Source of the DNA: Aeromicrobium tamlense
Lineage (GTDB): Bacteria; Actinomycetota; Actinomycetes; Propionibacteriales; Nocardioidaceae
Reading direction: 5' to 3'
Assembly (NCBI RefSeq): GCF_013408555.1
Contig: NZ_JACBZN010000001.1
Coordinates: forward strand, 2,108,001-2,172,000
DNA length: 64,000 nt
Shown here one piece after another: positions 1 through 64,000 of this stretch (its first letter is position 1; each line of letters begins with the position of its first letter). The notes below the pieces were generated by a model, which worked only from the letters and a program-made list of their open reading frames with translations, was not told where the DNA came from and did no database searches. Both the position numbers and the translations under genes were made by a program.

Positions 1-708
1 GGCGAGGCGCGGTCGGTGCTCGACGCGGTGCGCGCGGCACGGCGGCTGCCACAGCTGTCGCTGTCGAACGAGACGGTCGTCTGGGGTCACTCGCAGGGTG
101 GGCACGCGGCCCTGTGGACCGCGATGACGCAGCCGGGCTACGCCCCCGACGTGCCGCTCGCGGGCGTCGCCGCGATGTCGCCGGTCAGCAACCCGACCAC
201 GTTCCTGCGCGACCTCGGCCGGCGCCCGGTGGGCACGATCTTCGTCGCCTACGCGCTGGCGGCGTACAGCGGGACGTACCCCGACGTGGAGCCCGGCGAC
301 CACGTGCGCGCCAGCGCGCGGCTGCCGCTCGAGCGGATCGCCGACCGCTGCCTGCGCTCGCCGACCTCGGAGATCTCGCTCGCGCAGGCGCGGGTGATGG
401 CCGACCGGTTCGTCTCGAACTCGCTGTACGAGGGCGCGCTCGGGCGGCGGCTCAGCGAGAACGACGCCACGGGCGCCATGGAGGCGCCCGTGCTGATCGC
501 GCAGGGCGAGAGCGACCGCGTGGTCACGCTCGGCCTGCAGGACGCGTACGTGCGCGAGCGGTGCGCGGCCGGCCAGTCGCTCGACTACCGCACCTACCCC
601 GGCCGCGGCCACGGCGACCTCCTGCGCGAGGGCTCCCCCTTCGTCGAGGAGCTCCTCGCCTGGACCACCGACCGCTTCGCCGATCAGCCCACCACGACCA
701 CCTGCTGA
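1..708 (+). CDS. Secreted lipase-family alpha/beta hydrolase, 5' end missing
   Basis: The reading frame is open from base 1, so the start and any signal peptide lie outside the window; about 235 C-terminal residues remain. The nucleophile elbow GHSQGG is visible near the beginning, followed by a lid-like helical stretch, then the acid in GESDRVV and the catalytic histidine in GRGHGD close to the C-terminus. This order fits the secretory (LIP-type) lipase family that hydrolyses esters outside the cell. Substrate is not predictable. The gene converges on the ABC exporter gene and ends just before a long palindrome. Confidence 0.8.
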   Translation, partial: GEARSVLDAVRAARRLPQLSLSNETVVWGHSQGGHAALWTAMTQPGYAPDVPLAGVAAMSPVSNPTTFLRDLGRRPVGTIFVAYALAAYSGTYPDVEPGDHVRASARLPLERIADRCLRSPTSEISLAQARVMADRFVSNSLYEGALGRRLSENDATGAMEAPVLIAQGESDRVVTLGLQDAYVRERCAAGQSLDYRTYPGRGHGDLLREGSPFVEELLAWTTDRFADQPTTTTC

Positions 709-715
709 CCTCCGC

Positions 716-812
716 GCCTCCGGCGCGCCAGATGTGTAGCACTGTCCACCCTTTTTCGGCCGATCAGACCGGAAAAAGGTGGAGACCGCTACACATCTCG
801 GTCGCCGGAGGC
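716..812. repeat. Long palindrome, copy 1 of a 69-bp dispersed family; likely bidirectional terminator
   Basis: The core 730-798 begins AGATGTGTAGC and ends with its reverse complement GCTACACATCT. The arms continue inward through TGTCCACC / GGTGGA and CTTTTTC / GAAAAAG, and outward through GCCTCCGGCG / CGCCGGAGGC. It sits between two convergent genes, and the stop codon plus last codons of the ABC gene lie inside it. A second copy with the same core length is at 45779-45847. Confidence 0.8.
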
Positions 813-2585
813 GACGGAGCCGGTCTGGACGCGCCAGAGGGCGGCGTAGGCGCCGTGGCTCGCGACGAGCTCGTCGTGGGTGCCGGCCTCGACGATGCGG
901 CCGGCGTCGAGGACCCAGATGCGGTGCGCGTGGCGGACCGTGGAGAGGCGGTGCGCCACCATGATCGCGGTGCGGTCGCGGGTGGCGGTCTGGAGCGAGA
1001 CCTGGATCGCGGCCTCGGTCTCGTTGTCCACGGCGCTGGTCGCCTCGTCGAGGATCAGCACGGCGGGGTCGCGCAGCAGCGCGCGGGCCAGGGCCAGACG
1101 CTGGCGCTGGCCGCCCGAGAGCGTGACGCCACGCTCCCCCACCCACGTGTCGTAGCCGTCGGGCAGCGCCTCGATGAACGCGTCGGCGGCGGCCTGCCGA
1201 GCGGCCTCAGCGACCGCCTCGTGATCGGCACCGGGACGCCCGTATGCGATGTTCTCCGCGATCGTGCCGGCGAACAGGAACACGTCCTGCGAGACGTAGC
1301 CGATCGAGCCGCGCAGCGACTCCCACTCCAGCTCGCGCAGGTCGCGGCCGTCGAGGCTCACCTCACCCGAGCGGGGGTCGTCGAAGCGCAGCATGAGGCG
1401 CAGCAGTGAGGACTTGCCGGCGCCCGTGGGTCCGACGATCGCGTGCGTCTCGCCGGCGGGGACGACGAGGTCGATGCCGTGCAGGACGTCCGGCCCGTCG
1501 GCGTAGCCCGCGCGGACGCCCGACAGCTCGAGCCGGCCGGCCACCGGCGACGGCAGCGCGACCGTGCCCGCGGGCACCTCGATCGGCTCGTCGAGCAGCG
1601 CCAGGATGCGCGCCGTCGAGGCGCGACCGCGCTGGTAGAGGTCGAGCATCTCGGCGATCTCGGTGAGCGGCCACAGCAGCCGCTGGGTCATGAACACGAG
1701 CACCGAGTACAGGCCCACCTCGAGCTCGCCGTTCAACGTGGCCCAGCCACCGAACAGCAGCGTGCACGTGAAGCCGACGAGGATCGCCATCCGCACGAGC
1801 GGCACGAACGCGGCCGACGAGCGGATCGCGTCGACGTTGGCCTGGCGGTAGTCCGCCGAGGCCCGCTCGACACGGTCGCGCTCGCGATCCTCCGCGGTGA
1901 ACGCCTTGATCGTGGTGATGCCGCCGAGGTTCGCCGCGACGAGGCCCGACAGGTCGGCCACCCGCTCGCGCACCGCGGCGTAGAGCGGCTCGAGGCGTCG
2001 CTGGAACCACAACGAGCCGAACACGATGAGCGGGATCGGCAGGAACGCCAGGACCAGCAGCTCCCACGACGCCACGGCGAACACCGCGCCGACGAGCAGG
2101 ATGTTGAGGGCGGTCTGCAGCAGCGCCGGCGCGCCGATGTCGAGGAACCGCTCGAGCTGGTTCACGTCGTCGTTGATCGTGGCGAGCGTGGTGCCCTGCG
2201 GCCGGCCCTCGTGCCAGTGCACGTCGAGGCGCTGCGCGTGGTCGTACGCCTCCACCCGCAGGTCGTGCTCGACCGACTGCGCGAGCCCGCGCCAGGTGAC
2301 CGCCGCGAAGTACTGCGAGGCCGACTCGACGATCCACACCAGCGCGTTGATCGCCGCGAGCCAGCCGAGCTGGGCGAACCGCGACTCCACGCCGAGCACG
2401 TCGGCGACGAACGAGCCCTGACCGCGCACCACCACGTCGACGGCGGCGCCGATCAGCAGCTCGGGGACGACGTCGGCCACCTTGTTGACCGTGGACAGCA
2501 CCACCGCGAGCACGAGCCGCTTGCGGTAGCGGCCGTAGCGTCGCCACAGCTCCTCCAGGGGTGCGCGGTCGGCGCGGTCGGACAT
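789..2585 (-). CDS. ABC exporter, fused transmembrane and ATPase domains
   Basis: A 598-residue half-transporter of the MsbA/multidrug (ABCB) type. The N-terminal ~330 residues carry the hydrophobic exporter domain. The ATPase follows: Walker A GPTGAGKSS at about 385, signature LSGGQ at about 489, Walker B LILDEATSA at about 508 and the H-loop in VAHRLS. It would work as a dimer that exports a lipid or drug using ATP. No second half-transporter lies next to it, so it may be a homodimer. The ATG is preceded by a GAGGAGACC ribosome-binding site. The last codons come from the palindrome at 716-812. Confidence 0.92.
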   Translation of the reverse strand: MSDRADRAPLEELWRRYGRYRKRLVLAVVLSTVNKVADVVPELLIGAAVDVVVRGQGSFVADVLGVESRFAQLGWLAAINALVWIVESASQYFAAVTWRGLAQSVEHDLRVEAYDHAQRLDVHWHEGRPQGTTLATINDDVNQLERFLDIGAPALLQTALNILLVGAVFAVASWELLVLAFLPIPLIVFGSLWFQRRLEPLYAAVRERVADLSGLVAANLGGITTIKAFTAEDRERDRVERASADYRQANVDAIRSSAAFVPLVRMAILVGFTCTLLFGGWATLNGELEVGLYSVLVFMTQRLLWPLTEIAEMLDLYQRGRASTARILALLDEPIEVPAGTVALPSPVAGRLELSGVRAGYADGPDVLHGIDLVVPAGETHAIVGPTGAGKSSLLRLMLRFDDPRSGEVSLDGRDLRELEWESLRGSIGYVSQDVFLFAGTIAENIAYGRPGADHEAVAEAARQAAADAFIEALPDGYDTWVGERGVTLSGGQRQRLALARALLRDPAVLILDEATSAVDNETEAAIQVSLQTATRDRTAIMVAHRLSTVRHAHRIWVLDAGRIVEAGTHDELVASHGAYAALWRVQTGSVASGDRDV

Positions 2586-2614
2586 GCGGTCTCCTCGGTC
2601 GGTGGGGTCGGGTC

Positions 2615-3247
2615 TCAGGCGTGGGGCGCCGAGAACCGGGGCAGGTGCCAGTGCCAGTGGATGGCACCGACGCGGATGAGCAGGACGACCGCCCCGGCGG
2701 ACAGCGCGGCGGCGCCGGTGGGCACCGTGGTCTGGCGCAGGACGACGTAGAGGGCGGCGCCGGCGACGGACGCCAAGGCGTAGATCTCGCCCACCAGGAC
2801 GAGCGGCTTGCGGCGCACCAGCACGTCGCGGATGACGCCGCCGCCGGTGCCCGTGATGACGCCGAAGACGACGGCGACCCACGGCCGGACGTCCTCGGCC
2901 AGCGCGATCGACGCGCCCGTGACGGTGAACGAGGCCAGGCCCACGGCATCGGCGTAGAGCACGATGCGCCACGAGTCGACCTTCGACTGCGGGTGCCGCG
3001 ATGCCACGGCGATCACCACGAGAGAGGTGACGGCGGCGACGATCAGCAGGCCGGGCGCGGTGACCCACCAGACCGGCTCGATGCCGAGCAGGAGGTCGCG
3101 CAGCGTGCCGCCGCCGACCGCGACGACCACGGCCAGCACGACGACGCCGAGCCAGTCCATCCCGGCCCGGACGGCCGCGTACCCGCCGGAGACCGCGAAC
3201 GCGACGATCCCGACGACCTCGGCGGCCGCGAAGAGATCCTCGTTCAC
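2615..3247 (-). CDS. Trimeric intracellular cation (TRIC)-type channel, UPF0126
   Basis: A 210-residue, almost wholly hydrophobic protein with about seven membrane segments. It has two repeated glycine-rich halves, VGGGTLRD and TGGGVIRD, each ending in the same GGG.(L/I)RD signature; this internal duplication marks the UPF0126/TRIC family of potassium-permeable trimeric channels. I chose the GTG at 3247 because TACGGT lies 7 nt upstream, matching the leaderless pattern of neighbours. It shares a 43-bp divergent promoter region with the MFS gene and ends 29 bp before the ABC gene. Confidence 0.88.
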   Translation of the reverse strand: MNEDLFAAAEVVGIVAFAVSGGYAAVRAGMDWLGVVVLAVVVAVGGGTLRDLLLGIEPVWWVTAPGLLIVAAVTSLVVIAVASRHPQSKVDSWRIVLYADAVGLASFTVTGASIALAEDVRPWVAVVFGVITGTGGGVIRDVLVRRKPLVLVGEIYALASVAGAALYVVLRQTTVPTGAAALSAGAVVLLIRVGAIHWHWHLPRFSAPHA

Positions 3248-3290
3248 GGATTCCACCGTAGGGGGCCGTCCTGCCAGTAGCGTGCGCAGC

Positions 3291-4490
3291 ATGGCCCGGA
3301 CCCCCTCCTCGACCGACCACGCCTCCCGCGTCCTCGCGGCGCGCTGGCCGGCGCTGGCTGCCTTCGCCCTGCTGGTCATGACCACCCAGGTCCTGTGGCT
3401 GACGTTCGCCGCGGTGACCCCGCAGACCGCCACGCACCTGGGCGTCTCCGAGGGCGCCGTCGGCGACCTCGCCGTCGTCAACGCGGCGATGTTCGTGCTG
3501 CTGGCGATCCCGACCGGACGCTGGATGGACCGGTCCTACGAGCGGGCGCTGGCCGCCGGTGCGCTGTTCACCGCCGTCGGCGCGATCGTGCGCGCGCTCG
3601 ACCCATCCTCCTACGCGGTCATCCTGACGGGCCAGGTGATCATGTCGGTCGGCCAACCCCTGGTCCTCAACGCGCTGACGAAGGTGGCCGCGCGCCACTT
3701 CCCCGACCGCGAGCAGACCACGGCGATCTCGGTGGCCGCGGGCGCGCAGTACGCCGGCATCCTCGTCGCGGTGCTGACTTCGGCCTGGCTCGTGGACGCC
3801 GGCGGATTCCGACTGCTGCTGGTCTCGCACGCCGTTCTCGCGGTGGTGGCCGCGGCCGCGGTGCTGCTCAGCCTGCGCCTGCCGGCCCACGCGGTCGACG
3901 TCCTGGGCCGCGCGAGGCTCGGCGAGCTGCGCCGCGACCCGCTCGTGTGGAAGATGGCGGGCCTGCTGTTCCTCGGCTTCGGCATCTACAACGGCATCGC
4001 CACGTGGCTGGACTCGATCCTCGTGGACTTCGGCCACCCGGGCCTGGCCGGACCCGTGATCGCGACCATGACGCTGGCGGGCATCGCCGGCGCGGCCGTG
4101 CTGCCGGGGCTCGCGGCGGCTCGCGACGCCCGCCGCACCGTGGCGCTCGGCGCCACCGCCACCCTCGCGGTGGTCATGGTGGCGCTCGCGGCCACGCAGC
4201 CGGTCTGGCTCGTGTACCTCGGCCTCGCGCTCGTCGGCTTCATGCTGATGGGCACCCTGCCCGTGGTGCTGGACTGGTCCGAGCTCCACGTCGGGCCCAC
4301 CCGCGCGGGCACGGTCACCGGCATGCTGCTGCTGGCCGGCAACCTCGGCGCCGTGCTCGTGGTGCTGACGGTGCAGCTGGCCATCGGCGACCCGACCGCG
4401 GCACTCGTCGTGATGGCGGCCTGGGCCGTGCCGGGCTTCGTGGTGGCGTGGCTGCTGCCGCGACGCCAGGGGGCCCGGGGTCGCGCCTAG
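3291..4490 (+). CDS. Major facilitator superfamily transporter
   Basis: A 399-residue protein with about 12 hydrophobic helices. The loop between helices 2 and 3 reads PTGRWMDRSYERAL, a form of the MFS signature. The substrate cannot be told from sequence. The ATG at 3291 follows TAGCGT by 7 nt with no Shine-Dalgarno sequence, so the mRNA is probably leaderless. Its TAG stop shares the palindrome CTAG with the stop of the convergent fdhF-like gene, so the two genes overlap by four bases at their 3' ends. Confidence 0.88.
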   Translation: MARTPSSTDHASRVLAARWPALAAFALLVMTTQVLWLTFAAVTPQTATHLGVSEGAVGDLAVVNAAMFVLLAIPTGRWMDRSYERALAAGALFTAVGAIVRALDPSSYAVILTGQVIMSVGQPLVLNALTKVAARHFPDREQTTAISVAAGAQYAGILVAVLTSAWLVDAGGFRLLLVSHAVLAVVAAAAVLLSLRLPAHAVDVLGRARLGELRRDPLVWKMAGLLFLGFGIYNGIATWLDSILVDFGHPGLAGPVIATMTLAGIAGAAVLPGLAAARDARRTVALGATATLAVVMVALAATQPVWLVYLGLALVGFMLMGTLPVVLDWSELHVGPTRAGTVTGMLLLAGNLGAVLVVLTVQLAIGDPTAALVVMAAWAVPGFVVAWLLPRRQGARGRA

Positions 4491-6781
4491 GCCGCGGCCC
4501 TCTCGATCCGCACCACCACGGCCTTCGACACCGGGGTGTTGGACTCGCGCGCCGTGGAGTCGAGCGGGACGAGCACGTTGGCCTCGGGGAAGTACGCCGC
4601 GGCGCACCCGCGCGCGGTCGGGTAGGCCACGGCCCGGAAGCCGCGCAGCACGCGGTCGGGCTGGCCCGGCCACTCGCTGTAGACGTCGATCACGTCGCCG
4701 TCCGCGATGCCGCGCTCGGCGAGGTCGTCGGGGTGCACGAACACGACGTCGCGGCCCGACTTGATACCGCGGTAGCGGTCGTTGCGGCTGTAGATCGTGG
4801 TGTTGAACTGGTCGTGCGCCCGGACGGTCTGCAGCAGCAGACGCCCCGGCTCGAGCTCGATCGGCTCGAACCGGTTGGCGGTGAACCGCGCCTTCCCCGT
4901 GGCGGTCTCGAAGGTGCGGGAGTCGCGGGGGCCGTGCGGGAGGACGAACCCCTCCTCGCTCGCGACCTTGCGCTCGTAGTCCTCGCAGCCGGGGACGACG
5001 CGGCTGATGTGGTGGCGGATCGTGCCGTAGTCGGCCTCGAACGCGGCCCAGTCGATCGGCTGCCGGTCGGCCAGCGTGGCGCGGGCGAGCCGGCTGATGA
5101 TCGCGACCTCCGACAGGAGGGTGTCGGCGACGGGGTCCACCTTGCCCCGCGAGGCGTGGACGGCGCACACCGTGTCCTCGACGGTGATGAACTGGTCCCC
5201 CGAGGCCTGCCGGTCGATCTCGGTGCGGCCCAGCGTGGGCAGGATCAGCGCGGCGTCGCCCGTGACGCCGTGCGAGCGGTTGAGCTTGGTGGAGACCTGC
5301 ACGGTCATCGCGGTGCCGCGCAGCGCCGCCTCCGCGGACGCGGTGTCGGAGATCGCCGAGACGAAGTTGCCGCCCAGGGCCATCCAGAAGCGCACGTCGC
5401 CGCGCTGCATCGCGCGCACCGAGTCGACCGAGTCCAGGCCGTGACGGCGCGGCGGCTCGAAGCCGAACTCCGCGGCGAGCGCGTCCATGAAGCTGTCGGG
5501 CATCTTCTCCCAGATGCCCATCGTGCGGTCGCCCTGCACGTTGCTGTGGCCGCGGATCGGGGAGGCGCCCGCGCCGGGCCGGCCCATGTGCCCGCGCAGC
5601 AGCAGGAGGTTGACGATCTCCTTGATCGTCGCGACGGCCTGCGTGTGCTGGGTGAGCCCCATCGCCCACGTGACGATCACCTTGTCGGCGGCGAGGTAGC
5701 GGCGGGCGAGCTCGTCGATCTCGGTCGAGGTCAGACCGGTCGCACGCAGCACCGCCTGCTCGTCGAGGTCGGCCACGCTCGCGCGCAGCTCGTCGAGGCC
5801 CGACGTGTGCTGCTCGATGAACGCATGGTCGAGCACGGTGCCGGGCGCGGCGTCCTCGGCGGCCAGGACCCGCTGGATGACCGCCTGCAGCAGCGGGCCG
5901 TCGCCGCCGAGGCGGATCTGGCAGAACTGGTCGGCCATCTTCGTGCCCTTGCCGATCACGCCGCGTGCGTTCTGCGGGTTCTTGAACCGGATCAGCCCGG
6001 CCTCGGGCAGCGGGTTGATCGCGATGATCGACGCGCCGGCCCGCTTCGCCCGCTCGAGGGCCGAGAGCATGCGCGGATGGTTCGTGCCCGGGTTCTGACC
6101 CATGATGATGATCAGGTCGGCCTGCGGGATGTCCTCGTAGGTCACGGTGGACTTGCCCACGCCGATCGTCTCCACGAGCGCCGAGCCGGTGGACTCGTGG
6201 CACATGTTCGAGCAGTCGGGCAGGTTGTTCGTGCCGAACGCCCGCACGAAGAGCTGGTAGACGAAGGCGGCCTCGTTCGACGCACGGCCGGAGGTGTAGA
6301 ACGACGCCTGATCGGGGTGGTCGAGGCCGTTCAGCGTCTCCGCGGCGAGCCGGAACGCCTCGTCCCAGGACACGGGCCGGTAGTGGTCCTCCCCCGGCGC
6401 CTTGTAGACCGGCTCGGTGAGCCGCCCCTGCTGGCCGAGCCAGTACTCGCTCTTGCCGGCGAGGTCGTCCACGGAGTGCTCGGCCCAGAACTCGCGCGAC
6501 ACCGTCAGCGGGGTCGCCTCCCACGTCACGGCCTTCGCGCCGTTCTCGCAGAACTCCGCCGAGTGCCGCCGGCCCGGGTCGGGCCAGGCGCAGCTCATGC
6601 AGTCGAAGCCGTCCTTCTGGTTGATCGACGTGAGCAGTCGCGCCGTGCGCGCCACGCCCATCGCGCTCAAGGCGGGACGCATCGCGTGCAGCACGCCCGG
6701 GAGGCCCGCGGCCCAGTCCTTGAGGCCGGTCACCTCGATGCCGTCGTCGTTCGGGTCCTCCACCAGCGGCTTGCGTGTCAT
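4487..6781 (-). CDS. FdhF/YdeP-type molybdopterin oxidoreductase
   Basis: A 764-residue molybdenum/tungsten-bis-MGD oxidoreductase of the formate dehydrogenase alpha / YdeP family. The N-terminal cluster region reads GFDCMSCAWPDP (Cys about 61 and 64). Only this CxxC pair is visible instead of the four-cysteine motif of classic FdhF, so the Fe-S cluster may be absent or altered. The molybdopterin region (YTSGRASNEAA, MCHESTGSAL) and the C-terminal dinucleotide-binding domain are intact. No in-frame TGA for selenocysteine is seen. The gene is translationally coupled to fdhD (TGATG overlap). Its substrate is uncertain; formate is only one possibility. Confidence 0.88.
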   Translation of the reverse strand: MTRKPLVEDPNDDGIEVTGLKDWAAGLPGVLHAMRPALSAMGVARTARLLTSINQKDGFDCMSCAWPDPGRRHSAEFCENGAKAVTWEATPLTVSREFWAEHSVDDLAGKSEYWLGQQGRLTEPVYKAPGEDHYRPVSWDEAFRLAAETLNGLDHPDQASFYTSGRASNEAAFVYQLFVRAFGTNNLPDCSNMCHESTGSALVETIGVGKSTVTYEDIPQADLIIIMGQNPGTNHPRMLSALERAKRAGASIIAINPLPEAGLIRFKNPQNARGVIGKGTKMADQFCQIRLGGDGPLLQAVIQRVLAAEDAAPGTVLDHAFIEQHTSGLDELRASVADLDEQAVLRATGLTSTEIDELARRYLAADKVIVTWAMGLTQHTQAVATIKEIVNLLLLRGHMGRPGAGASPIRGHSNVQGDRTMGIWEKMPDSFMDALAAEFGFEPPRRHGLDSVDSVRAMQRGDVRFWMALGGNFVSAISDTASAEAALRGTAMTVQVSTKLNRSHGVTGDAALILPTLGRTEIDRQASGDQFITVEDTVCAVHASRGKVDPVADTLLSEVAIISRLARATLADRQPIDWAAFEADYGTIRHHISRVVPGCEDYERKVASEEGFVLPHGPRDSRTFETATGKARFTANRFEPIELEPGRLLLQTVRAHDQFNTTIYSRNDRYRGIKSGRDVVFVHPDDLAERGIADGDVIDVYSEWPGQPDRVLRGFRAVAYPTARGCAAAYFPEANVLVPLDSTARESNTPVSKAVVVRIERAAA

Positions 6782-7608
6782 CAGGCCTCCACCCGATCGG
6801 GACGTGAGTAGACGACCATCGACGACCCGCGCAGGAAGCCGACCACGGTCAGGCCGGCCTCCTCGCCGAGCTCGACCGCCAAGGACGAGGGAGCCGAGAT
6901 CGCCGCGAGCAGCGGGGCGCCCGCCATCGACGCCTTCTGCACGAGCTCGAAGCCCGCGCGCCCCGAGACCAGCAGGACGCAGCCGGCCAGTGGCAGCTTC
7001 TCGTGCTCGAGCGCCCAGCCGACGACCTTGTCGACGGCGTTGTGGCGCCCGACGTCCTCGCGGACCACGAGCGGCTCCCCGGTGCGGCCGTCGAAGAGTC
7101 CCGCGGCGTGCAGTCCCCCGGTCTGGTCGAACACCGACTGGACGTCGCGCATGCGGTCGGGCAGGGCCGTCAGCAGCTCGGCCGGGACCGTCAGCGGGTC
7201 GGGCCCGACCTCGAAGGCGGACTTCGTGGTGACGGCGTCGATGCTGGTCTTGCCGCAGACGCCGCACGAGGAGGACGTGTAGCCGTGGCGCTCGAGGGCG
7301 AGGTGGTCGAGGTGGGCGCTGGCGTCGACCTGGACGTCCAGGACGTTGTACGTGTTGACGCCCTCGTCCGTGGCGCCGGCGCAGTAGCGCGCGGTGCGGA
7401 TCTGCTCGCGCCGCGTGATGACGCCCTCGGAGACGAGGTAGCCCAGCGCCAGCTCGACGTCGTGGCCCGGCGTGCGCATGGTGACCGCGAGCGCGCGGCC
7501 GTCCACCCGGATCTCGAGTGGCTCCTCGCCGGTCAGCCGGTCCTCGCGGACGCGCGAGCGGCCGGCCTCGACCACGGTGACGCGACGGCGGACGGCGGGC
7601 TTGGTCAT
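6781..7608 (-). CDS. fdhD: FdhD sulfurtransferase for formate dehydrogenase-type enzymes
   Basis: A 275-residue FdhD protein. FdhD moves sulfur from a cysteine desulfurase to the molybdenum cofactor of FdhF-type enzymes. The essential motif SSCGVCGK (Cys about 114 and 117) and the downstream VREDVGRHNAVDKVVG and SGRAGFELVQK blocks are present. The start at 7608 follows TACGGT by 6 nt and lacks a Shine-Dalgarno, so the message is probably leaderless. It is the first gene of an fdhD-fdhF operon, and the enzyme encoded next is presumably its client. Confidence 0.93.
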   Translation of the reverse strand: MTKPAVRRRVTVVEAGRSRVREDRLTGEEPLEIRVDGRALAVTMRTPGHDVELALGYLVSEGVITRREQIRTARYCAGATDEGVNTYNVLDVQVDASAHLDHLALERHGYTSSSCGVCGKTSIDAVTTKSAFEVGPDPLTVPAELLTALPDRMRDVQSVFDQTGGLHAAGLFDGRTGEPLVVREDVGRHNAVDKVVGWALEHEKLPLAGCVLLVSGRAGFELVQKASMAGAPLLAAISAPSSLAVELGEEAGLTVVGFLRGSSMVVYSRPDRVEA

Positions 7609-7657
7609 ACGGCCACCGTATGCGAGATCGGCGGACCGGGCCGGGCGATGGGAGGCG

Positions 7658-7701
7658 GAGTCGGTACCCCCGCCTCGGGGGGTGTGCAGGGGCACCGACT
7701 C
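7658..7701. terminator. GC-rich hairpin between a TetR gene and fdhD (module copy 1)
   Basis: The arms GAGTCGGTACCCC and GGGGCACCGACTC pair across 44 bp. A closely similar hairpin lies at 15068-15112 in the equivalent place after the paralogous TetR gene. It may end tetR transcripts or act as a control element for fdhD; there is no T-run. Confidence 0.6.
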
Positions 7702-7788
7702 ACGACAGACACAGCTCGGCTGGGGGACCGAGCGCTTTCCCTCCCGGCAGTCTCGAGTGGTGTGAGCTCGAGGCGCCGCGAGCCAAAA

Positions 7789-7803
7789 GTACCGGACTGG
7801 TAC
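7789..7803. promoter_or_regulatory. GTACC-N5-GGTAC palindrome, possible operator (copy 1)
   Basis: A perfect 15-bp inverted repeat preceded by AAAA, 74 bp after the tetR stop and about 180 bp upstream of fdhD. A matching 15-bp box with the same AAAA flank lies at 15163-15177 upstream of icmF. It is a candidate binding site for the paralogous TetR proteins. Confidence 0.5.
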
Positions 7804-7876
7804 ACAAGCGCGCCCGAAAATCGCACAATTTGTTCAGTCCCTGCACAAAGCCTGCAACGGCGGGGGAAAACGCACC

Positions 7877-8545
7877 TCAGACCGGGCGGAGGAGGCTGGT
7901 CTGGATCGAGACGACCGGCGGCACGATCGCGGACAGCCGCAGCCGGCGACGCGGTGGGGTCCGCCGGATCTCGCGGGCGACGAGCTCCTCCGCGGCGCCG
8001 ATGGCGCCGACGACCTCGAGCTCGGTGGGCACGCGCACGTCGGCACCGGACGCCGCGGCGAGCTCGGCCACGCGCGCGAGGCTGCGGGCGTGGCGTTCCA
8101 CCACGACATCGCGCTGGCGGCGCAAACGCTCCCCCGCGGCGTGGATCTCCACGACGAAGCTGCGCGCGAACGTCGGTCGCGCCTCGAGGCAGGCCGCGAG
8201 GCCCCGCACGCCGAGCTCGATCCGCTGCTCCCAGGCCGCGTCGTCGAGGGTCACGCCCTGGTCGCGGATGAACTGGACCAGCTGCTCGCTGATGGTCTCG
8301 TGGGCCGCGGCGAAGGCCTCCTCCTTGTCGGAGAAGCACCGGTAGAAGGTCGTGCGCGAGACGCGCGCCCGTCGGGTGATGCCCGTGACGGTGGCGCCGG
8401 CGAACCCCGCGTGCGCCACCTCGTCGGACACGGCCTGCAGGATGCGGCCGCGCTGCGAGGCGGCGACCTCGGACTCGGGGAGGGCCGCGCGCCCCCGCGG
8501 GAGTTCGAGCCGCTCCGGCAGCAGGCTCAGGGCGTCTTCGGGCAC
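7877..8545 (-). CDS. TetR/AcrR-family regulator (paralogue of the one at 15.2 kb)
   Basis: A 222-residue TetR regulator. The helix-turn-helix spans about residues 25-70 (GATVTGITRRARVSRTTFYR, then CFSDKEEAFAAAH). The C-terminal ligand-binding half aligns along its length with the regulator at 15222-15893, including the AAGERL.RQR block, so the two are paralogues. The GTG at 8545 lies 7 nt after TAATGT, pointing to a leaderless start. It faces the ornithine cyclodeaminase-type gene across 172 bp and precedes fdhD in the same direction. The effector is unknown. Confidence 0.88.
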   Translation of the reverse strand: MPEDALSLLPERLELPRGRAALPESEVAASQRGRILQAVSDEVAHAGFAGATVTGITRRARVSRTTFYRCFSDKEEAFAAAHETISEQLVQFIRDQGVTLDDAAWEQRIELGVRGLAACLEARPTFARSFVVEIHAAGERLRRQRDVVVERHARSLARVAELAAASGADVRVPTELEVVGAIGAAEELVAREIRRTPPRRRLRLSAIVPPVVSIQTSLLRPV

Positions 8546-8681
8546 CCGGCACACATTATCCGCAGGAATCCCGGGGTGTCTCGGACTTTTCCCGCGACTG
8601 GACGCGGCCGACGACGCAGAAATGTTGCTCCGCAGGGCTTCGCACGCAACGTTTCCGGGCTGAGCACGCAAGAAATTTCCG

Positions 8682-8710
8682 TTGTTTGCACCCTGACCCC
8701 TGCGTAGCGT
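8682..8710 (+). promoter_or_regulatory. Promoter of the ornithine cyclodeaminase-type gene
   Basis: TTGTTT at 8682-8687 and TAGCGT at 8705-8710 are 17 bp apart. The -10 box ends 7 nt before the ATG, so transcription should begin at or beside the start codon. Confidence 0.55.
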
Positions 8711-8717
8711 TGACTTC

Positions 8718-9761
8718 ATGAGTTCCGTCCCCTTCCTCGACGTGGCCAACACCGTGCGCTGGGTCCGCTCGCGCGGCGCCGAGGCCGTCATCGCCGGCAT
8801 GACCGACGCCGTCGAGGCCGACTTCCGCCGCTGGCCGTCGTTCGACAAGACCCCGCGCGTGGCCGCGCACTCGTCCGAGGGCGTCATCGAGCTGATGCCC
8901 ACGAGCGACGGCGTCGCGTACGGCTTCAAGTACGTCAACGGGCACCCCTCGAACCCCTCGTACGGCCTCCAGACCGTCACCGCGTTCGGCGTCCTGGCCG
9001 AGGTCTCCTCCGGCTACCCGACGTTCGTGGCCGAGATGACCGTCCTGACGGCGCTGCGCACCGCCGCCACCTCGGCGATGGCGGCCCGCCACCTCGCCCG
9101 TCCGGACTCTCGCGTCATGGCGATGATCGGCACCGGCTCCCAGGCCGAGTTCCAGGCGCTCGGCATGCGTGCGGCGCTGGGCATCACGTCACTGCGCGTC
9201 TGGGACGTCGACCCCGCCGCGATGGAGAAGTTCGTCCGCAACGCCGAGCCGCTCGGCTTCGAGGTCCACGTCGCGTCCAGCGCGGCCGACGCCGTGCGCG
9301 GCGCCGACGTCATCACGACCTGCACCGCCGACAAGCAGCGCGCCCTCGTCCTCACCGACGACATGGTGGCGCCCGGCGTGCACGTCAACGCGATCGGCGG
9401 CGACTGCCCCGGCAAGACCGAGCTCGACCCGGCGATCCTGCACCGCGCGGACGTCTTCGTGGAGTTCGAGCCGCAGACCCGCATCGAGGGCGAGATCCAG
9501 GCCGTCGCGGCCGACCATCCCGTCACCGAGCTCTGGCAGGTCGTCACCGGGCAGGCGACGGGTCGCCGCGACGCCGACGCCGTCACGGTCTTCGACTCGG
9601 TGGGCTTCGCGGTGGAGGACTTCGCGGCGCTGCGGTACGCGCACGAGTCCGTCGCCGGCACCGACCTCGTGGGGTGGCTCGACCTCATCGCCGACCCCGC
9701 CGACCCGAAGGACCTGTTCGGCCTCGTCGCCGGCGCGGACGTCCTCTCGGCCGCCCACTGA
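8718..9761 (+). CDS. Ornithine cyclodeaminase / mu-crystallin family protein
   Basis: A 347-residue protein of the ornithine cyclodeaminase/mu-crystallin family, at the usual length. The Rossmann fingerprint appears as MIGTGSQAEFQALGM (about residues 135-149). The N-terminal dimer and substrate part contains the conserved KYVNGHPSNP block and MTVLTALRTAATSAM. True members convert ornithine to proline and ammonia with bound NAD; relatives act as imine or ketimine reductases or alanine dehydrogenases, so the substrate is not fixed. No RBS is seen and the message is probably leaderless. A terminator-like hairpin follows at 9779. Confidence 0.88.
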   Translation: MSSVPFLDVANTVRWVRSRGAEAVIAGMTDAVEADFRRWPSFDKTPRVAAHSSEGVIELMPTSDGVAYGFKYVNGHPSNPSYGLQTVTAFGVLAEVSSGYPTFVAEMTVLTALRTAATSAMAARHLARPDSRVMAMIGTGSQAEFQALGMRAALGITSLRVWDVDPAAMEKFVRNAEPLGFEVHVASSAADAVRGADVITTCTADKQRALVLTDDMVAPGVHVNAIGGDCPGKTELDPAILHRADVFVEFEPQTRIEGEIQAVAADHPVTELWQVVTGQATGRRDADAVTVFDSVGFAVEDFAALRYAHESVAGTDLVGWLDLIADPADPKDLFGLVAGADVLSAAH

Positions 9762-9778
9762 TCCACCGATCGCGAAGA

Positions 9779-9806
9779 AGTCCGGCGTCGCTCTTGACGC
9801 CGGACT
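9779..9806 (+). terminator. Hairpin terminator after the ornithine cyclodeaminase-type gene
   Basis: Perfect 11-bp arms AGTCCGGCGTC and GACGCCGGACT enclose a 6-nt loop, 18 bp after the stop. The -35 box of the next gene (TTGACG, 9794-9799) lies inside the hairpin. Confidence 0.7.
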
Positions 9807-9837
9807 CTCCTCGGCATAACGTGCAACCAAATGGTTG
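9794..9837 (+). promoter_or_regulatory. ArsR-gene promoter with operator palindrome over the start codon
   Basis: TTGACG at 9794-9799 is 17 bp from TAACGT at 9817-9822. The palindrome CAACCA-AA-TGGTTG (9824-9837) spans the transcription start and the ATG at 9831. Binding there would block a leaderless transcript, as expected for an autorepressed ArsR gene. Confidence 0.5.
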
Positions 9838-10187
9838 TAGATACTCAGAACGAGCTGACCGACGCCGAGGTCGACCGCATCTTCCACGCCCTCGCCGACT
9901 CCACTCGACGCGACATCGTCCGCCGCACCCTCGTGGGCGAGGCGTCGGTGTCCCGTCTGGCCGACTCGTACGACATGTCGTTCGCCGCCGTGCAGAAGCA
10001 CGTGGCCGTGCTGGAAGGGGCCGGACTGGTGACCAAGCACCGACAGGGCCGCGAACGACTGGTCCGGGGCAATCCGCACACGATTGCCCGGGCCCAACAG
10101 CTGCTCGACGAGTTCGAGCTCATCTGGCGCTCGCGCGTGGAGCGCCTCGACGCCCTCCTGGCCGAGGACGAACCCGATCCCTCCTGA
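9831..10187 (+). CDS. ArsR-family transcriptional regulator
   Basis: A 118-residue winged-helix protein. It shows the ArsR start block RIFHALADSTRRDIVRRTL, a recognition helix region SRLADSYDMSFAAVQKHVAVLE and a wing GLVTKHRQGRERLV. There are no metal-binding cysteines, so it belongs to the metal-free subgroup that is often paired with SRPBCC/AHSA1 proteins, and an AHSA1-type gene follows 11 bp downstream. The palindrome overlapping its start codon suggests autorepression. Confidence 0.9.
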   Translation: MVVDTQNELTDAEVDRIFHALADSTRRDIVRRTLVGEASVSRLADSYDMSFAAVQKHVAVLEGAGLVTKHRQGRERLVRGNPHTIARAQQLLDEFELIWRSRVERLDALLAEDEPDPS

Positions 10188-10198
10188 AAGGCACGACC

Positions 10199-11176
10199 AT
10201 GCCCATCACCTCCGTGTCCAAGGACACCGACGACCTCACGATGACCGTCGTCGCCGACTTCCCCGTGCCGGTGCGCCGGCTGTGGGACGCCTACGCCGAC
10301 CCCCGCCAGCTCGAGCGCTTCTGGGGGCCCGTCGAGTGGCCCGCGACGTTCAGCCGGCACGACATGACGCCGGGCGGAGAGTCGCACTACGTCATGACCG
10401 GCCCGGACGGCGACCAGAGCGCCGGCTATTGGAAGTTCCGCTCGGTCGACGAGGGGAAGGGCTTCGAGGTCGAGGACGGCTTCTGCACCGACCCGGGCGT
10501 GCCGAACCCCGACATGCCGTCCATGCGGATGACCTTCGCGTTCGAGGAGACCGGCGAGGGCTCCCGCGTCACGACCACGACGTGGTTCGCCTCCCTGAAG
10601 GACCTCGAGGAGCTCATCGCCCAGGGCATGGAGGAGGGCATGACCTCCGCCATGAGCCAGATGGACGCCGTCGTGGCCGACCTGAGCTCGTTCGCCGCCT
10701 CCGTGGGCACCGAGAGCCAGCTGCTCGACGACACCCACGTGCGGATCACCCGCATCATCCGCGGCACGGTCGAGCAGGTGTGGCGCGCCCACACCGAGCC
10801 CGAGCTGCTGCGGCGCTGGCAGCTCGGGCCCGAGGGCTGGACGATGCCGGTGTGCGAGGTCGCCACGAACGTCGGCGACACCTACCGCTACGAGTGGGAG
10901 CAGGAGGGCGGCGAGAACCGCTTCGGCTTCACCGGCGAGCTGCTCGAGGTGAGCCCGCCCGTCCGTTCGGTCACCACCGAGCGGATGATCGGCATGGAGG
11001 GCGAGGGCACGATCAACGAGCTGACCCTCACCCCCGTCGAGGAGGGCACGCTCATGTCGCTCTACGTCACCTACCCGAGCCGTGAGCTGCGTGACCAGAT
11101 CCTGGCGACGGGCATGACCGACGGCATGGAGACCAGCTACGCCCGGCTCGAGCGCGAGGTGCTCGCCCCGGCGTGA
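10199..11176 (+). CDS. Double SRPBCC (AHSA1-like) domain protein
   Basis: A 325-residue cytoplasmic protein made of two SRPBCC/AHSA1 domains in tandem, about residues 1-155 and 175-320. Each begins with the usual pattern: FPVPVRRLWDAYADPRQLERFW in the first, GTVEQVWRAHTEPELLRRW in the second. These domains form a hydrophobic pocket; most paired ArsR/AHSA1 systems have no known ligand. An AAAGGC ribosome-binding site lies before the ATG. It is co-transcribed with the ArsR gene, which probably represses both. The function is inferred from fold only. Confidence 0.85.
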   Translation: MPITSVSKDTDDLTMTVVADFPVPVRRLWDAYADPRQLERFWGPVEWPATFSRHDMTPGGESHYVMTGPDGDQSAGYWKFRSVDEGKGFEVEDGFCTDPGVPNPDMPSMRMTFAFEETGEGSRVTTTTWFASLKDLEELIAQGMEEGMTSAMSQMDAVVADLSSFAASVGTESQLLDDTHVRITRIIRGTVEQVWRAHTEPELLRRWQLGPEGWTMPVCEVATNVGDTYRYEWEQEGGENRFGFTGELLEVSPPVRSVTTERMIGMEGEGTINELTLTPVEEGTLMSLYVTYPSRELRDQILATGMTDGMETSYARLEREVLAPA

Positions 11177-11186
11177 GCCATCGCCT

Positions 11187-11222
11187 CATCGCAGCCGCAG
11201 GCTCACCACCGCGGCTGCGATG
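11187..11222 (+). terminator. Terminator hairpin after the SRPBCC gene
   Basis: Perfect 12-bp arms CATCGCAGCCGC and GCGGCTGCGATG lie 11 bp after the stop with a 12-nt loop. The remaining ~140 bp up to soxR contain no convincing gene. Confidence 0.75.
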
Positions 11223-11341
11223 AAGCGGTCACGCCCCTCGGGGCGGATGCGGCCCTCGACGAGGCGTGCGGGAACGGACAGGGACGGGCGGACCCGGCGG
11301 CGCCGGGTGGGCTTCGACTGGAGCATGGTCCTGATCGAACA

Positions 11342-11361
11342 ACCTCAACTAAGGTTCAGGT
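11342..11361 (+). promoter_or_regulatory. SoxR-box-like palindrome upstream of soxR
   Basis: A 20-bp imperfect palindrome with arms ACCTCAACTA and AGGTTCAGGT ends three bases before the soxR ATG. It keeps the CCTCAA half of the E. coli SoxR box. TAAGGT inside it could be the -10 box of a leaderless transcript. Confidence 0.6.
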
Positions 11362-11363
11362 CA

Positions 11364-11801
11364 ATGACTGTCCTCCTGACCCCGTCCCAGGTCGCCGAGC
11401 GAGCCGGCGTCGCGGTGTCCGCCCTGCACTTCTACGAGCGCGAGGGGCTCATCACGTCCACGCGGACGGCGGGCAACCAGCGCCGCTACACACGCGACGT
11501 GCTGCGGCGCATCGCGTTCATCCGCACGTCGCAGCGCGTCGGGATCTCCCTGGCCGAGATCCGCGAGGCGCTCGCGTCCCTGCCGACCGACCACGCCCCG
11601 TCCAAGGCCGACTGGTCGCGGCTCTCGCGGCGCTGGCGCCGTTCGCTGGACGAGCGGATCGCCCGGCTCGAGCGGCTGCGCGACGACCTCGACGGCTGCA
11701 TCGGCTGCGGCTGCCTGTCGCTCAGGACGTGCCGGCTGCGAAACCCCGACGACGCCCTCGCCTCCGACGGCGCCGGCCCTCGACTCCTCGACCCCGACTG
11801 A
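11364..11801 (+). CDS. soxR: SoxR, redox-sensing MerR-family regulator
   Basis: A 145-residue MerR-family protein. The DNA-binding domain starts TPSQVAERAGVAVSALHFYEREGL and continues to about residue 75; a dimerisation helix follows. Four cysteines at 112, 115, 117 and 123 give the exact CX2CXCX5C spacing that binds the [2Fe-2S] sensor in SoxR. Oxidation by redox-active compounds turns on target genes. In actinobacteria SoxR usually answers to redox-cycling metabolites rather than driving a soxS gene. The palindrome just upstream suggests autoregulation. It converges on icmF with a 14-bp gap. Confidence 0.93.
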   Translation: MTVLLTPSQVAERAGVAVSALHFYEREGLITSTRTAGNQRRYTRDVLRRIAFIRTSQRVGISLAEIREALASLPTDHAPSKADWSRLSRRWRRSLDERIARLERLRDDLDGCIGCGCLSLRTCRLRNPDDALASDGAGPRLLDPD

Positions 11802-11815
11802 CGCTCAGCCGGGGC

Positions 11816-14800
11816 TCAGACGTTGCGGCGGTACTGGCCGCCGACCTCGAAGAAGGCCTCGGTGACCTGCTGGAGCGAGCAGACCCGCGCGGCGTCCATC
11901 AGGACGGCGAAGACGTTCTCGTGGCTGGCGGCGGCCTCCTTGAGCCGTTCAAGGGCGGCCTCGGCCTCGCCGCGGTGCGCCTGCTGGAACGCGCGCAGGC
12001 GGCGCAGCTGCGACTCCTTCTCGCCCTCGGACGCCCGCGCGAGCGCGAGCTTCTGCGGCACCTCGTCGCCGTGCGGGTTCTTGAACGTGTTGACACCGAC
12101 GATCGGCAGCGAGCCGTCGTGCTTGCGGTGCTCGTAGAGCATCGACTCGTCCTGGATGCGCCCGCGCTGGTAGCCGGTCTCCATCGCGCCGAGCACGCCG
12201 CCACGCTCGCTGATGGCCTCGAACTCGCGCAGCACGGCCTCCTCGACGAGCTCGGTGAGCTCCTCGATGACGAAGGACCCCTGCAGCGGGTTCTCGTTGG
12301 CGGCCAGCCCCCACTCGCGGTTGATGATGAGCTGGATCGCGAGCGCCCGGCGCACCGACTCCTCCGACGGCGTCGTGACGGCCTCGTCGAAGGCGTTGGT
12401 GTGCAGGCTGTTGGCGTTGTCGTAGATCGCGATGAGCGCCTGCAGCGTGGTGCGGATGTCGTTGAAGTCCATCTCCTGCGCGTGCAGGGACCGGCCCGAT
12501 GTCTGCACGTGGTACTTCAGCTTCTGGCTGCGCTCCCCCGCGCCGTACTTCTCCTTCATCGCGATCGCCCAGATCCGGCGGGCGACCCGGCCGAGGACCG
12601 AGTACTCGGGGTCCATGCCGTTGCTGAAGAAGAAGGACAGGTTGGGGGCGAAGTCGTCGATCGCCATGCCGCGGGCGAGGTAGGACTCCACGTACGTGAA
12701 CCCGTTCGCGAGCGTGAACGCCAGCTGGCTGATGGGGTTCGCCCCGGCCTCGGCGATGTGATAGCCCGAGATCGACACGGAGTAGAAGTTCCGGACGCCG
12801 TGCTCGATGAACCACTCCTGGATGTCGGCCATCATGCGCAGGCTGAACTCGGTGGAGAACAGGCACGTGTTCTGGCCCTGGTCCTCCTTGAGGATGTCGG
12901 CCTGCACCGTGCCGCGCACCTGCCGCAGCGCCTCGGCGGCGTCGACGCCCTTCTCGGCGGCCTGGTCGATCACGGCGTTGAGGAAGAACGCCAGCACCGT
13001 GGGCGCCGGGCCGTTGATCGTCATCGACACCGAGGTCGACGGATCGAGAAGGTCGAAGCCGTCGTACAGGACCTTCATGTCGTCCAGGGTCGCGACGGAG
13101 ACGCCCGACGTGCCGACCTTGCCGTAGATGTCGGGGCGCAGGTCGGGGTCTCGGCCGTAGAGGGTCACCGAGTCGAAGGCCGTGGACAGCCGCGTGGCGG
13201 GCTGGCCCTCGCTGAGCAGCTTGAAGCGGCGGTTCGTGCGGAACGGGTCGCCCTCGCCGGCGAACATGCGGGCGGGGTCCTCGTTGTCGCGCTTGAAGGT
13301 GAACACGCCCGCCGTGAACGGGAAGAAGCCGGGCAGGTTCTCACGCCGCCAGAAGCGGACGAGGTCGCCGTGCGAGCGGTACCGCGGCAGGCTCACCCGG
13401 CGCAACCGGTTGCCCGAGAGCGTCTCGCGCACGAGCGAGAACCGCAGCTCACGGTCACGCACCCTCACGACCTGCTCGTCGCCGGAGTACGCCTCCACGA
13501 CGGCAGGCCAGGCGTCGAGGGACTCGCGCACCGGGGCCGGGAGCTCGTCCTGGGCGCGGCGCGCGGCCTCGGCCAGACCCGGTTCGTCGGGCAGCTCGGC
13601 CGCCGCCGCGGCGAGGTGCTGCGCCCGGTCGGCCGCGTCGGCCCAGCGCTCGGTCTCGTCGTGGAAGTCGCGCACGGTCTCGGCGATCTCCGCCAGGTAC
13701 CGCACCCGCTGGGGCGGCACGAGGTGGTGCTCGTCGCTGGAGTGCCGCACCGACACCTCCGGCAGGACGCCCGGCTCGATGCCCAGCACCGACCGCAGCT
13801 CCTGGTAGAGCGCCGTCACGCCGTCGTCGTTGAAGTGCGCCGCCGACGTGCCGAACACCGGCATGTCCGACGGCTGCTGCCCGAACGCCTCGCGGTTGCG
13901 CACCAGCTGGCGACCCACGTCGCGCAGCGCGTCCTTCGCGCCGCGGCGCTCGAACTTGTTGATCGCCACCACGTCGGCGAAGTCGAGCATGTCGATCTTC
14001 TCCAGCTGACTGGCGGCGCCGAACTCCGGCGTCATGACGTACAGCGAGGCGTCGACGTACGGCAGGATGCCGGCGTCGCCCTGGCCGATGCCGGGCGTCT
14101 CGACGATCACCAGGTCGTTGCCCGCCGCCTTCAGCACGGCGATGACGTCGGTGAGGTGGTCGGGCACCTCGTGGCTGCCGCGCGTCGCGAGCGACCGGAA
14201 CGACACCGGCCCGCCGATCGCGTTCATCCGGATGCGGTCGCCCAGCAGCGCGCCGCCGCCCTTGCGTCGCGTGGGGTCGATGGCCACGACCGCCACCCGC
14301 AGCTTGTCGCCGTGGTCGAGACGCAGCCGGCGCACCAGCTCGTCGGTCAGCGAGCTCTTGCCCGACCCGCCGGTGCCGGTGATGCCGAGGACGCGCGCGG
14401 TCGAGCGGCCGGCGCCGGTCGTGATCGCCGCGGTGAGGTCGGGACCGAGGCGCCCGGACTCGGCGGCTGTCAGGGCCCGCGCGACCGAGGCGCGGTCACC
14501 CGCCAGCACGGCGTCCGCCGCGGGCAGTCCCGCCTCGACGAGGTCGACGTCGCAGGCCTCGACGAGGGTGTTGATCATCGCCGCCAGGCCGAGCCGCTGG
14601 CCGTCCTGCGGGCTGAAGATCGTCACGCCGGCGCTGCGCAGGCGGGCGATCTCGTCCGGCACGATGACGCCGCCGCCCCCGCCGAAGACCCGCACGTGGC
14701 GGGCGCCGCGCTCGGCCAGCAGCTGCACGAGGTACTCGAAGTACTCCACGTGACCGCCCTGGTAGGAGCTCACGGCGACGCCCTGGACGTCCTCCTCCAC

Positions 14801-14962
14801 GGCGGCGTCCACGATCTCGGCGACCGAGCGGTTGTGACCGAGGTGGATCACCTCGGCGCCCTGCGACTGCAGGATCCGTCGCATGATGTTGATGCTCGCG
14901 TCGTGCCCGTCGAACAGGCTCGAGGCGGTGACGAAACGCACTGGATTCACGGGGACGTGCAT
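11816..14962 (-). CDS. icmF: IcmF, fused isobutyryl-CoA mutase with its G-protein chaperone
   Basis: A 1048-residue fusion. The B12-binding domain (about 1-135) has the base-off histidine in DGHDASIN (His20). The MeaI-like GTPase chaperone follows, with P-loop GITGTGGSGKSS at 193-204. The C-terminal acyl-CoA mutase barrel occupies about 520-1048. IcmF interconverts isobutyryl-CoA and n-butyryl-CoA (some forms prefer isovaleryl/pivalyl-CoA), and the GTPase domain loads and protects the cofactor. A GAGG site precedes the ATG. The promoter carries two 14-bp palindromes (14980-15014), so tight acyl-CoA-responsive repression is likely. Confidence 0.93.
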   Translation of the reverse strand: MHVPVNPVRFVTASSLFDGHDASINIMRRILQSQGAEVIHLGHNRSVAEIVDAAVEEDVQGVAVSSYQGGHVEYFEYLVQLLAERGARHVRVFGGGGGVIVPDEIARLRSAGVTIFSPQDGQRLGLAAMINTLVEACDVDLVEAGLPAADAVLAGDRASVARALTAAESGRLGPDLTAAITTGAGRSTARVLGITGTGGSGKSSLTDELVRRLRLDHGDKLRVAVVAIDPTRRKGGGALLGDRIRMNAIGGPVSFRSLATRGSHEVPDHLTDVIAVLKAAGNDLVIVETPGIGQGDAGILPYVDASLYVMTPEFGAASQLEKIDMLDFADVVAINKFERRGAKDALRDVGRQLVRNREAFGQQPSDMPVFGTSAAHFNDDGVTALYQELRSVLGIEPGVLPEVSVRHSSDEHHLVPPQRVRYLAEIAETVRDFHDETERWADAADRAQHLAAAAAELPDEPGLAEAARRAQDELPAPVRESLDAWPAVVEAYSGDEQVVRVRDRELRFSLVRETLSGNRLRRVSLPRYRSHGDLVRFWRRENLPGFFPFTAGVFTFKRDNEDPARMFAGEGDPFRTNRRFKLLSEGQPATRLSTAFDSVTLYGRDPDLRPDIYGKVGTSGVSVATLDDMKVLYDGFDLLDPSTSVSMTINGPAPTVLAFFLNAVIDQAAEKGVDAAEALRQVRGTVQADILKEDQGQNTCLFSTEFSLRMMADIQEWFIEHGVRNFYSVSISGYHIAEAGANPISQLAFTLANGFTYVESYLARGMAIDDFAPNLSFFFSNGMDPEYSVLGRVARRIWAIAMKEKYGAGERSQKLKYHVQTSGRSLHAQEMDFNDIRTTLQALIAIYDNANSLHTNAFDEAVTTPSEESVRRALAIQLIINREWGLAANENPLQGSFVIEELTELVEEAVLREFEAISERGGVLGAMETGYQRGRIQDESMLYEHRKHDGSLPIVGVNTFKNPHGDEVPQKLALARASEGEKESQLRRLRAFQQAHRGEAEAALERLKEAAASHENVFAVLMDAARVCSLQQVTEAFFEVGGQYRRNV

Positions 14963-14979
14963 GGCGACCTCATCAATTA

Positions 14980-15014
14980 CTAGGATGTCCTAGCAATATA
15001 CTCGGACGTCCGAG
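14980..15014 (-). promoter_or_regulatory. Tandem 14-bp palindromic operators in the icmF promoter
   Basis: CTAGGATGTCCTAG (14980-14993) and CTCGGACGTCCGAG (15001-15014) have centres 21 bp apart, two helical turns. Between them the minus strand reads TATATT, a good -10, so the two sites flank it. The proximal palindrome starts 18 bp from the icmF ATG. The layout is typical of a repressor binding cooperatively on one DNA face. Confidence 0.7.
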
Positions 15015-15067
15015 CATTGACCATGGGTCAGCGCCGCGCGATGCGGTGAATGGTGAAGGAGAGGACG

Positions 15068-15112
15068 AGGTCAGTGCCCCCGCGATCGGGGGGTGAGCGG
15101 GGGCACCGACCT
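15068..15112. terminator. GC-rich hairpin between a TetR gene and icmF (module copy 2)
   Basis: The arms AGGTCAGTGCCCCCGC and GCGGGGGCACCGACCT pair across 45 bp. It is closely similar to the hairpin at 7658-7701, which sits in the same place after the other TetR paralogue. Confidence 0.6.
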
Positions 15113-15162
15113 GTCGGACGGGGTTCGGTCGGGGGAGACGAACCACACCGTCATGGGCAAAA

Positions 15163-15177
15163 GTACACCGCGGGTAC
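15163..15177. promoter_or_regulatory. GTAC-N7-GTAC box, possible operator (copy 2)
   Basis: A 15-bp imperfect palindrome reading GTACACCGCGGGTAC, preceded by AAAA, 45 bp after the tetR stop. It matches the box at 7789-7803 in length, ends and flank. Confidence 0.45.
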
Positions 15178-15221
15178 AACTGTCCCGCCACCACCACGAG
15201 CGTGTCGGGACGTGGCCTGCG

Positions 15222-15893
15222 TCACGGTCGGTGCATGACGGCCGTGACGATCTCCCGGATCGGCGGGGCGACGGCGGCGAGGTCGAGGTCCTCGTCGTGT
15301 CGCTGGCTGCGCACCCGCCGCGCGACGAGCTCGTCGAACGCGCCGATCAGGGCGCGGAGGACGTCGTGCTCGGGCAGCCGGATCGTGGGGTCGTCGGCCG
15401 ACGACACCTTCGCCAGCTCGTGCAGGATCTGCACGTGCCGTTCGAGCATCTCCTCGCGCTGGCGTGCCAGCCGCTCCCCCGCCGCGAGGATCTCGACGAA
15501 GAAGCAGACGGTGAACGACCGCGCGGTCTCCAGCACGTGGAGGTAGCTGGCGAGCACCGTGGCGATGCGCTCGTCGAACTCGAGGTCGGGCCGGGTGAGC
15601 GCCGGCTCCCACACCCGCGTGAGGGCCAGGTCGCTGGCGTGCCAGTGCGCGGCGGCGAAGGCCTCCTCCTTGTCGGCGAAGGCGTCGTAGAACGAGGAGC
15701 GCGAGACGTGGGCCCGCTTCGTGATCGCGGCGACGGTGGCGGCGGCGTAGCCCGACTCGGCGACCTCGTCGAGCGCGGCCTGCATGATGCGGCCCCGGCG
15801 GGAGGCCTCCACGTCGGACTTCGACAGGGCCGATCGGCCGCGGGGCAGGTCGAGGCGATCGGGCAGCAGGCTGAGCAGACCGTCGTCCTCCAT
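15222..15893 (-). CDS. TetR/AcrR-family regulator (paralogue of the one at 7.9 kb)
   Basis: A 223-residue TetR regulator. The N-terminus shares the pattern LSLLP.RL.LPRGR with the regulator at 7877-8545, and the helix-turn-helix (AATVAAITKRAHVSRSSFYD, then AFADKEEAFAAAH) is nearly the same. The C-terminal halves also align. TATCCT lies 6 nt before the ATG, suggesting a leaderless start. It is 259 bp upstream of icmF in the same direction and could control it, through either the GTAC box or the twin palindromes. The ligand is unknown; an acyl-CoA is a reasonable guess. Confidence 0.88.
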   Translation of the reverse strand: MEDDGLLSLLPDRLDLPRGRSALSKSDVEASRRGRIMQAALDEVAESGYAAATVAAITKRAHVSRSSFYDAFADKEEAFAAAHWHASDLALTRVWEPALTRPDLEFDERIATVLASYLHVLETARSFTVCFFVEILAAGERLARQREEMLERHVQILHELAKVSSADDPTIRLPEHDVLRALIGAFDELVARRVRSQRHDEDLDLAAVAPPIREIVTAVMHRP

Positions 15894-15950
15894 TCCCGCA
15901 GGATAGGTGGGCGCGGACGGCCTGTCCGGCGCTTCGGCAGACGCCTGCGA

Positions 15951-18835
<2,885 letters not shown>

Positions 18836-18839
<4 letters not shown>

Positions 18840-19993
18840 CGCGCCGCCTCGGTGCCGGCGACGTGGCCGACGAGGTCGTCGAGGATCGCGGCCTCGGCCT
18901 CGGTGGGACCCTCTCCCCCACGCACGAACGACAGGAACTCGGCCATGACCTGCTGGTCGGTGAGCGTGGCGAGCCGACGGGGATCCGTGGGCGCCACGGA
19001 GTCGTCGACCCGGCTGGGGCGGAACTCCAGCAGGGCGCAGTGCGGGAAGCGACGCTGCAGCCGGCGCATGGGGTCGTCGGGACGCGCGTCGTCGGTGAGG
19101 ATGGCGCGGACCCACGACGACTCGTGCGCCGCGTGCGCGGCGTCGGTGAGCAGCTCGTCGAGGGTGCCGGTGAGGGTGGCGAGCGGCCGCGGGACCGGCA
19201 GGTCGAGCCAGTCCACGGCGCCGAGGCCGGCGGCGTCGAGGGTGACGAGCCACGCGCCGCGCGGCTTGTCCTGCTCGGAGAACGACAGGTGCAGCGGCGC
19301 GCCGCTGTAGCGGACGTGGGGCGCGAGCGTGTGGCGACCGTGGATGTGGCCGAGCGCCGCGTAGGTGACGCCGTCGAACGTGGGCACGGGCACGCGGTCG
19401 AGGCCGCCGGCGGTGATGCCGCGCTCGGACTCGCACGACTCGCCCTCGGCGCCGGAGACGAAGGTGTGCGCCAGCACGACCGAGCGACCGCCGCGCTCGG
19501 CGAGGTCGGCCCGGATGTTGTCGAGCGCGAACCCGATCGCGTCGGCCTGGTGCGCGAGGCGCTGGTCGGGCCACACGTGGCGGATCAGCGCGGGCTCGAG
19601 GTAGGCGATGCCGTAGAAGTGCACGGACCCGTGCTCGTCCTCGAGCGTGACGGGGGTGGCGTGGTCCTCGGGCCGGGTGACGACGTGGACGCCGGACTCG
19701 CGCGCGAAGGCGGCCTTGGCGCCCAGTCGCGCCGGCGAGTCGTGGTTGCCCGACGTGACGACCACCGCGGCGCCCGTGCGACGCAGGGCGATCAGCACGC
19801 GGTCGAGCTCCTCGACCGCGGCGGCCGACGGGGTGGACGAGTCGAAGACGTCGCCCGCCACGACCACGACGTCGACCGCATGGTCGCGCACGGCCTCCAC
19901 GAGCGCGTCGAGCACCGAGGCGAGGGCCTCGGCGGTCGAGTGCTGGTGGAACGTCCGGCCGATGTGCCAGTCGGACGTGTGGAGGATCTTCAC
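18836..19993 (-). CDS. sbcD: SbcD, Mre11-like nuclease subunit
   Basis: A 385-residue calcineurin-like phosphoesterase. The metal-binding motifs appear in order: SDWHIG (about 7-12), GDVFDSS (about 49), GNHDSPARL (about 80) and GHIHGRH (about 205). It is the nuclease of the SbcCD complex. I chose the GTG at 19993 because it gives the family's usual VKILHTSDWH start and because TAGCGT lies 7 nt upstream, as in other leaderless genes here. It is divergent from the phosphatase gene across 98 bp. Confidence 0.94.
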
Positions 19994-20091
19994 GTCTTCG
20001 ACGCTAGCCAGCGGCTCGGACAATTCGGTGCACCGCACCGGGCGGGTCGCCGCGGCGTCGGCCACATCCGCCTCCCGCTAGGGTTCAGGCC

Positions 20092-20775
20092 ATGGCGATC
20101 GTCCTGCTGGTCCGGCACGGTCGGTCCACCGCGAACACGTCCGGCACCCTCGCGGGCCGGCTCCCCGACATCCACCTCGACGACCTCGGGCGCGAGCAGG
20201 TCGAGACCACCGGCGCCCGTCTCGCGGACGTCCCGGTGGCCGACGTGGTCACCAGCCCCCTCGAGCGCTGCCGCGAGACCGCCGCCGCGATCGCCGGACG
20301 CCACGGCATCGAGCCCACCGTCGACGAGGCGATCACCGAGTGCGGCTACGGCGACTGGCAGGGCCGGGCCCTGAAGGAGCTCGCCGCCGAGGACCTGTGG
20401 AAGACCGTCCAGCTCCACCCCGCGGCCGCGGCCTTCCCGGGCGGCGAGTCGCTCGCGGCCATGCAGGCACGCGGCGTCGCGGCCGTCCGCGGCCATGACG
20501 CACGGGTCGCGGCCGAGCACGGCGACGAGGCCGTGTGGGTCGCGGTCTCGCACGGCGACGTCATCAAGGCGGTCCTGGCCGATGCGCTCGGCATGCACCT
20601 CGACCTCTTCCAGCGCCTGCACGTGGACCCGGCCTCCGTGTCGATCGTCCGCTACGGGTCGCGCCGGCCCGACGTCGTCGCGGTCAACACCTCGGCCGGC
20701 GACCTGTCGTGGCTCAAGGCCGCCGAGCCCTCCGCCGACGCTGCGGTGGGCGGCGGCGCGGGTCCTCGTGCCTGA
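20092..20775 (+). CDS. Histidine phosphatase, MSMEG_4193-type putative phosphomutase
   Basis: A 227-residue histidine phosphatase. The phosphohistidine motif VRHGRSTANT is at about 7-16. The second catalytic histidine is in VAVSHGDVIK, and the acid is in ECGYGDWQG. The sequence fits the actinobacterial MSMEG_4193 family (TIGR03848). Genes of this family sit with DUF3090 and SCO1664 genes, exactly as here. The substrate is unknown. TAGGGT lies 7 nt before the ATG, so the message should be leaderless. Confidence 0.9.
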   Translation: MAIVLLVRHGRSTANTSGTLAGRLPDIHLDDLGREQVETTGARLADVPVADVVTSPLERCRETAAAIAGRHGIEPTVDEAITECGYGDWQGRALKELAAEDLWKTVQLHPAAAAFPGGESLAAMQARGVAAVRGHDARVAAEHGDEAVWVAVSHGDVIKAVLADALGMHLDLFQRLHVDPASVSIVRYGSRRPDVVAVNTSAGDLSWLKAAEPSADAAVGGGAGPRA

Positions 20776-20840
20776 TCGCATGAGCCGTGTCACGTCCACG
20801 CGCCCAGCGGCGTGCGGCACGGGCTCCTAGCATGGGTGCC

Positions 20841-21395
20841 ATGGCGCAACGGGTGCACGAGTTCGACTGGCCGGACCGTCTGGTGATCGGCACGGTCGGC
20901 CGTCCCGGCGAGCGCTCGTTCTACCTCCAGGCGCGCACGGGTGAGCACCTCGTCAGCGCTCTCATGGAGAAGGAGCAGTCGGCCACCCTCGCCGAGAAGC
21001 TGGACGAGGTCCTCGACGAGCTCATGGCCCAGGACGGCAACCCGTTCAGCGTGCCGGCCGAGGCCCCCGAGGGACTCGACGACGACGGTCCGCTGGACTC
21101 CCCCGTCGTCGAGCAGTTCCGGGTCGGGATCCTCTCGCTGGGCTTCGACCCCACCACGGCGCAGGTCGTGATCGAGGCGTTCCCGCTCGTCGAGGACTCC
21201 CCCGAGTCGCTGCTCGAGCCCGAGCCCGAGGGACCGTCGGAGGTGCTGCACGTCCGCATCCCCGTGGGCGCCGCCCGCTCGTTCTGCAAGCGCACCCGCG
21301 CGGTCGTCGAGGCCGGCCGTCCCTTGTGCCCGCTGTGCTTCGAGCCGATCGACGGCGACGTCCACGTGTGCGGCGCCACGGACGACTCCTGGTGA
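20841..21395 (+). CDS. DUF3090 family protein
   Basis: A 184-residue cytoplasmic protein of the DUF3090 (TIGR03847) family. The N-terminus is typical (FDWPDRLVIGTVGRPGERSFYLQA). The C-terminus has a zinc-ribbon-like pair CPLCFEP and VCGA. I chose the second ATG (20841) because TAGCAT lies 7 nt upstream; an in-frame ATG at 20832 overlaps that box. The biochemical role is not known. It overlaps the next gene by four bases and belongs to the conserved trio. Confidence 0.88.
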   Translation: MAQRVHEFDWPDRLVIGTVGRPGERSFYLQARTGEHLVSALMEKEQSATLAEKLDEVLDELMAQDGNPFSVPAEAPEGLDDDGPLDSPVVEQFRVGILSLGFDPTTAQVVIEAFPLVEDSPESLLEPEPEGPSEVLHVRIPVGAARSFCKRTRAVVEAGRPLCPLCFEPIDGDVHVCGATDDSW

Positions 21396-22144
21396 GCCTC
21401 GAGGGCGACCTCGAGCTCGAGGGTCGCATCCTGCCCGCGTCCAACGCCACCTTCGTCGGCCGGATCGACGGCGTCCGGGTGGTCTACAAGCCCGTCGCCG
21501 GCGAGCGGCCGCTGTGGGACTTCCCCGACGTCGTCCTCGCGAAGCGCGAGGTCGCGTCGCGCCTGGTGTCGGAGGCCACCGGCTGGGACGTCGTCCCGCC
21601 CACGTGGTGGGGCGAGGGTCCCCACGGGCCCGGGATGCTGCAGGTCTGGCAGGACGCCGATCCCGAGGCCGAGGCCGTCACGCTGGTGCCGGCGGACGAC
21701 CTCCCCGACGGCTGGTGCCACGTCCTCGACGGCCTCGACGCCGAGGACCGGCCCGTCTCGCTCGTCCACGAGGACTCCGCCGGCCTGCGCCGCATGGCGG
21801 TGTTCGACGCGATGGTCAACAACGCCGACCGCAAGGGCGGGCACGTGCTGGCGATGACCGGCGGCCACCGGCACGGCGTGGACCACGGCCTGACCTTCCA
21901 CGAGGAGCCGAAGCTGCGCACCGTGCTGTGGGGCTGGCTCGGACAGGCGCTCTCCGAGGACGAGCTCGCCGGCGTGCGTCGAGTCTGCGACGGCCTCGAC
22001 GCCGAGCTCGGCACCACGCTCGCGGAGTGGCTCGGCGAGCCTGAGCTGGCGGCCCTGCGCCGTCGCTGCGACCGCTTGCTGGCCGAGGGCGTCTTTCCCT
22101 CACCCGAGGGCGACATGCCCGCCGTGCCCTGGCCGCCCTTCTGA
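21392..22144 (+). CDS. SCO1664 family protein, PI3/4-kinase-like fold
   Basis: A 250-residue member of the SCO1664 (TIGR03843) family. The sequence has a kinase-like glycine and lysine region (GVRVVYKPVAGERPLWDF) and the catalytic-loop-like motif MVNNADRKGGH followed by GVDHGLTF, resembling the DxxxxN...D arrangement of phosphatidylinositol-kinase-like proteins. The substrate is unknown. The GTG start overlaps the DUF3090 stop (GTGA). In many actinobacteria this trio is followed by mshC of mycothiol synthesis; here a palindrome and an opposing gene follow instead. Confidence 0.87.
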   Translation: MSLEGDLELEGRILPASNATFVGRIDGVRVVYKPVAGERPLWDFPDVVLAKREVASRLVSEATGWDVVPPTWWGEGPHGPGMLQVWQDADPEAEAVTLVPADDLPDGWCHVLDGLDAEDRPVSLVHEDSAGLRRMAVFDAMVNNADRKGGHVLAMTGGHRHGVDHGLTFHEEPKLRTVLWGWLGQALSEDELAGVRRVCDGLDAELGTTLAEWLGEPELAALRRRCDRLLAEGVFPSPEGDMPAVPWPPF

Positions 22145-22173
22145 GCCCGTCCTCTGCGACTGAACGAGGTTTC

Positions 22174-22235
22174 CTGTCACTTCACGTGGTTCGCAAACCT
22201 CGTGAAGTGACAGTTTCCCCGGTTAACCGGGGAAA
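22174..22235 (+). terminator. Double hairpin after the SCO1664 gene, with HpaI-type palindrome
   Basis: The first hairpin has 18-bp arms CTGTCACTTCACGTGGTT and AACCTCGTGAAGTGACAG (one mismatch) around a CGCA loop, followed by TTT. It runs into a perfect 22-bp palindrome (22214-22235) centred on CCCCGGTTAACCGGGG, a motif that recurs twice near 44.2 kb. Confidence 0.75.
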
Positions 22236-22251
22236 CCGTCACCGCGACGAG

Positions 22252-22284
22252 GAGCGGCCGCCCCGGGGCTCCGGGCGGCCGCTC
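22252..22284 (-). terminator. Terminator hairpin of the small membrane protein gene
   Basis: Perfect 12-bp arms GAGCGGCCGCCC and GGGCGGCCGCTC lie just after the stop of the minus-strand gene ending at 22297. No T-run follows. Confidence 0.6.
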
Positions 22285-22296
22285 GTGTCGGGTCGA

Positions 22297-22869
22297 TCAG
22301 ATGCTGGCCAGCTCGGCGTCGCGGGTCTTCGAGTGACGCAGACCCAGGGCGGCGAGGACCGCGAGGACCACGGCTCCGGCGAAGGAGGCGATGGCCGTCA
22401 GCCCGGCGATCAGGCCCATGGTGCCGAAGGCGTAGGCGTTCAGGAGCATCCCGCGCAGGGTGTTGCCCATGAAGAGCGACTGCCGCAGCGCGGCGACCTG
22501 CTGGCCGGCCTCGGAGGCCTTCTCCTGGTCGGACAGGGCCATGAACTCACCGCTGACCTCCTCGTACGTGCGGTTGCCGCTGGAGGCGTTCATGTGGGCG
22601 AGGATGTAGTGGTCGGCGAAGGCGCGGGCCTCGGCACCGGTGTCGAGCGGGCTGCCGGCGAAGGGCTCGAGCGCCTCGCGGTCCGCGTCCGACAGGCTCG
22701 TCAGCGCGTCGCCCTCGGGCATCGTGATCCGCTGCGCCACCAGCTGCGACTGCACCTGGTCGTCGATGAAGAAGTGTGCCCAGGAGGCCAGGCCGCCCAC
22801 GACCACCAGCAGTCCTGCCAGGGCCAGTCCGGTCCACGAGATGAGCTTGTCGAATGCCGAGCGGCGCAT
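22297..22869 (-). CDS. Two-helix membrane protein of unknown function
   Basis: A 190-residue protein with an N-terminal membrane helix at about 12-32 (LISWTGLALAGLLVVVGGLA), a soluble central part of about 110 residues and a second hydrophobic stretch at about 145-175. The central part is mostly acidic and probably lies outside the membrane face. I do not recognise a catalytic motif. A strong AGGAGGAAC site precedes the ATG at 22869. It stands alone between two terminators. Confidence 0.75.
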   Translation of the reverse strand: MRRSAFDKLISWTGLALAGLLVVVGGLASWAHFFIDDQVQSQLVAQRITMPEGDALTSLSDADREALEPFAGSPLDTGAEARAFADHYILAHMNASSGNRTYEEVSGEFMALSDQEKASEAGQQVAALRQSLFMGNTLRGMLLNAYAFGTMGLIAGLTAIASFAGAVVLAVLAALGLRHSKTRDAELASI

Positions 22870-23011
22870 GATCTGTTCCTCCTGTGCGATGACTCCGCGT
22901 CGTTGCGTCGTCATCACTGACGCTACGGAGCGCCGCGGGTCCCGGGATGAGGCGAAGTGACCCACTTTCCCGGGCCCTTGGTCCCGGGTGCGTAGGGACC
23001 CCGGGACGCGA

Positions 23012-23044
23012 CGACGCCCGGCCCCCAGGAGGGACCGGGCGTCG
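23012..23044 (-). terminator. Terminator hairpin of the acyl-CoA synthetase gene
   Basis: 10-bp arms CGACGCCCGG and CCGGGCGTCG flank a 13-nt loop, 17 bp after the minus-strand stop at 23061. Confidence 0.6.
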
Positions 23045-23060
23045 CGGGGACCTGCGTCGA

Positions 23061-24662
23061 TCAGGACAGCGTCTCGAACGCCGGAAGGTTGCGCTTCATG
23101 ACCTTGCCGGTGGGGTTGCGCGGCAGCTCGTCGAGGAACATCACCGCACGCGGCACGGCGAACCGGGCGACGTGCTGCTTGGCGTAGTCGACGACCTCGT
23201 CCTGCGAGAGCTCCTCGCCCTCGCGGACGACGACGTAGGCGGCCAGGCACTGGCCCCACTGCGGGTCGGGGATGCCGGTGACGACGACGTCCTGGACCTT
23301 CGGGTGCTCGATGAGGGCGTCCTCCAGCTCGCGCGGGAAGACGTTCTCGCCGCCGGAGATGACCATGTCGTCGTCACGGCCGGCGACGAACAGGCGGCCC
23401 GCCTCGTCGAAGTAGCCGAGGTCGCCCGAGTGCATGAGGCCGTCGCGAAAGTCCTTCGTGCGGCCGTCGGTGTACCCGGCGAACATCATCGAGTTGCCGA
23501 CGTGGATCACGCCGGTCTCGCCCTGCGGGACCTCGTGGCCGTTCTCGTCGAGCACCTTGACCACGGTGTGCCACGGCACGCGGCCCGCGGTGCCCGGCGC
23601 GTCGCGCAGGTCCTTCGGGCCGGCGATCGTGACCCAGCCGGTCTCGGTGGCGCCGTAGAAGTTGTAGACCGAGTCGGTGAACGTGTCCATGAAGTGCGTG
23701 GCCAGCTCGCCGGCCAGGGCCGAGCCGCTGGACGCGGTGATCTTGAGGCTGGAGACGTCGTGGTTCTTGATGACCTCGGGATCGGCGTCGACGAGGCGCT
23801 GCATCATGAGCGGCACCACGACGAGGACCTCGGCCTTGTACTTCGCGATGTCCCGGATGACCTGCTCGGGCACGAAGCGGCGACGCAGGACGTAGGTGGG
23901 GACGGTCGAGAGGCCGAAGCCGAAGTTCAGCAGGCCCCACGAGTGGAACAGCGGCGCCGCGACGACCACGGTGGAGTTGCCCTCGTACGGGATCGCGCCG
24001 AAGTAGGTGAGCAGGGGCTCGAGGTTCTCGGGCTCCTTGCGCTTCGCGCCCTTGGGCAGGCCGGTGGTGCCCGACGTGAAGATGACGATGCTGCCCGGCT
24101 TGGCCGGCTTCGGGTGGTCGGCCGGCGACAGGCCCTTGGCCAGGCTGCCCAGCGTGGGCAGGCCGTGGGTCTCGTCGTCCTCCCACGCCACGACGATCGA
24201 CTCGCGGTCGATGTCGGCGGCGACGGGCAGGAACTCCTGGTCGAGGATGACCATCTTGGCGCCCTCGCGCTTGACCAGCTCGGTGAGCTGGCCGCCGCTG
24301 GCCATCGTGTTGAGCAGCAGCATGCGGCCGCCGAACTGCGAGATCGCGACCATGGCGATCACCATGTGGCGGTGGTTGCGGCACAGCACCGCGATCGGGT
24401 CGCCGGGGACGAAGCCCTTGTCCTTGAACGCCTGCGTCAGGCGGTTGATGGCGTCGCTCGTCTCGCGCCACGTCAGCTGGCCGGCGTCGTCGATGATCGC
24501 GACCTGCTGGGGCTTGCGGGCAGCCGCGGCGCCGACGGCGGACGGGAATCCGGGACCCCACGAGGCGAGCTTCTTGCCTGCCTTCACCAACCGGACGGGG
24601 TTCTGGGCCTTGAGCAGCCCGATTCGCCGCAGCACCTTCAACTTGTAACCGAGGTCGCCCAT
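23061..24662 (-). CDS. Fatty acyl-CoA synthetase (FadD-like)
   Basis: A 533-residue AMP-forming acyl-CoA ligase. The adenylate loop is FTSGTTGLPKGA (about 210), the core motif FYGATETG (about 345), the hinge region MHSGDLGYFDEAGRLFVAGRDDD (about 420) and the catalytic lysine lies in NPTGKVMKR near the C-terminus. The extended N-terminus, LGYKLKVLRRIGLLKAQNPV, resembles membrane-associated mycobacterial FadD proteins. It activates fatty acids with ATP and CoA. The upstream region carries a weak GGTAA-N11-TTACC inverted repeat at about 24692-24712. Confidence 0.9.
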   Translation of the reverse strand: MGDLGYKLKVLRRIGLLKAQNPVRLVKAGKKLASWGPGFPSAVGAAAARKPQQVAIIDDAGQLTWRETSDAINRLTQAFKDKGFVPGDPIAVLCRNHRHMVIAMVAISQFGGRMLLLNTMASGGQLTELVKREGAKMVILDQEFLPVAADIDRESIVVAWEDDETHGLPTLGSLAKGLSPADHPKPAKPGSIVIFTSGTTGLPKGAKRKEPENLEPLLTYFGAIPYEGNSTVVVAAPLFHSWGLLNFGFGLSTVPTYVLRRRFVPEQVIRDIAKYKAEVLVVVPLMMQRLVDADPEVIKNHDVSSLKITASSGSALAGELATHFMDTFTDSVYNFYGATETGWVTIAGPKDLRDAPGTAGRVPWHTVVKVLDENGHEVPQGETGVIHVGNSMMFAGYTDGRTKDFRDGLMHSGDLGYFDEAGRLFVAGRDDDMVISGGENVFPRELEDALIEHPKVQDVVVTGIPDPQWGQCLAAYVVVREGEELSQDEVVDYAKQHVARFAVPRAVMFLDELPRNPTGKVMKRNLPAFETLS

Positions 24663-24949
24663 CTTCTCTCCGCATCCTGTGTGTACCGGCAGGTAATGTG
24701 ACGAAGGTTACCAGCGGGTCACTTGATCGCGTCAGGGACTTGTCCAAGATGCGGCGGGTTCGTCCTCGAATCGCAGGACGGATTCGTGACCGGTGTAACT
24801 CCGGGTGACCCCGCCGGTGGCGAAAGTCACTCGAATCCCAGCGGTTTCCAGATACCTCGGGAATGTCGCCGAAAGCCTCGCCCCGGCGTCCGGCCGCGCG
24901 CAGGATGGGTCGGGTGGGACGCGTGGCGCGTCCCGGGAACGAGGTCGAC
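24663..24949. other. 287-bp region upstream of the acyl-CoA synthetase gene
   Basis: This stretch should hold the fadD-like promoter and the start region of the broken SDR. I see the inverted repeat GGTAA-N11-TTACC at about 24692-24712 and several short repeats of GAATC, but no gene I can support on either strand. Confidence 0.4.
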
Positions 24950-25605
24950 GTGACGCACCGGGTGGCAGTCGTGACGGGCGGGGCGAGCGAGACGGGGCTG
25001 GCCGCCGCACGCCTGCTGGCGCGCGACCACCACGTCGTCCTCAGCGACGCACGCGGCGAGCGGCTGGTGCGCGCCCTGGACCGTCTGGACTCCCCGGGGT
25101 CTCGGCCGAGTCGATCGTGGCCGACGTCACCGACCTGCGCTCGGTGGAGGCGCTGATGCTGGCGGCCCGCGAGGCGGGGCCCGTCGTCTCGGTCGTCCAC
25201 GCGGGCGGCACCACCGACTCGGCCGACTCACCCGAGGCCATCGTGCGCGCCCGCGTCCTGGGCACGATCAACGTCACGGCCGCCACCCTCGCGGTGGCCG
25301 GGCTGGGCACCACCCTCGTCCACGCCTCGTCCGCCGCCGCGACGGCGCTGCCCGTGCTGCCGCGCTGGGTCTTCCGGCTCGCACCGGCCGACCCGGAGGG
25401 CCTCGTCGCGACCCTCACGCGCCTGGCCACCCTGTGCCCGGCGCGGCGCGCTCCCGCCGCGGCCCACGCCATCAGCACCAGCTTCCTGCTCGGCTACACC
25501 GCCCGGATGGGCGAGGTCTTCGACTCGTGCGGCGCCCGGCTGCGCTCGACCCCCGCCGAGTCGGTGGTCGAGCTGTGCCGCCACGACCTCGTCCCGGCCG
25601 CCTGA
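24950..25605 (+). pseudogene. Short-chain dehydrogenase-like gene broken by a one-base frameshift
   Basis: The GTG at 24950 starts a normal SDR N-terminus: VAVVTGGASETGLAAARLLA. The frame breaks in the run CCCCGGGG at 25092-25099; the next frame continues with VSAESIVADVTDLRSVEALM, a VVHAGGT turn and a long C-terminal part ending at 25605. One extra base in the run would join the two halves smoothly. The YxxxK catalytic pair is not evident after the break, so even the repaired product may not be a classic dehydrogenase. Either a decayed gene or a sequencing error in a homopolymer. Confidence 0.65.
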
Positions 25606-25642
25606 GCCAGCCGCCGCGAGCGTTCTGGCGCGGCTCCCCTCC

Positions 25643-25705
25643 CCACTTTCGGAACGCGTCGCACCGTTTCGCGGACGGAAACGGTTCAACGCGTTCCAAG
25701 AGTGG
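25643..25705. terminator. Long palindrome between convergent SDR-like and acyl-CoA dehydrogenase genes
   Basis: Arms of 28 bp (25643-25670 and 25678-25705) match at about 24 positions around a 7-nt loop. The arms share GGAACGCGT / ACGCGTTCC and ACCGTTTC / GAAACGGT. The position between convergent stops fits a bidirectional terminator. Confidence 0.7.
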
Positions 25706-25714
25706 AAGAGGGGG

Positions 25715-26851
25715 TCAGCCGCGCTTCTTGAGGTCGCGCCCGATGACGAGGCGCTGGATCTGGTTGGTGCCCTCGAAGATCTGCATGACCTTGGTCTCGC
25801 GCATGTAGCGCTCGACCGGGAAGTCCTTCGTGTAGCCCGCGCCGCCGAGCACCTGGACGGCGTCGGTGGTGACCTTCATGGCGTTGTCGGTCGCGACGAG
25901 CTTGGCGATCGAGGCCTGCCGCGAGAACGGGCGGCCGAGGTCGCGCAGACGCGCGGCGGCGAGGTACGTGGCGCGGGCGCTCTCGACGGCCGCGGCCATG
26001 TCGGCCAGCAGGAACGTCAGACCCTGGTGGTCGATGATCGGCACGCCGAACGCCTCGCGCTCCCTGGCGTAGGCGACCGCCGCGTCGAGGGCGCCTTGGG
26101 CGACGCCCGTGGCGACCGCGGCGATGCCGAGCCGACCGGAGTCCAGTCCGGCCAGCGCGATCGCGAGGCCCTGGCCCTCGTCGCCGAGCCGGCGCTCGAC
26201 CGGCACCCGCACGTCGTCGAACAGCATGGTGGCCGTCGTCGAGCCCATCAGGCCCATCTTGTCCTCGGGCACGTCCGCCGCGAGTCCCTCGGCGTCGGCG
26301 GGCACGAGGAAGCACGTGATGCCGGCTTCGGCGCGCGCCATCACCTTGTAGTAGTCGGCCTGGCCGCCGTGCGTGGTCCACGCCTTCGCGCCACGCATCA
26401 CGTAGTCGTCGCCGTCACGCTTCGCGGTGGTGCGCATCGCGGCGGGGTCGGAGCCCGCGTGCGCCTCGGACAGGCAGTACGCGCCCAGCAGCTCGCCGCC
26501 GAGCATGTCGGGCAGCCACCGCTGCTTCTGCTCGGGCGTGCCCGCGTGGTCGAGGCCGAAGCAGCTCAGCGCGTGCACGCTCGTGCCGACGCCGACGCTG
26601 GCCCACGCCGTGGCGATCTCCTCGACCACCTGCAGGTAGACCTCGTACGGCTGGCCGCCGCCGCCGAGCTCCTCCGCGTACGGCAGCCCCAGCAGCCCGG
26701 CCCGACCGAGCGTGCGGAACACGTCGCGCGGGAACGTCGCCGAGCGCTCGTCGGCGTCCACGCGCGGGCGCAGCTGGTCGTCGACGATCTGGCGGGTCAG
26801 GGCGATCAGGTCGCTCGCCTCGTCGCTGGGCATCACGCGCTCCACGGCCAC
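25715..26851 (-). CDS. Acyl-CoA dehydrogenase
   Basis: A 378-residue FAD acyl-CoA dehydrogenase. The sequence shows LSEAHAGSDPAAMRTTA (FAD/substrate loop), the REREAFGVPIIDHQG helix, VLGGAGYTKDFPVERYMRE and the C-terminal catalytic-glutamate region QIFEGTNQIQRLVI. It oxidises an acyl-CoA to the 2-enoyl-CoA; chain length or branching is unknown. A GAGGAGG site supports the GTG at 26851; an in-frame ATG is at 26833. It is divergent from an SDR gene of the beta-oxidation type across 66 bp. Confidence 0.92.
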   Translation of the reverse strand: MAVERVMPSDEASDLIALTRQIVDDQLRPRVDADERSATFPRDVFRTLGRAGLLGLPYAEELGGGGQPYEVYLQVVEEIATAWASVGVGTSVHALSCFGLDHAGTPEQKQRWLPDMLGGELLGAYCLSEAHAGSDPAAMRTTAKRDGDDYVMRGAKAWTTHGGQADYYKVMARAEAGITCFLVPADAEGLAADVPEDKMGLMGSTTATMLFDDVRVPVERRLGDEGQGLAIALAGLDSGRLGIAAVATGVAQGALDAAVAYAREREAFGVPIIDHQGLTFLLADMAAAVESARATYLAAARLRDLGRPFSRQASIAKLVATDNAMKVTTDAVQVLGGAGYTKDFPVERYMRETKVMQIFEGTNQIQRLVIGRDLKKRG

Positions 26852-26917
26852 GGTGGGTCCTCCTCGGTGTGTCGGCACCTCCAGCATGGACCACCGCCGG
26901 AATGGTTGGATCAGGAC

Positions 26918-27694
26918 ATGGAGATCACTGGAGCATCAGCCATCGTCACCGGAGGCGCCTCGGGAATCGGCGCCGCCGTCGTCCGCCAGCTCGCCGCGAA
27001 GGGCGCGCGCGTGGTCGTCGCGGACCTCAACGACGACGCGGGCCGCGCGCTCGCCGACGAGGTCGGCGGCGTGTTCATCCACGTCGACGTCACCGACACC
27101 TCGCAGATCGAGACGGCGGTCGCCGCCGCCGAGGAGCTCGCGTCGCTGCGCGTGCTGGTGAACTCGGCCGGCATCGGCTGGGCCCAGCGCACGGTGGGCC
27201 GCGACGGCTCGTTCGAGTCGGCGCACGACCTCGACGCCTACAAGAAGGTCATCGCCATCAACCTGATCGGCACCTTCGACGCCATCCGTCTCGCCGCCAC
27301 CGCGATCGGTCGCACCGAGCCGCTGGAGTCCGGCGAGCGCGGCGCGATCTGCAACCTCGCGTCCGTCGCGGCGTTCGACGGCCAGATCGGCCAGGCGGCG
27401 TACTCCTCGTCGAAGGGCGGCGTCGTCGGCATGACCCTGCCCGTCGCGCGCGACCTCGCGGCGATCGGCGTGCGCGTCAACACCGTGGCCCCCGGCCTGA
27501 TCGACACCCCCATCTACGGCGAGGGCGAGGCGGCCGAGCAGTTCAAGGCCAAGCTCGGCGAGTCGGTCAACTTCCCCAAGCGCCTCGGCCACCCCGAGGA
27601 GCTGGCGAGCATGGTCGTCGAGTGCGTCACGAACTCGTACATGAACGGCGAGACGGTCCGCGTCGACGGCGCGATCCGGATGCCTCCGAAGTAG
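26918..27694 (+). CDS. SDR dehydrogenase, 3-hydroxyacyl-CoA dehydrogenase type 2-like
   Basis: A 258-residue classical SDR. The coenzyme motif is TGGASGIG (about 11-18), followed by VDVTD, NSAG, the catalytic serine in [10 protein letters not shown] and the YxxxK pair in AYSSSKGG (about 163-170). The [17 protein letters not shown] block closely resembles the HSD17B10/type-2 3-hydroxyacyl-CoA dehydrogenase group, which uses NAD. With the divergent acyl-CoA dehydrogenase it could cover two steps of acyl-CoA oxidation. Confidence 0.9.
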
Positions 27695-27740
27695 GTCGTC
27701 CCGGGAGGCGAGCACGCGGGGGCCCCGGCAGGATGGACCC

Positions 27741-28280
27741 ATGCGTGCTCTCCTTCTCATCGACCTCCAGGAGGACTTCCTCGACCCGCCGCCGCTGGCC
27801 GAGCAGCGCTCGGACCTGGTCCGCGCGGTGCAGCGCTGGGCGGACTGGGCCCGCGACCACGACGTGCCCGTGATCGAGGCGCGCACGGTGCTGCCGGAGG
27901 ACAAGTCGACGTGGGCGCTCAACATGCGCGAGGACGACCAGCCGGTGGTGCTCGAGGGCACGCAGGGCGCCGAGACGCTCACCGAGCTGGACCTGCGGCC
28001 CGACGTCGAGATCGTCAAGCGACGCGACGACGCGTTCCACGGCACCGACCTGCTCGAGCGGCTGCGCGCCCTCGACGTGGACGAGCTGATCGTGGGCGGC
28101 GTGGTCACCGAGGCGTGCCTCGCGATGACCGCCGCCACCGCCTACGCCCACGACCTGCGCGTGCTGATCGCCGAGGGCGCCGTGACGTCAGCCGATCGCG
28201 ACGCCCACGACGCGGCGCTGAAGTGGCTGCGCGAGCAGTACCGCCAGGACGTCGTCTCCCCCGAGGACCTCGACGACTGA
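27741..28280 (+). CDS. Isochorismatase-like cysteine hydrolase
   Basis: A 179-residue isochorismatase-fold hydrolase. The triad is visible as Asp in LLIDLQEDF (Asp8), Lys in EIVKRRDDAF (about 95) and Cys in VTEACLAMTA (about 123), with the cis-peptide VGGVVTE before it. Related enzymes hydrolyse amides such as nicotinamide or ureidoacrylate, or isochorismate; the substrate here is not clear. CAGGAT lies 6 nt before the ATG, consistent with a leaderless start. It ends 18 bp before a complex inverted repeat. Confidence 0.88.
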   Translation: MRALLLIDLQEDFLDPPPLAEQRSDLVRAVQRWADWARDHDVPVIEARTVLPEDKSTWALNMREDDQPVVLEGTQGAETLTELDLRPDVEIVKRRDDAFHGTDLLERLRALDVDELIVGGVVTEACLAMTAATAYAHDLRVLIAEGAVTSADRDAHDAALKWLREQYRQDVVSPEDLDD

Positions 28281-28297
28281 ATCAGCCGACCGCTGAG

Positions 28298-28383
28298 GAG
28301 CGGTGAGAGGTCAACCCTTCCCGCCGAGCGGCGGTGAGTCACCAACCGAATCAGGCTGCCATGGGGTTGACGACTCACCGCTC
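28298..28383. repeat. Long inverted repeat with a third related unit in the loop
   Basis: Arms GAGCGGTGAGAGGTCAACCC (28298-28317) and GGGTTGACGACTCACCGCTC (28364-28383) pair with two mismatches. The loop holds a third related block, GAGCGGCGGTGAGTCACC, at 28326-28343. It lies after the isochorismatase-like gene and probably ends its transcript. Confidence 0.7.
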
Positions 28384-28439
28384 TGCCAGCCAAGCCGCGG
28401 CGCCAGGTCGGGCGGCGCGAGCGGCCGTCGAGCGCCGGG

Positions 28440-28466
28440 TGTCACGGATCGGTCGCGGCCGGTGTC
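28440..28466 (+). promoter_or_regulatory. Candidate ECF41-type promoter of the AhpD-like/sigma operon
   Basis: TGTCACG at 28440-28446 and TGTC at 28463-28466 are 16 bp apart. The reported ECF41 promoter is TGTCACA-N16-CGTC, so ten of eleven specified positions agree or differ by one base in each box. It is 43 bp upstream of the AhpD-like gene start. Confidence 0.6.
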
Positions 28467-28509
28467 TTGATGTCGGACGACCTCGCCGAGGTCCGATGAA
28501 GGAGACACC

Positions 28510-29079
28510 ATGCCCAGCACGTTCCGCATCCCCGCCGCCCCGATGGACTCCCCCGCCGCGCGCGTCGTGAGCGCCGCAGCGCGCCGGATGTACGGCCGCG
28601 TGCCCGACCTCGTGCCCGTGCTGTGGAACCACCGCAAGGTGCTGCGCGCAGTGCTGGCGTGGGAGCGCCGCGTCGCGACGTGGGACGCTCTCGACCCGCA
28701 CCTGAAGTCGTACGCCGTGATGGCCTCGGCCGCGAGCATCGGCTGCAGCTGGTGCCTCGACTTCGGCTACTACCTGGCCCACGACGAGGGCCTCGACGAG
28801 CAGAAGGTGCGCGAGGTCCCGCGGTGGCGCGAGTCGGACGCCTTCACCGACCTCGAGCGCGACGTCATGGCCTACGCCGAGGCGATGACCGCGACCCCGC
28901 CGACGGTCACCGACGAGCAGGTATCCGGGCTGCGCGCGGCCCTGGGCGAGCAGGCGCTCGTCGAGCTCACGATGATGGTGGCCGTGGAGAACCAGCGCTC
29001 GCGCTTCAACCTGGCCGCCGGCCTGGCCAGCCAGGGCTTCAGCGACGTGTGCGAGCTGCCGCTGGCGGACGTGCGGTGA
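28510..29079 (+). CDS. AhpD-like carboxymuconolactone decarboxylase family protein
   Basis: A 189-residue all-helical CMD/AhpD-fold protein. The redox CxxC appears in SIGCSWCLDFGYYLA (about Cys78 and Cys81), followed by the helix region LERDVMAYAEAMTATPP. AhpD relatives reduce peroxidase systems through this dithiol. The gene has an AAGGAGA ribosome-binding site and overlaps the next gene by four bases (GTGA). CMD-family genes are the typical partners of ECF41 sigma factors, and the next gene is one. Confidence 0.9.
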   Translation: MPSTFRIPAAPMDSPAARVVSAAARRMYGRVPDLVPVLWNHRKVLRAVLAWERRVATWDALDPHLKSYAVMASAASIGCSWCLDFGYYLAHDEGLDEQKVREVPRWRESDAFTDLERDVMAYAEAMTATPPTVTDEQVSGLRAALGEQALVELTMMVAVENQRSRFNLAAGLASQGFSDVCELPLADVR

Positions 29080-29945
29080 CGTCCGTCCTCGACGAGTTCA
29101 CGGCGCACCGCGCGCTGCTGTTCACGGTCGCCTACGAGATGCTCGGCTCGGCCGCCGACGCCGAGGACGTCGTGCAGGAGACGTGGCTGCGCTGGAGCGC
29201 CGAGGACCGCGAGGACGTCCACGACCCGCGCGCCTACCTCGTGCGGATCACGACGCGCCTGGCCCTCAACCGCCTGCGCACGCTGGCGCGTCGGCGCGAG
29301 TCGTACGTCGGGCCGTGGCTGCCCGAGCCGCTCGTCACCGCGCCCGACGTCGCCGACGACGTGGCCCTGGCCGACTCGGTCTCCACGGCGATGCTGCTCG
29401 TGCTGGAGACCCTCGGCGAGACCGAGCGGGCGGTGTTCGTGCTGCGTGAGGTCTTCGACGTCCCCTACGAGGAGATCGCCGCCGCGGTCAACCGCACGCC
29501 CGCCACGGTGCGCCAGATCGCGCGGCGGGCACGGGCGCACGTGGCCGCGCGCCGGCCGCGCGTGCAGGTGACACCGCGCGAGCGCACCGAGGTGGTGGCG
29601 CGGTTCCAGCGCGCGATCGCCGAGGGCGACCTCCAGCAGCTGCTGGACGTCATCTCCCCCGACGTGGTGCTGGTGTCCGACGGCGGCGGCAAGGTCAGCG
29701 CGGCCCGGCGCCCGATCGTCGGACGCGACAAGGTGCTGCGGTTCCTCGCGGGCGTCATGCCCGACGACGTCGTCGTCGAGGCCGCGTGGATCAACGGCGA
29801 GCTGGGCCTCGTCACCCGTCAGGCCGGCGCGATCACCGCGATCGCGACCGCGGTGGTGCAGGACGGGGTCGTCGTCACGATGAACATCGTGCGCAATCCC
29901 GACAAGCTCGGGGCGACCGGCCCCGTGCGGCTCAGCCGGAGCTGA
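29076..29945 (+). CDS. ECF41-group sigma factor with SnoaL-like C-terminal domain (SigJ-like)
   Basis: A 289-residue extracytoplasmic-function sigma factor. Regions sigma2 (VAYEMLGSAADAEDVVQETWLRW) and sigma4 (VFDVPYEEIAAAVNRTPATVRQI) are followed by a SnoaL-like extension. The three ECF41 marks are all present: WLPEP at 81-85, DGGGK at 202-206 and NPDKL at 274-278. In this group the C-terminal domain replaces an anti-sigma factor and controls activity. The GTG start overlaps the AhpD-like stop. The promoter upstream of the pair looks like an ECF41 target, so autoregulation is likely. Confidence 0.93.
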   Translation: MTSVLDEFTAHRALLFTVAYEMLGSAADAEDVVQETWLRWSAEDREDVHDPRAYLVRITTRLALNRLRTLARRRESYVGPWLPEPLVTAPDVADDVALADSVSTAMLLVLETLGETERAVFVLREVFDVPYEEIAAAVNRTPATVRQIARRARAHVAARRPRVQVTPRERTEVVARFQRAIAEGDLQQLLDVISPDVVLVSDGGGKVSAARRPIVGRDKVLRFLAGVMPDDVVVEAAWINGELGLVTRQAGAITAIATAVVQDGVVVTMNIVRNPDKLGATGPVRLSRS

Positions 29946-29962
29946 GCCGCGGGGGCGGACGG

Positions 29963-30199
29963 TCAGGCGTCGTCGTCCTCGCCCTCGTCGCCGGGGCCGC
30001 CGGTGCCGGGGTCGTCGGGCGTCGGCAGGTCGGGAACCCCCGCGGGGCCCTCGACGCCGGGCACCGTCTCCGTGCCGGCCTCCTGCTCGTTCCCGCCCGG
30101 CTCCGAGACGCTCGCGTGCTGCGGGTCCACGGTGAGCTCGTCGGCCAGCTCCGCGGCCTTGCCCTCCGCCTGGTCACCGGTCTTCGGCGTGCTGTCCAT
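29963..30199 (-). CDS. Small acidic, proline-rich protein of unknown function
   Basis: About 78 residues, rich in Asp, Glu, Pro and Gly and ending GDEGEDDDA; probably disordered and soluble. I chose the ATG at 30199 because GGAGG lies 5 nt upstream; an in-frame ATG is at 30211. It overlaps the end of the methyltransferase gene by 26 bp and is the last gene of a five-gene operon. Two other small acidic proteins, at 33037 and 56744, lie beside stress genes and have a similar composition. No known domain is recognised. Confidence 0.65.
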   Translation of the reverse strand: MDSTPKTGDQAEGKAAELADELTVDPQHASVSEPGGNEQEAGTETVPGVEGPAGVPDLPTPDDPGTGGPGDEGEDDDA

Positions 30200-30839
30200 G
30201 CTGTCCTCCATCGGTGGTGCGGTGCAGCAGCAGGACGGCGCCGCCGTCGAGCTGCCGGCTCTCGGCGATCGTGAGGCCGCGCTCGGCCGCGTCGGACTCG
30301 AGATCGCGTCCCTGCCCCTCGTCGCGCAGCTGGAGCAGGCCGACGCCGCCGCGGCACAGGTGCCGGGCGATCACGGTCAGGCACTCGCGCGCGAGGTCGA
30401 GTCCGTCGGCGCCCCCGTCGATCGCGGTCAGCGGGTCCTCCGGGAACTGCCCGACGCCGTCCGAGGTCAGGTACGGCGGGTCGGCGATGACCAGGGCGAA
30501 GCGCTCGTCGGGCAGCAGCACCTCCGACATCCCGCCGTGACGGATGTCGGAGTCCACGCCCCACGCCCGCGCGTTGCGCGAGGCCCACACGCAGGCGTGC
30601 AGGTCGGCGTCGACCTGGACGAGGTGCCTTCCGGTGCCGGCCACGGCGAGCAGGCCGATGTGACCCGCCCCCGCGCAGACCTCGAGCACGGGACCGGCCG
30701 GCACGCGGTCGAGCCACTCGCGGGCCCAGGCCGACTGCGCCTCCGTCCAGGGGCGGGGCGTCAGCACCCGCTCGTCGTAGCCGATCGACCGGCCGCCGAA
30801 CGTGGTCGACCGCGCCTCGGGCTCGGTGGCCTGGAGCAT
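30174..30839 (-). CDS. Class I SAM-dependent methyltransferase
   Basis: A 221-residue Rossmann-fold methyltransferase. Motif I is EVCAGAGHIGLLA (about 52-64), motif II is QVDADLHAC and motif IV is IADPPYLTSD. The DPPY form resembles the NPPY of HemK/RsmC/TrmN6-type enzymes that methylate amino groups of proteins or nucleic acids, so the target may be a macromolecule. The gene is coupled to the SDR upstream through TGATG and to the acidic protein downstream by overlap. Confidence 0.82.
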   Translation of the reverse strand: MLQATEPEARSTTFGGRSIGYDERVLTPRPWTEAQSAWAREWLDRVPAGPVLEVCAGAGHIGLLAVAGTGRHLVQVDADLHACVWASRNARAWGVDSDIRHGGMSEVLLPDERFALVIADPPYLTSDGVGQFPEDPLTAIDGGADGLDLARECLTVIARHLCRGGVGLLQLRDEGQGRDLESDAAERGLTIAESRQLDGGAVLLLHRTTDGGQHGQHAEDR

Positions 30840-31702
30840 CAGAAGACCGGCTTTCCGCCGGTGACGCCCAGGACGGTCCCCGAGACGTAGCTCGCGTCCG
30901 TCTCCGACGCCAGGAACACGAACGCCGGCGCCACCTCGGCGGGCTGGCCCGCGCGACCCAGCGGCGTGTCCGAGCCGAACTGCTCGAGCTTCTCCACGGG
31001 CTGCGTCGCGGGCTGCAGCGGCGTCCAGATCGGGCCGGGCGCGACCGCGTTCACGCGGATCCCCCGCGGGCCGAGCTCGGCCGCGAGGTTCACCGTGAGG
31101 TTGTTGATCGCGGCCTTCGTGGAGGCGTAGTCCAGCAGGCTCGTCGACGGCTCGTACGCCTGGATCGACGTGTTGTTGATGATGCACGAGCCACGACCCA
31201 GGTGCGCCAGCGCGGCGCGGGTGAGCCACAGCAGGGCCAGCACGTTGGTCGTGTAGGTGCGCTCGAGGCGCTCGTCGTCCATCTGCTCCAGGCCCTCGTC
31301 GCGCGCCATCTGGTAGCCGGCGTTGTTGACGAGGATGTCGAGGCCCCCGAGGCCGTCGTGGGCGTGGGCGATGACGCGGTCGCACGTGGCGCTGTCGCGC
31401 AGGTCGGCTTCGATGGCCAGGCAGGTGCGGCCGGCCTCCTCGACGAGGCGCGACGTCTCGCGGGCGTCCTCGACCTCCTCGGGCATGTAGGTGAACGCGA
31501 CATCGGCGCCCTCGCGGGCGTACGCGATCGCGACCGCACGACCGATGCCGGAGTCGCCGCCGGTGATGAGGGCCTTGCGGCCCTCCAGCCGGCCGGTGCC
31601 GACGTAGCTCTCCTCGCCGTGGTCGGGCACGGGCTCCATCACGTCGGTGCGGCCCGGGGGCTCCTGCTGCTGCGGCGGGAAGCCGCTCTGGTCCTCACTC
31701 AT
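30839..31702 (-). CDS. SDR oxidoreductase, general stress protein 39 / YghA-like
   Basis: A 287-residue extended SDR with an N-terminal tail (about 40 residues, PPQQQEPPGRTDVMEP...). It has ITGGDSGIGRA (about 46-56), NNAG, the catalytic serine in INNTSIQAYEP and the YxxxK pair in DYASTKAA. The tail and the TGGDSGIG form match the GSP39/YghA group, whose Bacillus member belongs to the SigB general stress regulon. That fits the stress genes and sigma factor nearby. Its stop overlaps the methyltransferase start. Confidence 0.9.
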   Translation of the reverse strand: MSEDQSGFPPQQQEPPGRTDVMEPVPDHGEESYVGTGRLEGRKALITGGDSGIGRAVAIAYAREGADVAFTYMPEEVEDARETSRLVEEAGRTCLAIEADLRDSATCDRVIAHAHDGLGGLDILVNNAGYQMARDEGLEQMDDERLERTYTTNVLALLWLTRAALAHLGRGSCIINNTSIQAYEPSTSLLDYASTKAAINNLTVNLAAELGPRGIRVNAVAPGPIWTPLQPATQPVEKLEQFGSDTPLGRAGQPAEVAPAFVFLASETDASYVSGTVLGVTGGKPVF

Positions 31703-31910
31703 GGGACTCTCCTTCGTCGTCGAATCGGGTCCTGATCGCCTGGTGGGTCGCGTCGCACCAGGGCAGCGACGCGGACTTGCCGCACCGGCACACGGCGCTG
31801 ACGGGTCTCTCGGTGCGGTGGATCTCGCCGTCGGGGGCGCGCACGCCGATGTCCCCGCGGATGAGCAGGGGTCCGTTGGGGCACACGCTCAGATCGACGC
31901 GGCGCGACAT
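31695..31910 (-). CDS. CDGSH iron-sulfur domain protein
   Basis: A 71-residue protein with one CDGSH-type cluster motif: CRCGKSASLPWCDATH, giving the three cysteines and one histidine that bind [2Fe-2S]. The N-terminal part has a short strand pair CPNGPLLIRG typical of small bacterial mitoNEET-like proteins, which hold redox-active clusters. It starts at the stop of the diiron oxidase-like gene (TGATG) and runs 8 bp into the SDR gene. A CDGSH gene next to an HO-like oxidase gene is a common pairing. Confidence 0.92.
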   Translation of the reverse strand: MSRRVDLSVCPNGPLLIRGDIGVRAPDGEIHRTERPVSAVCRCGKSASLPWCDATHQAIRTRFDDEGESHE

Positions 31911-32887
31911 CAGATCCCCCACTTGTCGAACATCGCCGTGGCGAACCGGCTCTCCTGGTCCAGGCACGTGAAGACGCCGAACGCGACGTCCTCGGCCAGG
32001 TGCGGCTCGGCCTCGACCAGCGCGCCGGCGATGAACCGCGCGGCGGTCTGCTCGTGCACGGCGTCGGCCTCGACGTGCTCGTCGTAGTAGGCCGCGATCT
32101 CCTCCGGCAGGCCCAGCCGCCGCAGGCCGCGCGCCATCCGGCGCGACGGTCCCGAGCTGGAGGCCTCGAACGCCACGAGGTGGCCCACGGAGGCCCCGCG
32201 CAGCCGGCGCTGGAGGCCGAACATCGTCAGGGTCACGTTCATCTCGAGCACCTCGACCGGCACGTCGTCGATCGCTGCGCCCTCGCGGGTGTCGAGGCCG
32301 AGGGCGCGCATGCCCTCGGCGAACAGGTGCGCGTGGAGCCGCTCGGGACGACCGCCGCCGTACTCGTCGTACTGGAGCTCGGCCAGCGCCGCGCGCGCCG
32401 GACCGGGCAGCCGTGCGACGGTCCACGCGGTCGGGTCGGCCTCCTTGAGGTGGTAGATCGACCGATACCAGAGCAGCTCGCGGACCTGCTCCGCCGTGGC
32501 GGAGCGCTGCACGTGCGCGGCCAGCGACGGCCCGTCGTCGTTGCGCACGTACTCGAGCAGGACGTCGGGATCGGCGGACTCGGGCAGGCGACCCACGGCG
32601 CGCTCACGCAGTCGCGCCTCCAGGTCGCGCTCGACCTCGTTGCGCACGGCGATGAGCTCCGGCGTCCACTCCGCGTCCTGCACGTCGGCGAAGCCGCGGT
32701 GGTGCAGCTCGTGCGCGATCCAGGCCGTCAGCAGCCCGTCCTCCTCGCTCGACGGGCGGACCCGCGGGATCCGGTCCCACGGCATCGCCCCGGTGAGGGC
32801 CGCGACGGTCGCGGCACTCAGGTCGCCACGAGGCTGCGGCAGGGTCGACGTGGTCGGCCCACTTCCGGTGATGACGGCTGATGGCAT
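31910..32887 (-). CDS. Iron-containing redox enzyme, heme-oxygenase-like diiron oxidase (HDO) family
   Basis: A 325-residue all-helical protein. Likely iron ligands appear in the helices LLTAWIAHELHHRGFADVQD, QYDEYGGGRPERLHAHLF and YYDEHVEADAVHEQTAARFI, the last with the H..AD..H pattern of the family. Members use two irons and oxygen on varied small substrates, several in natural-product pathways. The AAAGGACC site supports the start. It leads an overlapping operon with CDGSH, SDR, methyltransferase and acidic protein genes. A GGGGGTACCCCC palindrome lies about 40 bp upstream. Confidence 0.85.
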   Translation of the reverse strand: MPSAVITGSGPTTSTLPQPRGDLSAATVAALTGAMPWDRIPRVRPSSEEDGLLTAWIAHELHHRGFADVQDAEWTPELIAVRNEVERDLEARLRERAVGRLPESADPDVLLEYVRNDDGPSLAAHVQRSATAEQVRELLWYRSIYHLKEADPTAWTVARLPGPARAALAELQYDEYGGGRPERLHAHLFAEGMRALGLDTREGAAIDDVPVEVLEMNVTLTMFGLQRRLRGASVGHLVAFEASSSGPSRRMARGLRRLGLPEEIAAYYDEHVEADAVHEQTAARFIAGALVEAEPHLAEDVAFGVFTCLDQESRFATAMFDKWGI

Positions 32888-32997
32888 CCGTGGTCCTTTC
32901 GATCTGCAACGGGGGGACACGGTGGGGGTACCCCCCGGAGCGCGCCTCATGCGCACCGCGCGCCCATCGTGCCCCGGCGCATGGAACCGCGCGAGTC

Positions 32998-33003
32998 GGG
33001 TAC
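32998..33003 (+). promoter_or_regulatory. GGGTAC box, possible SigB/F-type -10
   Basis: GGGTAC lies 33 bp before the small acidic gene at 33037. No good GTTT -35 box is visible, so this is suggestive only. The same hexamer is found upstream of katE, the second carboxylate-amine ligase and the alcohol dehydrogenase. Confidence 0.35.
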
Positions 33004-33036
33004 GTGAACCTCGACCGTCGAAACTGAGGAGGATCC

Positions 33037-33201
33037 ATGAGCACACCGCACCCTGACGCTCCCGCCGAGGGCCCCGATCCCGACGACCCGTCGACGCAGC
33101 CCGACCCGACCGAGCCGGACGACCCGCCGCACGACGCGGTCGACGCCGCGCCGAACCAGGACGTCCAGCAGCAGCTCCTCGAGCGCGACGGGCTGGCCTG
33201 A
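33037..33201 (+). CDS. Small acidic Asp/Pro-rich protein
   Basis: A 54-residue protein rich in Asp, Pro and Glu, with the C-terminal end QQQLLERDGLA. A near-perfect AGGAGG ribosome-binding site lies 5 nt before the ATG, which is the main reason to believe it is real. It is 7 bp upstream of the Rieske-FAD oxidoreductase gene, so the two are co-transcribed. No domain is recognised; the composition is like the proteins at 29963 and 56744. Confidence 0.75.
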   Translation: MSTPHPDAPAEGPDPDDPSTQPDPTEPDDPPHDAVDAAPNQDVQQQLLERDGLA

Positions 33202-33208
33202 GGCGCCG

Positions 33209-34708
33209 ATGACCGACGACAACCGACCCCTCTGGCTCGTGCCCGCGGAGGTCGCGGGCTCCGACACGCTCCCCGACGCCTGCGACGACCTCGTCGTCGG
33301 CGCCGGGGTGGTTGGCCTCACCACCGCCGTCCTGCTGGCCCGCGCGGGCCGGCGGGTCTGCGTGGTCGAGGCCCGCTACGTCGGCGCCGGCTCCACCGGG
33401 CACAGCTCGGCCAAGGTCTCGCTGCTGCAGGGCACGCGCCTGTCCACGCTGCTGGAGCAGCACTCGCGCGACGTCGTGCAGTCCTACGTCGAGATGAACC
33501 GGGCCGGCTTCGACTGGCTGGTCGACTTTGCCACGGCCCACGACGTCCGCATCGACCGCCGCGCCGCAGCCACCTTCGCCGCCAGCCCGAACGAGACCTC
33601 GCGGGCGCGCGCCGAGTTCGTCGCCGCGCAGTCCGTGGGCCTCCCGGTGGAGTGGTCCGACGGGCTCGACCTGCCGGTGCACGTGCACGGCGCGGTCACC
33701 CTCGCCGACCAGGCGCAGGTCGACCCCGGGTCGCTCCTGTCCGCGTTGGCGACGGAGCTGCGCGCCCACCAGGGCGTGATCGTGGAGAACGCGCGGGTCG
33801 CGAGCGTGGACTGGGTCGGTCCGCCGACGGCGCACCTCGAGGACGGCCGCACGGTGCGCGCCGAGTCCCTCGTCGTCGCTACCGGCTCGCCGATCCTCGA
33901 CCGCAGCCTGGCCTTCAGCGATCTCGAGCCCCAGCGGTCGTACGTCGTCGGCTACGAGCTGGCCGACCCGCCGCAGATCATGGCGCTGTCGTCCGGCTCG
34001 CCCTCGGTGTCGCTGCGCGACGCCCGCACCGCCGACGGGCGGCCCGCGCTGCTGGTGGGCGGCTTCGGCCACGGCGTCGGGCGCACCGAGGCCGAGCGCG
34101 AGCACGTCGAGGCCATCCGCACGTGGACCGCCGAGCACTTCCCCGCCGCTCGCGAGGTCGCCGCGTGGTCCGCGCAGGACTACACCACTGGCGACGGGCT
34201 GCCCCGCTTCGGGCGGATGCCCCGCGGCGGCGACCGGATCCGCTTCGCCACCGGGTTCGCCAAGTGGGGCTTCACGAACGGCACGGCCGCGGCCCTCGCG
34301 ATCGCGCACGACGTGCTCGGCGACCCGATGCCCTGGGCGGACAGCGTCGTCGACCACTCCTCGCCGCTGCAGTCGGTGAAGGGCCGCGCGTCGATCAACG
34401 CCAAGGTCGCCAAGGAGGTCGCCACCGGCGCCGTCCGCGCGCTGTCCGGCTCGGACGCGCCGCTGGAGACCGGCGAGGGACGCGTGCACCGCGAGGGCGT
34501 CCACGTGGTCGCCGAGTCGCGCTCCGAGACCGACACCTGCCGCGTGTCCGGGCTCTGCACCCACCTCGGCGGTGTGCTGCGCTGGAACGACCACGAGCAG
34601 TCGTGGGACTGCCCCCTCCACGGCTCGCGCTTCTCCCCCGAGGGCGAGGTGCTGAACGGTCCCGCGACGAAGCCGCTCAAGCGGCTCGAGCCCTCGGAGG
34701 AGTCCTGA
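33209..34708 (+). CDS. FAD-dependent oxidoreductase with C-terminal Rieske domain
   Basis: A 499-residue DadA/GlpD-like FAD oxidoreductase. The FAD fingerprint DDLVVGAGVVGLTTAVLLARAG starts near residue 26, with VVEARYVGAGSTGHSSAKVSL after it. The C-terminal ~110 residues form a Rieske [2Fe-2S] domain with CTHLGG and CPLHGS. Proteins of this build oxidise an amine or similar substrate and pass electrons through the Rieske cluster. It follows a small acidic gene within an apparent stress cluster. The electron acceptor is unknown. Confidence 0.9.
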   Translation: MTDDNRPLWLVPAEVAGSDTLPDACDDLVVGAGVVGLTTAVLLARAGRRVCVVEARYVGAGSTGHSSAKVSLLQGTRLSTLLEQHSRDVVQSYVEMNRAGFDWLVDFATAHDVRIDRRAAATFAASPNETSRARAEFVAAQSVGLPVEWSDGLDLPVHVHGAVTLADQAQVDPGSLLSALATELRAHQGVIVENARVASVDWVGPPTAHLEDGRTVRAESLVVATGSPILDRSLAFSDLEPQRSYVVGYELADPPQIMALSSGSPSVSLRDARTADGRPALLVGGFGHGVGRTEAEREHVEAIRTWTAEHFPAAREVAAWSAQDYTTGDGLPRFGRMPRGGDRIRFATGFAKWGFTNGTAAALAIAHDVLGDPMPWADSVVDHSSPLQSVKGRASINAKVAKEVATGAVRALSGSDAPLETGEGRVHREGVHVVAESRSETDTCRVSGLCTHLGGVLRWNDHEQSWDCPLHGSRFSPEGEVLNGPATKPLKRLEPSEES

Positions 34709-34733
34709 CGTCGCGAGCGCCTCAGGGGCGGAC

Positions 34734-35255
34734 GTGTCGCGCCTCCTGATCGGCGTCAGCGGCTGGAGCTACGACGGGTGGCGCGGCGACTTCTACCCGA
34801 AGGGCCTGCCCGGCGTCGCGAGCTCGAGCACGTCGCGTCGCGCCTGACGGCCGTCGAGGTCAACGGCACGTTCTACTCGCTGCAGCGGCGCACCACCTTC
34901 GAGCGCTGGGCCTCGGAGGTGCCCGAGGACTTCGTGTTCGCACTGAAGGGCAGCCGCTACGTGACGCACCTGCTGCGACTCGTCGGCGTCCGCACGACCG
35001 CGGAGGCCGCCGTGCTGGCGCAAGGACTGGCCCGTCCTCGACCTGCCCTCGAGCTCGATCGCCTACGCGCGCCTCCACGGCCACACCCGCCTCTACGCCA
35101 GTCGCTACAGCGATTCCTCCCTGGACGCGTGGGCGCAGTGGTGTCGCAGGCGGTCCGCCGAGGGCCGCGACGTGCAGGTGTACTTCGACAACGACTCCGA
35201 GGGACACGCGCCGCACGACGCCGAGCGGCTGCTCCACCGGCTCCGTCCGAGCTGA
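34734..35255 (+). pseudogene. DUF72 gene, broken by frameshift and internal deletion
   Basis: The GTG at 34734 begins a normal DUF72 N-terminus (LLIGVSGWSYDGWRGDFYPK). The frame is lost near 34808-34812, where one C seems missing; the next frame continues with RRRELEHVASRLTAVEVNG and FVFALKGSRYVTH. Near 35010-35030 the original frame returns with AYARLHGHTRLYASRYSDSS and VQVYFDNDSEGHAP, the family's C-terminus. About 100 central residues of the usual 240-300 are gone. The product cannot be functional. Confidence 0.85.
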
Positions 35256-35350
35256 CCTCCGCTCGGGTTGCCGACCCCCGGGGGCGGTGTGAGGCTGAAA
35301 GCGGTTGAACCCCCAGCCACCCGGTTCTCTCCCGATCCGACGGAGGCTCC

Positions 35351-36031
35351 ATGACTGCGTTGTACGACCACCCCCACACGACGAGCTGCGAGGACCTCGT
35401 CCTCGAGCACCTGTCGCTCGCCACCGCCCTCGCCCGCCGGTTCGGCAACCGCGGCGTCGACGCCGAGGACCTCGAGCAGGTCGCCCGGCTCGCCCTGGTC
35501 AAGGCGGCGAAGCGCTACAACCCCGCTCAGGGCCCGTTCCCGCCGTTCGCGACCGCCACGATCCAGGGCGAGATCAAGCGGCACTTCCGCGACCGGGCCT
35601 GGATGGTGCGACCCCCGCGCCGGGTCCAGGAGATCCAGGCGCTCATCGCCGGCGAGCAGCTGCCCGAGCTGACGACGGCGAACCTCCACGAGATGGCCGC
35701 GCGCCTCGGCGTCGCCCCGGAGGACCTCCGGGACGCGGCCGCGGCACGGGGCTGCTTCCACCCCGACTCCATGGACGACGTCAGCCACGGACGGCGCGAA
35801 TTCGTGCGCGAGGACGACGACCTCGAGTTCGTCGACGAGTGGCTCACGGTCGCGCGCCCGCTGCGCGAGCTGGAGCGCGAGTCGCGCGAGCTGCTGCACT
35901 GGCGCTACGTCGACGAGATGACCCAGCAGGCGATCGCCGACCGGCTCGGCATCAGCCAGATGCAGGTGTCGCGCCGGCTGTCCAAGGTGCTGTCCTCGCT
36001 CCGCGGGCATCCCGACCTGGCTGCGGCATAA
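35351..36031 (+). CDS. SigB/SigF/SigG-type alternative sigma factor
   Basis: A 226-residue sigma-70 family factor of the SigB/F/G group. Region 2 spans ARRFGNRGVDAEDLEQVARLAL to FATATIQGEIKRHFRDRAWMVR (about 28-83). Region 3 follows (ANLHEMAARLGVAPEDL), and region 4 ends with AIADRLGISQMQVSRRLSKVL. A GGAGG site precedes the ATG. This group directs general stress promoters (GTTT-N15-17-GGGTA). No anti-sigma or anti-anti-sigma gene is adjacent; a GAF-ANTAR gene follows 38 bp downstream. Confidence 0.92.
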   Translation: MTALYDHPHTTSCEDLVLEHLSLATALARRFGNRGVDAEDLEQVARLALVKAAKRYNPAQGPFPPFATATIQGEIKRHFRDRAWMVRPPRRVQEIQALIAGEQLPELTTANLHEMAARLGVAPEDLRDAAAARGCFHPDSMDDVSHGRREFVREDDDLEFVDEWLTVARPLRELERESRELLHWRYVDEMTQQAIADRLGISQMQVSRRLSKVLSSLRGHPDLAAA

Positions 36032-36069
36032 AATGGAGGAGCTCCACCGGCTGTAGGAAGGATCCGGGC

Positions 36070-36768
36070 GTGACCGGCGACACCACCACTCCCCTCATCA
36101 ACCAGCTCGCGGACGTGGCCCTGTCGATGCATCAGGAGCACTCGGCCGAAGCGACCGTCGAGTCCGTGCTCGGCTACATCAAGACCGCGGTGGGCGCCCA
36201 GTACGCGGGCGCCCTGCTCTTCGGCGAGAAGGGAGCGATCGAGACCGTCCCGGGATCGGACGACATCGTCGAGAAGGCGGGCGCCGTCCAGGCCGAGGTC
36301 GGCGAGGGGCCCGACCTCGCCGCCATCGAGGAGGCCCAGTCCATCCTCGTCTCGGACATCCGCGCCGAGCCGCACTGGCCGCACTGGGCGCAGGCCATGG
36401 CCGAGCTGGGCCTGCGCAGCCTGGTCAGCGTGAAGCTGTCCACGCGCGACCGAGCCTTCGGCAGCCTGACCGTCTACTCGACCCATCCCGACGCGTTCAC
36501 GGACGAGGACCGGTCGGTGGTCGAGGCGTTCGCGCGCCACGTGGCCATCGCGATCTCCACGTCCGTGCGGGAGCAGAACCTCAACGCGGCGATCGACTCG
36601 CGCAAGCTCATCGGCCAGGCGCAGGGCATCCTCATGGAGCGCTTCTCGCTGTCCGACGCGCAGGCCTTCGCGGTGCTGCTGCGGTACTCCCAGCACTCCA
36701 ACACGAAGCTGCGCGTCATCGCCGAGCGCCTCGTGTCCGAGCGCACGCTGCCGCCCGAGTCCGACTGA
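36070..36768 (+). CDS. GAF and ANTAR domain antitermination-type regulator
   Basis: A 232-residue protein. The GAF sensor domain covers about 15-165. The C-terminal ANTAR domain (about 172-228) has DSRKLIGQAQGILMERFSLSDAQAFAVLLRYSQ, the usual three-helix RNA-binding bundle. ANTAR proteins bind paired hairpins in mRNA leaders and prevent termination. No phosphoacceptor domain is present, so the GAF ligand should be the signal. A GTAGGAAGG site precedes the GTG at 36070. A seven-codon ORF (36033-36056) lies between the sigma gene and this start. Confidence 0.9.
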   Translation: MTGDTTTPLINQLADVALSMHQEHSAEATVESVLGYIKTAVGAQYAGALLFGEKGAIETVPGSDDIVEKAGAVQAEVGEGPDLAAIEEAQSILVSDIRAEPHWPHWAQAMAELGLRSLVSVKLSTRDRAFGSLTVYSTHPDAFTDEDRSVVEAFARHVAIAISTSVREQNLNAAIDSRKLIGQAQGILMERFSLSDAQAFAVLLRYSQHSNTKLRVIAERLVSERTLPPESD

Positions 36769-36769
36769 C

Positions 36770-37357
36770 TCAGGCTCGGCGCACCCGTTCGACCGAATCC
36801 AGCCATGCCGCCACCACGCGGTCGGCCATGTCGGAGGTGGAGCGCATGTTGCGCGTGACCTCCAGCCCGCGAACGAGGGCCATGAGCGACTCGAAGGCGA
36901 GCGCCTCCTCGTCGGGGTCCTCGATCCCGGCGTGGCGGCGGAAGAGATCGCGCAGCGCAGAGCCGAGCCGACGCTCGGCCGGCAGCAGAGCGGCCCGCAG
37001 CTGCTCGTCGGTGCGCGAGGCCGACCACAGCTCGAGCGCCGCCTGGAAGTACGGACCGGTCATGGCCTCGCGGATCGCCTCGACGAGCAGCCGCAGCGAA
37101 CCCGGACCGTCCTCGAGCTCCTCGAGTGTGCTGCTGATCATCGCGAACCGTTGGTCGGCGACGTGATGAATGGCCGCGACCAGCAACTCGGACTTGGAGC
37201 CGAAATGGTGCAGCAGGGCGCCACGGGAGAGCCCCGCGGCGTCCTGGATGCGCTGGGTCGTCGTGCCCGCGTACCCGTAGGTGACGAGGCACTCCACGGT
37301 GGCGTCCAGCAGGCGCTCACGCGTGTGGGCGAGCTGCTCCTTGCGGGTCATGGACAC
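36770..37357 (-). CDS. TetR/AcrR-family regulator of the ech-fadD operon
   Basis: A 195-residue TetR protein. The helix-turn-helix is TTTQRIQDAAGLSRGALLHHFGSK (about 33-56). The C-terminal half (DPDEEALAFESLMALVRGLEVTRNM) is like regulators of acyl-CoA metabolism. TAACGT lies 6 nt before the GTG at 37357 and TGAACA 17 bp upstream of that, so it has its own leaderless promoter besides read-through from fadD. The likely operator is the 18-bp palindrome before the operon at 39936. Confidence 0.87.
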   Translation of the reverse strand: MSMTRKEQLAHTRERLLDATVECLVTYGYAGTTTQRIQDAAGLSRGALLHHFGSKSELLVAAIHHVADQRFAMISSTLEELEDGPGSLRLLVEAIREAMTGPYFQAALELWSASRTDEQLRAALLPAERRLGSALRDLFRRHAGIEDPDEEALAFESLMALVRGLEVTRNMRSTSDMADRVVAAWLDSVERVRRA

Positions 37358-37389
37358 GACGCCACGTTACTGAATCTCCGCGGCGGTGT

Positions 37390-38994
37390 TCACAGCTGCG
37401 CGAGCTCCCCGGCCGCGATCTGGTCGCGAAGACGGAACTTCTGCAGCTTGCCCATGGCGTTCGTCGGCAGCTGATCGGCCACGAACCACGACTTCGGCGT
37501 CTTGTGCGGTGCCAGGTGCTCGCGCAGGAACGTCTGGAGCTCGCCCGCCGAGGGACGCGCGGCGCCCGCGAGCTGCACCACGGCCGCGACCGACTCGCCC
37601 CATGCCGCGTCCGCGAGCCCGACGACGACGGCCGAGGCCAGTGCCGGGTGCGTGACGAGGACGTCCTCGATCTCGCGCGGGTAGATGTTCTCACCGCCGC
37701 GGATGATGAGGTCCTTGATCCGGCCGGTCACGGTGACGTAGCCGCGGGCGTCCATGCTGCCGAGGTCACCGGTGTGCAGCCAGCCCCGCGCGTCGATCGT
37801 CTCGGCCGTGGCCTCCGGCTGGCCGAGGTACTCGATCATCGCCTGGAAGCCGCGAGCGCAGATCTCGCCCTCCGTGCCGACGGGCACGACCTCACCGGAC
37901 CGCGGGTCGAGGATCGCGACGTCCACGTTCGGCAGCGGCTGACCCGCGGTGTGCAGGGCGTCCTCGCGGGCGTCGTCCGGGCGGGTCTGGCACACGATCG
38001 GGCTCAGCTCGGTCTGGCCGTAGACGGCGCTGAAGCGGGCTCCGCACACCTCGTCCCAGCGGTCGACGAGGACGGGCGGCACGAGGTCACCACCCGACAT
38101 CACGACGTCGAGCGCGGAGAGGTCGAAGCCGGCGAGGCCCGGGTGGGCGAGCATCGCGTGCAGCATCGCCGGGACCGCACCGATGCCCTTGACGCGATGG
38201 TCCTGGATCGCCGTCAGCAGCAGGGACGGGTCGAAGAGCTCGGCCAGCACGAGCGTGCCGCCCTGACCGAACGTCCCCATCGCGGCCAGGCCGCAGCCGG
38301 CGGTGTGGAACAGCGGCAGAGCCGTGGCGTAGGTCGCCCCGTACGGCAGGTCGCAGCGCTCGCGCACGTAGCGCGCGTTGTTGACCATGGCGACGTGCTT
38401 GAGGACCGCGGCCTTCGGGCGGCCCGTGGTGCCCGACGTGAACTGGATCTGCGTGGGCGAGTCCGGCGAGACCTCCGGCAGCTCCACGCGGCGCGGGGCG
38501 GCGCGGACGTCCTCGAGCCAGCCGCCGAGTGCGACGGCCTCGCGGATCCGCGACACCTGCGGCAGCACGGCCTTCACGATCGTGGCCATGTCGGTGCCGC
38601 GGAAGTCGTCGACGTGGAAGACGCCCACCGCCTCCGACGCCTCCAGCACGTGGCGCAGCTCCTCGCCGCGCAGCGCGGGGTTCGCCGTGACGAGCACGAG
38701 GCCCGCCAGCGCCGCCCCGTACTGGAGCACGATCCACTCCGGCACGTTCGGTGCCCAGACGGCGACGTGCTCGCCGGGCTCGAAGCGCTCGAGCAGCCAG
38801 GCGGCCGCGTGCTCGGCGTCGGCCAGCAGCTCGGCGTAGGTCCACACGCGGTCGTCGCGGTCGGGGGCGACCGAGACGAGCGCGATCGCGTCGGGCGCCT
38901 GCCCCGCCCCGTCACGCAGCAGGTCGCCGACGGTGAGCGGCAGGACGGGCTCGCTGGTGTCGGCCTCCCACAGCGACCGGGTCAGCGCCCTCAT
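37390..38994 (-). CDS. Acyl-CoA synthetase, AMP-forming
   Basis: A 534-residue AMP-binding ligase. It has FTSGTTGRPKAAVLKH (about 183), the AVYGQTELSP core (about 320), HTGDLGSMDARGYVTVTGRIKD (about 400) and a catalytic lysine in NAMGKLQKFRLR. It forms an acyl-CoA from a carboxylic acid, ATP and CoA. The gene starts within the enoyl-CoA hydratase stop (ATGA overlap) and is followed by its likely TetR regulator. The substrate is probably a fatty or aromatic acid that the paired hydratase-like enzyme acts on next. Confidence 0.92.
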   Translation of the reverse strand: MRALTRSLWEADTSEPVLPLTVGDLLRDGAGQAPDAIALVSVAPDRDDRVWTYAELLADAEHAAAWLLERFEPGEHVAVWAPNVPEWIVLQYGAALAGLVLVTANPALRGEELRHVLEASEAVGVFHVDDFRGTDMATIVKAVLPQVSRIREAVALGGWLEDVRAAPRRVELPEVSPDSPTQIQFTSGTTGRPKAAVLKHVAMVNNARYVRERCDLPYGATYATALPLFHTAGCGLAAMGTFGQGGTLVLAELFDPSLLLTAIQDHRVKGIGAVPAMLHAMLAHPGLAGFDLSALDVVMSGGDLVPPVLVDRWDEVCGARFSAVYGQTELSPIVCQTRPDDAREDALHTAGQPLPNVDVAILDPRSGEVVPVGTEGEICARGFQAMIEYLGQPEATAETIDARGWLHTGDLGSMDARGYVTVTGRIKDLIIRGGENIYPREIEDVLVTHPALASAVVVGLADAAWGESVAAVVQLAGAARPSAGELQTFLREHLAPHKTPKSWFVADQLPTNAMGKLQKFRLRDQIAAGELAQL

Positions 38995-39893
38995 CGGCCG
39001 CCGCCCGCCGTGTCGCGCCGCATCGCCGCGACCTCGTCGGCCGTGGGGATCGCTCCGCCGCCGTCGGGGATGAAGCGGCCCGTGTCGCGCCACTGCACCG
39101 CGGCACCGAAGCCGTGCTCCTTCGCGAAGTCCACGAACCACCGGCCCTCGGGCGAGTGCCGCGTGATGCCGTCGAACAGGACGGCCATGTTCTGGGTGCT
39201 CTGCAGGCCCATGTTGTCCAGCGCCTGGTTGACCATGAGCTTCTGCATGACGAGCTGGTTGATCGGGACGCCGGCCATCCGCTCGGCCAGCCGCTCCACC
39301 GCGGCGTCGAGCTCGTCGGCGGGGACGGCGTCGATCACCAGGCCCCACTCCTTGGCCTGCGCGCCGTTGATCGTGTCGCCCGTGAGCAGCATGCGCTTCG
39401 CCCGCTCGGCACCGAGCCGGTACACCCACATCGCGGTCGTCGGGCAGCCCCAGATCCGCGCCGGCATGTAGCCGATCTGCGCGTCCTCGGCCATCACGAC
39501 GAGGTCGCACGAGAGCGCGATGTCGCTGCCGCCCGCCACCGCGTGGCCCTGCACCTTGGCGATCGTCGGCTTGGCCGAGCGCCACAGGGAGAAGAAGTGG
39601 TCGGTGTTGGCCTTCATCATCTGGAAGTCCTGGATCGGGTCCCAGACCTCCCCCTGGTGGTCGATGCCGCCCTCGGCGTACACCTTCAGGTCGTAGCCCG
39701 AGCAGAACGAGCGGCCGCTCCCCTGCAGGACGATGACGCGCACCTCGGGATCGGCGTTCGCCTCGTCGACGGCGGCGTGGATCTCGCGGGCCATCTCGGC
39801 GGTGATGGCGTTGAGGCGCTCGGGGCGGTCGAGGGTGATGTAGGCGCGGCGGTCGCGGGTCTCGTAGCGCACGGTGTGGCCGGTGAAAGGCAC
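38991..39893 (-). CDS. Enoyl-CoA hydratase/isomerase family protein
   Basis: A 300-residue crotonase-fold enzyme. The oxyanion hole is seen in GSGRSFCSGYDLKVY and in GHAVAGGSDIALSCDLVV. The usual first catalytic glutamate region reads MPARIWGCPTT, unlike standard hydratases, so the reaction may be an isomerisation, decarboxylation or hydrolysis. I chose the GTG at 39893 because GAAGGAG lies 6 nt upstream, although the frame stays open to 39956. It is the first gene of the ech-fadD-tetR operon. Confidence 0.88.
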   Translation of the reverse strand: MPFTGHTVRYETRDRRAYITLDRPERLNAITAEMAREIHAAVDEANADPEVRVIVLQGSGRSFCSGYDLKVYAEGGIDHQGEVWDPIQDFQMMKANTDHFFSLWRSAKPTIAKVQGHAVAGGSDIALSCDLVVMAEDAQIGYMPARIWGCPTTAMWVYRLGAERAKRMLLTGDTINGAQAKEWGLVIDAVPADELDAAVERLAERMAGVPINQLVMQKLMVNQALDNMGLQSTQNMAVLFDGITRHSPEGRWFVDFAKEHGFGAAVQWRDTGRFIPDGGGAIPTADEVAAMRRDTAGGGR

Positions 39894-39935
39894 GCTCAGC
39901 TCCTTCTCGGGGTGTGTGGTCGCCGTCACGATTTC

Positions 39936-39956
39936 ACAGTCCGTCCGGACTGTCAA
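39936..39956 (-). promoter_or_regulatory. Promoter with 18-bp operator palindrome, ech-fadD-tetR operon
   Basis: On the minus strand a consensus TTGACA (39951-39956) overlaps one end of the palindrome ACAGTCCG-TC-CGGACTGT (39936-39953), which fills the spacer. Perfect 8-bp arms and this position fit a repressor operator, most simply for the TetR protein at the operon's end. Confidence 0.7.
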
Positions 39957-40068
39957 TCAACACCGGCGATCACTCGTCGCCGTCGCGTCGCCCGCGCTTG
40001 GTCCGGCTGTCGTAGTGGGGTGCAACACTTCAGTGTTCGCGCCCGGCGAACGCGTCTCGAGGAGTTCC

Positions 40069-43000
40069 GTGAATCTGTTCGCTCGCTTCAGCATGGCCAA
40101 CCGCGCCCTCATCGCGCTGGTCACCGTGGTCGCCTCCATCGCCGGCGTCTACTCCGTGACCCAGCTGAAGCAGGAGCTGATCCCGGCTCTGGAGTTCCCG
40201 GCCGTCATCGTGGTGTCGCAGTACCCCGGTGCCTCCGCCGACGTCGTGGACGCGCAGGTCACCCAGAAGGTCGACTCGGCCGCGAAGTCGCTGGAAGGCG
40301 TGGAGTCGATCCAGTCGACGTCCACCCCGGGCAGCTCGATCGTCATGGTCACGCTCGACTACGGCACCGACACCGCCTACGCGCGCCAGCGCCTCGAGAG
40401 CAGCCTCGGCTCCGCGCTGGCGGGCCTGCCCGACGACGTCGAGCCCCTCGTGATCGCGGGCAGCATCGCCGACATCCCGATCGTGCAGCTATCGGTCTCG
40501 GGCGAGGGCGCCGACCTGGCCGACCTCACGTCGAAGGTCGACGAGGAGCTCGTCCCGCTGCTCGACGACATCGCCGGCGTCCGCGACGTCACCGTCTCGG
40601 GTGGACCGGTCGACCAGGTGCAGCTCACGATCCAGCCCGCCGCGCTCGCCGCCGCGAAGGCGAACGCCGGCGACATCGCCACCACGCTGCAGCAGAACGG
40701 CTCGCTGCTGCCCGCCGGCGCCGTCACCGACGACACCACCACCCTCAGCGTCCAGGTCGGCAGCGAGCTGCAGGACGTGAAGGACATCGCCGCACTCCCC
40801 CTCGCGGGCAGCCCCGGCACCACGCTGGGCGACGTCGCGCGCGTCCGCCTCGCCGAGAAGGCCGCCACCTCGATCTCGCGCACCGACGGCAACCCCAGCA
40901 TCGGTCTCGCGATCACCAAGACACCCGACGGCAACACCGTCGACATCTCGCACGCGGTGGCCGACGCCGTCGACGAGGCCGGCACGGCACTCGGCGAGGG
41001 CACGTCGGTCGACGTCGTGTTCGACCAGGCGCCCTTCATCGAGAAGTCGATCGAGGACCTCACCACCGAGGGCCTGCTGGGCCTGGTCTTCGCGGTCGTC
41101 GTGATCCTGGTGTTCCTGGCGTCGCTGCGCTCCACGATCGTCACCGCGATCTCGATCCCGCTCAGCCTGCTGGTCACGTTCGTCGGCCTGCTGGTCTTCG
41201 GCTACTCGCTCAACATCCTGACCCTCGGCGCCATCACCGTCGCGATCGGCCGCGTGGTCGACGACTCGATCGTGGTGATCGAGAACATCAAGCGACACCT
41301 CTCCTACGGCACGCGGAAGTCCGAGGCGGTGCTCACCGGCACCCGCGAGGTCGCCTCGGCGATCACCGCCTCGACCCTGGCCACGGTGGCGGTCTTCCTG
41401 CCCATCGGCCTGGTCGGCGGGCAGGTCGGCGAGCTCTTCCGCCCGTTCGCGTTCACCGTCGCGCTGGCGATGCTGTCCTCGCTGCTCGTGGCGCTCACGA
41501 TCGTGCCGGTGCTGGCCTACTGGTTCCTGCGCGAGCGCCAGGGCGAGGTCGACCCCGTCGCCGTCGAGGCCGCCGCCCAGGAGAAGGAGCGCCGCACGCT
41601 GCTGCAGCGCGGCTACGTCCCGGTCATCGACTGGGCGCTGCGCCACCGCCTCGTCACGCTGGTCCTCGCGGCCGTCCTCTTCGTCGGCTCGATGGCGCTC
41701 ACGCCGTTCATGAAGACGAACTTCCTGGGCAACTCCGGCCAGAACACGTTCACGGTCGTGCAGTCGCTCGAGCCCGGCGCCTCGCTCGCCGCGATCGACA
41801 CCGCCGCGCAGAAGGTCGAGGACGCGCTGACCTCGGTCGACGGCGTCGACACCGTCCAGGCCACGATCGGCTCGGGCGACGGCCTGGCCGCGCTCTTCGG
41901 CGGGGGCGGCGACGCCAACTTCGCCGTCACCACCGACGAGGACGCCGACCAGGAGGCCCTCCAGGACGAGGTCTCCGCGCGGCTCGACGAGCTGCGGGAC
42001 GTCGGCACGGTGCAGATCAGTGCCGCGGCCGCGATGGGCGGCTCCTCCACGATCGACGTCGTCGTCACCTCCGACGACCCGGCCTCGCTCGACGACGCCG
42101 CCGCGCAGGTGCTCGAGGCGCTCACGGACGTCGACGGCGCGTCCGACGTGTCCTCCAACGCGCAGGCCGCCCAGCCGACGATCACCGTCACCCTCAACCA
42201 GGTCGGCCGCACGCTCGGCGTGAGCGAGCAGCAGATCAGCCAGGCCGTGTCGTCGCTCACCGGTCCCACGCCGTTGGGCAGCGTCGTGCTCACCGGCGCG
42301 CAGACCGACGTGGTCGTCCTGCCGGGCGGCGAGGTGCCCACCTCGGTCGAGGAGCTGCGCCGGCTACCGTTCGGCGACGCCACCCTGGGCGACGTCGCCG
42401 AGGTCGAGCAGGTCGCGCTGCCCGTGTCGGTCACGCGCCAGGACGGCGACCGCTCGATCACGGTCTCGGTCACGCCCGAGGGCGACGACCTGGGCACCGT
42501 GAACTCGTCCATCGCGAAGGCGATCGACGGCGTCGACCTCCCGGAGGGCGCCGAGGCCACCGTCGGCGGCGTGTCCGCCGACCAGGCCGAGGCCTTCGCC
42601 CAGCTCGGCATCGCACTGCTGCTGGCGATCGCGATCGTCTACATCGTCATGGTGGCGACGTTCAAGAGCCTCATCCAGCCGTTCCTGCTGCTGGTGTCGA
42701 TCCCGTTCGCCGCCACCGGCGCTGTCCTGCTGCTCGTCATCACCGGCGTGCCGCTCGGCGTCCCGTCGCTCATCGGCATGCTCATGCTGATCGGCATCGT
42801 GGTCACCAACGCGATCGTGCTGATCGATCTGGTGAACCAGTACCGGCGCCAGGGCGCCTCAGCCGAGGAGGCGGTCCGCGAGGGCTCGCGCCACCGCGTC
42901 CGCCCGATCGTCATGACGGCCCTCGCCACGATCTGCGCCCTGACCCCGATGGCGCTCGGCGTCACGGGCGGCAGTGCGTTCATCAGCCAGCCACTCGCGA

Positions 43001-43140
43001 TCGTCGTGATCGGCGGCCTGGCCAGCTCGACCTTGCTCACGCTGATCCTGGTCCCGGTGCTCTACCTCGTGGTCGAGCGCTGGCGCACGCGCAAGGAGCG
43101 GCGCCGCGAGCGTCGCGCCGCGCGCCCTACCGCGGTCTGA
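40069..43140 (+). CDS. RND efflux permease, HAE1/AcrB-like
   Basis: A 1023-residue RND permease with two homologous halves of about six helices and two large periplasmic-type loops. The loops carry the porter subdomain repeats. RND motif residues appear as IGRVVDDSIVVIENIKRH (about 400) with the proton-relay aspartates, and again near 900. The GAGGAG site supports the GTG at 40069. No membrane-fusion or outer-membrane partner gene is adjacent, as is usual in Gram-positive bacteria. Substrate unknown. It is not of the mycobacterial MmpL subtype. Confidence 0.9.
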   Translation: MNLFARFSMANRALIALVTVVASIAGVYSVTQLKQELIPALEFPAVIVVSQYPGASADVVDAQVTQKVDSAAKSLEGVESIQSTSTPGSSIVMVTLDYGTDTAYARQRLESSLGSALAGLPDDVEPLVIAGSIADIPIVQLSVSGEGADLADLTSKVDEELVPLLDDIAGVRDVTVSGGPVDQVQLTIQPAALAAAKANAGDIATTLQQNGSLLPAGAVTDDTTTLSVQVGSELQDVKDIAALPLAGSPGTTLGDVARVRLAEKAATSISRTDGNPSIGLAITKTPDGNTVDISHAVADAVDEAGTALGEGTSVDVVFDQAPFIEKSIEDLTTEGLLGLVFAVVVILVFLASLRSTIVTAISIPLSLLVTFVGLLVFGYSLNILTLGAITVAIGRVVDDSIVVIENIKRHLSYGTRKSEAVLTGTREVASAITASTLATVAVFLPIGLVGGQVGELFRPFAFTVALAMLSSLLVALTIVPVLAYWFLRERQGEVDPVAVEAAAQEKERRTLLQRGYVPVIDWALRHRLVTLVLAAVLFVGSMALTPFMKTNFLGNSGQNTFTVVQSLEPGASLAAIDTAAQKVEDALTSVDGVDTVQATIGSGDGLAALFGGGGDANFAVTTDEDADQEALQDEVSARLDELRDVGTVQISAAAAMGGSSTIDVVVTSDDPASLDDAAAQVLEALTDVDGASDVSSNAQAAQPTITVTLNQVGRTLGVSEQQISQAVSSLTGPTPLGSVVLTGAQTDVVVLPGGEVPTSVEELRRLPFGDATLGDVAEVEQVALPVSVTRQDGDRSITVSVTPEGDDLGTVNSSIAKAIDGVDLPEGAEATVGGVSADQAEAFAQLGIALLLAIAIVYIVMVATFKSLIQPFLLLVSIPFAATGAVLLLVITGVPLGVPSLIGMLMLIGIVVTNAIVLIDLVNQYRRQGASAEEAVREGSRHRVRPIVMTALATICALTPMALGVTGGSAFISQPLAIVVIGGLASSTLLTLILVPVLYLVVERWRTRKERRRERRAARPTAV

Positions 43141-43143
43141 CGG

Positions 43144-43200
43144 TTGTGGTGGCTCCGGGTCGCGGCTAGTATGCAAATCGTTGTATGCAACGAGTTGCAT
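43144..43200 (+). promoter_or_regulatory. Promoter and 30-bp palindromic operator of the nitronate monooxygenase-like gene
   Basis: TTGTGG (43144-43149) and TAGTAT (43167-43172) are 17 bp apart. The palindrome 43171-43200 has arms ATGCAAATCGTTGTA and TGCAACGAGTTGCAT, matching at 13 of 15 positions. It overlaps the -10 box and covers the transcription start, a repressor-site layout. Confidence 0.7.
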
Positions 43201-43224
43201 GAGTCCCGGCCCGGAGGTCACCCC

Positions 43225-44178
43225 ATGTCCCTGCCCACCGTCCTCGAGAACCGTCTGTCCATCCCGGTGATGGCGTCCCCGATGTTCATCGCCTCGGGTC
43301 CCGAGCTGGTCATCGAGCAGTGCAAGGCCGGCGTCGTCGGCTCGTTCCCCGCCCTCAACGCGCGCCCGGCGTCGCTGCTGAACGACTGGCTCGACCGCAT
43401 CGAGTCCGAGCTCGCCGGCACCGACGCCGCCCCGTTCGCGGTGAACCAGATCGTGCACCGCTCGAACAACCGCCTCGAGGAGGACATGGCCACGATCGTC
43501 GAGCACCAGGTGCCGATCGTCATCACCTCGCTGGGCGCCCGCCCCGAGATCAACGACGCCGTGCACTCCTACGGCGGCATCGTGCTGCACGACATCATCA
43601 ACAACCGCTTCGCGCACAAGGCGATCGAGAAGGGCGCCGATGGCCTCATCGCGGTGGCCGCGGGCGCGGGTGGCCACGCCGGCACCCTCTCCCCCTTCGC
43701 CCTCGTGCAGGAGATCCGCCAGTGGTTCGACGGACCGCTCGCGCTCTCGGGCTCGATCGCGCACGGCCGCTCGGTGCTGGCCGCGCAGGCCGCCGGCGCC
43801 GATCTCGCCTACGTCGGCTCGGCCTTCCTGGCCACCGAGGAGGCCAACGTGGTCGACGGCTACAAGCAGATGATCGTCGAGAGCTCGGCCGACGACATCG
43901 TCTACTCCGACCTGTTCACCGGCGTGCACGGCAACTACCTCCGCGGCAGCATCGAGGCCGCCGGGCTCGACCCGCGCAACCTCCCCGCCGGCGATCCGTC
44001 GACGATGGACTTCGGCTCGGGCGGCACCACCGACGCGAAGGCCTGGAAGGACATCTGGGGCGCCGGCCAGGGCCTCGGCGTCGTCGACGCGACCGTGCCC
44101 ACGGCCGACCTCGTCGCCCGCCTCGTCCGCGAGTACGACGAGGCCCGCCGCGACCTCCTCGCCGCCGTCCCGGCCTGA
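43225..44178 (+). CDS. Nitronate monooxygenase-like FMN protein
   Basis: A 317-residue FMN-dependent TIM barrel of the NMO/2-nitropropane dioxygenase family. The sequence includes the N-terminal PVMASPMFIASGPEL, the FMN-loop GLIAVAAGAGGHAGTLSPFAL with the conserved histidine, LSGSIAHGRS and the phosphate-binding GADLAYVGSAFLAT. It oxidises nitronates or, in some members, reduces quinones or enoyl thioesters. A GGAGG site lies before the ATG. The strong palindrome upstream implies a dedicated regulator that is not encoded next to it. Confidence 0.88.
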   Translation: MSLPTVLENRLSIPVMASPMFIASGPELVIEQCKAGVVGSFPALNARPASLLNDWLDRIESELAGTDAAPFAVNQIVHRSNNRLEEDMATIVEHQVPIVITSLGARPEINDAVHSYGGIVLHDIINNRFAHKAIEKGADGLIAVAAGAGGHAGTLSPFALVQEIRQWFDGPLALSGSIAHGRSVLAAQAAGADLAYVGSAFLATEEANVVDGYKQMIVESSADDIVYSDLFTGVHGNYLRGSIEAAGLDPRNLPAGDPSTMDFGSGGTTDAKAWKDIWGAGQGLGVVDATVPTADLVARLVREYDEARRDLLAAVPA

Positions 44179-44194
44179 GTCTCAGCCGTCACAC

Positions 44195-44280
44195 GATTCC
44201 CCGGTTAACCGGGTCTTCCTGCACGATGCGGGGGAGGCTCCCCCCGCATCGTGAGGGATTCCCCTGTTAACCGGGGAATC
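44195..44280. repeat. Nested palindromes: two HpaI-type units around a hairpin
   Basis: The units GATTCCCCGGTTAACCGGG (44195-44213) and GATTCCCCTGTTAACCGGG (44257-44275) flank a hairpin at 44222-44253 with arms CACGATGCGGGG and CCCCGCATCGTG. The outer arms, 44195-44209 and 44266-44280, are also perfect 15-bp inverted repeats, so alternative folds are possible. A TTCTTT run follows. It probably ends the nitronate monooxygenase-like transcript. The same HpaI-type core occurs at 22214-22235. Confidence 0.75.
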
Positions 44281-44397
44281 TTCTTTCCTGCGCGCACCCC
44301 GACGCAGATGGGCCCCGGGGGCCGTCAGCGGAACCCGTAAGGCAGGCTTGGTCCCGCACGCCACGAAATCTGAACGTAACAAAGCAGACGGGAATGA

Positions 44398-45747
<1,350 letters not shown>

Positions 45748-45778
45748 GACCCGACGGAAGTCGTCCGTCCCGGACGCG

Positions 45779-45847
45779 AGATGTGTAGCGTTGTCCACCC
45801 TTTTCGGGGTGGATCCGCCGGAAATCGGTGGATGCCGCTACACATCT
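45779..45847. repeat. 69-bp palindrome, copy 2 of the dispersed family
   Basis: It begins AGATGTGTAGC and ends GCTACACATCT, with TGTCCACC and GGTGGA inside, and is exactly as long as the core of copy 1 at 730-798. The arms are conserved between copies and the loop differs. It lies between convergent gdhA and the DUF5302 gene and probably serves both as a terminator. Confidence 0.8.
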
Positions 45848-45866
45848 CGCGCGGCGGAGCCGTGGC

Positions 45867-46031
45867 TCAGGTCGCCTTGCGGCGGAACTCCGGCTGCTCG
45901 ATCGGCTTGCTGGAGCCGTGGGACTTCTCGCTGCCGTCGTGCTCGGCCCCCTCGGCCGTGGCGTGGTGACGGTGCTTCTTCTTGTCGAGCGCCTCGCGGA
46001 ACTTGGCCTTCATGTCGTCGGAATCGGTCAC
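45867..46031 (-). CDS. DUF5302 family small protein
   Basis: A 54-residue charged protein starting VTDSDDMKAKFREALDKKK and ending PEFRRKAT, which matches the actinobacterial DUF5302 family: a short helix with FREALD, a His/Ser-rich linker and a terminal EFRRK motif. The function is unknown. GAGGAGG lies 8 nt before the GTG at 46031. The gene lies between the palindrome and the end of the DUF6351 gene in the same direction. Confidence 0.85.
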   Translation of the reverse strand: MTDSDDMKAKFREALDKKKHRHHATAEGAEHDGSEKSHGSSKPIEQPEFRRKAT

Positions 46032-46088
46032 TGCGGCCTCCTCAGGTCGTGTCCAACGTAGCCCGGCGCGCAGGCCGGCGCGAGGGCG

Positions 46089-48566
46089 TCAGCGCCAGTG
46101 CCCGTGCCCCTTCGGCTTGCCGACGTCGCCCTTGCGGTAGTCGCAGACGCCCTCGGGGAACACCTGCTCGAGGCGGGCGATCTCCGCGCGGCCGGGACGC
46201 CACGAGCCGTAGAGCCCCGACTTCACGGCCTTCGAGACCGGCTGGAGCGCGCACTTCCAGATGCCGCCCTCGTACGGGGCGCCGGCCACGCGACGCGAGC
46301 TGGAGTAGATCGGGAAGCGCTGCGTGCACTCCCCCGCGGCCTTCGTGTCGAGGACGCCGTTCCAGACCTTCGGCCCAGCGGCGATGACCTCACCGCTCGT
46401 GGTGAAGCACGTGTCCACCGCGCGCGCCGGCTTGTTGCCCGAGACGCCCTTCCTCGGGTTCCGCGCGATGTTCGCCATCCACTCGTCGACGACCTCGAAC
46501 GCCCGCAGCGTCGGGTCGTAGTCCTGCTGAGGCCGGGCGTCGGCGAACCAGATGACCTGGTTCGAGGCGTCCCGGTCGACGTTGAGCATGCGCTGGCGCA
46601 CCGCGAACGACTGCTGGGTGTTGTGCATGTCCAGCTCGTCCTCGAGGTACGGCCGCAGGTCGATGATCGGGATGTCGATGTCGCCCTGGAACTGCATGCC
46701 CGAGGCGTAGGCCGCGCGGATGGCCTTCAGGTCGCCCGACCGCCGCGGCGCGGGTGCGTCGCCGCCGGGGCTGAGGTTCATGTTGCGCGAGCTCCACGGG
46801 TCGAAGTTCTGCGGAGTCGTGGCGCCGGCGAACGGTGCCCCCTCGGTCACCATGTCGCGGGCCTCCTTCCAGCTGCCCACCTTGGCGTTGAGGTCGACGA
46901 ACTCGGCCGGCGTGATGACGCCGTCCTTCAGCGCCTGCAGGCCGTACTGGACGCCCACGTTGTCCCACGGCACGCGGGCGTACCCGTCGGAACCGGTGCC
47001 GTAGATGTTCACGAGGTCGGCGAAGTGGGTCCACTGGACGCCCTCGGTGCCCTGCGCGAGCTTGTCGAGGTCCTGCACGTCGGTGAACGTCGGGTTGAGC
47101 GCCAGCGGCGTGAGCCCGAACCAGCCGGGCTTGCACTCCATCAGCGGGGGCGCCGCCGAGCCGGGCGCACGGTCCATCACCTGGTAGCCCAGCGCCTGCA
47201 TCGCCCCGTACAGCTGGTTCCACTGCGCGATCTCGCCGGCGGACAGGTTCTTCGGCTCCTTCGTGCCGTTGAGGCCGATGATCGCCTGCCGGACCTCGGG
47301 GTCCTTCCACTTCGGGTTCGCCCGGTCGGTGGCGTCGAAGTAGTGCTCCAGCAGCTCGCAGTCGCCCACGTGGATGATCTGCGTGACCATGTCGGGGTAC
47401 GAGTACTGCGGGATCGCCGCGTCGATGATGCCCGGGTGGTTCTGCGCGTAGACGTACTGCTGGATCGCGCCGCCCGAGCCACCCACGGCCACCGTGTAGT
47501 CCGGCACGCCGTAGGTCTCGATCGCGCGCTCCTTGAGCATCAGCGCGGTCTCGCCGCCGAGCTGCAGGTTGTAGTGCGTGCTGGTGCGGGTGCCGCTCGA
47601 CCACATGACGCCGTAGCCCCGGCCGAGCAGGTCGGCGGGCAGCATCGCGCTGTCGCTCGTGGTGCCCTGCGCGTGCCCGATGGCGACGCCGCCCTGGAAG
47701 CTGAACACGAGGCGGCGGTTCCACAGCGCGTCGTCGGGACGCTCGGGATCGGCGTCGCCCACGGGCGCGAGCGCCGCGATGCTGTAGACGAAGCGGTTGA
47801 CCGTGCCGCGCTCCCACCGCACCACGAACGGCACCTGCTGACCGTCCTTCGTCGTCGTGGTCGCGGTGTCGGCCGGCGCGTTCGCCGGGTCGTCGAGCCA
47901 GTGGAACCGGTTGTCCGTGGTGGAGCGGTAGACGTAGCCGATGCGGCGCTCCGCGGCGCAGTTCGCGCTCCAGCCGACGGTCTCGGCGTCGGCGGTCGGG
48001 TAGCCGCGCCCGTCCTGCGGGTAGTCGCCGTCCGCGTCCTCGCGCGCCACCGCGATGCCCTGCCGGTCCTGGTTGTCCACGATCGGCTGGCCGAGGATCT
48101 TGCGGCCGTCGAAGCGGCCGCGTGCCGTCGTGCAGACGAACGGCTGCTGCTGCGGTCCGGAGAAGATCGGCCCGGACTCGGGGAAGTTCGTGACGCGCAG
48201 CGAGGCGGAGCGGGCGCCGTGCCGGGCGCCCCTGCGGACCTCGGCCCGCAGCGTGGTCCGCCCGACGCGCAGGTCGTCGACGAGTCCGACGAGGGTGCGG
48301 TCGGAGGTCAGGTCGAAGGCGTCGGTGACGTCGGCCGCGCCGGCGCGGATCACCACGTCGGACGGCCGCACCTGCTTCGGCAGACTCACCTCGACGAGCG
48401 CGTCACCCGCGGAGACCTGGTCCGGGGCGCTCGACAGCACCTCGATGCGCAGGGCGTTGCCGTGGCGCGGGCTGCCGGCCTCGGCGGCGACGGTGGCGCC
48501 CGCGACGAGCGCGAGCCCGGCGGCGCCGACGAGGACGAGACGGAGGGGACGGTGGGGTGCACGCAT
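46089..48566 (-). CDS. Secreted DUF6351 family alpha/beta-hydrolase-like protein
   Basis: An 825-residue exported protein. The signal peptide covers about residues 1-30 (LVLVGAAGLALVAGATVAAEA). A beta-rich N-terminal domain of about 110 residues follows. The large remainder has a hydrolase-like elbow TVAVGGSGGAIQQYVYA (about 355-371) and a terminal His/Lys-rich tail. It resembles DUF6351, in which enzymatic activity has not been settled; esterase or depolymerase activity is plausible. A perfect CRP/GlxR-type site lies 52 bp upstream within the promoter. Confidence 0.82.
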   Translation of the reverse strand: MRAPHRPLRLVLVGAAGLALVAGATVAAEAGSPRHGNALRIEVLSSAPDQVSAGDALVEVSLPKQVRPSDVVIRAGAADVTDAFDLTSDRTLVGLVDDLRVGRTTLRAEVRRGARHGARSASLRVTNFPESGPIFSGPQQQPFVCTTARGRFDGRKILGQPIVDNQDRQGIAVAREDADGDYPQDGRGYPTADAETVGWSANCAAERRIGYVYRSTTDNRFHWLDDPANAPADTATTTTKDGQQVPFVVRWERGTVNRFVYSIAALAPVGDADPERPDDALWNRRLVFSFQGGVAIGHAQGTTSDSAMLPADLLGRGYGVMWSSGTRTSTHYNLQLGGETALMLKERAIETYGVPDYTVAVGGSGGAIQQYVYAQNHPGIIDAAIPQYSYPDMVTQIIHVGDCELLEHYFDATDRANPKWKDPEVRQAIIGLNGTKEPKNLSAGEIAQWNQLYGAMQALGYQVMDRAPGSAAPPLMECKPGWFGLTPLALNPTFTDVQDLDKLAQGTEGVQWTHFADLVNIYGTGSDGYARVPWDNVGVQYGLQALKDGVITPAEFVDLNAKVGSWKEARDMVTEGAPFAGATTPQNFDPWSSRNMNLSPGGDAPAPRRSGDLKAIRAAYASGMQFQGDIDIPIIDLRPYLEDELDMHNTQQSFAVRQRMLNVDRDASNQVIWFADARPQQDYDPTLRAFEVVDEWMANIARNPRKGVSGNKPARAVDTCFTTSGEVIAAGPKVWNGVLDTKAAGECTQRFPIYSSSRRVAGAPYEGGIWKCALQPVSKAVKSGLYGSWRPGRAEIARLEQVFPEGVCDYRKGDVGKPKGHGHWR

Positions 48567-48617
48567 GCCTGACTCCCAACAGGACAGCCCGAGAGACTTG
48601 ATGTTCGAGCACCCTAC

Positions 48618-48633
48618 TGTGACCTACGTCACA
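48618..48633 (-). promoter_or_regulatory. CRP/GlxR-type site in the DUF6351 promoter
   Basis: TGTGA-CCTACG-TCACA is a perfect TGTGA-N6-TCACA palindrome. On the minus strand it lies just upstream of TAGGGT, a -10 candidate, in the -35/-10 spacer, and overlaps the last codons of the upstream gene. The place suggests repression by a cAMP-responsive regulator. Confidence 0.6.
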
Positions 48634-49325
48634 TTGTCACGACCTGCGGACGAAGGCGACTCGCCCCGGTCCTCCCGCGCCGTCTCGTAGGCGGGCTCGC
48701 GCAGGCGCCTGACCCAGTCGTAGTTCTGCAGTCCCGGGACCGTCCTGCGGACGGGGTCGAACGAGGGCTGCTCGGCGGACTCGTGCAGCAGTCGCAGCAC
48801 CGCGAAGGCGACCCAGGCGCCCTGCCCCTCGGCACGCAGCAGCACGTACTGCTGCGGTTCCGTGGGCGCGGCGGCCAGCAGCAGCGGACCCTCGGGTCCG
48901 CGGTACGGCAGCAGCGTCGTCGACAGGTGCCAGCCCGAGGACTTCACGGGGCGCAGCAGGAAGCGACTGAACCGCCCCGAGCCGGTGCTGGCGAGCAGCA
49001 CGTCGGCATCGCCCTGCTGGGGCAGCCGCAGGGCGAGGCCCTGGATGTCGGGCCAGCCGTGCGGGAACCCGAACGCGGCGGAGACGCGGACGATCGCGCG
49101 CTCGGTGCCGGGCTCGTCGAGCCACGGGACCCCGGTCGGCAGCAGCGTGCCCGTGCGGGTGAGCTCGGCCTCCCACACCGTGCCGCGTGGGTGCAGCGGC
49201 TTGCGGGCCCGACGAGCCATCGCGACGGCGTGCGTGGCGCCCTCGAGGACCAGCCCGCCGGCCCGCGCGGCCACGCGGCCGGCTCCGGTGGCGAGCTCCT
49301 CGGCGGCGCGGGGCAGTGAGGTCAT
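48624..49325 (-). CDS. Catalase-like conserved protein, function unknown
   Basis: A 233-residue cytoplasmic protein. The sequence RKPLHPRGTVWEAELTRTG, then VPWLDEPGTERAIVRVSAAFGFPHGWPDIQGLALRL, follows the plan of the catalase core (HAKG... VRFS... DPRG.ALK). The full heme-binding set is not obvious, and relatives are often named phosphodiesterase without clear support. It is the last gene of the katE-glycosyltransferase operon, 16 bp after the epimerase gene. Treat the function as open. Confidence 0.65.
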   Translation of the reverse strand: MTSLPRAAEELATGAGRVAARAGGLVLEGATHAVAMARRARKPLHPRGTVWEAELTRTGTLLPTGVPWLDEPGTERAIVRVSAAFGFPHGWPDIQGLALRLPQQGDADVLLASTGSGRFSRFLLRPVKSSGWHLSTTLLPYRGPEGPLLLAAAPTEPQQYVLLRAEGQGAWVAFAVLRLLHESAEQPSFDPVRRTVPGLQNYDWVRRLREPAYETAREDRGESPSSAGRDNVT

Positions 49326-49341
49326 CGGGGCTCCTGACGGG

Positions 49342-50340
49342 TCACGGGTGCAGCGGGGGCATCGTGCTGCCGGCGCGCTCGGGGATGCCCGACAGCAGCG
49401 CGTTGACCGCGTCGCGTCCCGAGTGGTCCGGGGTCCAGTCCAGCTCCGTCCGGGCGCGCTCGGTGGACATCAGGGGCGCGCGCATCAGCGCACCCAGCAG
49501 GCTTCCGGGCACCGGAGCGGCGTGCACGCGCCACGCGGCGCCGAGCACGGCCTGCACGGCGCGCGCCGGGACCTCGACCGTGCGCGCACCCATGAGCTCG
49601 CCCAGCTCGGGATGGCGCAGCACCCCCTCGCCCGCGAGGTTGAACGGGCCGCTGACGGGGCGCTCGACCGCGGCCCGGATCGCACGGCCGACGTCGCCGG
49701 CGTGGATCGCCTGGAACCGGAGCCCGGCGGGCACGGGCAGGATCGGGATGCGGCGGCGATCCAGCAGCGCGGGCCTCGCGAGGGCGCCGCCGAAGATGCG
49801 GCGCTGCTCGCTCGCGGCGGAGCGCTGGAACACGAAGGCGGGACGCAGTCGCACCACGCGGACGTCCGGGTGCGACGCCTCGAAGCCGTCGAGGGTGCGC
49901 TCCACGTAGGCCTTCTCGCGGCAGTAGGTCGCCTCCGAGGCACCGTCCGTCAGCCACGACTCGTCGACGGGCGTGTCGTGCTCGACCGGCGAGTAGGCGG
50001 CCACCGACGACGCGACGACGACCTTCGGCACGCCGACCGCCTGGACCGCGTCGAGCACGCGCCGGGTGCCCACGGCGTTCGTGGCCCAGGTGACGTCCTG
50101 GCGGTGCGTCGGCTGGAACTTCCAGGCGAGGTGCACCACGGCGTCGGCACCGGTGAGGACGGTCGTGAGCTCGTCGTGAGAGACGTCGGCGGCATGCCAG
50201 CGCACCGAGGAGGCCCCCGCATTCGCGATCTCGGGCAGACGGCGCGCGACGGCGGTGAGCTCGTGCTCGCCGCCGGTGGACAGCTCGCGCAGGGCGGCGG
50301 ACCCCAGGTTCCCGGTCGCGCCGGTGATGACGATCCTCAT
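49342..50340 (-). CDS. NAD-dependent epimerase/dehydratase, extended SDR
   Basis: A 332-residue extended SDR. The NAD motif is VITGATGNLGSAALREL (about 4-20). The catalytic serine lies in VVASSVAAYS, and the tyrosine in EATYCREKAYVER with the lysine four residues after it. These enzymes act on nucleotide sugars or related carbonyl compounds. Its ATG overlaps the glycosyltransferase gene by four bases. Lying between glycosyltransferases and the catalase-like gene, it may make the sugar donor or modify the product. Confidence 0.87.
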   Translation of the reverse strand: MRIVITGATGNLGSAALRELSTGGEHELTAVARRLPEIANAGASSVRWHAADVSHDELTTVLTGADAVVHLAWKFQPTHRQDVTWATNAVGTRRVLDAVQAVGVPKVVVASSVAAYSPVEHDTPVDESWLTDGASEATYCREKAYVERTLDGFEASHPDVRVVRLRPAFVFQRSAASEQRRIFGGALARPALLDRRRIPILPVPAGLRFQAIHAGDVGRAIRAAVERPVSGPFNLAGEGVLRHPELGELMGARTVEVPARAVQAVLGAAWRVHAAPVPGSLLGALMRAPLMSTERARTELDWTPDHSGRDAVNALLSGIPERAGSTMPPLHP

Positions 50341-51179
50341 GCAGGACACGTACCCGCGGCGCGTGCTCTCACACCCCAGCCGTCGCCGCGGCGCTCGACC
50401 AGGCCCTGCTCCTCGAACGCCTCGAGCCAGCCCGTCATGGGCCAGCGGCCCCAGCGGCGGTGGAACAGCGCCCCGTTGCGCAGGATGTCGTCGAGGTGGT
50501 CCACCGGGGGCCGTTGCACCGGGTGGTGCTGGTGGAAGGCCCTCGCGCCGCCGGTCCAGCCGAGGTCGACGCCCGCGCGCGCGGCGCACTGCGAGAAGTC
50601 GGTGTCCTCGCCTCCGTAGCCGACGTACTCCTCGTGGAAGCCGCCGATGCGGTCCCACGTCTCGCGGTGCACCGCGAAGGAGAGCGACCAGAACAGGTCG
50701 GGGTCGCCTCCTCGGATCCGCTCCCCCGGGGCCGGCGCCGGCCGGGCGGCGTGCGGTGAGTCCCACGCCTCGACGTCCTCCGGGTAGCCCTCCGGCGGCG
50801 GGGGCGGGAGGTAGGTGACCGGGCCGCACCACAGGAGGTCCGGCTCGGTGGTCACGGCGTCCACGTAGTCCTGCACCAGCCCCGGCGAGACCAGGCAGTC
50901 GACGTCGAGGAACACCAGCACCTCGGCGCCGGTACGGAGCGCGGCGTCGGCGCCCGCGTTGCGCGCGGCGGCCAGCGGCAGACCGAGCGGGTCGCGATCG
51001 ATCGCGAGGGCGTGGACGGCAGGTGGCGCCTCCGGGCTCCACTCCAGCAGCTCCGGGTCGTCCATCGCGACGAGCACGCGCTGGTCCGGCAGGCGGGTGT
51101 TGCGGGCCAGGCTTGCGTGCTGCGCCCGCAGGTGGTCGTGACGCCCGTGGGCGACGGTGATCACCGCGACGGACGTCAT
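50337..51179 (-). CDS. Family 2-type glycosyltransferase
   Basis: A 280-residue GT-A glycosyltransferase. The nucleotide-sugar site is VAVITVAHGRHDHLRAQ at the start, the metal-binding DxD is FLDVDCLVSP (about 91-95), and the acceptor/catalytic part is GGFHEEYVGYGGEDTDFSQ, like galactosyltransferase-type GT2 enzymes. It probably transfers a hexose in the cytoplasm. It overlaps both neighbours by four bases, so it is translationally coupled within the katE operon. Confidence 0.88.
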   Translation of the reverse strand: MTSVAVITVAHGRHDHLRAQHASLARNTRLPDQRVLVAMDDPELLEWSPEAPPAVHALAIDRDPLGLPLAAARNAGADAALRTGAEVLVFLDVDCLVSPGLVQDYVDAVTTEPDLLWCGPVTYLPPPPPEGYPEDVEAWDSPHAARPAPAPGERIRGGDPDLFWSLSFAVHRETWDRIGGFHEEYVGYGGEDTDFSQCAARAGVDLGWTGGARAFHQHHPVQRPPVDHLDDILRNGALFHRRWGRWPMTGWLEAFEEQGLVERRGDGWGVRARAAGTCPA

Positions 51180-52165
51180 CGCGCGACCGGCTCCGCGACG
51201 AGTCCGGCGACGAGCGCCGCGAACCGCTCGGGTGCGTGGCCGTCACACCAGCGCTCCCAGCCTGAGCCGTCGAGGCGTGCGGCGCGCTCGAGCCGCTCCG
51301 CCCACCCGGCCGCGGGGAACCCGAACTCGACGAGTGCCGGCCACGACTCCCCGGCCAGCACGCGCGCGGTGGAGTGCTGCTCGTCGTGCGGCCGGTCGGC
51401 CGGGATGACGATCGCCGGGCGGCGTGCCGCGGCGACCTCGGCGATCGCGTTCTGGCCGGCGTGCGTCACCACGACGTCGGCCTCGCAGATCGAGGGGAAC
51501 GGATCGGCGAGCCACGGTCCGTCGGCACCGCCCAGCACCTCCCACTGCCAGCCGGGCGTCTGGGCCCGGGCGACCTCGAGCTCCGCGTCGGTGAGGCCGC
51601 CGCCGCCCCTGCCGCCGAGCACCACGACGCGTCGCGCCGACGTCCTCCGGACGGGCTGGTCCTGCACCGGGAATCGCGAGACCGCGCCGACGCAGTGGAG
51701 CGGCTCGTCCACGCCACGCACCATGCCCTCGGCCTCCTCGGGCCAGAACGCGACGAGCGCGCTCGAGGCAGCCCGACCCAGCCGGTGGGCGCGGTCGCCG
51801 CGGTCGCCGGGCAGGACGACCGAGACCACCGGGACCCCGTGCAGGCGGGCCAGCAGCGCGACCTCGACCGAGACGTCGCTGACGACGAGGGACGGGGCCG
51901 TCTCGCCGATCCACGTCGAGATCGCGGCCATCCGCGAGCGCAGCCCCGGCTCGCCGAGCGGCGCCCAGTGCAGGAAGCCGTCGGCGGTGTCGCCGGCCTC
52001 CTCGGCCCACGCGTCGTCGCGCTCGAGCCGGACCCACTCCCCCGCCCAGCCTTCCGGCTTCGGCAGGGACGACAGGCCGGTCACCGGCTCGTCCAGCGAC
52101 TGCGCGAGGACGGTGGCGCGGTGCAGATGGCCGCTGCCCTGGTGGTGGACGTAGTAGCCGATCAT
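51176..52165 (-). CDS. GT-B glycosyltransferase, MurG/GT28-like
   Basis: A 329-residue GT-B fold enzyme. The N-terminal half begins IGYYVHHQGSGHLHRA, a glycine/histidine loop of the GT28 group. The C-terminal donor half shows VVLGGRGGGG, DVVVTHAGQNAIAEVAAARRP and a PADRPHDEQHSTA segment, which together bind the UDP-sugar. The acceptor is unknown. It overlaps the next and previous genes by four bases. Confidence 0.85.
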   Translation of the reverse strand: MIGYYVHHQGSGHLHRATVLAQSLDEPVTGLSSLPKPEGWAGEWVRLERDDAWAEEAGDTADGFLHWAPLGEPGLRSRMAAISTWIGETAPSLVVSDVSVEVALLARLHGVPVVSVVLPGDRGDRAHRLGRAASSALVAFWPEEAEGMVRGVDEPLHCVGAVSRFPVQDQPVRRTSARRVVVLGGRGGGGLTDAELEVARAQTPGWQWEVLGGADGPWLADPFPSICEADVVVTHAGQNAIAEVAAARRPAIVIPADRPHDEQHSTARVLAGESWPALVEFGFPAAGWAERLERAARLDGSGWERWCDGHAPERFAALVAGLVAEPVAR

Positions 52166-53232
52166 GCGGCGAGCGGCGTCGACACCGCCCGGTACAGGTC
52201 CTCGTACCGGTCCACCATCGTCGAGATCGAGCAGCGCTCGACCGCGGCCCGCCGGACGCGCGACCGGTCGAGCCGGGCCGCGAGGTGCATGGCCCGGGCC
52301 AGACCGTCGACGTCGTCCGCCGCGGCGAGCGCACCGACGGTGCCGTCGACGAACTCCGGCAGGGCGCCCCTGGCGAACGCGGCGACGGGCGTGCCGCAGG
52401 CCATCGCCTCGGCGGCCACGAGTCCGTAGGGCTCGTCCCACATCGGCGTCACCACGGCCACCCGCGCCGAGCCCACCGCGGCCCGCAGCGAGTCGTGCGT
52501 GAGATGTCCGAGATACCGGACGTCCCCACCGAGCCGCGGCTCGATCTGCGTGCGGAAGTAGTGCGCGTCCAGCGACGGCCCGGCGAGGTCGAGCGGCATC
52601 CCGGCCGCCCGCGCCGCGTCGATCGCCAGGTGCGGACCCTTCTCCGGCACGAGCCGACCCGACCAGATCGCCGCGCGGCCGCCGGGCCCGGGCCACCACC
52701 GCTCGACGTCCACCCCGTTGGGGATGGTCGTCGTCGGGGTGACGTGGGCCCACGCCTGCGCCGTGAAGCGGCTGACCGCCACGAACGTGCTGGCGGGCGA
52801 CGCGAACTTCAGGGCGGACTCCAGCCACGGCACCGGCGGCGTGTGCAGCGTCGTCACCATCGGCACGTCGAGCATCGCCGACATCGCCACGGGCAGGTGG
52901 TGGAGGCTGTTGTTGTGGATGACGTCGAACCGGCGGGCGTTCCGCGCGAGGTCGAGCATGAGCCCGAGGTAGGCGTGGTGCTCGTCCATCCAGGCCCCGG
53001 GCGTCACGTCGAGGTCCGGACGGTTCACCTCCTCGTGCCGCAGCGCCTCCACCGGCAGCTCCGCCGTGCGCAGATCGGGGTCCGATCCCGGCGCAGCGAA
53101 CAGCGAGACGTCGTGGCCGCGCTGGGTCAGCTGGCGGGCGAGGGCGTGCGTGTGCGCCTCGAGTCCGCCGGCGAAGGGCTCGCTGATCGGGAACCGGCTC
53201 GAGGCGATGAGGCAGATCCGCAGGCCGCTCAC
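52162..53232 (-). CDS. Family 4-type glycosyltransferase
   Basis: A 356-residue GT4 enzyme. The donor-side motifs include SGRLVPEKGPHLAIDAA (about 195-211), then VVTPMWDEPYGLVAAEAMACGTPVAAF with the catalytic E-x7-E arrangement. The N-terminal half has FAGGLEAHTHALARQLTQRGHDV and binds the acceptor. I chose the GTG at 53232, which overlaps the upstream gene by four bases (GTGA). The acceptor is not known. Confidence 0.88.
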   Translation of the reverse strand: MSGLRICLIASSRFPISEPFAGGLEAHTHALARQLTQRGHDVSLFAAPGSDPDLRTAELPVEALRHEEVNRPDLDVTPGAWMDEHHAYLGLMLDLARNARRFDVIHNNSLHHLPVAMSAMLDVPMVTTLHTPPVPWLESALKFASPASTFVAVSRFTAQAWAHVTPTTTIPNGVDVERWWPGPGGRAAIWSGRLVPEKGPHLAIDAARAAGMPLDLAGPSLDAHYFRTQIEPRLGGDVRYLGHLTHDSLRAAVGSARVAVVTPMWDEPYGLVAAEAMACGTPVAAFARGALPEFVDGTVGALAAADDVDGLARAMHLAARLDRSRVRRAAVERCSISTMVDRYEDLYRAVSTPLAA

Positions 53233-54335
53233 GACAGCAGCCTCCGGTAGAGCTCCTCGTGGGCGCGGGACACCGCGATCCGCTGGGCGCGACGCTCGTC
53301 CACGTCGGCCCCGTGGTCGGGCCGGGCGGCGTGCGCGAACCAGACCGCGTCGCGCAGGGACTCGGCGTCGAAGTGCGACTCGTCGAAGCCGTAGCTCAGC
53401 ACCGGCCCCTGGTCCGCATAGAAGCCGCACGTCGGCGCCACCACGGTGGTGCCGAGGTCGCGGCACGCCTCCAGCCAGCCCGAGTGCGTGCCGAAGCGGT
53501 AGGGCAGGACGGCCACGTCGAGGCTCGCGAGGTACTCCCACAGCTGGTCGTCGGGCAGGAAGTCGTGCACCCGCAGGTCGATCCGGCCGGCGGCGGCCTT
53601 CTGCTCGAGCCAGCGCGCGAGCTCGTCGTCGCGCCGGGCGCCGTCGGCGTCGAGGACGTCGCGGTGACCGTTGACCTGCAGGACCGCACCGGGCAGGCCC
53701 GCGAGCGTCTCGTCGAGCACCTCCAGCACCGGGAACGGGTCCATCGACTCGCGCAGGCTCTTGATGTGCACGCCCACGCGGAACTCGTCCGTGTCACGGG
53801 CGGCCCGCTCGCGGCGGAGCCGCGCCATCGTGTCGAGCTCGACGACGTGCGGGTGCGGCAGCACGATCGCCTCCCGGTCCCAGCGGCGCCGGATCTGCGC
53901 GGCGGCGCCCTCGGTGAGGGTCACCACCGCGTCGGCGGCGGTGATGAGGACGCCGAGCTGCTCGTCGTGCAGCTGCGGGGTCGGGTGGTGCGGGTTGCGC
54001 AGGTCGTGCGCGGTCAGCACCAGGGGCTTGCCGCGCTCGCGGAGGACGTCGACGAGTCGCTGGAGGTCCTCCGGCGAGCAGGCGTCGAAGCCGAACTGCA
54101 CGTGGAACACGTCGAAGTCGGCCGTGGCCGCCCACTCCGGACGCAGCATGACCGGCGGCCACCACGTGCTGGTGGTTGAGCGCGAGGGGTGGTCGGGGTC
54201 GGGATCCGGCAGGTGCACGAACGGGCTCGGCCCGTCCGGCGGACGCAGGTGCCGCACGTAGACGTGCGTCGACGGGACGGAGGCGATGCGCAGCGACCCG
54301 GTGGCGGTGCGCTCTGCGACGAAGTTCGTGGTCAA
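53229..54335 (-). CDS. Glycosyltransferase, GT4-like
   Basis: A 368-residue GT-B fold protein. The N-terminal half contains FHVQFGFDACSPEDLQRL and LVLTAHDLRNPHHP, and the C-terminal half has FLPDDQLWEYLASLDVAVLPYRFGTHSGWLEACRDLGTTVVAP, typical of GT4 donor binding. A TTG at 54335 is the most likely start, 13 bp after the katE stop, with GGGGACC upstream. It begins the glycosyltransferase block behind katE. Sugar and acceptor are unknown. Confidence 0.8.
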   Translation of the reverse strand: MTTNFVAERTATGSLRIASVPSTHVYVRHLRPPDGPSPFVHLPDPDPDHPSRSTTSTWWPPVMLRPEWAATADFDVFHVQFGFDACSPEDLQRLVDVLRERGKPLVLTAHDLRNPHHPTPQLHDEQLGVLITAADAVVTLTEGAAAQIRRRWDREAIVLPHPHVVELDTMARLRRERAARDTDEFRVGVHIKSLRESMDPFPVLEVLDETLAGLPGAVLQVNGHRDVLDADGARRDDELARWLEQKAAAGRIDLRVHDFLPDDQLWEYLASLDVAVLPYRFGTHSGWLEACRDLGTTVVAPTCGFYADQGPVLSYGFDESHFDAESLRDAVWFAHAARPDHGADVDERRAQRIAVSRAHEELYRRLLS

Positions 54336-54348
54336 TCCAGGTCCCCGA

Positions 54349-56625
54349 TCACGACACGGCCACGGGGAACCGGTCCCACACGCGGTGCGAGGCCATCAGC
54401 TCCTGGACCTGTCCGAACACCGTGGTGGCGTCGTCACCCGTCACGACGCCCGTCAGCCGACCCGAGTAGCCCGCCGACTCCAGCGCCGTCACACCGTCGC
54501 CCCACGCACCGATCACCTTCGCGTGGCGCCACGTCTCGTCGATCAGCAGCTGCACGCGCGGATCGAGCGCCGGACCGCTGGGCGCACCGGACTTGTCGTC
54601 GCGCGACGCCAGCGCGTCGGGCGCGGGCTTCGGAAGGCCGGCCAGCAGGAGGACGTCGAACTCGACCGAGCGACCGGTCGCGAACGTCCGCTGCACCGTG
54701 AGCGGACCGACCGTGCCGCCGTGCGGGCCCACCACGAGCGGGACGGCGCCGGCGGAGAAGATCGCCGCACGCAGCGCCTCGACGCCCGCCAGGTCGCCGT
54801 CGGGGTCGACGACGATGCCGATCATGCGGCCATCCGCGGGCCACGTGCCGCCGACCTGCGACAGCGCGGGGCTCGGCGTCTCCTGCGTGAGCTCGACCGT
54901 GGGCGCCGGCGCGGGCAGGCCGAGGGCCGTGGCCACCTCCTGGCACAGCACGGGATCGATGTCCGCCAGGTGCTGGAGCTGGCGCTCCTTGATCGCGTCC
55001 TCGTAGCACTTGCCCAGCTCGAACGAGTAGGCGCGGATGATGTGCTCCTTCTCGACGGGGCTCATGCTGGCCCAGAACAGCCGCACCTGGCTGAAGTGGT
55101 CGTCGAACGAGGCCGGGTTCGCGCGCACCTTCGTCGCCTCGGCGACGCGCACCGGCGTGTCCTCGAAGGCGCGGTCGTCGGCGCCGGCGAAGAACGGGCA
55201 GCCGCCGTCGAGCGAGTTCGGCTTGTACGGCGCGACCCCGGCGTGCACGGCGTGCTGGTGGAAGCCGTCGCGGAGCATGTCGTTGACGGGCGCGTGCGGC
55301 CGGTTGATCGGGATCTGCGAGAAGTTCGGCCCACCGAGACGCGTGATCTGCGTGTCGATGTACGAGAACAGCCGCGCCTGCAGCAGCGGGTCGTTGGTGA
55401 CGTCGATGCCCGGCGGCAGGTGGCCCGGGTGGAACGCCACCTGCTCGGTCTCGGCGAAGAAGTTCGTCGGGTTGCCGTTCAGCGTCAGGCGGCCGATCGG
55501 CTGCACGGGCGCGAGCTCCTCGGGGACGATCTTCGTCGGGTCGAGCAGGTCGATGCCGGCGAACTCCTCCTCGGGGTTGTCCTCGAAGACCTGGATGCCC
55601 AGCTCCCACTCGGGGAACGCGCCCGCCTCGATCGCGTCGTAGAGGTCGCGGCGGTGGAAGTCCGGGTCGATGCCGTTGATGAACTGCGCCTCCTCCCACG
55701 TCAGGGAGTGCACGCCGAGCTTCGGCTTCCAGTGGAACTTCACCAGTGACGTGCCGCCCTCGGCGTTGACGAGGCGGAACGTGTGGACGCCGAAGCCCTC
55801 CATCATCCGGTAGGAGCGCGGGATGCCGCGGTCGGACATGTTCCAGATCGTGTGGTGCTGCGCCTCGGAGTGCAGCGAGACGAAGTCCCAGAACGTGTCG
55901 TGCGCGCTCTGCGCCTGCGGGATCTCGCGGTCCGGGTGCGGCTTGCCGGCGTGGATGACGTCGGGGAACTTGATGCCGTCCTGGATGAAGAACACCGGGA
56001 TGTTGTTCGCGACGAGGTCGAACGTGCCCTCCTCGGTGTAGAACTTCGTGGCGAAGCCGCGGGTGTCGCGCACCGTGTCGGCCGAGCCGCGCGAGCCCAG
56101 CACCGTGGAGAAGCGCGTGAACACCGGGGTGGTGACGCCCTCCCGGAGGAACTGCGCGTGGGTCACCTCGGACGCCGTGCCGTAGCCCTCGAAGATGCCG
56201 TGGGCGCCGGCGCCGCGGGCGTGGACGACGCGCTCGGGGATCCGCTCGTGGTCGAAGTGCGTGATCTTCTCGCGGAAGTGGTGGTCCTGCATGAGGATCG
56301 GACCGCGCGGGCCGGCCTTCAGCGAGTGGTCGCTGTCGCGCAGGCGCGCGCCCTGCGAGGTGGTCAGGTGGGCGCCCTGCTGGGTGCGCACGTCGTCGGG
56401 GGCGCCGGACGGCGCGCCGGTCGCCGACCGGGTGTCGGGGGCGCTCTGGTCCTGCTTGCGCGGCAGCGGCTCGCGCGGGGTGGTCGGCTCGTCCAGCGGG
56501 GCCGGCTCGGGTCCGGGCCGGCCCGGGATGTCCGGGCTCGCGAGCTCCGCCGCCTTGTCGAGCGCCTTCTCCGCCGTGCTCTCGACGGCGTCCTTGATGT
56601 TCTTCGCGGCCTTGCTCGGGTCCAT
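54349..56625 (-). CDS. katE: Large-subunit catalase (KatE/HPII type) with C-terminal GATase1-like domain
   Basis: A 758-residue clade 2 catalase. It has the distal histidine in [17 protein letters not shown] (His135), the asparagine in [11 protein letters not shown] (about 207) and the proximal heme tyrosine in [10 protein letters not shown] (about 425). The last ~150 residues are a flavodoxin/GATase1-like domain, as in HPII. The first ~80 residues are unusual: an amphipathic Lys/Ala helix ([22 protein letters not shown]) then a proline-rich linker. GAGGAG precedes the ATG. A GGGTAC box 41 bp upstream fits SigB/F-type control. It heads a seven-gene operon. Confidence 0.95.
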
Positions 56626-56665
56626 CGTGGTCTCCTCGGGGAATCGGCGGTCGTCCTTTCCGGAC

Positions 56666-56690
56666 GTACCCCTCCGCATGGGGGTCAATC
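56666..56690 (-). promoter_or_regulatory. SigB/F-type promoter candidate of katE
   Basis: On the minus strand GATT (56687-56690) is 15 bp from GGGTAC (56666-56671), close to the GTTT-N15-17-GGGTA general stress promoter. The box is 41 bp before the ATG. Confidence 0.5.
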
Positions 56691-56715
56691 GCGCGCGCGT
56701 CATCTCGTCGCGAAC

Positions 56716-56721
56716 GGGTAC
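56716..56721 (+). promoter_or_regulatory. GGGTAC box before the small acidic gene
   Basis: GGGTAC lies 22 bp before the ATG at 56744 with an intervening AAGGAGG. No GTTT box is seen at the right distance, so the call rests on the -10 alone. Confidence 0.35.
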
Positions 56722-56743
56722 TGGAGACCCACAAGGAGGCACG

Positions 56744-56929
56744 ATGACCACAGATCCGCAGGACCCCCAGGAGCGCCCCGACGAAGCCGAGCAGGAGGGC
56801 ACCGTCAGCGAGTCGGCGGCCAACCCGACGCCGCCGGACACCGATGTCACCACGTCCGAGGACGTGCACGACATGCCGCAGTCGCCCACCCGGCCCGACG
56901 TGGCCGAGGACGACCGCCAGCCCGACTGA
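56744..56929 (+). CDS. Small acidic protein upstream of the carboxylate-amine ligases
   Basis: A 61-residue protein rich in Asp, Glu, Pro and Thr (MTTDPQDPQERPDEAEQEG...), probably disordered. AAGGAGG is well placed before the ATG. The first ligase gene starts 6 bp after its stop, so they share a transcript. It is divergent from katE. It resembles the acidic proteins at 29963 and 33037 in composition; whether they are homologous is not clear from sequence alone. Confidence 0.75.
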   Translation: MTTDPQDPQERPDEAEQEGTVSESAANPTPPDTDVTTSEDVHDMPQSPTRPDVAEDDRQPD

Positions 56930-56935
56930 GTCCCC

Positions 56936-58018
56936 GTGCGCCACATCGGGATCGAGGAGGAGCTGTTCGTCGTCGACGCGCGCGGACGGCTCGTGCCGCG
57001 GGCCGAGGAGGTGCTCGCGGCACACCTCGAGCGCGATCCCGAGCACCCGCTCGACCACGAGCTGTTCCTGCAGCAGGTCGAGCTGAAGACGGGTGCCCAC
57101 GACGACCCCGACGCCCTGCGCGAGGATCTCGTGGCGCGCCGCGGTGACGCGATCGACTCGGCCCGCTCGCTGGGCCTGGAGCTGGCGGCCGTCCCCGTGG
57201 ACGTGCTCGGTGGCGAGGACCCGGTGGTGACGCCGTACCCGCGCTACACCCGCATCGTCGAGCGGTACGGCGAGCTGGCCCGCACCACGATGGTCTGCGG
57301 CATGCACGTCCACGTCGAGGTCGATCCGGACGACGCGATCCCCGTGATCGACGCGCTGCGCCCGTGGACGCCGCTGCTCGCCGCGCTCGCCTCGAACTCG
57401 CCCTTCACGAACGGCCGGGACACGCGCGTGGCCAGCTGGCGCGGCCACCTGCGCGACACGTGGCCGTCGGCCGGGGTCGTCGAGCCGTTCCGCGACCGGG
57501 AGGCCTACCGCCTGCTCGTCGAGCACGCGATCGCGTCGGGTGCGGCGATCGACGAGCACATGGTCTACCTCGACGCGCGCATCGCGACCCGCTACCCCAC
57601 GGTCGAGGTCCGCGTGGCCGACGTGTGCACCGACGTGGACGACGCGCTCCTCGTGGCCGAGCTGGCCCGCGCCCTGGTGGCCACGATCGTCACGGAGCGG
57701 ACCGACCCGGGCGAATGGCGGATCGACGTCCTGCGCGACGCGGCCTGGCGCGCTCGCCGCGACGCGCTCGACGCCACGCTGCTCGACCCGCTGTCCGGGA
57801 TGTTCGTCCCGGCCGCGCAGGCGCTCGACTCCCTGCTGAGGACCGTGGCGGTCGCGCTGAAGGACGCCGGCACGGCCGACCGGGTCGAGTCCGGCGTGCA
57901 CCGGCTGCTCACGTACGGCACCGGCGCGGTGCGCCAGCGCGCGGTGGCGGGCGACCCGCCCGACCTCACGGCCGTCATGACCGACCTCGTCCGCCGCACC
58001 GACCCGCGCCCGGCCTGA
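56936..58018 (+). CDS. GCS2-type carboxylate-amine ligase (YbdK-like), first of a tandem pair
   Basis: A 360-residue enzyme of the glutamate-cysteine ligase 2 (YbdK) family. The start RHIGIEEELFVVD, the metal-binding block DHELFLQQVELKT, the VCGMHVHVEVDPDD motif and RYPTVEVRVADVCTDVDDALL are all present. Members join a carboxylate, often glutamate, to an amine with ATP, by way of an acyl phosphate; weak ligase activity on cysteine is known for YbdK. It is 37 bp upstream of a paralogue of exactly the same length. Confidence 0.92.
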   Translation: MRHIGIEEELFVVDARGRLVPRAEEVLAAHLERDPEHPLDHELFLQQVELKTGAHDDPDALREDLVARRGDAIDSARSLGLELAAVPVDVLGGEDPVVTPYPRYTRIVERYGELARTTMVCGMHVHVEVDPDDAIPVIDALRPWTPLLAALASNSPFTNGRDTRVASWRGHLRDTWPSAGVVEPFRDREAYRLLVEHAIASGAAIDEHMVYLDARIATRYPTVEVRVADVCTDVDDALLVAELARALVATIVTERTDPGEWRIDVLRDAAWRARRDALDATLLDPLSGMFVPAAQALDSLLRTVAVALKDAGTADRVESGVHRLLTYGTGAVRQRAVAGDPPDLTAVMTDLVRRTDPRPA

Positions 58019-58020
58019 CG

Positions 58021-58046
58021 GTTTCGTCCCGCGCGTCCCGGGGTAC
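58021..58046 (+). promoter_or_regulatory. SigB/F-type promoter of the second ligase gene
   Basis: GTTT (58021-58024) and GGGTAC (58041-58046) are 16 bp apart, the best match in the window to the general stress promoter. The -10 box ends 9 bp before the GTG at 58056. Confidence 0.65.
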
Positions 58047-58055
58047 GTGACCGCC

Positions 58056-59138
58056 GTGCATCGCGTGGGCATCGAGGAGGAGCTGTTCGTCGTCGACGAC
58101 CGGGGACGTGTCGTCCCCGAGTCCGAGGCCGTGCTGAGGGCCCATCGCCGCATGGACCCCGGCGAGGAGCTCGACCACGAGCTCTTCCTCCAGCAGATCG
58201 AGCTGCAGACCTCGCCCCACGCCGACCACGCCGACCTGCGCGACGACCTGCTGACGCAGCGGTCCGGCGCGGTCGCTGCCGCCCGGGCCGTCGGGCTGAA
58301 CGCCGTGGCGATGCCGGTGGACGTGCTGGGCGGCAGCGAGCCGCGACCGACGCCCCACTCGCGCTACGAGCGCATGATCGCCCGCTACGGCGAGATCGGC
58401 CGCAACGGCATGACCTGCGGCATGCACGTGCACGTCGAAGTGCCGGACGAGCAGGCGATCGGCGTCATCGACGCGCTGCGTCCCTGGACCCCGGTGCTGA
58501 CCGCGCTCTCGGCGAACGCGCCGTTCTTCCACGGCCGCGACACCCACCACGCCAGCTGGCGCGGGCACCTGTGGGACATGTGGCCCACGGCCGGTCCGGT
58601 CGAGCCGTTCCGCGACCTCGAGACCTATCAGGCGACCGCCCAGGGGCTGATCGAGTCGGGCGCTGCGCTCGACGAGCACATGCTCTACCTCGACGCGCGC
58701 ATCGCCGAGAAGTACCCGACCGTCGAGGTGCGGGTGGCGGACGTGTGCACCGACGTCGACGACGCGCTCCTCGTGGCCGAGGTCGCCCGCGCGCTGGTGA
58801 CGACCCTCGTCGCTCGGCCCGAGTCGGGTGAGTGGCGGCTCGAGACCCTACGCGCGGCGCGGTGGCGCGCCCGCCACGATGGACTCGGCGGCACGCTGCT
58901 CGACCCCGTCACCCGCAGCTTCGTCCCGGCCGAGCAGGCGCTGGAGTCGCTGCTGTCGTCGACCCGCGACGCGCTCGACGCCGCCGGCACGACCGACGTC
59001 GTGACCGACGGAATCCATCGCGTCCTGACCCGCGGCAACGGCGCCGCCCGGCAGCGCGCGGCCGCCGGCGACCCGCCCGACCTGGGGGCCGTGGTGTCCG
59101 ACCTTATCGCCCGCACCGACCCGAAGGAGACGTCATGA
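58056..59138 (+). CDS. GCS2-type carboxylate-amine ligase (YbdK-like), second of a tandem pair
   Basis: A 360-residue paralogue of the preceding gene, aligning end to end without gaps. It has HRVGIEEELFVVD, DHELFLQQIELQT, TCGMHVHVEVPDE and KYPTVEVRVADVCTDVDDALL. I chose the GTG at 58056 because it gives the same length as its paralogue and lies just after a stress-type promoter; an upstream GTG at 58047 touches that -10 box. Having its own promoter, it can be induced apart from the first ligase. It overlaps the VOC gene by four bases. Confidence 0.92.
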   Translation: MHRVGIEEELFVVDDRGRVVPESEAVLRAHRRMDPGEELDHELFLQQIELQTSPHADHADLRDDLLTQRSGAVAAARAVGLNAVAMPVDVLGGSEPRPTPHSRYERMIARYGEIGRNGMTCGMHVHVEVPDEQAIGVIDALRPWTPVLTALSANAPFFHGRDTHHASWRGHLWDMWPTAGPVEPFRDLETYQATAQGLIESGAALDEHMLYLDARIAEKYPTVEVRVADVCTDVDDALLVAEVARALVTTLVARPESGEWRLETLRAARWRARHDGLGGTLLDPVTRSFVPAEQALESLLSSTRDALDAAGTTDVVTDGIHRVLTRGNGAARQRAAAGDPPDLGAVVSDLIARTDPKETS

Positions 59139-59383
59139 CGAGCGTGTTCCGCCAGTGGACGATCGACGCGCACGACATCGAGCGGCTCGCCCGCTTCTGG
59201 TCCGGGGCGCTCGACTACCGGATCGAGTCCGACGGCAGCGACGGGCCGACGTGCCACCTGCTCCCCCGCGAGGACGCCCCGGCCGGCGCTCCCACGGTCT
59301 GGGTCCAGCACGCCGGCGACCCCTTCGTGGTCCTGCGTGACCCGGAGGGCAACGAGTTCTGCATCCTGCGCGATCCTCACTGA
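59135..59383 (+). CDS. Short VOC (glyoxalase-like) protein
   Basis: An 82-residue VOC-type protein with the N-terminal FRQWTIDAHDIERLARFWSGALDYRI and the C-terminal FVVLRDPEGNEFCILRDPH. Typical members have 115-130 residues; about 40 central residues are missing, without a frameshift. It may fold as a dimer half or be a remnant. It starts inside the ligase stop (ATGA overlap), so it is coupled to that gene. No metal-site reading is safe. Confidence 0.7.
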   Translation: MTSVFRQWTIDAHDIERLARFWSGALDYRIESDGSDGPTCHLLPREDAPAGAPTVWVQHAGDPFVVLRDPEGNEFCILRDPH

Positions 59384-59396
59384 CCCCGGTGACCGA

Positions 59397-60575
59397 TCAG
59401 GGCTTGAACAGCACCTTGATCGTGGAGTCGGTCTTGTCCTGGAAGTTCTTGTAGGCCGTGGGCGCCTCGTCGAGCGGCACCCGGTGCGTGGCGAAGTCGG
59501 CCAGGCCCAGCGGATCGGACGAGTCCTCCGCGAGCGGCTTGACCTGATTCACCCACCGGCGCACGTTCGCCTGACCCATGTGCAGCTGCACCTGCTTGTC
59601 GAACAGAGTCTGCATGGGGATCGGGTCGACCGTGCCGGCGTACACGCCGCTGAGCGAGATGATGCCGCCGCGACGCACCGCGTCGATCGCCAGGTGCAGC
59701 GCGCCCAGGCGGTCCACGGCCACCGTGGTCATCGCCTTGCGGGCGAGGAAGTCCGGCAGGAAGCCGACCGCGGTCTGGCCGGCGTGCGCCACGGGCGAGC
59801 CGTGCGCCTCCATGCCGACGGCGTCGATCACGCCGTCCGCGCCGCGCCCACCAGTGGCCTCGCGGACGACCTCGGCGACGTCGACCTGCGTGACGTCGTA
59901 CGTCTCGGCGCCGCGCGCGGCGGTGCGGGCGAGCCGCTCGGGCACGAGGTCGGCGCCGATCACCCGGGCGCCGCGATGCAGGGCCAGTCGCGCCGCCATG
60001 TCGCCGATCGGCCCGAGGCCGATGACGAGCAGTGTGTCGCCCTCGCCGACGGCCGAGTACTCGAGCGCCTGGAAGGCGGTGGGCAGCACGTCGGACAGGT
60101 ACACGAAGTGCTCGTCGTCGAGGTCGGACTCGATCTTGATGGGCCCGTAGTCGGCGTGCGGCACGCGCAGCAGCTCGGCCTGGCCGCCGGGCACCGCACC
60201 GTAGAGGCTCGAGTAGCCGAACAGCGAGGCGCCCATGCCGGTGTCGCGGTTCTGGGTGACCTCGCACTGCGTCTGCAGGTCGCGGCTGCACATCCAGCAC
60301 GAGCCGCAGGCGATCTGGAACGGCACGACGACGCGGTCGCCGATGTCGAGGTTGGTGACGCCCTGGCCCACCGCGACGACGCGGCCCATCGGTTCGTGGC
60401 CGAGGATGTCGCCGGGCGTCATGAACGGCCCGAGCACCTCGTACAGGTGCAGGTCCGAGCCGCACAGGCCCGTGGTCGTCACCTCGATGATCGCGTCGGT
60501 GTCCTCCTGGATCGTCGGATCGGGCATCGTCTCGACGCGCACGTCGCGCTTGCCCTGCCAGGTCACGGCCTTCAT
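59397..60575 (-). CDS. Zinc-dependent alcohol dehydrogenase family protein, formaldehyde-dehydrogenase-like
   Basis: A 392-residue medium-chain dehydrogenase. The catalytic zinc site is GLCGSDLHLYE with GHEPMG; the structural zinc cysteines occur in CGSCWMCSRDLQTQC. The NAD motif is VIGLGPIGDMAARLAL. The length and long C-terminal part resemble the glutathione-independent formaldehyde dehydrogenase group. It probably oxidises or reduces an aldehyde or alcohol. A GGGTAC box lies 40 bp upstream. It converges on the VOC gene with a 13-bp gap. Confidence 0.9.
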   Translation of the reverse strand: MKAVTWQGKRDVRVETMPDPTIQEDTDAIIEVTTTGLCGSDLHLYEVLGPFMTPGDILGHEPMGRVVAVGQGVTNLDIGDRVVVPFQIACGSCWMCSRDLQTQCEVTQNRDTGMGASLFGYSSLYGAVPGGQAELLRVPHADYGPIKIESDLDDEHFVYLSDVLPTAFQALEYSAVGEGDTLLVIGLGPIGDMAARLALHRGARVIGADLVPERLARTAARGAETYDVTQVDVAEVVREATGGRGADGVIDAVGMEAHGSPVAHAGQTAVGFLPDFLARKAMTTVAVDRLGALHLAIDAVRRGGIISLSGVYAGTVDPIPMQTLFDKQVQLHMGQANVRRWVNQVKPLAEDSSDPLGLADFATHRVPLDEAPTAYKNFQDKTDSTIKVLFKP

Positions 60576-60614
60576 GTCCCCACCTCTGTCCTCGAAGTCA
60601 CGGTCTCTCGGGGA

Positions 60615-60639
60615 GTACCCGACGACGGCAGGGCTACAC
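60615..60639 (-). promoter_or_regulatory. SigB/F-type promoter candidate of the alcohol dehydrogenase gene
   Basis: On the minus strand GGGTAC (60615-60620) has GTGT 15 bp upstream (60636-60639), one base off GTTT. The box is 39 bp before the ATG. Confidence 0.45.
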
Positions 60640-60650
60640 GGGAAGTCGCG

Positions 60651-61100
60651 TCAGGACTTCGACTCGCGGCTGAAGAACGAGAACGAGCCGTCCTGCTCCA
60701 GGACCGCCCAGGCGATGTCGTCCAGATCGGTGATGCCCTCCTGCCGGGCCGCGACCATGAGATCGTCGTGGGTCACCCGCTCGGCGCGCATCGACTCGGT
60801 GACCAGCTCGCCGTCGCGCACCAGCAGGGTCGGAACGCCCTCGAAGAACGCGCGCCGGCTCGGCATCCGGTACGACAGCCACGACATCGCGATGGTCAGC
60901 AGGCCGAAGGTGGCCACGGCGGTGACGGCGCCGGTGACCGAGGTGTCCTCGGCGATCACAGCCTCGGCGATGAGGTCGCCCATCACGACGAGGATGACGA
61001 GGTCGAACGGGGCCATCTCGCTCAGCTCGCGCTTGCCGACGATCCGGACGACCACCCAGACGAGGAAGAAGACGGCGGTGGCGCTCAGGACGATGCTCAT
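60651..61100 (-). CDS. DUF421 (YetF-like) membrane protein
   Basis: A 149-residue protein. The N-terminal ~85 residues form two or three membrane helices with the family signature VRIVGKRELSEMAPFDLVILVVMGDL. The C-terminal soluble domain (PSRRAFFEGVPTLLVRDGEL) is the YetF/DUF421 beta-barrel part, found in proteins linked to spore or cell-envelope functions. It starts in the stop of the membrane-anchored protein upstream (ATGA), so the two are coupled. Confidence 0.9.
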   Translation of the reverse strand: MSIVLSATAVFFLVWVVVRIVGKRELSEMAPFDLVILVVMGDLIAEAVIAEDTSVTGAVTAVATFGLLTIAMSWLSYRMPSRRAFFEGVPTLLVRDGELVTESMRAERVTHDDLMVAARQEGITDLDDIAWAVLEQDGSFSFFSRESKS

Positions 61101-61627
61101 GGCAGCACCACCGTTCGGACCGAGGCGACCTCTGCGGGCGGCTCGCCCCCCGTACCGACCTTGACCGCGTACCTCACGGGGCCGAGAGTCGACCGAGTCG
61201 GCATGCGGCCGTGCAGGTAGACCGTGAGCTCGCCGGCTGGCGGTCGGGCGAACGTCAGACGCACGGCCGTCTTGTCGCCGGTCTCGGCGGCGGGGCGCGG
61301 TGTCACGACCTCCAGACCGAGCGTCTCGAGAACGTCGCGCGGCAGCTGGACGGTCATCGGGCCGGTGACGTCCTCGATCGAGATCTCCAGCGCGGCGTCG
61401 GCGCCCGACCGCGTGAGCAACGGGTAGGTGACCGTCACCTCGGAGCCGTCCGGCGTCGCTCCCCGCGCGGTGGCGTCGCGGGGTCCGAGCCAGCCCAGGC
61501 ACGCGAGCACGATGACCACCAGGAACAGCACGATGCCGAGGCGGCGCCAGTTGCGCGAGCGCCGCGCCTGGGCGGGTCCCGCCACACCTCGGAGGACGGG
61601 GATGTGGGCGTCGTCTTCAGAGCTCAT
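61097..61627 (-). CDS. Single-pass membrane-anchored protein of unknown function
   Basis: A 176-residue protein with one hydrophobic segment at about 32-52 (LGIVLFLVVIVLACLGWLG). The Arg-rich segment before it suggests that the N-terminus stays inside and the ~120-residue beta-rich remainder faces outward. I do not recognise the outer domain. GGAGGTGCCC precedes the ATG at 61627. Overlap with the DUF421 gene suggests that the two proteins act together at the membrane. Confidence 0.75.
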   Translation of the reverse strand: MSSEDDAHIPVLRGVAGPAQARRSRNWRRLGIVLFLVVIVLACLGWLGPRDATARGATPDGSEVTVTYPLLTRSGADAALEISIEDVTGPMTVQLPRDVLETLGLEVVTPRPAAETGDKTAVRLTFARPPAGELTVYLHGRMPTRSTLGPVRYAVKVGTGGEPPAEVASVRTVVLP

Positions 61628-61693
61628 GGGCACCTCCAGTGGCCGGTCGCCCGTCACCCTAGACCGCACCGGGTCTTCGTGCCCGCGGAGCGA

Positions 61694-62218
61694 TCAGGGC
61701 GTCGGGTAGACGAGCTGGCCGTCGACGACGCGAGCGCCCTCGCTCGGCTCGTGCGCCGAGAGGCGACCGTCGGGCATGACGTGCTCGACCGGCAGCCCGT
61801 GCAGCAGCACCGCGGCATCCGAGACGAGGCGGCGGTGGCACCGCCACCACACGAACTCCGAGCACATCACGGCGACGGTCGCGTCCTGGGCGCGCTCGAC
61901 GACCTCCGTGAGGGCGGCGCCGAACTCCGGCGTGCGGGTGTACGCGGCGTAGGCCCGGAACGCCTCGACCCGCCACCAGGCGTCGGTGTCGCCGGCGTCC
62001 TCGGGCACCCGGCGGCGCCCGCCGAGGCGCTCCTCCCAGGCGTACTCGACCTTCTCGTCGGGGAGCCACGCCTCGAGGGCGTCGCGGGACACGTCGGGGT
62101 TCCGGCGGCTCCCGGGGAACCGCCGGATGTCCACGAGCACCTCGATCCCGGCCTCGTGCAGGCGTCGGGTCAGGTCGGGCCGGTCGGACGTGCCGTGCCC
62201 GATCGTCAGCAGGCTCAC
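61694..62218 (-). CDS. DUF488 family protein
   Basis: A 174-residue DUF488 protein. The N-terminus LLTIGHGTSDRPDLTRRL and the strand VLVDIRRFPGSRRNPDVS are typical. The C-terminal MCSEFVWWRCHRRLVSD has the conserved Cys/His pair that hints at a rhodanese-like or DNA-related active site; function is not proven for the family. The GTG start overlaps the DUF2231 gene by four bases. Confidence 0.9.
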   Translation of the reverse strand: MSLLTIGHGTSDRPDLTRRLHEAGIEVLVDIRRFPGSRRNPDVSRDALEAWLPDEKVEYAWEERLGGRRRVPEDAGDTDAWWRVEAFRAYAAYTRTPEFGAALTEVVERAQDATVAVMCSEFVWWRCHRRLVSDAAVLLHGLPVEHVMPDGRLSAHEPSEGARVVDGQLVYPTP

Positions 62219-62787
62219 TCGAATGCGGGGTGCTCGCTGGCGACCTCACGCACCTCGTTGAGGTGGGCGCCGAGGTACCCGGCCGCAGCGGCGACGATGG
62301 CTGCGCCGAGGGCGAGGTTCCGTCCCCGGCCGTGCTCCCCTCGACGGCGCGCCTGCCACGAGGCGGCGTACCCGACGACGGCGGCCGCGTTGCCGACGGC
62401 GTGCACCACGCCGACCCGTTGCTCGGGACGGCGCGGGATGCTGCCCCACTCGGCCCAGCCGGTGATCGCGGTCGGCGCCGCCGACAGGACCCCGAGGCCG
62501 ACCAGACGTCGCGCGGCCGGACGCGAGTCCTTGCCGCCCACGAGGTCGAGCACGCTGGCCGAGGTCCAGAGCCCCAGCGGCAGGTCGGTGAGCAGCGGGT
62601 GGATCGCGTGCCCCAGCCAGTCGCCCTGCAGCAGCCGGCGGCGCTCCTCCGAGCCGATGAGGGCCCCGGCCACCGGACTCAGGGCCCGGACGGCGGGGTC
62701 CAGCACACGGGCGCCCTCGAGTCGCTGCGTGATGCGGACGAGAAGGGGTGTCGAAGAACGAGGATCTCGATCGGTCGTTCGATGCAT
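62215..62787 (-). CDS. DUF2231 membrane protein
   Basis: A 190-residue membrane protein with about four helices. The DUF2231 mark is the segment HAIHPLLTDLPLGLWTSASVLDL (about 60-82), with histidines near a membrane helix that might bind heme or metal. A matching DxxGH-like element lies in VGVVHAVGNAAAVVGYAASW. Function is unknown. It is upstream of, and coupled to, the DUF488 gene. Confidence 0.87.
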   Translation of the reverse strand: MHRTTDRDPRSSTPLLVRITQRLEGARVLDPAVRALSPVAGALIGSEERRRLLQGDWLGHAIHPLLTDLPLGLWTSASVLDLVGGKDSRPAARRLVGLGVLSAAPTAITGWAEWGSIPRRPEQRVGVVHAVGNAAAVVGYAASWQARRRGEHGRGRNLALGAAIVAAAAGYLGAHLNEVREVASEHPAFE

Positions 62788-62854
62788 GCCAGGCCTCCTT
62801 GCGTTCCCCTCAGGTCTACCCCGGGTCGCCGACCCGTGCGACCTCGACGCTCAC

Positions 62855-63262
62855 TCAGCCGACGAAGATGCAGAACGGGTGCCCCTCGGGGTCCGCGAAC
62901 ACGTAGAGCGGCTCCTCGGGGTCGTCGGTGCGATCGAGGATGACCGTCGCCCCGAGCGCCTCCGCCCGCTGGCGCTGCCGTTCGAGCGCCTCCGCGTCGG
63001 GCACGCTCGTGTCGAGGTGGATCTGCATCGGCACCTCCGGATCGGGCCACGTGGTCCGCTTCAGCTCGTCGGCATGCTGGAACGCCAGCCCGTGCCCGCC
63101 CTCGCGCCCCCGCAGCACCAGCCACTCGACGTCCTCCTCGCCCTCCCGCGGCTCGTCGCCCGCGCGGTACTCCAGGCCAAACAGCTCGCGATAGAACTCG
63201 GCCGTCCGCCGCACGTCCGTCGCGTCGATGACCGTCTGCAGGATCCGGGGATGCTCGCTCAT
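62855..63262 (-). CDS. VOC family (glyoxalase-like) protein
   Basis: A 135-residue VOC protein of the usual length. Both halves of the fold are present: LQTVIDATDVRRTAEFYRELFGLEYRAG and the C-terminal LYVFADPEGHPFCIFVG. The pair HLDTSV in the middle and the DPEGHPF end match the class annotated as glyoxalase/bleomycin resistance-like; the ligand is unknown. A GGGTAC box lies 8 nt before the ATG, so a stress-type leaderless start is possible but weakly supported. Confidence 0.87.
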   Translation of the reverse strand: MSEHPRILQTVIDATDVRRTAEFYRELFGLEYRAGDEPREGEEDVEWLVLRGREGGHGLAFQHADELKRTTWPDPEVPMQIHLDTSVPDAEALERQRQRAEALGATVILDRTDDPEEPLYVFADPEGHPFCIFVG

Positions 63263-63345
63263 GCTCCGAGGTACCCACAGTGCGCCCCCTCAGGCAAGTC
63301 CTCGCGTCGTCTACACGCCCAGCCGACCGGGCGGTTCCTTGGCTC

Positions 63346-63397
63346 GGAAGTTGTGACGCTCAGGCCCAGATATGGGCTTGAGCGTCACAACATTTCC
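63346..63397 (-). terminator. Long palindrome with arms of about 22 bp
   Basis: The arms GGAAGTTGTGACGCTCAG and CTTGAGCGTCACAACATTTC pair almost fully, extended by GCCC/GGGC around a 6-nt loop. The TGA of a minus-strand gene remnant lies inside it, as a gene stop does in the palindrome at 716-812. Confidence 0.7.
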
Positions 63398-63522
63398 GCG
63401 TCCTTGCGCCCACTTAGACGCACGTGCTTCCCTCCGAACACGAACGGACGGCCGCCAAGAATGTCCTCTTCTGAGATGTCCGAAGGGTAGGCGTCTCTCC
63501 CCGACAACCGTCTGTACGTCGG
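63385..63522 (-). pseudogene. C-terminal remnant of an unidentified gene
   Basis: An open stretch of 45 codons, with no start codon in place, ends at the TGA inside the palindrome. Its translation looks protein-like (SDISEEDILGGRPFVFGGK) and it is closed upstream by a TAG at 63520-63522. I do not recognise the family. Confidence 0.4.
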
Positions 63523-63698
63523 CTAACCGGTCCGCGGTTCTTGGGCGCTGGGCCGCGCCCTTCGCCGAGATGCTCGGCATCGCTAGGTGTCACGCCCGGA
63601 TCGGGATTCCTCTTGAAGGGTCAGGGCCCCGCAGGTGCTGAGGCCCGCGTTCGAAGTTCACTGGTCGATTCGTCCGCCGCGCCTGACATTCTTGGAGC

Positions 63699-64000
63699 AT
63701 GGGCCTGAACGCACGTATCGCCGCGAAGCTCGACGCTGGCATCGACGCCGACGTGTTCGAACGGTGCGCCATCGCTCTGATGGCGAATCACTATGACAGC
63801 GTGGTCGGCGTCGAGGGCGGGAGCGACGGCGGTCGCGACGGCGACATTATTGCGCCCATCGTGGGTGAACCCGACTCGCGCGGGCGAATTCTCGTCACGA
63901 CGGGCGACTCTCTCGACAACCTCAAAAGTAGCCACAAGACATGGAAGAAGTTCTGGGACGCGGGCGAGGCGTTCCGGGTCGATCAGATCGTGATGGTCAC
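63699..64000 (+). CDS. Possible PD-(D/E)xK-like nuclease or defence protein, 3' end missing
   Basis: The ATG at 63699 opens a frame that runs past the window end; 100 residues are visible. After a helical start (LDAGIDADVFERCAIALMAN) comes GVEGGSDGGRDGDI and later GRILVTTGDSLDNLKSS. A glycine-rich acid motif followed by a strand ending in T(T/S) is seen in restriction-endonuclease-like folds used by defence systems, but the match is weak. A GGAG motif is close to the ATG. Codons such as AAT, ATT, AAA and AGT are more common here than elsewhere, suggesting transfer. Confidence 0.5.
   Translation, partial: MGLNARIAAKLDAGIDADVFERCAIALMANHYDSVVGVEGGSDGGRDGDIIAPIVGEPDSRGRILVTTGDSLDNLKSSHKTWKKFWDAGEAFRVDQIVMV

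Follow-up and report, generated by a model that had tools for sequence, protein, structure and literature searches.

Paralogous TetR genes in Aeromicrobium tamlense, each beside a GTAC-N7-GTAC box and a putative 6C-like small RNA gene, form a probable duplicated module

The window analyzed here, a stretch of 64,000 nucleotides from Aeromicrobium tamlense, contains two TetR genes on the minus strand. TetR1 (positions 7877 to 8545; 222 amino acids, with an LPRGR N-terminal arm and a GTG start codon chosen by us) and TetR2 (15222 to 15893; 223 amino acids) both scored above the Pfam cutoff of 24 bits for the TetR_N domain (29.7 and 39.8 bits, respectively), which assigns them to the TetR family, and an all-helical fold was predicted for TetR1 (structure model, pLDDT 74.5). 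With 45% identity between the two proteins (and 41 to 47% between TetR1 of genome G000 and five TetR2 proteins), the genes are indeed paralogues, as the original prediction had it. Orthologues of TetR1 and TetR2 were found in exactly the same 5 of 49 genomes of the genus (own genome included) at 369 to 391 bits, and the next-best protein in these 49 genomes scored 120 bits. The nearest solved structures were fatty-acid regulators, FadR by sequence profile and FadR and FasR by fold. However, similarity of the TetR model to its best structural match was low (TM of approximately 0.4 to 0.5), no fatty-acid gene directly adjoins either TetR gene, and the DNA in the FasR crystal, as given in the available excerpt (PMC7382501), lacks the GTAC-N7-GTAC pattern of the boxes described below.

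In all ten units of the five genomes, the TetR gene was followed immediately downstream, on the same strand, by a hairpin-forming region. In unit 1 of the window, the box (TGTACCAGTCCGGTACTTTTG, 7784 to 7804, minus strand, with the GTAC-N7-GTAC core at 7789 to 7803) precedes a proposed small RNA of three hairpins (RNA 1, 7656 to 7783, minus strand, with its 5' end presumably near 7779); the second and third hairpins carry C-rich loops, and the terminal one (7658 to 7701, minus strand, CCCCCC loop) is a probable terminator. In unit 2, the box (TGTACCCGCGGTGTACTTTTG, 15158 to 15178, minus strand, core at 15163 to 15177) precedes a proposed 6C-like small RNA of two hairpins with C-rich loops (RNA 2, 15066 to 15152, minus strand), the last of which lies at about 15068 to 15112. 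The same hairpin and GTAC box predicted after each TetR gene were thus located in both units of the window, but the unit is larger than these two elements: after the box and ahead of the last hairpin, unit 2 has one additional hairpin and unit 1 has two. In the window, neither terminal hairpin is followed by a T-run. Taken by itself, the hairpin arm (GGGGCACCGAC, one mismatch allowed) was no rarer than chance, with 9 occurrences in the window versus 6.3 expected and this count reached by 22 of 100 shuffles; therefore, the weight of the argument rests on the box, the fold, and conservation.

The pattern AAAAGTACN7GTACA, with up to two mismatches, occurred twice in the window versus 0.01 expected, and AAAGTACN7GTACA, with up to one mismatch, occurred twice in the entire 3.37-Mb genome (reversed control pattern, once). 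Among 341 genomes of the family, the exact box was present at nine sites in five genomes, each beside one of these TetR genes, and the reversed pattern was present in none; in G018, the unit-1 box is degenerate (GTAG), yet the RNA there is conserved. Outside the genus, the box was at or below chance level (5 matches versus 16 for the reversed pattern in 394 genomes of the class, summed from the table). At two loci (L111 and L112), a box lies just upstream of genes that we take to be of the Streptomyces-like FasR type; since the box is at chance level outside the genus, these loci were not counted as evidence. In Amycolatopsis, GAACN7GTACTTTTG stands 57 bp upstream of the probable start codon of a related TetR gene (54% identity), where about 2e-6 such sites would be expected by chance in 150 bp, and GTACN6GTACTTTTG was found upstream in a second distant relative (L089); apart from L089, no comparable site was found in the 20 more distant TetR loci scanned. 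Judged from these sequence patterns, it is plausible that the box is the binding site of the TetR proteins. Read away from TetR, the box also contains a TANNNT hexamer that lies 6 to 7 nucleotides before the first stem at five of five unit-2 loci. In the window this hexamer is TACTTT (7791 to 7786 in unit 1 and 15165 to 15160 in unit 2), and it may be part of a small-RNA promoter that the putative operator overlaps; no clear −35 element was found.

Conservation of the RNA block (from the box to the last hairpin) exceeded that of its flanks, with 64 to 87% identity in four distant pairs per unit; the flanks (stop codon to box, and 45 nucleotides after the block) were at shuffle level (0.44 to 0.56), and codon third positions in distant pairs had an identity of 0.56 to 0.68. 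For RNA 1, identity in its four distant pairs was 82 to 87%, and unit-2 RNA at the largest distances reached 0.64 to 0.66, little above codon third positions (0.58 to 0.63). The RNAs folded better than shuffled sequences in all six cases (z scores of −3.7 to −6.4; −3.9 for RNA 1 and −5.7 for RNA 2 of the window). In a structure shared by 10 aligned rows, 94.4% of cells were paired and 17 of 27 base pairs had compensatory changes on both sides, values reached by 0 of 500 shuffles each; the count of further pair types was reached by 11 of 500.

These data bear on the possibility that the hairpins belong to the TetR mRNA, as its conserved terminator and a stabilizing 3' untranslated region, with any small RNA cut from that message and the box minor or unrelated. 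The position of the hairpins, on the TetR strand and immediately downstream in ten of ten units, agrees with this, the last hairpin is strong enough for termination, and the convergent genes found behind 4 of the 10 units would suit a bidirectional terminator. We nevertheless consider it unlikely: the sequence from stop codon to box (30 to 76 nucleotides) is unconserved between distant species whereas box and RNA are conserved, a promoter-like hexamer stands at a fitting distance in the unit-2 box, and a terminator has no need of two or three covarying hairpins.

A model built from unit-2 RNAs only (R1) recovered all five unit-1 RNAs (32 to 43 bits; 40.1 bits for RNA 1 of the window, over 7739 to 7656). 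These hairpins are palindromic, and R1 also gave 17 to 29 bits on their opposite strand; elsewhere in the family it matched G166 (39.0 and 36.5 bits) and G007 (34.3 bits); because of these opposite-strand and G166 matches, the unit-1 scores are not decisive without position. The weak G166 and G007 matches were rejected as further units, with no GTAC box in the preceding 100 nucleotides and no TetR gene seen by eye at the loci read (L140 and L141, which cover the G007 match and the first of the two in G166), and at per-genome E values of 0.0007 to 0.004 about one such hit is expected by chance in 341 genomes. The TetR-hairpin-GTAC arrangement was kept in 5 of the 49 genomes of the genus, and this co-retention, together with the recovery of the unit-1 RNAs by a model of unit-2 RNAs, supports two earlier proposals, that protein and noncoding parts were duplicated together and that the noncoding parts are not plain terminators.

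The Rfam model of 6C RNA (RF01066; B11 in mycobacteria and scr3558 in Streptomyces) aligned from end to end, in the expected position and strand orientation, at all three unit-2 loci scanned (G000, G006, and G018), although no unit scored reached the gathering cutoff of 47 bits: RNA 2 of the window matched model positions 1 to 75 of 75 with 24.4 bits (E of 9.9), and the orthologues scored 33.2 bits (G006) and 40.7 bits (G018, the best, and the only 6C match at an E of ≤0.001 in that genome). Like 6C RNAs, which are of similar length, unit 2 has two consecutive hairpins with C-rich loops, the second serving as terminator in 6C and probably also in unit 2, an arrangement found by model alignment, fold, and covariation. 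An available excerpt describes 6C RNAs as having six or more C residues per stem-loop (PMC8388888); loop 2 of unit 2 has six at five of five loci, and loop 1 has six at two and five at three, including the window. The unit-1 RNA is a longer relative of this 6C-like RNA. R1 gave marginal scores (16.9 to 22.9 bits) at four of eight canonical 6C loci tried. A match in G009 (L043) was rejected as 6C, being a palindromic hairpin at another place. According to the excerpts available, B11 is a 93-nucleotide RNA whose terminator has a C-rich loop and whose −10 element, TATAGT, is of the housekeeping type (PMC12395582), and its gene position (Rv3660-Rv3661) (PMC12395582), like that of scr3558 (beside SCO3558) (PMC8539372), differs from that of our units. 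Three correctly oriented 6C loci (L058, L060, and L061) likewise have TATAGT before the RNA and no GTAC box, unlike the units. The excerpts obtained in a partial literature search (PMC10470900, PMC12395582, PMC4046766, PMC6789036, PMC8539372, PMC8388888, and PMC7382501) do not describe a TetR-6C pairing, and those on 6C make no reference to a TetR partner, to a GTAC box, or to a duplicated pair.

Downstream of unit 1 in the window, fdhD was confirmed by Pfam, and icmF follows unit 2; the box had been proposed to be a shared operator tying both genes to related signals. This proposal is contradicted by synteny, as the gene behind the unit varies between species and is in several cases convergent: an MFS gene replaces fdhD in G018 (MFS_1) and G042, and a MerR gene replaces icmF in G006 and G045 (a MerR gene was also identified within the window). 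A strong hairpin separates the box from fdhD or icmF, and icmF has two palindromes of its own upstream (CTAGGATGTCCTAG and CTCGGACGTCCGAG, 14980 to 15014), probably a separate icmF operator outside the module. A sixth congener (G041) lacks both TetR2 and the box; there, 71 bp separate sbcC from the icmF gene that follows it, and palindromes of the icmF type are kept. A shared operator is thus extremely improbable. We regard it as very improbable, too, that the hairpins act in cis on the gene downstream, as an attenuator or as a leader resembling a riboswitch; a conserved structured RNA does precede fdhD and icmF, and Rfam types 6C as Cis-reg, but the structure is retained before the convergent MerR and MFS genes, where no codirectional gene follows.

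Related TetR genes, each beside a putative small RNA gene with the same switch-like site, probably represent a duplicated on/off module, and we favor, with some confidence, the interpretation that each TetR protein gates the neighboring 6C-like C-loop RNA and that the pair arose before these species split. Each unit would consist of a one-component regulator and its own small RNA gene, with the GTAC-N7-GTACTTTTG box doubling as TetR operator and core promoter of an RNA of approximately 85 to 125 nucleotides, with stable hairpins, C5-C6 loops, and a final terminator hairpin (loop CCCCCC in both units of the window). Most likely, TetR would occupy the box and block transcription until a ligand removes it; the fold gives a weak hint of an acyl-CoA-type ligand. 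Activation by TetR instead is quite unlikely in our estimate: FasR, among the nearest folds, is an activator (PMC7382501, excerpt), but the box overlaps the hexamer, presumably an unfavorable position for an activator, and the same excerpt states that the vast majority of TetR regulators are repressors. Under repression, the freed RNA would act as 6C/B11 does, its C-rich loops pairing with G-rich ribosome-binding regions of distant mRNAs. More tentatively, and with the chances slightly against it, a ligand-sensing TetR repressor would have the promoter of the adjacent C-loop RNA as its dedicated output, perhaps its sole operator in the genome, giving a one-component protein-to-RNA relay, present through duplication as two parallel switches with near-identical operators.

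Tempting as it is to annotate the box as an operator of fdhD and icmF, these results correct that reading, and a two-gene unit with a 21-bp site is directly testable. RNAs of the 6C/B11 type are conserved in actinobacteria; if the proposed module is true, a dedicated TetR gate would put a 6C-like RNA under a specific chemical signal, in a form that can be duplicated as a cassette.

Two minus-strand units in the window share a layout in which a TetR gene is followed by a spacer (72 nt in one unit, 43 nt in the other), a 21-bp box, structured DNA, and a further gene. The box of unit 1, behind TetR1 (7877 to 8545), reads TGTACCAGTCCGGTACTTTTG (7804 to 7784, minus strand), and that of unit 2, behind TetR2 (15222 to 15893), reads TGTACCCGCGGTGTACTTTTG (15178 to 15158, minus strand). 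The TetR proteins are 45% identical, and with the common layout this upholds the predicted paralogy of two TetR genes, each with a box and structured DNA behind it. With up to one mismatch allowed, the box occurred at 2 sites in the 3.37-Mb genome and the reversed control pattern at 1.

The occurrence of the box in relatives was assessed by searching 341 family genomes for the exact pattern TGTACN7GTACTTTT. Nine sites were found in 5 genomes, all of the same genus (two sites each in G000, the window's own genome, and in congeners G006, G042, and G045; one in G018), and the reversed pattern was absent from all 341. A profile of ten TetR proteins, run over 49 genus genomes, detected both TetR genes (369 to 391 bits) in exactly these five; distant matches (E ≤ 1e-12; best, 120 bits) were the only ones in ten others. 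TetR1 of G018 adjoins a GTAG variant of the box, the site missed by the exact search. Boxes thus lie beside orthologous TetR genes in five genomes of the genus, and boxes and TetR genes are co-retained.

The RNA block, from the box to the end of the last hairpin, was compared in four distant genome pairs. Identity was 82 to 87% in unit 1 and 64 to 78% in unit 2, the spacer between stop codon and box and the 45 nt behind the block were at shuffle level (0.44 to 0.56), and TetR codon third positions reached 0.56 to 0.68; in two additional close pairs, identity was higher everywhere. For unit 2 in the most distant pairs, plain identity was modestly above background (0.64 to 0.66 versus 0.53 to 0.54 shuffled), and there the case rests on structure. 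Fold z scores were −3.7 to −6.4 in the 6 of 10 sequences folded, with no shuffle as good. Closed reading frames within the block were at most 28 amino acids long and differed between species.

R1, a covariance model built from the five unit-2 RNAs, recovered all five unit-1 RNAs (32 to 43 bits; E, 4e-6 to 5e-4); matches on the opposite strand (17 to 29 bits) arose because the last hairpin is palindromic. Over the 341 genomes (E ≤ 0.01), R1 recovered 9 of the 10 units, missing unit 1 of G018, and matched G166 at two places (39.0 and 36.5 bits) and G007 at one (34.3 bits). As these extra matches are of unit-1 strength, place counts as much as score for unit 1. When 51 further loci were scanned (18 sbcC loci, TetR relatives, and others), R1 exceeded 17 bits, on either strand, only in the five TetR2 loci. 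In a ten-row alignment, which was fitted to the model and leans to it, and in which unit 1 fits the first helices imperfectly, 94.4% of cells were paired and 17 of 27 pairs had changed on both sides. Neither value was reached in 500 shuffles, the number of further pair types was reached by 11 of 500, and slid controls were 36 to 51% paired.

The idea that the box is an operator shared by fdhD and icmF did not hold. Behind unit 1 lies fdhD in G000 and G006 (by Pfam) and in G045 (same start sequence and length); G018 and G042 have an MFS gene there, in convergent orientation (Pfam). Behind unit 2, Pfam identified icmF in G000 and G018, and in G042 icmF was recognized by eye; G006 and G045 have a convergent MerR gene (Pfam) without icmF between. 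The downstream gene, which differs between species and is convergent in some, is irrelevant to the unit. In the window, a MerR-family gene (Pfam; 11364 to 11801) lies beyond the end of icmF; its C-terminal end is cysteine-rich by eye. An ArsR-type regulator and then a protein carrying AHSA1 and Polyketide_cyc2 domains occupy 9831 to 11176. Among the 49 genus genomes, 18 had an sbcC match (E ≤ 1e-20), with TetR2 behind it in 5. Of the 13 others, 12 carried other sequence there, and in G041 icmF starts 71 bp behind sbcC, with two related icmF-type palindromes and no box. A separate region thus controls icmF, and the TetR2 unit was gained or lost as a whole. Two such palindromes precede icmF in the window (CTAGGATGTCCTAG and CTCGGACGTCCGAG; 14980 to 15014), and one each was found in G018 and G042; those of the window probably serve as operator for another icmF regulator.

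Rfam returned nothing in the window at the gathering cutoff. A permissive search matched unit 2, end to end and in the expected orientation, to 6C, the C-rich-loop small RNA (40.7 bits in G018, 33.2 in G006, and 24.4 in G000; cutoff, 47), and unit 1 of G018 on the last hairpin (27.5 bits). One other match (E ≤ 0.001) among 39 relatives, in G009, was judged false. In the phylum, 16 of 198 genomes had a 6C match, 8 of them above cutoff. Three of these loci, read in the right orientation (L058, L060, and L061), showed TATAGT as the −10, with no GTAC box immediately ahead of the RNA. Since the matches are full length but below cutoff, the RNA would resemble 6C in its working, and its membership in 6C is putative. 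The G007 match of R1 (L141:1501-1580), weak at 34.3 bits, has two hairpins, a CACCCCCCGAG loop, and a T-run behind, and lacks a GTAC box immediately upstream; it is possibly another 6C-like RNA.

The 3′ half of the box shares bases with a hexamer in all ten units (TACTTT, or TAGTTT in one), and no clear −35 was seen. In unit 2, the first stem begins 6 to 7 nt behind the hexamer, a distance that would suit a transcription start; in unit 1, a CTCGAG/TTCGAG stem begins 11 to 15 nt behind. A repressor bound at the box would cover the hexamer. In Amycolatopsis, a TetR1-related TetR gene, itself frame-broken, has a near-complete box (GAACN7GTACTTTTG; L056:4510-4529) 57 bp ahead of its likely start, and GTACN6GTACTTTTG precedes another TetR relative at L089; when 29 other TetR loci were scanned over their whole length, GTACTTTTG occurred in L089 only. 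Both sites are independent hints that this TetR type may use such sequences. GTAC-N7-GTACTTTTG also occurs just upstream of a TetR gene, presumably FasR-like, in two genomes of the same class (L111:1501-1520 and L112:1501-1520), matches that may be due to chance.

In a 27-row tree, TetR1 and TetR2 formed separate clades in which the species branch in the same order, one TetR1-clade fork being weak (82/48), so the duplication is older than the split of the five species; the Amycolatopsis fragment grouped with TetR1 (87/86). The expectation that protein and noncoding parts were duplicated together is borne out by the recovery of all unit-1 RNAs with the unit-2 model and by the co-retention of TetR, box, and RNA, which have been kept together since. 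FadR and FasR come closest by fold, with low similarity. Most likely, each TetR protein would repress a C-loop small RNA, and a ligand would relieve this repression.
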